Source: Acidobacteriota bacterium
GTDB taxonomy: Bacteria; Acidobacteriota; Vicinamibacteria; Vicinamibacterales; UBA2999
Assembly: GCA_020851325.1 (NCBI GenBank)
Contig: JADZCY010000050.1
Span: forward strand, 1 to 35,263
DNA: 35,263 bases
Direction: 5' to 3'
The notes under the pieces are model-generated. The model worked only from the letters and a program-made list of their open reading frames with translations, had not been told where the DNA came from and searched no databases. This document shows, piece by piece, positions 1-35,263 of the stretch. The translations under genes were made by a program, and so were the position numbers. How positions within the stretch are numbered: the first letter of the stretch is position 1; each line of letters opens with the position of its first letter.

Positions 1-2
1 AA

Positions 3-560
3 TGGCTGACGCGCTCGGGCGCGTATCCGGGCGACGAGTTGTGGCTCAGCGGCACGATCGGCGGCGCGCGCGCGGCGCTCGAGATGCTGACGACGGGCGA
101 CACGCCGGACGCGGCATGCGTGACGCGGCTGTGCCGGCCGGAGCCGCGCGTCAGGCTGGGTATCGCAATGGCCAGAAACGGCGTGGCCCGCGCGGCCATG
201 GACACGAGCGACGGGCTCGGTGACGCGGTCCGGCAACTGGCCGCGGCCAGCGGATGCGGCGCGCGTGTCGACGCCGCGGCTGTTCCGGTGGAGGCGGGTG
301 CCGCCGCGTGGTGGCTGGCACGGGGCGTGGATCACGTCGAGGCAGCGGTCAGGGGCGGCGAGGACTACGAGTTGCTCTTTGCCGTGCCGCCGCGCTTCGG
401 CGGCCGGCTGCGCAACGTGCGCCGGCAGGTGGCCACGCCGGCGCTGACGCGGATCGGCGTGCTGACCCGCGAGCCGGAATGCTGGCTCCTGCGGGACGGC
501 GCGCGGACACCCTGGCCGGAGGGGTTCGAACACTTCGGCGGCGGACACGAACGACCATGA
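3..560 (+). CDS. thiL: Thiamine-monophosphate kinase, C-terminal part (5' end outside window)
   Basis: Frame open from the window edge (WLTRSGAYPGDELWLSGTIGGARAAL...); AMDTSDGLGDAVRQLA and GGEDYELLFAV motifs typical of ThiL/PurM-like kinases. Confidence 0.88.
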   Translation, partial: WLTRSGAYPGDELWLSGTIGGARAALEMLTTGDTPDAACVTRLCRPEPRVRLGIAMARNGVARAAMDTSDGLGDAVRQLAAASGCGARVDAAAVPVEAGAAAWWLARGVDHVEAAVRGGEDYELLFAVPPRFGGRLRNVRRQVATPALTRIGVLTREPECWLLRDGARTPWPEGFEHFGGGHERP

Positions 561-1150
561 CGATCTCGCGGTCCATCGTCCGGCGAACGCTGGTGACCCT
601 CACGGTCGCCGTGCTTTACGTGTTCCTGTACGAAACGACGATCCGCGATTCCCGCTACGCCGCACGTCAGGCGACGATCGCCGAAGCGACGGGCCTGCCA
701 CAGGCCGGCGCGCAGCTCACCTTCACCGCCACGGCCTACTGCAAGGGCGAAACAACGGCGTCCGGCGTCGTCGTGCGGACAGGTGTGGCGGCGGCCGATC
801 CGGCACTGCTGCCGGTGGGCACCGTCGTGCGGATCGATCTCCCCAACTCACGCTACAGCGGCGTGTGGACGATCATGGACACGGGTCCCGCCGTGCAGGG
901 CCGCATCGTCGACCTGTATCTCTGGAGCTGCAAGGAGGCGCTGGCATTCGGGCGTCGCCCGGTGCGACTCACCGTGCTGCGCCTTGGCTGGAACCCGCAG
1001 ATGAGCGCGCCCGGCCTGGTCGATCGCGTCTTCCGCCAGCGTGAATCGGCCGCACCCACCGCACCTCCGGCCCCCGCAGCCACACCGGGCGACACGCCGT
1101 CCGCGGCCCCCGCCGTGCCACCGACGCCGCCCTCCCCGCCCTCGCCCTGA
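557..1150 (+). CDS. 3D-domain (double-psi beta-barrel) secreted/membrane-anchored protein with Pro/Ala-rich tail
   Basis: ATG overlaps thiL stop (ATGA); N-terminal TM; FTATAYCKGETTASG...GTVVRIDLPNSRYSGVWTIMDTGPAVQGRIVDLYL resembles 3D domain; real start is inside the 254..1150 ORF. Confidence 0.75.
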   Translation: MTISRSIVRRTLVTLTVAVLYVFLYETTIRDSRYAARQATIAEATGLPQAGAQLTFTATAYCKGETTASGVVVRTGVAAADPALLPVGTVVRIDLPNSRYSGVWTIMDTGPAVQGRIVDLYLWSCKEALAFGRRPVRLTVLRLGWNPQMSAPGLVDRVFRQRESAAPTAPPAPAATPGDTPSAAPAVPPTPPSPPSP

Positions 1151-1214
1151 CGTCACCAGACGTCTACGACGTTCCACGGGACGCGCGCGGCATTCGCTGG
1201 TATCATCGGCGCCT

Positions 1215-3047
1215 ATGCATGCGCTTTATGTTGTCGTTCCTGTGCTGTGCGTCCTGGCGATCGGCTACCGGTACTACAGCGCGTTCATCGCCACGCGCAT
1301 CTGGATGCTGGACGACTCGCGTGTCACCCCGGCCCATACCAACTACGACGGCGCCAACTTCTATCCCACCAGCCGGTGGGTTCTCTTCGGCCATCATTTC
1401 GCGGCCATCACCGGTGCCGGTCCGCTCGTCGGACCGATGCTCGCGGTGCAGTTCGGGTATGCCCCCGGGCTGATCTGGCTGGTGGCGGGCGTCGTGCTGG
1501 CCGGCGCGGTCCACGACTCGATGATTCTGTGGGCATCGACGCGGCGGAAGGGCAAATCGCTCGCCGAAATCGTCACCGCGGAGATCAGCCCCTCGGCGGG
1601 CATCGTCGCCTCGATCGCCATCCTGTTCATCCTGGTCATCGCCATGGCCGGCCTCGGGATCAACGTCGTCAACGCGCTGGCCGACAGCCGCTGGGGCACC
1701 TTCACGATTGCCATGACGATCCCGCTGGGCATCTTCATGGGCTTCTGGATGTATGTGTGGCGCAAGGGCAGGATCGTCGAAGCGACGATCATCGGCGTCA
1801 TCGGCCTGCTGGCGGCGGTGGCCGGTGGTGAACCGCTGAACCACTCGACCGGCTGGTTCGCCAACCTGTTCCACCTGTCGCGCACGCAGATCGTCATCGC
1901 CCTGGCCGTCTACGGCTTCGCGGCGTCGGTGTTGCCGGTGTGGCTGCTGCTCTCGCCGCGCGGCTATCTCAGTTCATTCACCAAAATCGGCACCATCTTC
2001 TTCCTGGCCATCGGCGTCATCTACGTGAACCCCGAGTTCAAGATGCCGGCGCTCTCCGAATACGTCGACGGCGGCGGCCCGATCATCCCCGGTCCGCTGT
2101 TCCCCTTCTGCTTCATCACCATTGCCTGCGGCGCCATCTCCGGGTTCCACGCCCTCATCAGTTCGGGCACGACGTCGAAGATGGTGGACAAGGAAAGCGA
2201 CATCCGGCCGATTGGCTACGGCGCGATGCTGATTGAATGCGTCGTCGGCGTGATGGCGCTGGTTGCCGCCAGCGCGATGGAACCGGGCGACTACTTCGCC
2301 ATCAACGTGCCGCCGGCGCAGTACGCCAACATGACCTTCCAGGGCCTCCAGATGGCGCCGGTGCACCTCGCGGAAATCGAAGCGGCGGTCGGCGAAACGG
2401 TGACGGGCCGCACGGGCGGCGCGGTGTCACTGGCCGTCGGCATGGCGCAGATCTTCTCGGCGATGCCGGGCATGCAGGGCCTGCTGGCCTACTGGTATCA
2501 CTTCGCCATCATGTTCGAGGCGTTGTTCATCCTGACGACCATCGACTCGGGCACGCGCGTCGGTCGCTTCCTGCTGCAGGAATTCCTCGGCCGCGCCTTC
2601 CCGAAGTTCCGTGAGAAGGAATGGATCCCGGGGGCGATGTTCGCCACCGGCCTGCTGGTCTTCGGCTGGGCCTATTTCATCTACACCGGCAACATCGCCA
2701 CGATCTGGCCGATGTTCGGCGTCGCCAACCAGTTGCTGGCCTCGGTGGCACTCGCCGTGGCAACGACGATCCTGATCAACACCGGCAAGGCACGCTACAC
2801 GTGGGTCACCCTCGTGCCGCTCGCCTTCCTCGCCACCAACACGCTGTACGGCGGCTTCCTCAACGTGCGCGACAACTTCTGGCCGCTGGCCGTCGGCCCC
2901 GACCCGGGGACGCACGTGCAGGGCTGGGTGCTGACGGTCTGCACGGTGGCGATGATGATCTGCGCCATCGTCATCCTGGCGCAGGCGGCGGCGAAGTGGT
3001 TCAGCGTGCTCGGTAATGGTCGCGAAACCGTGAACGTCGAAAGCTAA
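1215..3047 (+). CDS. cstA: Carbon starvation protein CstA-family transporter
   Basis: Multi-TM; FGHHFAAITGAGPLVGPMLAVQFGYAPGLIW, GFHALISSGTTSKM, TTIDSGTRVGRF are CstA signatures; start MHALYVVVPVL at 1215. Confidence 0.93.
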   Translation: MHALYVVVPVLCVLAIGYRYYSAFIATRIWMLDDSRVTPAHTNYDGANFYPTSRWVLFGHHFAAITGAGPLVGPMLAVQFGYAPGLIWLVAGVVLAGAVHDSMILWASTRRKGKSLAEIVTAEISPSAGIVASIAILFILVIAMAGLGINVVNALADSRWGTFTIAMTIPLGIFMGFWMYVWRKGRIVEATIIGVIGLLAAVAGGEPLNHSTGWFANLFHLSRTQIVIALAVYGFAASVLPVWLLLSPRGYLSSFTKIGTIFFLAIGVIYVNPEFKMPALSEYVDGGGPIIPGPLFPFCFITIACGAISGFHALISSGTTSKMVDKESDIRPIGYGAMLIECVVGVMALVAASAMEPGDYFAINVPPAQYANMTFQGLQMAPVHLAEIEAAVGETVTGRTGGAVSLAVGMAQIFSAMPGMQGLLAYWYHFAIMFEALFILTTIDSGTRVGRFLLQEFLGRAFPKFREKEWIPGAMFATGLLVFGWAYFIYTGNIATIWPMFGVANQLLASVALAVATTILINTGKARYTWVTLVPLAFLATNTLYGGFLNVRDNFWPLAVGPDPGTHVQGWVLTVCTVAMMICAIVILAQAAAKWFSVLGNGRETVNVES

Positions 3048-3153
3048 GACGACGAACCACGCCGGGCCGGCCCTCCCCCTTTGCGCCGGCGTCCGCGTTC
3101 AACGCGGGTGGACTTCGTCTTGCATCAAACCTGGACCTGAGGTGATACGGCGG

Positions 3154-3996
3154 ATGCCAAAGAGGGGAATCGTGCGCAACGTTGATTGGTTCTGTCACAC
3201 GGCGCGGGCCGTATTTGGGCTGCTGGTCGTGGCCGTGGCGCCCGCAATGGCTCAATACAGTCCGCCCGCCGATCCGGCGGTCGGCGAGGACTATCACGTC
3301 GAAGTCGGGTACGGGTTCTGGAATCCCGAGCCCTCGCTGCTGGTGAACTCCGAGGCCCTGGGCATCCTCGGCACCGACGTCGATCTCGTCGACGATCTGG
3401 GCATCGAAAAGAAACGCCTCGGCAAGTTGAACGTCGTCCTGCGGCCGGGTACCAAGCATCGCTTCCGCTTCGAGTACCTGCCGATCAAGTACGAAACCGA
3501 CTCGGTGCCGGTGCAGCGCGAGTTCATCTTCAACGGCCAGCGCTATCGCGTCGGCCTGCCGGTGAGCACGCTCGCCGACTTCAAGACCTATCGCATCGGC
3601 TACGAGTACGACTTCATCTATCGCAACCGCGGCTTCTTCGGCGTGCTGTTCGACGTGAAGTACACCGACGTCAACGTCGAGTTGAACAGCGTCATCGGCA
3701 ATGAGTTCACCACCGCCGTGGCGCCGATTCCAACGCTCGGCCTCGTCGGACGCGTCTATCCGGTGAAAAACCTCGCCATCGGCGGCGAAGTGTCGATGCT
3801 CCGCATTCCCGAGAACCTGAGCGACGACTACGACGGCCGCTACACGGATTTCGATCTCTACGGCACGCTCAACTTCACGAAGAACGTCGGCGCCACCGTG
3901 GGCTATCGCTCGGTCGACGTGTTCTATCGCCTCGACAACGACTCGGGCACGCTGACCTTCAAGGGACTGTACCTGAACGGCGTCGTGCGCTTCTGA
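3154..3996 (+). CDS. Predicted outer-membrane beta-barrel protein
   Basis: Signal peptide (AVFGLLVVAVAPAMAQ), alternating aromatic beta-strand pattern, C-terminal Phe (LNGVVRF). Confidence 0.6.
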   Translation: MPKRGIVRNVDWFCHTARAVFGLLVVAVAPAMAQYSPPADPAVGEDYHVEVGYGFWNPEPSLLVNSEALGILGTDVDLVDDLGIEKKRLGKLNVVLRPGTKHRFRFEYLPIKYETDSVPVQREFIFNGQRYRVGLPVSTLADFKTYRIGYEYDFIYRNRGFFGVLFDVKYTDVNVELNSVIGNEFTTAVAPIPTLGLVGRVYPVKNLAIGGEVSMLRIPENLSDDYDGRYTDFDLYGTLNFTKNVGATVGYRSVDVFYRLDNDSGTLTFKGLYLNGVVRF

Positions 3997-4001
3997 CCAA
4001 C

Positions 4002-4022
4002 GCGCGGCGCGGCCCGCCGCGC
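4002..4022. terminator. Hairpin between convergent genes (GCGCGGCG-CGGCC-CGCCGCGC)
   Basis: Perfect 8-bp inverted repeat, 5-nt loop, lying exactly between converging stop codons; no T-tract. Confidence 0.5.
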
Positions 4023-4027
4023 CGGCG

Positions 4028-5125
4028 CTAGCGTTCCGGCACCGCGGACGCGTGCATGGCCGCGGCGTCCCACCACCCGCGATGCGGCGGCGGATGGTCC
4101 GACATGGCGGCGTCGAGGATCAGGCCGACGTTGTCGCAGAACTGCTCGAGCGTGTGCCGTGCTTCCACCAATGCGCGGCCACGCGCGCCCATCGCCCGCG
4201 CGCGTTCCGGATCGTTCCACAACGCCAGCATGGCATCGCGCAGCGCCGCCGGATCGCCGGGCGGCACGAGCAGCCCGGTGACGCCGTCTTCGATGACGTC
4301 CACCTGTCCCTCGGTGCGCGTGCAGATCACCGCCTTCCCCATCGCCATCGCTTCGAGCACGACGGTGACGCCGTTGTCCGATCGCGACGGCAGCAGCGGC
4401 ACGACGACGAAGCGCGATCGCGCGTAGAGCTCGCGCAGGCCGGCGAGGTCCTTGCGGCCCACCGTCACGCGCGGATTCGGCGTCGTCTGCAGCGTCTCGA
4501 TCCGGACGCGTCGATCCTTCAGCAGTCGCCAGCGGCCCGGCACGCGGACGACATCGGCGGCGACGTGACAACGCAGCGGCGTGCCCTCGAGGGCCGCGAA
4601 CAGCGTCGGGAAGTCGCGCATCTCGGCGCCGACGGCGCAGATGCCGTCATCGTCCATGTCGATGGGATGGAAGAAACGGTGATCGACGAAGAAGCGCACG
4701 AGGAACAGGCGATCGGCGGGCACCAGGCGATGCGCCACCGCGTAGTCCCGCTGCACGGACGTGGACGTGATGGCGGCGCGCAGCGTGCGTCCCAGCCAGC
4801 GAAACGGGGTCCTGATGTTCGGCTTGGAGAACTGGCTGACGAACGCGATGTGCGGCTTGCCGCCACGCAGCCGCTGGAGCGCCATCAGCGCCAGCGTCAA
4901 GCGCTCGCCCCAGGTGACGATGACGTCGTAGTCGTCGCGGCGACGGTGCACTTCGATCGCCAGCCGCAGCCACGCCGGCCAGCGTGACGGCCTCTGGTCG
5001 ATCAGCCCGACGTCCCACGTCTCGTCGAACAGATCCTCGAAGATGAACCCGCGCGGTCCCGATTCGCCCGTGCGATCGCGCGGTGGCGCTTCGGCAGGCC
5101 GGCCCGGCCGCAACAACGCCAGCAC
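4028..5125 (-). CDS. Glycosyltransferase family 4-like
   Basis: RSDNGVTVVLEAMAMGKAVICTRTEGQVDVIEDGVTGLLVPPGDPAALRDAM is a GT-B C-terminal motif; ORF runs open to 5200, but that would overlap the divergent gene start, so GTG at 5125 is preferred. Confidence 0.8.
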   Translation of the reverse strand: MLALLRPGRPAEAPPRDRTGESGPRGFIFEDLFDETWDVGLIDQRPSRWPAWLRLAIEVHRRRDDYDVIVTWGERLTLALMALQRLRGGKPHIAFVSQFSKPNIRTPFRWLGRTLRAAITSTSVQRDYAVAHRLVPADRLFLVRFFVDHRFFHPIDMDDDGICAVGAEMRDFPTLFAALEGTPLRCHVAADVVRVPGRWRLLKDRRVRIETLQTTPNPRVTVGRKDLAGLRELYARSRFVVVPLLPSRSDNGVTVVLEAMAMGKAVICTRTEGQVDVIEDGVTGLLVPPGDPAALRDAMLALWNDPERARAMGARGRALVEARHTLEQFCDNVGLILDAAMSDHPPPHRGWWDAAAMHASAVPER

Positions 5126-5198
5126 GACACGGCGCGGATGACCGCCCGCTGAGCCATAGCCCCTGGCCTTCGTGCTACGCTGCGTAAAGGAAGACGCC

Positions 5199-7034
5199 AT
5201 GAAGATGACCGCCGTGCCGCTGCTGGGAGCGCTGTGTCTGGGTGCCGCGCTCGTCGGCGCTGCCGGGATCGATCCACTTTCGACGCAGCCGCCCGCATCC
5301 TCCGTTCAACTCATTCCGGAACCTGGCCGCACGACGTGGGCGCCTGGGGTACGTGACGGCATTCCAGCCCGGTCGACGATCTGCGCTACCATCGCCGCGC
5401 ATGCGCTCGGCAACGGCATGGACGATGCGGCGGCGGCGATTCAGCAAGCGATCGATGATTGTCCAGCGGGCCAGACGGTTCAACTCTCGGCGGGGACCTT
5501 CCTGCTGAACCGGTTCGTGCTGCTCAACAAGGGTATCACGTTGCGCGGCGCCGGTCCGAAGCTGACGAAGCTCACCAAGACCAACGGCGCCCGCGCCGGC
5601 ACCTATCTGGTCGACGATGCCTCGCCGATCATCATCGTCGGTCCGTCGCGATGGCCGAAACCAGACCCGGAGACGTCGGTGGACCTCACGGCCGACGCCG
5701 TGCAGGGGGCGATGTCGATCGAGGTGAAAGACGCGTCGGGTTTCTCGAGCGGACAGATCGTCCTGCTGGATCACGACGACTACAACGCCGGCGCCTGGCT
5801 GCCGCTGCCGCGCCGGTTGGGCAACGACGGCGCCGCGCCGCGCATCTGGGCGTCCGACTACGTGGTCTTCAACCGCCACGACCCGCCGGAGCCGAGCGAC
5901 GGCCGCTTTCCCGATTCGCTCGAGTGGTTCGCGCGCGTCAACCGGCCGGTCAACGAACTGAAGGAAATCGCGCGTGTCGCCGGCAAGACCATCACGTTCA
6001 CGACGCCGGTGCACATCACCTACACGACGGCGAAGCGCGCGCAGTTGACGCGCTATTACCCCAACGACACGCACGTGCGGGAGGCCGGCATCGAGGACCT
6101 CACGGTGTCGGGCGGCGGCAACGGCAACATCCGCTTCGAAGCCGCGGCCTACTCGTGGGTGAAGAACATCGAGAACACGTTCTGGGGCGGTGAGGGGATT
6201 GCCGTCGATCATTCGTTCCGTGTCGAGATTCGCGACTCGACGATCCATCACGGCGCGTTCTCGGAACCGGGCGGGGCCGGCTACGCGTTGAGCCTGGCGC
6301 AGGGCTCGTCCGAAGTGCTGATCGAGAACAACGCCGTGCACGACGCCAACAAGGTGATGGTCGTGCGCTCGTCGGGCGCCGGGTCCGTGGTCGGCTACAA
6401 CTACATGGACAACGGCATCATCGCGTCGAATCTCGAATGGATCGAGACCGGCCTGAACGGCAGCCACATGGTGGGCAGCCATCACATCCTGTTCGAGGGC
6501 AACGAGTCGTTCAACTACGACTCCGACAACACGCACGGCAGCGCCATCGCGATGACCGTGTTCCGCAATCATCTGGTGGGACGCCGGGCCGGCTACGGCG
6601 GCTCGGGCAACCGCCGCGCCGCCGGACTGATGTTCGGATCCTGGTGGCACACGTTCATCGGCAACGTGCTCGGCGAAGACGGCCGCATGGAAGGCTGGAG
6701 CTACGACGACCCGGGCGACGGCATCGGTGGCTCGACGAGCAACGCCTGGCAGGACGGCGGCGCCATCTGGCGGCTCGGCTACGACCCGGGCCACTGGGAT
6801 CAGATCGCCGATCCGAAAGTGCGGCAGACCGTTGTCCGCGACGGCAACTTCGACTTCGTCACCGGCCGCGTCCACTGGGATCGCACGCCGCGCGATCTGC
6901 CCGACTCGCTCTATCTCACGGCCAAGCCGGCCTTCTTCGGCGATCGGCCGTGGCCGTGGGTGAATCCGTCGGGCGCGGTGAAGCTCGGAACGTTGCCGGC
7001 GCGCGAGCGCATGGGCGATCCGCCAGCGCCCTGA
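5199..7034 (+). CDS. Secreted right-handed parallel beta-helix protein (pectate lyase/GH28-like fold)
   Basis: Signal peptide; VQLSAGTFLLNRFVLLNKGITLRGAG, repeated I/V-x-x-N ladders (IEDLTVSGGGNGNIRFEAAAYSWVKNIEN...VEIRDSTIHHG...VLIENNAVHDANKVMVV). Confidence 0.75.
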   Translation: MKMTAVPLLGALCLGAALVGAAGIDPLSTQPPASSVQLIPEPGRTTWAPGVRDGIPARSTICATIAAHALGNGMDDAAAAIQQAIDDCPAGQTVQLSAGTFLLNRFVLLNKGITLRGAGPKLTKLTKTNGARAGTYLVDDASPIIIVGPSRWPKPDPETSVDLTADAVQGAMSIEVKDASGFSSGQIVLLDHDDYNAGAWLPLPRRLGNDGAAPRIWASDYVVFNRHDPPEPSDGRFPDSLEWFARVNRPVNELKEIARVAGKTITFTTPVHITYTTAKRAQLTRYYPNDTHVREAGIEDLTVSGGGNGNIRFEAAAYSWVKNIENTFWGGEGIAVDHSFRVEIRDSTIHHGAFSEPGGAGYALSLAQGSSEVLIENNAVHDANKVMVVRSSGAGSVVGYNYMDNGIIASNLEWIETGLNGSHMVGSHHILFEGNESFNYDSDNTHGSAIAMTVFRNHLVGRRAGYGGSGNRRAAGLMFGSWWHTFIGNVLGEDGRMEGWSYDDPGDGIGGSTSNAWQDGGAIWRLGYDPGHWDQIADPKVRQTVVRDGNFDFVTGRVHWDRTPRDLPDSLYLTAKPAFFGDRPWPWVNPSGAVKLGTLPARERMGDPPAP

Positions 7035-7103
7035 ACTCGTGCGCGGCGTGGATCGCCGTCGTGCGCGCGGCAACGGCCACGCACACACGCGCGGCATCAC
7101 GCG

Positions 7104-8027
7104 TCAGGGAAAGCGTTCGGGATAGCGTCCGTCAGCGACGCGGTGGCGGAGGCGGCGCAACCACTGCCGCGCCTCGCTGGCCGGATTGCGCCGCGTCACC
7201 ACGACGCGGCTGGCCAGGCGTCCACCGAACGCGTGGAGAAACTTCAGCCGGCCGGACGAGGACACGCCGTCGAAGTCGAATCGCAGGCCACGACGCGCCG
7301 CGTCGCGCATGCCGGTCCACACCAGCAAGCCCACCGCACCGAGTTCGGCGTGCGCCGTGTCTCGTGCCGACAGGTAGTAGTAATAATCCGCGTCGTCCCA
7401 GACGAACAGCGCGATGGCGTGCGCCGCGTCCTTGTCGTCCACCGCGGCCAGCGCCTGTGCCTGTCCGTGCTCGACGGCGGCCGTCGCCAGGCGCCCGACA
7501 CGGGCCACGTCGTCTTCGCGAGCGGCGTCGGCGAAGCTGGCCGCGTAGCGCTCGACGAACGCCTCGGGCGACAGCGGCTGCACGCGCAGCCGTTCTTCGG
7601 CGCGGCGAATCACGTTGCGCATCTTGCTGTTGATCTGCTGCCACAGCACGTCCTCGGCGGTGCCGGGATCGACAACGAAGGTGTACTGCAGGCGGGCGTC
7701 GAAGCCGGCGGTCTGCCACGCCAGCGCATTGGACTGGTGCGGCGGCAGCACGAACTCGTAGGTGGCGGCGACGGGCAGCTGTTCGATCAGCGTGGTTTCA
7801 ATCTGCAGGCGCTGCCGGCTCAACGTCTCGGGCTTGCCAGTGCCGGGATCGACGTCCGGGAACAGCAGCCGCGTCAACGGTGGCAGGCCACACCACGACA
7901 GGCCGTCGCGCCGAAGCGTGGCATACGGCAGCCGGCCGCGGACGTGGCCGTCGCGTTCCACCGTCGCGGCGTGCCAGGCGCCGGGAACGCTGGCATCGAG
8001 CCACCAGGGCTCGATGAAGATGGTCAA
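7104..8027 (-). CDS. GNAT/FemAB-like acyltransferase
   Basis: FIEPWWLDASVPG..., INSKMRNVIRRAEERL..., ELGAVGLLVWTGMRDAARRGLRFDFDGVSSSGRLKFLHAFGG typical of FemAB/BioF2-like; likely TTG start overlapping stop of the upstream GT. Confidence 0.68.
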   Translation of the reverse strand: MTIFIEPWWLDASVPGAWHAATVERDGHVRGRLPYATLRRDGLSWCGLPPLTRLLFPDVDPGTGKPETLSRQRLQIETTLIEQLPVAATYEFVLPPHQSNALAWQTAGFDARLQYTFVVDPGTAEDVLWQQINSKMRNVIRRAEERLRVQPLSPEAFVERYAASFADAAREDDVARVGRLATAAVEHGQAQALAAVDDKDAAHAIALFVWDDADYYYYLSARDTAHAELGAVGLLVWTGMRDAARRGLRFDFDGVSSSGRLKFLHAFGGRLASRVVVTRRNPASEARQWLRRLRHRVADGRYPERFP

Positions 8028-9235
8028 CTGGCCACCCCGTCCAGCGCGCCACGCCGCGTCGCGAGCGCCTGTTCGTACAACGCTTCCAGGGCCTCGACGG
8101 CGGTGTCCCATCGGTATTGGCGCAGCATCAACTCGCGCCCCTGGCGCGACAGTCGCTGTGACAACCCCGGCGTCGACATCACGTCGATCACCGCATCGGC
8201 AAAGCGCACCGGATCGTCTTCGACCAGCAGGTGCTCGCCGGAGACGACGTCGATGCCTTCGCAGCCAAGTGCCGTGGACACCATCGGCTTACCCATCGAC
8301 AGGCCTTCCAGCACCTTCAGCCGCGTGCCGCTGCCGAAGCGCAGCGGGACCACCACTACGGCGGCCTTCCACACGAACGGCCGGACGTCATCCACCGCCC
8401 CCGTCACCACGACGTGGGGCGACGCCAGTTGCAGCACCTCCGGCGACGGCTCGCCGCCGACGATGAAGAACTTCGCGTTGGGGCGGGCTTCGAGAATGCG
8501 CGGCAGGATGTCCTGCACGAAGAACGTGGCGCCGTCGACGTTCGGGCGGTACTTCATCAGCCCGGTCAGCACGATCATGTCGGGATCGACCGGCGCGTCC
8601 GCCGGAGCGAAGTAATCGGTGTCGACGGCGTTGGGCACGACGGTGGTGGGCGTGCCGGGCACGACGGTCTGCACCACCGCCGCTTCGCGACTCGACGTCA
8701 TCGCGCAGCCGTCGGCGGCGTGCCAGGCGCGGATCTCTTCGCGCTTGAACTTGGTGTACTCCAGCCACCCGAACATCCGCCGCAGCGGCGCCCCTTCGCG
8801 CTCGAAGGTGCGGTAGTACAGCTCGTATTCGATGTTGTGCTCGTCGAGGATCAGCACCGGCGCCTCGGGGAAGCGGAAGCACGCCATCTGGCTGGTGGCA
8901 ACGTGGATGATGTCGAAGGTCTCGCGGCGCGTGAGGTCGTCGATCGCCTGCTGCATGGCCGGCCGCGCGTTCAGATGGTGCTGGAACGACGCCGTCGACG
9001 CCAGCGACGCCAGTTGCGCGACGCGCTTGCCGAAGCGGAACGACGGCGCCGGAACGGTGTGCACCGTGCACAGGGTCCGCAGGTGCGCGACGCTGTCGGC
9101 GTCATCGCCTTCGGAATAGGTGAGCAGCGTGACGTCGTGCCGCCGGACCAGCACCTCGAGGATGTGGTAGACGCGCTTGGCGAATCCCCAGTTGGTCGGA
9201 TACGGCAGCCACGGCGAGAGCAGAAGAATCTTCAT
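8024..9235 (-). CDS. Glycosyltransferase family 4
   Basis: MKILLLSPWLPYPTNWGFAKRVYHIL; SGTRLKVLEGLSMGKPMVSTALGCEGIDV GT-B motif. Confidence 0.85.
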   Translation of the reverse strand: MKILLLSPWLPYPTNWGFAKRVYHILEVLVRRHDVTLLTYSEGDDADSVAHLRTLCTVHTVPAPSFRFGKRVAQLASLASTASFQHHLNARPAMQQAIDDLTRRETFDIIHVATSQMACFRFPEAPVLILDEHNIEYELYYRTFEREGAPLRRMFGWLEYTKFKREEIRAWHAADGCAMTSSREAAVVQTVVPGTPTTVVPNAVDTDYFAPADAPVDPDMIVLTGLMKYRPNVDGATFFVQDILPRILEARPNAKFFIVGGEPSPEVLQLASPHVVVTGAVDDVRPFVWKAAVVVVPLRFGSGTRLKVLEGLSMGKPMVSTALGCEGIDVVSGEHLLVEDDPVRFADAVIDVMSTPGLSQRLSRQGRELMLRQYRWDTAVEALEALYEQALATRRGALDGVAS

Positions 9236-9374
9236 TGAGCGGAGATCGACTTTCCGACGATAACAAATCAACGCCGCAGTGCGGCAACGGCCTGCGCGGA
9301 AGTGTGCAGGACTGCTTCGCCGCTGCCCGTGACCCGCCCCTGCCGCGCCAGCGGGAGCGCGACGACAATCCGCA

Positions 9375-10124
9375 TCATCGCGGCTTGCGGGCGAGGCACA
9401 TCAGCGACGACCCGAACGGCATATCGATGACTCGCAGCGCCGCGGCCTCAGCCGCCACGGCGCCGGTGAGCAACGCGTTGATGGGCGCGGCAGGCACGGT
9501 GATTTCCCACTCGCCCGACTCCGCTTCGCCGCCCTGCCTGGTCCAGCGGTGCCCGACGCGCGCCGCCAGCATCAGTGGAAAGAGACTGGCATACGCGAAC
9601 GTCAGCCGCTCCACCTGAAGACCGGCACCGGCCAGCAGCGCGCGAACCTGTCGTGGTGCGTAGCGGCGGACTTCTTCCGCAAACACCGAATGCGACCCGC
9701 GCAACACTTCGAGCGCGGCGAAGTTGAACACGGCGGCGCCACCGGGCTTCAACACGCGCGCCATCTCACCAGCGGCGTCGGTTTCCACCTGCCCCGGCAG
9801 GCACTGGAACACGTCGAACGAGGTGACCAGATCGAACGTGCCGCTCGCGAACGGAATGGCGCCAATGCTGCCGCGGGCAATGCGCTCGCGACCCTGCGCG
9901 TGCGCGATCTGCAGGCCGTGCCACGTGAGGTCGAAGCCGTAGACGCGGCCGTACGGCTCGAGCATCGACAGGTTCGATCCGGTGCCGCAGCCACAATCGA
10001 GCACGCGACCCGGCGGACGACCAGCCATCGCGGCATCGAGCACGGGACGCAGGAACCAGCGGAAACCACGAAACCAGAAGTGCTCGCGCTCGGCACGCGC
10101 GGTGAGTTCGAGAAGGCGGTCCAT
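9375..10124 (-). CDS. Class I SAM-dependent methyltransferase
   Basis: GRVLDCGCGTGSNLSMLEPYGRVYGFDLT, FDLVTSFDVFQCLP motifs; start MDRLLEL at 10124. Confidence 0.85.
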   Translation of the reverse strand: MDRLLELTARAEREHFWFRGFRWFLRPVLDAAMAGRPPGRVLDCGCGTGSNLSMLEPYGRVYGFDLTWHGLQIAHAQGRERIARGSIGAIPFASGTFDLVTSFDVFQCLPGQVETDAAGEMARVLKPGGAAVFNFAALEVLRGSHSVFAEEVRRYAPRQVRALLAGAGLQVERLTFAYASLFPLMLAARVGHRWTRQGGEAESGEWEITVPAAPINALLTGAVAAEAAALRVIDMPFGSSLMCLARKPR

Positions 10125-10165
10125 GCGACAGGCGGGGCGACCGGCCATGCTAGCATACTGGCGAC

Positions 10166-11797
10166 ATGCGTTCCCGCGGAGTCCGCGAGGCCACGGCTGT
10201 TGTCCTCGCAGCGGCGGCGCTGACGTCGATCCTCACCTATCCGCTCGCCTTCAAGATCGATCGCGTCGGCCGCGTCGACACCGACGATGGCCGGTGGAGC
10301 ATCTGGGTGGTGTCGTGGGTGGCGCACGCGCTGACAACGGACCCCGTCGGCGTCTATCAGGCCAACATCTTCTATCCGCAGCGGAACGCGCTGGCGTTCT
10401 CGGAAGCCAATCTCGTCGAGGGTGCCATCGGTGCGCCGGTATGGGCGCTGACGCAGAATCCGTACACGACGCACAACGTCGTCGTGTTCGCGTCGTTTCT
10501 CATCGCGTTCGCCGGTGCGTACTACCTCACCCGCTATCTCACGCAGAGCCGTGAGGCCGCCGTCGTGGCGGCGGTGATCTTCGCCTTCTCGCCGTTCACG
10601 TTTGCCCGCACCGCGCACATCCAGTTGCTCTTCACCGGCGGCATTCCGTTCTGCCTGCTTGCCTTTCATCGCTTTGTCGATCGACACACAATCGGCCGCG
10701 CCGTCACACTCGGCGTGCTGTTGTGGCTGCAGGCGCTGGCCTGCGCGTACTACGGCATCTTCGCCGGCTTGATGGTAGGTCTCGGCACCATCGTCATCGC
10801 CGCCACGCGCGGGTACTGGCGGCAGGCCGACTACTGGCTCGGCATCGGCCTGGCCGCGTTCGTCAGCGTGGCGCTGACCTTTCCGTTCTTCCTGCCGTAC
10901 ATGAGCATCCAGCGCAGCACCGGCTTCGCGCGATCGCTGGACGATGCACGGATGTACGCGGCGGATGCCGGCGCCTGGCTGGCCTCGGCCGCCTGGGCGC
11001 ATCGATGGTGGCTGCCGTGGATCCAGCCGTTCAACGAAGTGCTGTTCCCCGGCGTGATCGCGATCGTGCTGGGGGTCGCGGGTCTGGTGATCGCCGTGCG
11101 GCAGCGCACCGATCGCGAACTGCTGTTGTTCTACGGCCTCACCGCGCTGCTGGCGTTCTGGTTGTCCTTCGGTCCCGACGCCGGGTTGTACACGGCGTTC
11201 TACCACGCCATTCCGGTCTTCAGCTTCCTTCGCGCGCCCGGACGCATCGGCATCGTCGTCGTGTTGTGCCTGTGCGTGATCGGCGCGATCGCCGTTCGCC
11301 AGATGATGCAGGGCCGGCGCCGGGCGCCGCTGCTGACTGGCGCCCTTGCCGTGCTGGCTGCCGCCGAACTGGCGCAGATGCCCCTCGGCTTGCGCGACGT
11401 CCAGCCGCTGCCATCCGTGTACCGCACGCTGGCGATTCAGCCGCCGGGGGCGCTGGTCGAGTTTCCGTACTTCTACAACCGCGGTGACTTCCCCCGGCAT
11501 GCCTATTACATGCTGAACTCGACGTCGCACTGGATGCCATTGGTGAACGGCTACAGCGATCACATCCCGCGCGAGTTTCGCGACGACGTGGTGCCGCTCA
11601 GTTCGTTTCCGACACGCGAGTCGTTCCGCATCCTGGCGCGCGCCGGTGCGCGCTACACGATGTTCCACCTGAACATGTACGACGTTCGCTCGCGTGAACG
11701 CCTGAAGGAACGGCTCGACACCTACCGGGACTACCTGCGGCCGCTGGTGCAGGACGGCGACGTATGGCTCTTCGAGATCGTCGGCTTCCCGAACTAG
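10166..11797 (+). CDS. Multi-TM membrane protein, paralog 1 of 3 (GT-C/YfhO-like topology)
   Basis: Many TM segments; shares ANIFYPxxxxLAFSE, (H/F)xQ and LVNGYS motifs with the next two genes. Confidence 0.7.
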   Translation: MRSRGVREATAVVLAAAALTSILTYPLAFKIDRVGRVDTDDGRWSIWVVSWVAHALTTDPVGVYQANIFYPQRNALAFSEANLVEGAIGAPVWALTQNPYTTHNVVVFASFLIAFAGAYYLTRYLTQSREAAVVAAVIFAFSPFTFARTAHIQLLFTGGIPFCLLAFHRFVDRHTIGRAVTLGVLLWLQALACAYYGIFAGLMVGLGTIVIAATRGYWRQADYWLGIGLAAFVSVALTFPFFLPYMSIQRSTGFARSLDDARMYAADAGAWLASAAWAHRWWLPWIQPFNEVLFPGVIAIVLGVAGLVIAVRQRTDRELLLFYGLTALLAFWLSFGPDAGLYTAFYHAIPVFSFLRAPGRIGIVVVLCLCVIGAIAVRQMMQGRRRAPLLTGALAVLAAAELAQMPLGLRDVQPLPSVYRTLAIQPPGALVEFPYFYNRGDFPRHAYYMLNSTSHWMPLVNGYSDHIPREFRDDVVPLSSFPTRESFRILARAGARYTMFHLNMYDVRSRERLKERLDTYRDYLRPLVQDGDVWLFEIVGFPN

Positions 11798-13365
11798 CCA
11801 TCTTCGTTGTCGCTGCCGTGCTGCACACGTGGCCGCTGGCGAGCGCGCCGGCCACGCTTGGCCGCATCGACAACGCCGACACCGCGCTCAACGCGTGGGC
11901 GATTGCCTGGGTCGGGATGGCGGTCATCACCAAGCCGCTGCACCTGTTCGACGCCAACATCTTCTATCCCGAACCGCGAACCCTCGCCTTTTCCGAGGTG
12001 ATGCTGCCACAGGCGATCATGGGCGCGCCGCTCACGTGGCTCGGTTGGGATCCGGTGCTCGTCTACAACCTGCTGGTGCTCGCCGGATTCGCCTTGAGCG
12101 GTTGGAGCATGGCGTGGCTCGTGTCGCAGTGGACCGGCGATCGCGTCGCCGGCGTCGTCGCCGGTCTGGCCTACGCGTTCAACGCGCACATCCTCGTGCG
12201 CTTCGCCCACCTGCAGGCGATGCACGTGCAGTACTTGCCGCTGGCGTTGTACGCGCTCGACATGCTGCTGCGCCGGCCGTCGTGGCGCTGGTCGGCGCTG
12301 GTCGCCCTGGCCTGCGTGCTGCAGGCGCTGACGTCGAACTACCTGCTCGTCATGACCGTCTTCGCGATGGCCGCCGCCGTCGCCGTGCGGCCCGAAAGCT
12401 GGCGAGCGCCGCAATTGCGATCGATCGCCGCCGCCGGCGTGCTGTCGGCGATCGCGCTGGCGCCGTTCCTGTATCCGTACTGGCTGGCGCACACGCAGCA
12501 GGGACTCGAGCGCACCTTCGACGATGTGATGCTGTATTCGGGGACGTGGCGCGACTGGCTGTCGACGGCGTCGAACCTGCACTACGACTGGTGGAGCCAC
12601 GCGTGGTTTGCCGGATCGAAGTCGTCGAACTTTCCCGGCGTCACCGTGCTGCTGTTGTCCGCCGCGGCGATGGCCACCGGCACTGCCTGGCGTGACCCGC
12701 GTGCGCGCATGGCGCTGGCCATCGGCATCATCGGGTTTGTGCTGTCGTTCGGCGGTCACCTGCCCGGCTATCGCCAGCTATTCGATCTGCTGCCACTGCT
12801 CAAAGGCATCCGCGTCGTCGCGCGCTTCGGGTGGATGACGCTGTTCGCGCTGCCGATTCTCGCCGGATTCGCACTGGCGGCGTGGCGCAGGAGGCTGCCG
12901 CCGGCAGCCGGTCTCGCGGTCGGCGTCGTCGCCGCGGTGCTGGTGACGGCGGAGGCCACACGCGCGCCTATGAGCTTCGTTGTCTGGGACGGCATTCCGC
13001 GCATTTACGATCGCGTGGCGGCGCTCGACAACGCCGTCCTCGTCGAGGTGCCGTTCCCGCCTCGGCAGACGATCTACGACAACGGACCAGCGATGCTCTT
13101 TTCGGCCTGGCACCTGAAGCCGCTGCTGAACGGTTACAGCGGGTTCACGCCGGCCAGCTATGAACAGCATGTGGAGGTGATGCAGGCGTTTCCTGACGCG
13201 GACAGCCTGGCCGCGCTTGCCGCCATAGGCGTCACGCACGTCATGGTGGACGCGCGCCGCGTGCCGCCGGACGTCCTCGAACGCTGCGTCGTATCCGACG
13301 GGCTCGCGCTGCTGGCCGACGATGGGGCGCGGCGCCTGTATGTGTTGACGGCGGCGAGGCCATGA
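11764..13365 (+). CDS. Multi-TM membrane protein, paralog 2 of 3
   Basis: Overlaps gene 1 by 34 nt; VLHTWPLAS...NADTALNAWAIAWV...DANIFYPEPRTLAFSE...LLNGYSGFTPASYEQ. Confidence 0.72.
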   Translation: MALRDRRLPELAIFVVAAVLHTWPLASAPATLGRIDNADTALNAWAIAWVGMAVITKPLHLFDANIFYPEPRTLAFSEVMLPQAIMGAPLTWLGWDPVLVYNLLVLAGFALSGWSMAWLVSQWTGDRVAGVVAGLAYAFNAHILVRFAHLQAMHVQYLPLALYALDMLLRRPSWRWSALVALACVLQALTSNYLLVMTVFAMAAAVAVRPESWRAPQLRSIAAAGVLSAIALAPFLYPYWLAHTQQGLERTFDDVMLYSGTWRDWLSTASNLHYDWWSHAWFAGSKSSNFPGVTVLLLSAAAMATGTAWRDPRARMALAIGIIGFVLSFGGHLPGYRQLFDLLPLLKGIRVVARFGWMTLFALPILAGFALAAWRRRLPPAAGLAVGVVAAVLVTAEATRAPMSFVVWDGIPRIYDRVAALDNAVLVEVPFPPRQTIYDNGPAMLFSAWHLKPLLNGYSGFTPASYEQHVEVMQAFPDADSLAALAAIGVTHVMVDARRVPPDVLERCVVSDGLALLADDGARRLYVLTAARP

Positions 13366-14990
13366 CTGTGCGCCGCGCGGGCCTGCTCGTGCTGTTCGTG
13401 CTGATGGCCGTGCTGCACACCTGGCCGCTGGCGAGCGACATCGGCGGGTTGTCGAGGCTCGACAACGACGACACCGCGCTCAATGTCTGGGCCATCAGTT
13501 GGGTCGCGCACATCATCCCGCGCAATCCTGCGTCGTTCTTCGACGCGCCCATCTTCTATCCGGAGCACCGCACGTTCGCGTATTCGGAGCACATGCTCGT
13601 GCCCGGCCTGATCGGCGCGCCGCTGTCGTGGGCGGGGGTCGATCCAGTCATCGTCTACAACCTGCTGGTCATCGCTGGACTCGCGCTCTCCGGTTGGGCG
13701 ATGTGCCTGCTGATCATCTCGTGGACCGGCAGCACCGCCGCCGGCATCGTCGCCGGATTGCTTTACGGCTTCAACGCACATCTGCTGACGCGCTTCGCGC
13801 ACCTGCAGGCGCTGCACGTCGAGTTCCTGCCGCTCACGCTATGGGCTTTCGATCGGGTCGTGACGGGATGGCCAGGGACAGATCGGGAGACGGGAGGCGG
13901 GAGGCGGGCCGCAGCCGCGCTGCTGCTTGCCGCCGCGTTCGTGCTGCAGGCGCTCTGCTCGAACTACACGTTCGTGTTCCTCAGCGCGGCGCTGCTGGTC
14001 GCGGCGGTCGTGCGCGCCGACGAGTGGCTGTGGCCGTGGCGCGCGGATCGCGTGCGTGCGCTGATGCTGGCCGCCGCTGTCGCCGTCGCCGTGATGTTCC
14101 CGTTCCTGTGGCCTTACTACGAAGTGAGCCGCGAGCAGGGACTCGCCCGCTCGATTGACGAAGTGCGGCTGTATTCCGCGGGACTGCTCGACTATCTCAC
14201 CACCGGTGGACGGCTGCATTACGACTGGTGGAGTCATCGCTTCTTCGAGGGACGGACGGCCCTCTTCCCCGGCGTTACCGCGATGGCGCTGACCGTGTTC
14301 GCGCTGAGCCACGCTACTCTGCGACGCGACCCGCGCGTCCGCATGGCGGTGGCGATCGGCATTGCCGGCGTCGCGCTGTCGTTCGGACCGGCGCTGCCCG
14401 GCTACGCCTGGCTGCACGCGCACGTTCCCCTGCTGCAGGGGCTGCGCGCGGCGGGACGCTGGGGATTCCTGCTGCTGACGGGCGTGGCCATCCTCGCCGG
14501 CTATGGCGTGGCCGCGCTCGAGGCGCTCTACCGTCGATCGCCGTACTGGCTCGCGTCGGTGCTGGCGATCATGGCGCTGATCACGCTCGAAGCGCTGCGT
14601 GCGCCGATGAGCCTCGTGCCGGTGACACCAGTGCCCGCCATCTACGCGCAGGTGGGCGCCGCCAGCGGTCCGCTCGTCGAGTTGCCGTATTACGGCGGAA
14701 TGTCGGTGAGTGAGAACGCGCGCTACATGGTGGCGGCGGCACAACACTTCCGCCCGCTCGTGAATGGATACAGCGGCTTCGAGCCGGCCTCATCTCGCGA
14801 GCGCGCCGAGCGCTGGCGCGCCTTCCCGGCTGCGTCGGTGCTGGACGAAATGCGCGCACTAGGTGTGCGGCACGTGATGCTGCACCTTGCCGGCGTCAGC
14901 GACACGGTGCGCGATCAAGTCGCCGCCGAATCCGCCCTGACACTCGTCGCCGACGACGGCGCGCGGCGGTTGTATGCGTTGCAGCCCTGA
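13362..14990 (+). CDS. Multi-TM membrane protein, paralog 3 of 3
   Basis: ATGA overlap with paralog 2; VLHTWPLAS...NDDTALNVWAISWV...DAPIFYPEHRTFAYSE...LVNGYSGFEPASSRE. Confidence 0.72.
   Translation: MTVRRAGLLVLFVLMAVLHTWPLASDIGGLSRLDNDDTALNVWAISWVAHIIPRNPASFFDAPIFYPEHRTFAYSEHMLVPGLIGAPLSWAGVDPVIVYNLLVIAGLALSGWAMCLLIISWTGSTAAGIVAGLLYGFNAHLLTRFAHLQALHVEFLPLTLWAFDRVVTGWPGTDRETGGGRRAAAALLLAAAFVLQALCSNYTFVFLSAALLVAAVVRADEWLWPWRADRVRALMLAAAVAVAVMFPFLWPYYEVSREQGLARSIDEVRLYSAGLLDYLTTGGRLHYDWWSHRFFEGRTALFPGVTAMALTVFALSHATLRRDPRVRMAVAIGIAGVALSFGPALPGYAWLHAHVPLLQGLRAAGRWGFLLLTGVAILAGYGVAALEALYRRSPYWLASVLAIMALITLEALRAPMSLVPVTPVPAIYAQVGAASGPLVELPYYGGMSVSENARYMVAAAQHFRPLVNGYSGFEPASSRERAERWRAFPAASVLDEMRALGVRHVMLHLAGVSDTVRDQVAAESALTLVADDGARRLYALQP
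13879..13908 (+). repeat. GGGAGGC-type heptamer repeat inside a CDS
   Basis: cagatcgggagacgggaggcgggaggcggg; matches 28/30 the reverse complement of the repeats at 15059 and 15190. Confidence 0.8.
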
Positions 14991-15020
14991 TCGGTCTCCC
15001 TTCGCTCTTGCCTCTGGCCC

Positions 15021-15037
15021 CGAACGAAGCTCGTTCG
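15021..15037. terminator. Hairpin CGAACGA-AGC-TCGTTCG between convergent genes
   Basis: Perfect 7-bp inverted repeat, 31 nt after the stop of the plus-strand gene. Confidence 0.35.
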
Positions 15038-15058
15038 CGGTACAGCGCGACGCGGCTT

Positions 15059-15091
15059 CCCGCCTGCCGCCTCCCGCCTCCCGATCTGATC
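15059..15091 (-). repeat. Heptamer repeat copy 2
   Basis: cccgcctgccgcctcccgcctcccgatctgatc, identical over 33 bp to 15190..15222. Confidence 0.85.
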
Positions 15092-15189
15092 GCAGGAACT
15101 GAGGGCGAGACACCCCCGGAAGAAGAAGTCGTCCCGATAGAGCGTGAGTCCCGAAAGACCGTCGATCCCGGCGCCGCGACAGCCGGCCT

Positions 15190-15222
15190 CCCGCCTGCCG
15201 CCTCCCGCCTCCCGATCTGATC
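15190..15222 (-). repeat. Heptamer repeat copy 3
   Basis: 33-bp exact repeat of 15059..15091. Confidence 0.85.
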
Positions 15223-15226
15223 CGCG

Positions 15227-17359
15227 CTACTTCCCGCCGTACAGGCGACGGTAGTCTTCGGCGGTTCCGAGGATGCGCTTCACGTAGTTCTGCGTCTCGG
15301 GGAACGGGATGTCCTCGATGAAGACGTCCTGCGGCATGCCCGGCCGTTCGCGCTGCCATGCGGCGACGCGTGAATCGCCGGCGTTGTAGGCGGCCAGTGC
15401 GAAGTGAACGCCGCCGAACTTGCGCACGCCTTCGGCGAAGATGGCGGTGCCAAGGCGGACGTTGGTTTCCGGATGCGTCAACCGCGCCGCCGTGAACCCC
15501 GTGATCTTGAGCCGCCGCGCGAACTGCCGCCCCGTCGACGGCAGCACCTGCATCAGCCCCACGGCGTTGGCCGACGAGCGAATCACCGGGTCGAAGGTCG
15601 ACTCCTGCGCCACGAGCGCCGCCACCAGATACGGGTCCAGCTTGTAGACCGCGGCGTGCTTCTGCAGCAGCGGCCAGTAGTCGAGCGGGAACACGACCTT
15701 CTGGATCTCGAACGGCAGCGTGTCGCCGCCAGCCGCCATCCACTGCGGATACGCGCGCTTCATCGCGTTGATGCCGAGGCGCAGATTGCCGAGGCGATTC
15801 TGCACGAGCGCCACGGTGGCGGTGAGCGACGGCGAATCGCCCCACATCCGCTGCGCGTACTGCAACTCGCTGAGCGCTTCGCGGTGCAGGCCGACGGCAA
15901 TCAACTGGCTGATGCGCGTCGCGGTCGGGAACGACACCGGCGCCACGTCGGTATCGACGCGCGCGAATGGCGGCGTGATCTTCTCCGTCGCCGCGGCGTC
16001 GAGGTGACGACGAGCGAGACGGCCGTGATAGACGTTGGCGTAGTCGGTAGCCGCCAGGAGGAAGCGCTGGTTCGCCGCGGCGTGGTTCCCGATTTCACGC
16101 CAGGCACGACCGGCCCAGTACAACCACGCCGGACGGTAGTCGGACCGGGGGAACTGCGACGCGCCGCGATCGAACAGCGCCGCCGCGTCCGCGAACTTGT
16201 CGTCGCGGAACGCCCACCAGCCGGATCGCCAGTAGGCGCGCTCGGTGTAACGGCCGCCCGGATAGCGCGCGATCAACAGGCGGAACACCTCGTCGGCGCG
16301 CCCGTCTTCGTCGGCGATGATGAAGTGCGAGGCCAGGTTGTTGAGCAGCTCCTCGGCAAACGGGCTGTCGCGATGCTGGTCGGCAAAGGCGCGCGCTTCC
16401 GTCTCGTAGGTGTCTCGCCGTCCCAGGCCGCGCAGCGCGGAGATGTAATAGAAGCCGGCTTCGTCCGCGAAGTCGCCGGCGCGCAGACCGCGCAGCGGTT
16501 CCTCGGCCTGCTTGAAGCGCTTCAACTGCACGTCGGCGGCGGCCATGCGCAGGTCGATGCGCTGCCGATCGCGATCACCGGCGCCGGCGCGCGCGCGTTC
16601 GTACGACGTGTAGGCGGCCGTCCAGCGGCGCGCCGCGAAGAGCGTGTCGGCGCGCTTCAGCTCGCGGTCGGCCATCGACTCGTCTTCGTCCCAGGCATTC
16701 AGCCGCGTCAGCGCCTTGTCGGCGTCCATCGCTTCGGTCGAGAGCGGGTATTCGAAGTAGACGCGGCGATAGGCGTCGATGGCGCGTGAGGGGTCGTTGG
16801 CCGCCTCGGCGGCAATGGCCAGACGCGCGAGCACAACGTGCGGTTGCGCGAGACGCTTGGGCAGCAGCGCTTCGTACACGGCAACGGCGCCGGCGAAGTC
16901 ACGCTGCGCCTCGCGCGCTTCAGCCTGCCCGAGGGCCGCGTCTTCCGGCAGATGTCCCTCGATGGTCCGCGCCGCCACCGCGGCAAACGCGGCTTCGGCG
17001 TCGGCCAGGCGGTCCAGACGCCGCAGCGCGCGCGCGGTGTAGAAGCGTGCGTAGTCGGCGACGTTGGTGCGCGACAACGCGCCCTGGCTCAGGAGCGGCA
17101 ACGCCGCCGCGGCCTTGTCCTCGTCGTCCAGCAGGCGGACGCCGCGGACGAAATCGGCCAGCGGCGCCGACAACGGCCCCCCGGGTGCGGGGGCGTGCCA
17201 CAGCGCGGTGAGACGGGTGGGAACGGGGGCATGCGCCGTCGGGCTCAGCCGCGGCACATCACCATCGCCGGTGGGAACACGGTCCTGCGCCGGCAACGCG
17301 ACGCTCAGGCCCACGAGCACGAGGGCCGCGCCGGTCGCCGCGCGCAGCCGCCCGGTCAT
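15227..17359 (-). CDS. Soluble lytic murein transglycosylase (SLT domain, TPR-like N-terminus)
   Basis: ALVAQESTFDPVIRSSANAVGLMQVLPSTGRQFAR...ETNVRLGTAIFAEGVRKFGGVHFALAAYNAGDSRVAAW. Confidence 0.9.
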   Translation of the reverse strand: MTGRLRAATGAALVLVGLSVALPAQDRVPTGDGDVPRLSPTAHAPVPTRLTALWHAPAPGGPLSAPLADFVRGVRLLDDEDKAAAALPLLSQGALSRTNVADYARFYTARALRRLDRLADAEAAFAAVAARTIEGHLPEDAALGQAEAREAQRDFAGAVAVYEALLPKRLAQPHVVLARLAIAAEAANDPSRAIDAYRRVYFEYPLSTEAMDADKALTRLNAWDEDESMADRELKRADTLFAARRWTAAYTSYERARAGAGDRDRQRIDLRMAAADVQLKRFKQAEEPLRGLRAGDFADEAGFYYISALRGLGRRDTYETEARAFADQHRDSPFAEELLNNLASHFIIADEDGRADEVFRLLIARYPGGRYTERAYWRSGWWAFRDDKFADAAALFDRGASQFPRSDYRPAWLYWAGRAWREIGNHAAANQRFLLAATDYANVYHGRLARRHLDAAATEKITPPFARVDTDVAPVSFPTATRISQLIAVGLHREALSELQYAQRMWGDSPSLTATVALVQNRLGNLRLGINAMKRAYPQWMAAGGDTLPFEIQKVVFPLDYWPLLQKHAAVYKLDPYLVAALVAQESTFDPVIRSSANAVGLMQVLPSTGRQFARRLKITGFTAARLTHPETNVRLGTAIFAEGVRKFGGVHFALAAYNAGDSRVAAWQRERPGMPQDVFIEDIPFPETQNYVKRILGTAEDYRRLYGGK

Positions 17360-18504
17360 CCGGCGGCTCCGGCGTTGGCCGACGGAGCGGCGCCACTTGC
17401 GGCGCGCTTCGGCGGACTCGCCGCTTTCTGCGCCGTCAACGCCTCGAGACAGCGTCCGGCGTGACGCGCCAGCACTTCGATCACCTCGGGCCACGTGCAG
17501 GCACCGTCCGCGGCGGTGACACCGTCGGCGTAGAGCACCGCCACCGCACGACCGCCGACGAGTACGGGCATGGCCACGCCCTTTCTATCGGCAGGTAGCG
17601 GCTCGAAGCCAGGGCCTGTCGTGTCGCCGTCGCGGCTGATGGCGGCCCGGGATGACGTGGCGGCGAGACCGATGAGCGACGCGTCCTTCAGATCCATGTC
17701 GACGCTCTTGGGCAGCGCATCGCGTGATCCGAAGCCGGCCAGGCGCCAGCCCACCGCGCGATCCGTCTTGACGACGAAGACCGCGGCGCGGGCGGTTTCG
17801 CGGGCGGCCGCCAGCGCGAGCGCGTCGAGCACTTCACTGAGGGACGAGGCGCCGTCGAGACCACGGATGCTCTCGACCAGCCGCGGCATGCCGGCCGTCT
17901 CTTGCTCGCGTTCGCGGGCCCGGGCCGCGGCGGCCGAGGCCTGTGTGGCGGTGATGGCGCGTGTTTCGGCATCGCCCACGGCCGACTGCAACCGTGTCTC
18001 GGCCTCGCCCATCGCCGCCTGCAGTCGTGTGTCGGCTTCCTGGCGCAGCGCATCGAGCTGTGCGGTCAGCGTGCTGTGCTGCGTCTGCAGTCGTGTGTCG
18101 GCGTCCTGGCGCAGCGCGTCGAGCTGCGCCGTCAGCGTGTCGTGCTGCGTCTGGAGGCGGGCATCGTAGTCGGACTGCACGGACGCCACGCGCGCATCCG
18201 CTTCGCTCACGCGCGCGGCCGTGGCGGCGGCGACGGCGGCCGCGAGTTGGCCGTCGAATGCCGCCTGCGCCTCGTCGCGCACGCGCGTCGACTCGGCGTT
18301 GACGGCGTCCTGGCGTTCGGTGTCGGCCAGCGCGCGCCACTCGGCCTGGGCGTCGGTGAGCTTCTGTGAGAATTCCGCGGTCAGGCGGGCTTCGGCCTCG
18401 GCGAGGCGCCGCGCGGCGTCTTCATCGCAGGCGAGGCGCACCTCGGCCACCAGCGCCCCGACTGCCTGGTCCACGGACGTACGGATACGGTCGTCGAGCG
18501 CCAT
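17356..18504 (-). CDS. Ala-rich coiled-coil protein with C-terminal GAF-like domain
   Basis: Long E/A/R heptad-rich N-terminus; SLSEVLDALALAAARETARAAVFVVKTDRAVGWRLAGFG... GAF-like; overlaps transglycosylase start by 4 nt. Confidence 0.65.
   Translation of the reverse strand: MALDDRIRTSVDQAVGALVAEVRLACDEDAARRLAEAEARLTAEFSQKLTDAQAEWRALADTERQDAVNAESTRVRDEAQAAFDGQLAAAVAAATAARVSEADARVASVQSDYDARLQTQHDTLTAQLDALRQDADTRLQTQHSTLTAQLDALRQEADTRLQAAMGEAETRLQSAVGDAETRAITATQASAAAARAREREQETAGMPRLVESIRGLDGASSLSEVLDALALAAARETARAAVFVVKTDRAVGWRLAGFGSRDALPKSVDMDLKDASLIGLAATSSRAAISRDGDTTGPGFEPLPADRKGVAMPVLVGGRAVAVLYADGVTAADGACTWPEVIEVLARHAGRCLEALTAQKAASPPKRAASGAAPSANAGAAG
18019..18150 (-). repeat. Two 66-bp tandem units encoding 22-aa coiled-coil repeats
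   Basis: ctgcagtcgtgtgtcggc starts at 18019 and 18085; protein ...LQTQHDTLTAQLDALRQDADTR LQTQHSTLTAQLDALRQEADTR... Confidence 0.85.
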
Positions 18505-18729
18505 CGTCTCTCTCTCGAAAAGGCGAGCCTTGTGTCAGAGGACGAAACCCTTCGCGCGCCTGGGCGCCCGGCGTGCGCGTCTGGTGCGCTGGTGGCGTCC
18601 GCTCCGCGAGGAACGAACGCCGAACGCACCGGTGACGGCCGTCGGGCGGCGAGGTTCAGGGTTGGAGTCGCGGCTGGGAACGCGCTCGTCCGGATGTCTT
18701 GCGATTATGAGGAGCCGGATCCGGCAAAG

Positions 18730-19272
18730 TCAAGATTTCGACATCTTGCCGAACATGCCGAGCACGTCGTCCATGATCGAACCGTCGCGGTCCTGATCGA
18801 GGAACGGCGTCAGCATCGACATCAACCCGCCGCCGGGCATACCGGCCTGGTTCAGCGCCGAGCCGGTGTTCTGCCGCGCCATCGCGCCCATCACCAGCGT
18901 GGCCACCAGCGGCAGTGCCTGTTTGAGGATGCTGCTGTCGAGGCCGGTCTGCGCAGCGGCGCGCGTGGCGACCTGTCGTGACACGTCCTTGCTCCCGAGG
19001 ATGTGGCCGAGGATGCCGTTGCCTTCGGCAGCGGCGCCGGCCAGCGCGGCGGGGTTCTCGAGGAAGCGGCCGTGCTGTCCCGAGGTGAGCGCGCCGAGGA
19101 GCGACTCGAGGCCGCCGCTGCTCTGCATGTTGCGCTGGAGGCCGCCGGCCAGGGCCGGGACCAGGGCGGCGACGACGGAGGCGGCCTGCTGGTCGCCAAG
19201 ACCGAGTTGCTGGCCGATCTGTTTCACGGCACCGCCGTTCTGCGCGGCAAGGATGCTCTCGAGAATGTTCAT
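18730..19272 (-). CDS. DUF937 / YidB-like protein
   Basis: MNILESILAAQNGGAVKQIGQQLGLGDQQAASVVAALVPALAGGLQRN...; C-terminal GSIMDDVLGMFGKM. Confidence 0.8.
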   Translation of the reverse strand: MNILESILAAQNGGAVKQIGQQLGLGDQQAASVVAALVPALAGGLQRNMQSSGGLESLLGALTSGQHGRFLENPAALAGAAAEGNGILGHILGSKDVSRQVATRAAAQTGLDSSILKQALPLVATLVMGAMARQNTGSALNQAGMPGGGLMSMLTPFLDQDRDGSIMDDVLGMFGKMSKS

Positions 19273-19394
19273 AGGTACGCTCCAGCTGGCATGGTAAGCC
19301 TGAACGGGCCTGGCGTGGGCAATTTCCATGCGGCGCGGTGGAATGCCTCGGCCGGCCGCGCGCGTGCCGGCCGGTGCCTTCCGGGCGCTTTGTG

Positions 19395-20069
19395 TCACGG
19401 ATGCATCGTCGACGGCTGCGCCGGCATCTCGCGCTGGCGCGACACACAACTCCACGCCCGCGGTTGCTCGACGCGATCCAGATCGAACAGCGTCGTTCGG
19501 AGTTCGACGATCTCGAGCACGGGTTCAATCGCGTTGACGATGTCGCGGGCCGAGCGGCGCGGCGGTCCTTCGTCGCGCGGTGGACCTTCGGTGCTGCCGA
19601 GAAGGCTCAGCCACTGCCCCGCCGGCGCCAGGCACCGCGCCACCTGCGCGGCAAAGCGCGCGCGATCGTCGGCGGTGTCGAAGACATGGAAGACGCCGCG
19701 ATCGAAGACGAAGTCGAACGGACCACCGTCAGGCAGCGACGCGAGGATGTCGAGCACGGCGAAGCGCACGGTGGCCGTCGGGGTCAGCGCCGCTTTCGTA
19801 CGCGCCCGTTCAATCGCCCGCGGTGCGATGTCGATGCCGACGACGTCGAAGCCGTGTGAGGCGAGCCAGAGGGCGTGCGTGCCGGTGCCGCAGCCGATAT
19901 CGAGCGCGCGTCCCGGCGCCAGCGTTCGGCTTTGGACAAACGCCACCAACGTCGCGTCCGGTGCGTCGGTGTCCCACGGTGTTTCTTCCTGCAGGTAGTG
20001 CTCGTTCCAGTCGCGTTGGGCCACTGCACTCCTCCGTGATGTCGGCGCCATCGAAGCAGCGCGCGCCAC
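19395..20069 (-). CDS. Class I SAM-dependent methyltransferase (thiopurine-methyltransferase-like)
   Basis: WNEHYLQEETPWDTDAPDATLVAFV...GRALDIGCGTGTHALWLASHGFDVVGIDIAPRAIERA. Confidence 0.85.
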   Translation of the reverse strand: MARAASMAPTSRRSAVAQRDWNEHYLQEETPWDTDAPDATLVAFVQSRTLAPGRALDIGCGTGTHALWLASHGFDVVGIDIAPRAIERARTKAALTPTATVRFAVLDILASLPDGGPFDFVFDRGVFHVFDTADDRARFAAQVARCLAPAGQWLSLLGSTEGPPRDEGPPRRSARDIVNAIEPVLEIVELRTTLFDLDRVEQPRAWSCVSRQREMPAQPSTMHP

Positions 20070-20248
20070 TCGTCACGATTCTACGCGCGGCGCTCACGTC
20101 GCCGTTGGTAGTACGTCGTTCGACGGATGCATACTCCCCGCGCTGCCGGGGTTCTATCGCTCAGCGCCACATCTCGATTGGTCAGCGGGACGAGATGACC
20201 GTCGAGGTTCGGCACGTAGCCGTGGTCGGGGCCTACGCTTCCGAGTGC

Positions 20249-20254
20249 TACAAT
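20249..20254 (+). promoter_or_regulatory. Candidate -10 (TACAAT) for tmRNA gene
   Basis: TACAAT 31 nt upstream of the mature tmRNA 5' end; -35 not convincing. Confidence 0.35.
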
Positions 20255-20284
20255 GGAACAGCGTTACGGTTCACTTCACCGTTT

Positions 20285-20641
20285 GGGGGCGACCTGGCTT
20301 CGACGGGGAGGCGGAATCGTGGAGCGCGTGCCGAGGATTCCATCTCACCCTCGTTAATCCGTGGTGGAACACAACGTAACTGCGGAAGCAGACTACGCTC
20401 TCGCTGCTTAATAACCAGTGAGCGGTCACCCTGGGAAGGCCTGCGGCCCAGGGAGGACCGTCATTCAGCAGGCTGGCCGTGATGTGCCGCTCCGACGCAT
20501 CGTGGTGAGATTTATCGGGGATGGCGGCCGGGGCGCTTGGCCTCGTTCAGAACCGGTCGCGACATCAGAATGAGGACACGCACGTAGGGGTCTGCGACGA
20601 CGTTTTCTCGGACGCGGGTTCGACTCCCGCCGCCTCCACCA
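20285..20641 (+). ncRNA. ssrA: tmRNA (transfer-messenger RNA)
   Basis: 5' GGGGGCGACCTGGCTTCGACGGGG and 3' GGACGCGGGTTCGACTCCCGCCGCCTCCACCA; 7-bp acceptor stem (GGGGGCG/CGCCUCC); tag ORF GCG GAA GCA GAC TAC GCT CTC GCT GCT TAA = AEADYALAA*. Confidence 0.97.
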
Positions 20642-20656
20642 TTCGACTCACCTGCC

Positions 20657-20698
20657 GGCTCGCCTCCGGCGAACCGACAGGTTCGCTCATGGCGAGCC
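20657..20698. repeat. Long interrupted inverted repeat just 3' of tmRNA (terminator or REP-like)
   Basis: GGCTCGCC-tccg-GCGAACC-gaca-GGTTCGC-tcat-GGCGAGCC; 8 bp + symmetrical 4x4 internal loop + 7 bp + tetraloop. Confidence 0.7.
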
Positions 20699-20752
20699 AT
20701 CTACAGGGAGAATGCCCTGAGCGAATGTGCGCAGACCGGGCCTACTTGATAG

Positions 20753-21037
20753 TCACCGTGAGAAGAAGTCAACGCCAGTTCCGCCACAGCGGAGACAGAG
20801 GTCGCCTCCCCACTCGTGATCGGCGCAGACAGGACACGCCACGGTAGCTCCCGTCCAGCGTTCGTCAGTTGAGGGGACTCGCTTGATTCCTCGACATGTA
20901 GGGCAGACCGCGCCGATCCCGCGACACAAACGGCACGGACGATCGGCCTTCGATCGCGATTGACGGGCACTACCCTTGGAAGGACGCCTCACAGCTGGAG
21001 AATCTGGCCGTACGAGAGCCTCAAGTCTTCTTCCCAC
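20753..21037 (-). CDS. Small Cys-rich (zinc-ribbon/DnaJ-like CxxC) protein
   Basis: CRLCRGIGAVCPTCRGIKRV...CPVCADHEWGGDLCLRCGGTGV; GTG start; same frame runs back into the PIN C-terminal remnant. Confidence 0.45.
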   Translation of the reverse strand: MGRRLEALVRPDSPAVRRPSKGSARQSRSKADRPCRLCRGIGAVCPTCRGIKRVPSTDERWTGATVACPVCADHEWGGDLCLRCGGTGVDFFSR

Positions 21038-21076
21038 ACCGAGGCGTGGCAGATCCTGTGAACGAGTAGGCGGCGC

Positions 21077-21192
21077 GCCAGCCGCGATAACCTTGGCCTT
21101 CAGTTTGGCCGCTGGGAAGACACACCGGCGACCAACACCGACGTGTCAACGACGCCTCGGCGCGATGGACGGCGTTCATGCCTTGGCCGCAA
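21077..21192 (-). pseudogene. Internally deleted PIN-domain gene remnant downstream of MerR-like gene
   Basis: Minus strand 21153-21121 reads VVDTSVLVAGV (PIN N-terminus); 21118-21077 reads FPAAKLKAKVIAAG (like PIN C-termini ..DFP..LKAKVIAP) in a different frame; middle of domain absent; possible TTG start at 21192 overlapping the MerR-like gene end. Confidence 0.6.
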
Positions 21193-21718
21193 CCGATATC
21201 TCCGGACAGCCGCGCATCCTGCGGGACTGCTTGACGACGTTGAGGATCTCGTCGTCCGACATCACCGGCATCTCGCGGGCCGCGTCGCGGACGCTCTGGA
21301 GGAACTCCCGCTTCCAGCCACGACGCCGCCGTCCGGGCGGGAGGTCCTTGGCGACCTCCGCCAGTGGCAGTCGCGCGTCGAGCTGCTGACGAAGCATGCC
21401 GACGGGCACGATGATTCCGACCGGAGGCAATCCGGGGCGCGGGCTCGACTCGATCCGAACCGACGCGCGCTCCTTTGCAAGGTTCGTCTGGTTGGCCAAC
21501 GCCTGCACGAATCCGGTCAGGTACGCGGTCGAGGCTCCAAGCGTCTGCTTGAGGTAGTACGCGCACTTGGCCTGCAGCAGCGTGTCGCGATCGAACCAGA
21601 ACGCCCTGCCGCGCCGCCTGGGACGAACCACGTTGAACTGCACGAGGTTCTGCAGTTCCTTCGGCGGCACCTCCGCCACGACGGACGCTTGCTTCAGCTT
21701 GAGTTCGGACGTGTGCAT
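21176..21718 (-). CDS. MerR-like HTH DNA-binding protein (putative antitoxin/regulator)
   Basis: ASVVAEVPPKELQNLVQFNVVRPRRRGRAFWFDRDTLLQAKCAYYLKQTLG resembles MerR-type wHTH; SD GGAG 7 nt upstream. Confidence 0.65.
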   Translation of the reverse strand: MHTSELKLKQASVVAEVPPKELQNLVQFNVVRPRRRGRAFWFDRDTLLQAKCAYYLKQTLGASTAYLTGFVQALANQTNLAKERASVRIESSPRPGLPPVGIIVPVGMLRQQLDARLPLAEVAKDLPPGRRRRGWKREFLQSVRDAAREMPVMSDDEILNVVKQSRRMRGCPEISVAAKA

Positions 21719-21744
21719 GGCGACGCTCCATAATTACCATCTAT

Positions 21745-21773
21745 ATTATAGCCCATATATCATCTCGGAACAA
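21745..21773 (-). promoter_or_regulatory. Sigma70-type promoter for the MerR-like gene
   Basis: Minus strand TTGTTC (21773-21768), 17-nt spacer, TATAAT (21750-21745); CTATA-T-TATAG dyad (21741-21751) overlaps the -10. Confidence 0.6.
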
Positions 21774-21852
21774 GCCGCGCGAAGGCTCCGTACGCAGGAC
21801 GACTTCGCCGCGCGCGCCGCGCGTGGAACCCGCGATCCGGTAGATCGCGACG

Positions 21853-23940
21853 CTACCGCTGCCGCGTGGCCGGTGACGCCGCGAAGTGCCGGGCGTACCA
21901 GGCGAGGCTGCGCGTGATGGTGTCTTCCACGTGCCGCGTCTCGCGGATGCCGTGCCCCTCGCGCGGATAGCGCACCAGGACGGAGTCCACGCCGACGTCG
22001 AGCAGCGCAATGAAGAACTGCTCGGCTTCGGCGATCGGCACGTCGTTGTCGTTCTCACCGTGAATGAACAGCGTCGGCGTCTTGACGCGCGACACATATC
22101 GCAGCGGTGAGCGCTCCCACAGCACGTCCATGATGGAGGCGGGCCGGCTCGCCTTCGGCCAGAGGGTCGCGTCTTTCGGCTCGAACCCTTCGTGCGGGAA
22201 CCCGCCGAACTCCACGGCCAGGTAGTCGTGGTAATAGGCCATGTAGTTGAAGCTGACGAGGTTGGAGATGCCGGCCGCCGGAATGGCCGCCTTGAAGCGA
22301 TCCGTCTGCGTGATCAGCCAGTTCGTCAGCTGACCGCCGTAGCTCCCGCCCTCGACACCAAGCCGTGTCCGATCGAGCCACGGGAACTTCGCCAGCGCGG
22401 CATCGACGCCGGCGAGGACATCCCTGGCCTCGCCGCCATTCTGATCCTGGAAGATCGCGTCCGCGTGTGCCTGGCCGTAGCCGGTGGACCCGCGGTAGTT
22501 GACCATCAGCGACGCAATGCCATTGGCGGCGTAAATCTGTGCCTTCTGGTTGAAGGCGGGCCCCTGCTGGCCGTGCGGCCCGCCGTGAATCATGGCCACG
22601 AGAGGCGCCCGCTGTCCCGCGGCCAAGCCGATCGGATGCGTGAGAAACGCCTGCACCTCCAGGCCGTCGAAGCTGCGGAAGGTGAGCGCCTCGACCCTGG
22701 CCAGCGCGCGCTCCGAGAGAACCTGCTGATTCAACCGCGTGACGGCACGGACCTGACCCGTTGGCGTGCGCACGTACAGCTCCGTCGGTGACTCCGCCGT
22801 CGTCAATCCGTAGACGAGTGTGCCGTCTCCGGCCAGCGCCCACCGGCCGACACTGCCGCGTTCGGCAACGAGACGTTCCGGCGTGCCGCCAGTAAGCGGC
22901 ATCCGAATGAGCTGGACGTCGCCGCGCTCCTGAATGGTGGCGTACAGGTGCCGGCCGTCGCGCGACCACTCCGGTGCGCCCTGGCGGTTGTCCGCCGTCC
23001 CGACTTCGCGGCGCCTGGAGCCGTCGGCGTCCATCACCCACACGTGCGTGTCCTCCATGGTCGTCTCGGAGGAAGTGAGCGGACGCTTCGTGCCGCTGAA
23101 GGCAATGGTGCGGCCGTCGGGCGACCAGCGCGGGTAATACTCCGCGCTCTTCGTGTCGGTAATACGCCGGACGACGCCGGTGGCGACCGACGCAGAAAAG
23201 ACGTCGTAGTTGAAGAACCGATCGGGATCGGGTCCGCGATTCGAGACGAAGAGAATCTCCTCGCCATTGGGGGACCAGTCAATCGAGTGCTCGTAGTAGA
23301 CGCCGTCGGTAAGTTGGCGAACGGCTTTCGAGGCGATGTCGGCAATGAAGATGTGCAGGCGCTTGTTGTCGTTGGCGCGCGTGCCGCCCTCCGAAGCCGT
23401 CGGTTTGTAGAGATAGCGCGTAATCACCATCGGATCGCCGTTGGCGTCGGCCTCCGGTCCGGGCGTGGCCGAGATGAAGGCCAGCCGCGTGCCGTCCGGC
23501 GACCACGAGAGGCGGTCGCCAGACGAGGGCAGCGGATGATTGGTGCCCTCGATGGGCGCGATGAGCTGCGGTGACGACCCGTCGGCGTTGGCGACAATGA
23601 GGCCGGAGCCGGCCGCGATGCGTCCGATGAACGCCAGCCGCTTGCCGTCGGGCGAGAAGTGCGGCTCGCCGGCCGTGTCCCCATCCGCGCCGAGCCGCCG
23701 ACTGGTGGCGGACTCCACGTCGAGCAGCCAGACCTGCGAGTACGGCCGTTCGGGCCGATCGTTGCTGGTAACGGCATACACAGCCGTCCGTCCGTCGGGT
23801 GAGACGCGCACGTCGCCGACCGAGCGGAGACGGTAGATATCCGCCGCCTGCAGCCCGGTGGTTTGCGCCGCCGCCGGCGTCGCGAAGACGGCGCACGAAA
23901 GCACGGCCGCCGCGAGTCGAGAGATGCAGCTCGGGGTCAT
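21853..23940 (-). CDS. S9-family prolyl oligopeptidase/acylaminoacyl peptidase, secreted
   Basis: Signal peptide; WD40-like PD repeats; GVEGGSYGGQLTNWLITQTDRFKAAIPAAGI (GxSxGG nucleophile), FIHGENDNDVPIAEAEQFF. Confidence 0.92.
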   Translation of the reverse strand: MTPSCISRLAAAVLSCAVFATPAAAQTTGLQAADIYRLRSVGDVRVSPDGRTAVYAVTSNDRPERPYSQVWLLDVESATSRRLGADGDTAGEPHFSPDGKRLAFIGRIAAGSGLIVANADGSSPQLIAPIEGTNHPLPSSGDRLSWSPDGTRLAFISATPGPEADANGDPMVITRYLYKPTASEGGTRANDNKRLHIFIADIASKAVRQLTDGVYYEHSIDWSPNGEEILFVSNRGPDPDRFFNYDVFSASVATGVVRRITDTKSAEYYPRWSPDGRTIAFSGTKRPLTSSETTMEDTHVWVMDADGSRRREVGTADNRQGAPEWSRDGRHLYATIQERGDVQLIRMPLTGGTPERLVAERGSVGRWALAGDGTLVYGLTTAESPTELYVRTPTGQVRAVTRLNQQVLSERALARVEALTFRSFDGLEVQAFLTHPIGLAAGQRAPLVAMIHGGPHGQQGPAFNQKAQIYAANGIASLMVNYRGSTGYGQAHADAIFQDQNGGEARDVLAGVDAALAKFPWLDRTRLGVEGGSYGGQLTNWLITQTDRFKAAIPAAGISNLVSFNYMAYYHDYLAVEFGGFPHEGFEPKDATLWPKASRPASIMDVLWERSPLRYVSRVKTPTLFIHGENDNDVPIAEAEQFFIALLDVGVDSVLVRYPREGHGIRETRHVEDTITRSLAWYARHFAASPATRQR

Positions 23941-23951
23941 GACAGCTCCTG

Positions 23952-26807
23952 TTACCACGAAAGGCGAAGTGCGAGCTCGGCCTGCCGGCCGGGACGTGCC
24001 GTCAGGATACGTCCGAAGGCATCGGACGAGGCATTGCCGACGCGCCCGCCGCCGTACTGCCCCTGAAGGTTCGTCGTGTTGAACACGTTGAACAGCTGGG
24101 CCACGAGGTCGGCCTTGGCCGTCTGGCTGATCCGAAGGGCCTTGCTCAGCCGCATGTCGAGCAGGTTGATCCGCGACGATTCGATCTGGCTGTCTGGAAT
24201 CGGCGCCCGGCCGATGCTGGCGCGGTAGGCATTGACCACGGCCAGGTCGAGGTTGCGGCCACCGGCGTTACGTTCGGTTCCAGGTACGAGGTCGGTGTTG
24301 AACCCGTCACCATTGAGGTCGCGCCCGGCCGTGGCACTCCATGGCAGCTGCGAGCGTGCCGTCCAGACGAGGCCGGCGGTCACATCAAGCGGCAGGCGCA
24401 CCGAGCCGCTGGCGACAATCGCGTGGCGACGCTCGCCGTTGGAAGGGCCCCAATCGAGGTCGAGGTCGAACGGATCCAGGTAGCGGCCAAGCGGCGCGTT
24501 GTCGCGCGCCCGCATGTAGGTGTAGGTCACCAGGAATTGATGCCGCTTGCTGTAGCGCTTTTCGAACTTCGCGTAGAGGGCGCGATAGCGCACGCTACCG
24601 GTCGACTGGTTGCGATCGACGCGGGCGAAGGTCGGATTCGGTCGAGCCGCTTCGCCTGGAACCCGGGCGTTGATGTCCAGAATCTTCCGGTCGTGATGTG
24701 TGTCGGTGGCCACCAGATCCAGGTGGAACGCATACTCGCCCGTCAGCTGGTGCGAGAAGCCGCCGTTGAATTGATTGGAGTACGGCTGCACGTAATCGTT
24801 GGCGACCACCGTGATGTTGGCCGGCCCCGAGACGATGAAGTCCTGCGGATCGCGGCCGCCGTACGGATCGGGATAAGTGGGGTTGGTGATGTTGACGCTG
24901 AACTGCTGGTAATTGCGGAACTCGCTCAGGTTGCCGAGAATCCGGACGTGACCGTAATACAGGCCATAGCCGCCGCGAACCACCGTCCGGCCGGTACCGA
25001 ACACGTCCCAGGCCAGGCCGAGGCGCGGCCCGAAGTTGTTGGTATCGCCTCGGCGGCTGACATCGATGTACGGAATCGGAATGGGAAAGATCGACGGGTC
25101 CAGATCCTCGTTGGCCGCGCCGTAGAGCCGCTCCCAGCGCAGCCCCAGATTGAGTGTGAGGTTGTCGCGGAGCGTCCAGTCGTCCTGCGCGAACGCCACA
25201 TAGTACGAGTTGGGATGCGACGTGACGACCGGAGGGATGCTGGCCGAGAACGTCGCCGCTCCGGTGAGCGCCGCGATTGACGCCGGATCGGATGGGTCGA
25301 AATACTGGTCGCGCGAGAAGGTGTAGGTGCCGAGCGGGTTACCCGTACTCTCGTATTTGTACGGCATGTGGCTGATGTCGGCCCCGAACTTCACATCGTG
25401 GTCGCGGAGGTTGATGGTGTAGGTGTTCTTCACCTGCCAGCGGCTCTCCGGTCCAATCTGATCGTTGCTGCTGCCGTAGGTCACCGACGGGAACGTGAAC
25501 TGGCGCGTCAGGCGATCGAGGCGCGCCGCCGAGGTGTTGCCGATATCCCGCCAGATTTCAGTGCCGGCCGGCGAGATGTAATAGGCCGCGCGCGCATACT
25601 GGAAGCGAAAGTCGTTCAACTGCCGCGCGCCGCGCACCCACGTGTGGCCGAGCACCACCGCGCGCCGCGGCGTCTCCTGGTCGTAGCCGTTGGTGGACGC
25701 CGTGGTGCCGCCGCAGCCATTGCAGGTGGAGCGTTCGTCTTCGTGGGCATAGCGGGCGAAGAAGCTCTGGGTATTCGTCAACTGCCCGTCGACGCGCCCG
25801 AAGTACAGGTTGCGCGTGAAGGGCCGTTCGAAGATGCCCTCCAGCGCCGAATAGAACTGGGGAAACGCCGTCTGGACGGTGTAGAACTCGTCGATCTTCG
25901 TCCGCTCGGCGGCCGCGAAGTAGTGCACCTTGTCGCGGACCAGCGGCCCGCCCACGCTGCCGCCGAACTGGTTCCGCCGGTACGCCGGCTTCTCCGGCTC
26001 GAACGGCCCACGCGCGTTGAGTGCCTTGTCGCGGAAATACTCGAAGACGCTGCCGCTCAGCGTGTTGGTCCCCGACTTGGTCACCACCTGGACGATCCCG
26101 CCCGTCGCAAGGCCGAACTCGGCCTTGTACTGCACGTTGCTGACTTTGAACTCCTCGACGGCGTCCTCGGGCATGTTCTGCCGCGGCTCGCCGTCTTCGG
26201 CGAAGTTGTTGATCATCCCGTCCACGAGGTTACCGGTGGAGTTGAAGGTCATGGACCCGCCGACGTTGACCGTGGCGAAGAACGATCGGGTCGAGTCCAT
26301 ACTGGTGCCCGGCATCAGCAGCGCCAGCGAAAGGTATTGCCGTGAGTTGATGGGCAGCATCTCGATCTGCTGCTGGGTGACCACGCCGGATACCTCGGAC
26401 TTGGTCGTGTCCACGACAGGTGCCTCACCCGTCACGGTGATGGTCTCCGAGAGCGTCTGGACCTGCATGGTGAAGTTCTGCGTCAGTCCCAGACCGATGG
26501 TGATCTCGATGTCACGGACCTCGACGCTGGAGAATCCGGACAGCTCCGCGAGAACCGCATAGCGGCCGGGCGGCAGCGCAGGAAAACGGTAGCTGCCATC
26601 GCCTTCCGTCACCGCCGTGCGGGTGATGCCGCTGGCCTGGTTGCGCAGGGTGACGCTGACGCCGGGCAGCACACCGCCCTGCGCGTCGAGAGCCGTACCC
26701 GAGATGATGCCGGTACCGCCTTGCGCCGTAAGCGAACCGCTGATGACCGTGAGAAAAAGAACGGCAGCCACGAGCGTGGCTGACCGCCGATGTCGTCGAG
26801 GAACCAT
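23952..26807 (-). CDS. TonB-dependent receptor, Oar-like, with carboxypeptidase-regulatory-like N-terminal domain
   Basis: GIISGTALDAQGGVLPGVSVTLRNQASGITRTAVTEGDGSYRFPALPPGRYAVLAELSGF; plug VVTKSGTNTLSGSVFEYFRD; start MVPRRHRRS at 26807. Confidence 0.92.
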   Translation of the reverse strand: MVPRRHRRSATLVAAVLFLTVISGSLTAQGGTGIISGTALDAQGGVLPGVSVTLRNQASGITRTAVTEGDGSYRFPALPPGRYAVLAELSGFSSVEVRDIEITIGLGLTQNFTMQVQTLSETITVTGEAPVVDTTKSEVSGVVTQQQIEMLPINSRQYLSLALLMPGTSMDSTRSFFATVNVGGSMTFNSTGNLVDGMINNFAEDGEPRQNMPEDAVEEFKVSNVQYKAEFGLATGGIVQVVTKSGTNTLSGSVFEYFRDKALNARGPFEPEKPAYRRNQFGGSVGGPLVRDKVHYFAAAERTKIDEFYTVQTAFPQFYSALEGIFERPFTRNLYFGRVDGQLTNTQSFFARYAHEDERSTCNGCGGTTASTNGYDQETPRRAVVLGHTWVRGARQLNDFRFQYARAAYYISPAGTEIWRDIGNTSAARLDRLTRQFTFPSVTYGSSNDQIGPESRWQVKNTYTINLRDHDVKFGADISHMPYKYESTGNPLGTYTFSRDQYFDPSDPASIAALTGAATFSASIPPVVTSHPNSYYVAFAQDDWTLRDNLTLNLGLRWERLYGAANEDLDPSIFPIPIPYIDVSRRGDTNNFGPRLGLAWDVFGTGRTVVRGGYGLYYGHVRILGNLSEFRNYQQFSVNITNPTYPDPYGGRDPQDFIVSGPANITVVANDYVQPYSNQFNGGFSHQLTGEYAFHLDLVATDTHHDRKILDINARVPGEAARPNPTFARVDRNQSTGSVRYRALYAKFEKRYSKRHQFLVTYTYMRARDNAPLGRYLDPFDLDLDWGPSNGERRHAIVASGSVRLPLDVTAGLVWTARSQLPWSATAGRDLNGDGFNTDLVPGTERNAGGRNLDLAVVNAYRASIGRAPIPDSQIESSRINLLDMRLSKALRISQTAKADLVAQLFNVFNTTNLQGQYGGGRVGNASSDAFGRILTARPGRQAELALRLSW

Positions 26808-27047
26808 ACATGCACCCCTCCTGTGATGTCCGGAGACCGGGCACGCAGCCGAGGTCGGGGGGGAGGGGCGAACCGGGGCGCTGACCGGTAGCCTGGCCGG
26901 CAGGTCGGGCCACCGACGAGGCAGCTGTGAGTATAGCGAGTTCGGACAAGCCGCCCGCAGTGGAGACGCCGGCAGTCCCGAGCTGAGGCCGCGATGAAAC
27001 GGCAATCGCGGTCGGAGCCCGGCGCGCGCGTTCCGAGCGCGGACCGT

Positions 27048-27290
27048 TTACGACCGCAGGATCTGCCGAACGGGATCGGGCAACAGTTTCGTCCCGAACT
27101 TCCAGCAGGTCCGGCACGCCGCGCAATCGAAGAAGTAGATGCGCCGCTGCGGCATCGACGCCGCCTGCGGGCGGAAAGCGCCGGACGAGATCTCGCTGTC
27201 GACGAGATCGAGCGCGGCGCCGCAATCGGGACACACGACCGCCGGCGGAGAATCCTGAGTGTCTTCCGTCACGCGACCGGAGACTCGCAC
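27048..27290 (-). CDS. Small zinc-ribbon protein
   Basis: VVCPDCGAALDLVDSE...RRIYFFDCAACRTCWKFGTKLLPDP (CxxC...CxxC); start uncertain (GTG 27290 or 27272). Confidence 0.5.
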   Translation of the reverse strand: MRVSGRVTEDTQDSPPAVVCPDCGAALDLVDSEISSGAFRPQAASMPQRRIYFFDCAACRTCWKFGTKLLPDPVRQILRS

Positions 27291-27328
27291 GCAGCGCGGA
27301 TCGCGTGCTCCAACTCGGCCCTGGTCAT
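27269..27328 (-). pseudogene. 5' remnant of a nucleotidyltransferase-like gene (19 codons)
   Basis: ATGA overlap with wHTH gene stop; MTRAELEHAIRAACESPVA*; N-terminus resembles DUF6036/AbiEii-like nucleotidyltransferases. Confidence 0.55.
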
Positions 27329-28314
27329 CGGCGTGTCACGGCTGCGACGGCTTCCGCGTCCGTCTCGCTTCGTACCACGGCGTCCCGTTCGGCAGGCGTC
27401 AGAAGATTGAGCGCCGGCAGTGTCTGGCGGAGTCGAATCGCGCGCGCGCTGTCTTCAGTCAAGAACCGCCGAAGCCGCGCGGGTGACATGGTCGACAGCA
27501 GGCGCATCCACTCAATCAGTTCGCGTTGCTCACGTTGGCTGGCTTTCTGAGCGCGCAGTTTGACACGGGCCTCGGCGGTCGCCACCAATCCCGGATCCTT
27601 CCGGATCTTGGCCGCCACTGCGACGGCCAATCGACGCGCGCGGAGATCGTGTGCATCGTGCGACGACAAAGCTTTGCTGGACGGGGCGGGCCGCGCGCGT
27701 GCCAGCAGGGCCAGAGGAGGAACGCCGGCGAGCAGCACGACGTGATCGAGGCTTGCGGACCTGTGCACGACCGCCAGTTCGCTGCGCGTCAGTCCCCGGA
27801 CCGCAATGTGGACGTCATACGCACGTTCAAGGTCAGCCAGTCGCACATTGAGCTGATCGACGCTGTCGTCCAGTTCCTCAGGACGGGCAACGACATGCAG
27901 CGTCAGTGTGTCCTCGGTGTGAGCATCATCTGCTGTCTCGGTGATCCAGGCCGAGAGCGGACTGTGAGGCAAACCTGAAAGTACTTCGCGCAGGGCGAGG
28001 GTGAGCGTCTCGAGCCGGCCGGCTTCGGCGCGAAACAGGTCGTCGATGAGTCGTGCAAGGGGGTGCCGGTCGCGCCGCTGGATCAGTCGCCGCGATCCGG
28101 CCCCGATGAACTCGACGATGCCGATGCGTTCAAGTTGGCGAAGGGCCGGGTAGATCGAGGTGCGGCCGAGCGCCGCGCGTTTCGACAGTTCACCCGCGGA
28201 CAACGGGGTGCTGGCAAGAGCCAGAGCCCGCAACAGGCGCACGTTTGCCGGCGTGCCAAGAATGACATTGAGCGGCTGCCACAGCAGGCTCTGTCGGTGC
28301 TTGGGTGGTCGCAT
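27325..28314 (-). CDS. Winged-HTH protein with degenerate nucleotidyltransferase-like (MNT) domain
   Basis: LNVILGTPANVRLLRALALASTPLSAGELSKRAALGRTSIYPALRQLERIGIVEFIGAGSRRLIQRRDRHPLARLIDDLF; then SAWITETADDAHTEDTLTLHVVA where active homologs would carry GSxARGE..SDxD. Confidence 0.65.
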   Translation of the reverse strand: MRPPKHRQSLLWQPLNVILGTPANVRLLRALALASTPLSAGELSKRAALGRTSIYPALRQLERIGIVEFIGAGSRRLIQRRDRHPLARLIDDLFRAEAGRLETLTLALREVLSGLPHSPLSAWITETADDAHTEDTLTLHVVARPEELDDSVDQLNVRLADLERAYDVHIAVRGLTRSELAVVHRSASLDHVVLLAGVPPLALLARARPAPSSKALSSHDAHDLRARRLAVAVAAKIRKDPGLVATAEARVKLRAQKASQREQRELIEWMRLLSTMSPARLRRFLTEDSARAIRLRQTLPALNLLTPAERDAVVRSETDAEAVAAVTRR

Positions 28315-28318
28315 ACAG

Positions 28319-28350
28319 GTGTATTCTATAGCATACACATGCATGCTATA
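28319..28350. promoter_or_regulatory. Palindromic operator/promoter of the wHTH gene
   Basis: TATAGCAT-N8-ATGCTATA (28327-28350) and GTGTAT-N8-ATACAC (28319-28338); candidate -10 TAGAAT on minus strand (28328-28323), 8 nt before ATG. Confidence 0.55.
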
Positions 28351-28385
28351 AACGACATGTGGCCGACTCTAACGCCGGAGTGACC

Positions 28386-28556
28386 CCGCCCCTTCGATGC
28401 ACCTATCCCGCGTTCTCATCGATCACGTTCACGGATGCCGCGCGCACTCGCGCGCTGGTGCCGGTCACCGTCGGCTACTCCGGGGCGACGGCCGTGCTCG
28501 AGAAACGCGACGGCCGATGGATTGTCACCGCGCTGGTGAACCAGTGGATCACGTGA
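28386..28556 (+). pseudogene. C-terminal fragment of a larger protein (orphan)
   Basis: ...SSITFTDAARTRALVPVTVGYSGATAVLEKRDGRWIVTALVNQWIT*; reads as the end of a domain with no upstream counterpart. Confidence 0.4.
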
Positions 28557-28598
28557 GATCGTGACCCGCTGTCGCCCGTTCATGCAGGCGAACGGCGG

Positions 28599-29066
28599 CT
28601 ACATCAACCGGATGACGGAAAAGCCTTCGCTCTCGGCCGCCTGGCCCAGCGCGTCGTCCGCACCGACGAAGCGGCGACCGCGAGGGGTGTGGCCGCACCA
28701 CTCGAGCGCGGCGGCCAGTTGAAGCGCGTCGGCGGCGCGAAGAGGATGAACCGCAAGCAGACGCTCAGCTTCAGAACGCACACGCGCGGACGGTTGCATC
28801 TCGTGCCAGCGTTGGCGGAGGTAGTCGAGCCTGGTCAGGGCCTGCTGACGTCCAGTCACCGTGAGCGCGTTCTCGCGAAGAAGGCGATTGAAGACACTCA
28901 CCGCCTCGACCACCGTTGCCCACCAGGCGACCTGACGGCCATACGCGCGAGCCGTGCGTCGCGCCTGCGATGACTGGGCCTGAAAGCAGCACAGCGGCAC
29001 GATGGCGCTGGTGTCCCAGAAGGCCGTCAACGGGGCCGCGGGACGCTTTCCTCGCTTAGTCGCCAT
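28599..29066 (-). CDS. PIN-domain toxin (VapC-like)
   Basis: FWDTSAIVPL ... VVEAVSVF ... LRAADALQLAAAL ... FVGADDALGQAA: four acidic PIN positions retained. Confidence 0.8.
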   Translation of the reverse strand: MATKRGKRPAAPLTAFWDTSAIVPLCCFQAQSSQARRTARAYGRQVAWWATVVEAVSVFNRLLRENALTVTGRQQALTRLDYLRQRWHEMQPSARVRSEAERLLAVHPLRAADALQLAAALEWCGHTPRGRRFVGADDALGQAAESEGFSVIRLM

Positions 29067-29343
29067 CGCGCTCTTCGTCCAGCACGCGCCTCAACGTCGC
29101 GGCACGCACACGCGGCGCCGGCAGGTCCCAGAACGCATCGTCCAGCGGCTCTCCCAGGCGGACCTTCCCTTCCGCTGCCAGCCGATGCAGTTCCTCTTCG
29201 TCGTCGTCAGCCCGGCGAGTGACAGGAAGGATGCGCGCAATCGGCGTCTTGCGGTCCCGGACGAGAATTTCCTCTCCGGCGCGGACGTCATTGAGATAGG
29301 CGCTGAGCCGACTCTTCAACTCGGCCACGTTGACGCTCTTCAT
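29056..29343 (-). CDS. Phd/YefM-type antitoxin
   Basis: MKSVNVAELKSRLSAYLNDVRAGEEILVRDRKTPIARILPV is a canonical Phd N-terminus; overlaps toxin start by 11 nt. Confidence 0.88.
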   Translation of the reverse strand: MKSVNVAELKSRLSAYLNDVRAGEEILVRDRKTPIARILPVTRRADDDEEELHRLAAEGKVRLGEPLDDAFWDLPAPRVRAATLRRVLDEERDGD

Positions 29344-29362
29344 ATGACCATAATAGTCATAT
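29342..29362. promoter_or_regulatory. Operator palindrome at the antitoxin start
   Basis: ATATGAC-N7-GTCATAT abutting/overlapping the antitoxin start codon. Confidence 0.55.
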
Positions 29363-29405
29363 TCGCGCCGCGTCGGCGCGGGTATCCCCTTTCTCCGCGC
29401 GATCG

Positions 29406-30944
29406 CTACTCAGCGCCGACGCCGAGGTACACGCGCACCTGCTCGCTCTCGAACAGGCTCTCGGCGCGCGGTTCGCGCGCCATGAGCGACGCCGTGACGC
29501 CGGCGATGAACGCCAGCGGCATCGACACGATGGCCGGATTCCGCAGCGGCACGATCGCTGTGGCATTGCCGAGGATGTCGACCCAGACGGTGGGACTGCA
29601 CACGATCATGCCGACAGACGAGATCGCGCCGACCACGATCGCGCTGACCGCGCCCGCCGTCGTGAACCGCCGCCAGACGATGGACAGCAGCAGCGGCGGG
29701 AAGTTGGCGCTCGCCGCCACCGCGAAGGTCAAGCCGACCATGAATGCGACGTTCTGCCCCTTGAAGGCAATGCCCAGCAGCACCGCGATCGCGCCGAACA
29801 CGATGGTCGCAATCTTCGCGACGCGGACCTGTTCGTGCTCCGTCGCCTGGCCTCGCCGCACCACGTGCAGGAAGATGTCGTGCGACAGCGCACTCGCGCC
29901 CGCCAGGGTCAGGCCGGCCACCACCGCCAGGATCGTCGCGAACGCCACCGCGGCGATGAATCCCAGGAAGGGGGTGCCGCCGAGGAGCTCGGCGACCATC
30001 GGCGCCGCCATGTTGCCGCCGGCGTCCATGGCGCGAATGGCGTCACGACCGAGCAGCGCCGCGGCACCAAACCCGACGATCGGAATGATCAAGTAGAAGT
30101 AGCCGATGAGGCCGGTGGCATAGAGCACGGAGGTGCGCGCCGCCCTGGCGTCGGGTACGGTGTAGAACCGCATCAAAATGTGCGGCAGCCCCAGCAGGCC
30201 GAACATCAGCGCGAGTCCCAGCGACACGGCGTCGATCGGATCGGTGACGAGCCCGCCCGGCTCCAGCGCCTGTTGTCCGTACCGCTGTGCGACGGCGGCG
30301 TACAGCGCCGTCGGCGAGAAGCTGAACTGCGCGAGCACGAGGAGCGCGAGCACCGTCACACCGCCTAGGAGCAGCACGGCCTTGATGATCTGCACCCACG
30401 TCGTGGCGATCATGCCGCCGAACAGCACGTACAGCAGCATGACCACACCAACGATGACAACGGCGGATTCGTACGGGATACCGAACATCAGCCGGACGAG
30501 GTTGCCGGCGCCGACCATCTGCGCGATGGTGTAGAACAGCAGCGTCAGGATGCCGCCCACCGCCGCCGCGATACGCACGGGGCGCTGCTGCAGGCGATAG
30601 GCAACGACGTCGGCAAACGTGAACTTGCCGAGATTCCGCAGCGGCTCGGCGATGAAGAACATCAGCGCCGGCCAGCCCACCAGCCAGCCGGTGGCGTAGA
30701 TCATCCCGTCGTAACCGCTCAGCGCGACGAGTCCGGCGATGCCGAGGAACGAGGCCGCGCTCATGTAGTCACCAGCGAGGGCGAGGCCGTTCTGTACTGC
30801 GCTCACGGAACGGCCGGCGGCGTAGAAATCCGACGTCGAGCGCGTGCGTCGCGCCGCCCAGTAGGTGATCGCCAGCGTCAGCGCGACGATGACCAGGAAG
30901 AACGCGATCGCCGATGCCGTCGGCGTGCCGATGGTGCTGTCCAT
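29406..30944 (-). CDS. actP: Sodium:solute symporter, cation/acetate symporter ActP-like
   Basis: DFYAAGRSVSAVQNGLALAGDYMSAASFLGIAGLVALSGYDGMIYATGWLVGWP; SSS family, ActP-like. Confidence 0.9.
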   Translation of the reverse strand: MDSTIGTPTASAIAFFLVIVALTLAITYWAARRTRSTSDFYAAGRSVSAVQNGLALAGDYMSAASFLGIAGLVALSGYDGMIYATGWLVGWPALMFFIAEPLRNLGKFTFADVVAYRLQQRPVRIAAAVGGILTLLFYTIAQMVGAGNLVRLMFGIPYESAVVIVGVVMLLYVLFGGMIATTWVQIIKAVLLLGGVTVLALLVLAQFSFSPTALYAAVAQRYGQQALEPGGLVTDPIDAVSLGLALMFGLLGLPHILMRFYTVPDARAARTSVLYATGLIGYFYLIIPIVGFGAAALLGRDAIRAMDAGGNMAAPMVAELLGGTPFLGFIAAVAFATILAVVAGLTLAGASALSHDIFLHVVRRGQATEHEQVRVAKIATIVFGAIAVLLGIAFKGQNVAFMVGLTFAVAASANFPPLLLSIVWRRFTTAGAVSAIVVGAISSVGMIVCSPTVWVDILGNATAIVPLRNPAIVSMPLAFIAGVTASLMAREPRAESLFESEQVRVYLGVGAE

Positions 30945-30950
30945 GCAGGC

Positions 30951-31277
30951 CTACTCGCTGCGCAACTGCCGGCGCAGCCGCTCGACTTCGGGGTCGTACT
31001 GACGGTTGGCCCACACGACGTAAACGGCCGTGAGCACCCACGCCAGCACCAAGACGGCGATGCCGAGCACGATGCCGAGCGTCGTCACTTCGCCGACACG
31101 CATCGCCAGCAATGGGCGATTGACGGCGACGAGCAGAATGAAGCCGTAGTAGAGGACGAACAGCGCCAACGTGAGCAGCAGGGATACCCGCCAGCGCTTG
31201 CGCACGAGGCGCCGGAACTCGGCGGAGGCGAGGAGCGCGTGCGCGGACTGTGCCTCGGAGGCGCGACCGTCTGTCAC
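30951..31277 (-). CDS. DUF485 (YjcH-like) membrane protein
   Basis: FRRLVRKRWRVSLLLTLALFVLYYGFILLVAVNRPLL; directly upstream of actP. Confidence 0.85.
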   Translation of the reverse strand: MTDGRASEAQSAHALLASAEFRRLVRKRWRVSLLLTLALFVLYYGFILLVAVNRPLLAMRVGEVTTLGIVLGIAVLVLAWVLTAVYVVWANRQYDPEVERLRRQLRSE

Positions 31278-31393
31278 CAGTTCAGCCCCTTTTCGGCGCC
31301 AACGTCGGCGCAGTCGCGGACGCCGTCCCGATCGCCATCGGCCGGCGCGGCGGCCGGCTGATCCTCGGCGGTGGACTTCCTGGTATCGACCAT
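31274..31393 (-). CDS. 39-aa small ORF coupled to DUF485 gene
   Basis: MVDTRKSTAEDQPAAAPADGDRDGVRDCADVGAEKGLNW*, TGA overlaps DUF485 GTG start (GTGA); too short for the ORF track. Confidence 0.4.
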   Translation of the reverse strand: MVDTRKSTAEDQPAAAPADGDRDGVRDCADVGAEKGLNW

Positions 31394-31578
31394 CAGCGGT
31401 TCACCTCATCGCGTGCGTGGACGCGCCAGGGTCGCACCGCTCGGTAGAGCAGCGCGATCTGGTCCGCGGGCCCGGCCGATGATACGACGAGCGGCCGCTG
31501 CACAAGCGATTTTCCGATGAACACGCCGCAGCTGCGAGCACGGCGCGTGTCGTCAAGTGACTATGACGACATTGCCAT

Positions 31579-32931
<1,353 letters not shown>

Positions 32932-33165
32932 TCACGTCCTTCTCTCGAAAAGCCCGCCGCGCCTGGGGCGCGCGGGACGGCCGGCAGGCGCACCACGAGC
33001 ACGCCTGGAAACCGTCGTTGTGATGGTGGATGGGCCGGCGGGACCGCTCCGGCGCCTGTCAACCTGCGGCCGCTCATGTGTCCGGACGGCCTCGGCCATT
33101 CTATCCGGTCATGGACCGCGAGTGACGCATAAGTATTTCGAGGGGACTGCCCACAAAATTGAGAT

Positions 33166-33193
33166 GGAAGCAGGTAGCAGGAAGCAGGTGGGG
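33166..33193 (+). repeat. Heptamer repeat GGAAGCA/GGTAGCA
   Basis: GGAAGCA GGTAGCA GGAAGCA GGTGGGG, period 7. Confidence 0.7.
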
Positions 33194-33239
33194 CGAAGGC
33201 CGGTCTTGCACAATCGCATCGCTACAGATAGATTCAGTG

Positions 33240-35263
<2,024 letters not shown>

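Follow-up and report, generated by a model that had tools for sequence, protein, structure and literature searches.

A probable disarmed PIN-MerR toxin-antitoxin pair in an Acidobacteriota bacterium and one-sided decay of the PIN gene among its relatives

Introduction

The window analysed in this study is a stretch of 35,263 nucleotides of DNA from an Acidobacteriota bacterium. On its minus strand, an intact gene for a MerR-like protein is directly followed by what look like the two ends of a PIN-domain gene, which raises the question of what this pair once was and why only one of its genes is whole. On the basis of 33 cases, Makarova et al. (2009, PMC2701414) predicted that PIN-MerR pairs form toxin-antitoxin systems. 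With a probability of roughly 85%, we read the locus as a disarmed PIN-MerR type II toxin-antitoxin unit, in which the PIN protein was the harmful half and the MerR-like protein an autorepressing antitoxin, and from which only the toxin has been lost.

Results and Discussion

Two ends of a PIN gene behind an intact MerR-like gene

The features of the locus are as follows.
21176..21718, minus strand: MerR-like gene, putative antitoxin and autorepressor; open frame of 180 codons with its ATG at 21718
21102..21177, minus strand: PIN N-terminal remnant with the first catalytic Asp in VVDT; profile match E 9e-7
21116..21123, minus strand: deletion junction GTGTC/TTC; shorter than in intact pairs by 295-307 nt, with a frameshift
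21071..21118, minus strand: PIN C-terminal remnant, the FP..LKAKVI piece, with the sequence FPAAKLKAKVIAAGAP

The stop codon of the MerR-like gene lies at 21176-21178, and the PIN remnant begins directly behind it. The frame of the N-terminal remnant, in which PIN residues are recognisable over 21121-21177, reads ERRPSRRGVVDTSVLVAGVSSQRPN and is ended by a premature TGA past the deletion junction. Two bases past the GTG of VAGV, a different frame reads FPAAKLKAKVIAAGAPP, which is the C-terminal remnant. Both pieces had been proposed in a preliminary description made from the letters alone, and both were borne out when motif matrices for the two PIN ends were built from 21 intact PIN relatives, with sixty random 35-kb Markov sequences of the same composition as the chance level. 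The N-terminal motif (21121-21159) scores 37.5 bits, against 11.4 for the next site in the window and 18.0 for the best random site; the C-terminal motif (21074-21118) scores 32.4 bits, against 8.2 and 20.3, respectively. The two motifs adjoin, in the order and position demanded by the relatives. Both fragments have matches among PIN relatives, and in no relative was the short junction found within an unrelated gene. A gene remnant that ORF callers cannot see is thereby recognisable by its two ends.

A small cysteine-rich frame at 20753-21037 (minus strand), with CxxC repeats and a DnaJ-zinc-like appearance, is in frame with the C-terminal remnant. Its GC content by codon position (0.64/0.67/0.54) differs from that of the adjacent genes, which the MerR-like gene resembles (0.67/0.46/0.85). 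The idea that the PIN protein of this lineage ended in a zinc ribbon, with the remnant frame running into this ORF, was rejected on that codon make-up and on a best relative of only E 0.002 in 99 genomes.

Size and consequence of the deletion

Comparison with intact MerR-PIN pairs from related genomes had been proposed as a check on the locus. Whole-genome searches of relatives yielded such pairs in G057 (MerR-like protein 59% identical) and G014 (48%), and then in G135 and G536. The intact PIN protein starts with RRGVVDTSVLVAGI and terminates in DFPQ.RL.AKVI.P. The G057 and G014 PIN proteins match PF13470 (PIN_3) above its cut-off, with E-values of 7.5e-15 and 6.5e-17; for TIGR00305, the G014 protein scores 30.2 bits against a cut-off of 29.15, and the G057 protein, at 20.1 bits, falls below it. 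The PIN model resembles VapC structures. From the VAG codons to the FPQ codons, three intact pairs have 300, 309 and 312 nt and the window has 5 nt, so that the loss is 295-307 nt and not divisible by three. The missing part therefore corresponds to about 98-102 residues, fewer than the 110-130 first estimated. Since the window keeps both PIN ends without the middle that lies between them in the intact pairs, one internal deletion of the nuclease core, as originally suggested, explains the locus. The deleted part held the E of EY, the D of PDPxD, the Asp of ADFI and most of the PIN fold, and only the first Asp (VVDT) of the acidic active site is left. A loss of about 300 bp that removes the core and the later active-site acids and shifts the frame would have left the toxin dead, and the antitoxin gene intact and still expressible.

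The endpoints of the deletion can be bounded by relatives only in size, because the nearest one, L025 (77%), has a PIN tail that is replaced after ..ADFITTLNP, so that the exact junction base is not fixed. Any microhomology at the junction looks to be one or two bases at most. The remnants are still well conserved and the deletion is therefore probably recent; the intactness of the window's MerR-like gene may be due merely to this.

A deletion produced by the assembler, in an organism whose PIN gene is intact, would be conceivable in a draft of 458 contigs with 5.2% contamination. We consider it very unlikely, as direct repeats of at least 12 bp that could mislead an assembler are lacking around the junction, relatives L061 and L043 carry comparable internal deletions, and the assembly contains no intact PIN relative elsewhere. 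With an intact PIN protein as the query, the sole match in the whole genome is the window locus, interrupted by a stop, and a whole-genome search found no second copy of the MerR-like or the PIN gene.

A family of pairs with one-sided decay

The first genome scan, with the MerR-like protein of the window alone as the query, found no relatives. In a second scan, an alignment of eight MerR-like proteins was run against a collection of 84,980 species and returned 32 loci, all in Acidobacteriota. A further survey covered 399 genomes belonging to one class, with PIN and MerR-like alignments as queries in turn, and added loci; 60 distinct loci remained after removal of duplicates, again all in Acidobacteriota. 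Genes were called intact or broken by profile coverage and open frame, not by activity. On this basis, both genes are intact in 30 of the 60 loci, and the MerR-like gene is intact with the PIN gene broken or absent in 19, the window among them. Where the MerR-like gene is whole, the PIN gene is thus broken or absent in about two loci in five. A 20th candidate with an intact MerR-like gene, L045, was left out since its PIN gene is cut off by the end of the contig. Five of the 60 loci hold a MerR-like fragment with a PIN fragment or none, and five hold only a PIN gene (three fragments, L092 and L094). An intact PIN gene beside a broken MerR-like gene was found in none of the 60 family loci. L092 and L094 were considered as exceptions and rejected since, judged from their sequences, they are distant PINs with a Phd-like gene of their own upstream. 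Both genes are decayed in L004 and L116, with fragments in L117, L118 and L120.

The imbalance of 19 to 0 over all loci has a probability of 4e-6 under equal risk. The PIN gene is also the shorter target of the two. The fairer count is that of the 399-genome survey, because the first scan used a MerR-like query; in that survey, searched with both proteins, the imbalance is 9 to 0 (sign test, p = 0.004). These are counts of loci, whose shared history is handled by the tree test only (see below). The source genomes are mostly draft metagenome assemblies, and single lesions could be assembly errors, though hardly all 19. Searches elsewhere gave no match by tblastn of the MerR-like protein against plasmids, none by tblastn of the PIN protein against phages and none to the family in PADLOC; PHROGs gave only a weak match, between the helix-turn-helix of a single relative and a recombination directionality factor. 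Some genomes carry two pairs, of which one is whole and the other has a broken PIN gene: G135 (L026/L027), G611 (L083/L095) and the PMOK genome (L063/L062).

The PIN lesions

All lesions are different, and they are scattered over the MerR tree. Internal deletions are found in the window, in L061, where the deletion is in frame and starts within about one codon of that of the window, and in L043. L027/L041 has lost nearly the complete PIN gene and adjoins a transposase-like frame. In L056, the PIN gene is replaced, and the MerR-like frame continues into an unrelated downstream frame to give a natural fusion of 444 codons from the start. The PIN gene is absent in L113, and its tail is replaced in L025/L070; of the 19, L025 is the most doubtful case, as its four acidic positions remain. 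Frameshifts at differing positions account for L044, L051, L052, L060, L062, L071, L084, L085, L087, L088, L095 and L110. On the MerR tree, the broken state requires at least 16 changes, 9 of which are forced by well supported branches, and the broken loci are no more clustered than shuffled labels.

The first lesion lies in PIN codons 24-50 in 10 of the 17 loci in which its position was scored (the window, L025, L027, L043, L044, L051, L052, L060-L062, L071, L084, L085, L087, L088, L095 and L110), where 18% is expected (p = 2e-4); this region also varies in length among intact PINs. Such clustering, together with several single-base indels, two of which fall in short A or G runs (L062 and L087), is what one might expect if the broken frames were programmed frameshifts or alternative products and not dead genes. 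This explanation is scarcely credible, since the lesions differ in position, sign and length, some are large deletions or replacements, and close relatives have an uninterrupted frame (L064 for L062, and L079 for L088). In the window, frameshifting cannot restore the PIN protein because the coding DNA itself is missing.

In the otherwise intact PINs of L042, L055, L057, L058, L059, L063 and L064, the last conserved Asp is replaced by Ala (AAFI in place of ADFI). This change may mean altered or lost activity, so that not every copy classed as intact is certain to be active.

The MerR-like protein: fold and constraint

The MerR_1 profile matches 22 of 47 family members (best E 6e-6), and the protein of the window itself falls below the cut-off (E 0.043). 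The family has an N-terminal MerR-type winged helix-turn-helix, as indicated by these profile matches and by the match of the model to MerR structures. In the AlphaFold2 model (pLDDT 81), some 100 residues of strands and helices come after the winged helix-turn-helix. The helix-turn-helix begins near residue 8 without an extra N-terminal domain, and the additional domain is C-terminal. Against the PDB, the sole match below E 0.001 is CvkR (7xn2; E 4.6e-5, TM 0.50/0.59). As regards the long antiparallel coiled-coil helix by which classical MerR proteins dimerise, the model shows two strands followed by a helix at residues 106-123, a part modelled with mixed confidence, and CvkR matches better than CueR.

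Judged by substitution ratios, the MerR-like gene is under purifying selection. For the window, dN/dS is 0.12 against the nearest relative, L025; nearest-neighbour values are 0.08-0.19 where the PIN gene is broken and mostly 0.06-0.16 (up to 0.27) where it is intact, each value being an average over a whole branch that cannot date the PIN loss.

Promoter and putative operator

Upstream of the MerR-like gene, the following elements were found.
21745..21773, minus strand: sigma-70-like promoter, TTGTTC-17 nt-TATAAT; read from the sequence, not listed by the automatic scan
21732..21760, minus strand: putative family operator covering the -10 box, with the core GCTATAATATAGA at 21740-21752, a retained right arm (tggtaatt) and a degenerate left arm

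An SD-like GGAG precedes the window's MerR-like gene. The earlier claim that the partner gene, its promoter and its SD had all survived holds for the whole MerR-like gene, the GGAG and the -35 and -10 boxes, but the left arm of the operator palindrome has degenerated. The core of the window contains a perfect TATAAT, and the left arm is not complementary. Across the family, the palindrome TCTAANNTTTAGA is matched at 8 or more of 11 positions within 34 nt of the start in 49 of 50 MerR-like genes. Its outer arms are partly complementary, with covariation above chance at only a few positions. The core stands where the -10 box would be, and many loci have TTGAC farther upstream with roughly the usual spacing. 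In type II systems, the repressor ordinarily binds the promoter of its own operon, and on this ground we infer that the MerR-like protein represses its own transcription through this palindrome.

The quality of the palindrome is alike in broken and intact loci (mean of 9.9 and 10.0 of 14 pairs, respectively). Together with the purifying selection on MerR-like genes beside a broken PIN gene, this similarity speaks for a reading that would supplement the loss of a toxin rather than replace it: the MerR-like protein may be kept afterwards for a function, as anti-addiction against an incoming mobile toxin, as protection against a paralogous pair or in the regulation of other genes. The genomes that hold an intact and a broken pair together (see above) would suit such a role, and orphan antitoxins of Klebsiella were proposed as anti-addiction genes (PMC7192599). 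We regard retention for a function as possible, though on balance improbable. In the window's genome, neither gene has a second copy. A genome-wide regulon was sought there with the operator consensus, and no site within 3 mismatches was found, a weak test in that its own degenerate site was missed too. The existence of loci with both genes decayed indicates that the MerR-like gene is eventually lost as well.

A probable disarmed toxin-antitoxin unit

In intact members, two small co-directional genes overlap or abut, with the putative antitoxin gene first. We propose that the MerR-like protein binds the PIN nuclease and would thereby neutralise the toxin, and that a MerR-like dimer binds the palindrome over its own -10 box, which would keep the operon repressed. 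In 18 other loci, the PIN side alone was likewise damaged or lost, whether through frameshifts, further deletions, replacement or a changed tail. Loss of a toxin would be tolerated or favoured and loss of an antitoxin beside a live toxin would be lethal, which would account for the repeated loss on one side. What the sequences show is the deletion, the family, the asymmetry, the operator motif and the constraint on the MerR-like gene; that the PIN protein is toxic, and that the MerR-like protein neutralises it, binds DNA and represses its own operon, we infer.

Which gene of a pair is the toxin and which the antitoxin is usually settled by cloning. Here, 19 natural lesions, all different and all on one partner, are genetic evidence as to which half is harmful, and the one-sided decay points to the PIN protein. 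The pattern by itself does not tell whether the orphan MerR-like gene is of any use. What it shows is a constraint on one partner from which the other has repeatedly escaped. The naturally disarmed loci form a set for asking what an antitoxin does after the loss of its toxin.

Relation to known systems

The pair is similar to VapBC in that a PIN-domain protein with a VapC-like toxin fold is encoded behind an antitoxin gene for a DNA-binding protein. VapB antitoxins have other DNA-binding folds, e.g., of the RHH, AbrB or Phd type, whereas the antitoxin here would be a MerR-like protein of 180 residues. No database model names this MerR-like partner. The PIN-MerR pairs of Makarova et al. (PMC2701414) likewise consist of two genes, one for a MerR-like DNA-binding protein and the other for a PIN-domain protein, and were predicted to be of type II. 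Their MerR partner is described as truncated and as having a small extra N-terminal domain, whereas the Acidobacteriota family has its helix-turn-helix at the N-terminus and its extra part at the C-terminus.

CvkR (PDB 7xn2, PMC9938897) is a MerR-type repressor of type V-K CRISPR-associated transposons that controls cas12k and tnsB and is described as dimerising through strands and a short helix (PMC9938897). It is the best structural match of the MerR-like model and also has a palindromic site at the promoter; on the other hand, the identity is 14%, and its operator is AnnACATnATGTnnT where that of the family is TCTAANNTTTAGA. On a broader reading, which we hold to be unlikely, the pairs form a toxin-antitoxin family specific to Acidobacteriota whose MerR antitoxin is CvkR-like. 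The PIN gene would be destroyed repeatedly and the MerR-like protein retained under selection as an independent immunity protein or repressor, and an origin shared with the CvkR-type transposon repressors would be suggested.

Orphan antitoxins, i.e., antitoxins without their toxins, have been described in Klebsiella and E. coli (PMC7192599, PMC10790755); in E. coli, many orphan toxins were reported as well (PMC10790755). Those enterobacterial surveys recorded a missing partner across many families, whereas here every toxin lesion of one family was read at the sequence level. Among the papers searched, none brings together the words toxin-antitoxin, MerR, VapC and Acidobacteri, which is a weak negative. 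What is new is this Acidobacteriota family with its operator, its predicted CvkR-like fold and its counted one-sided decay; PIN-MerR pairs as such were already predicted.

Genomic surroundings

One further feature is given for context.
20285..20641, plus strand: tmRNA gene ssrA, tag AEADYALAA

The disarmed pair starts about 0.4 kb past the 3' end of this gene. The 3' end of tmRNA is a frequent integration site; a repeat of the tmRNA end, as expected of an insertion with attachment repeats, was not found in the window. Around the tmRNA gene, synteny is seen on the left side only, in one relative of the same genus. The intact pair of G014 adjoins a recombinase-like frame (L003:1997-3025, minus strand) and a tRNA-Ser-like sequence at about 2070-2155, read by eye, surroundings suggesting that this pair may be mobile.
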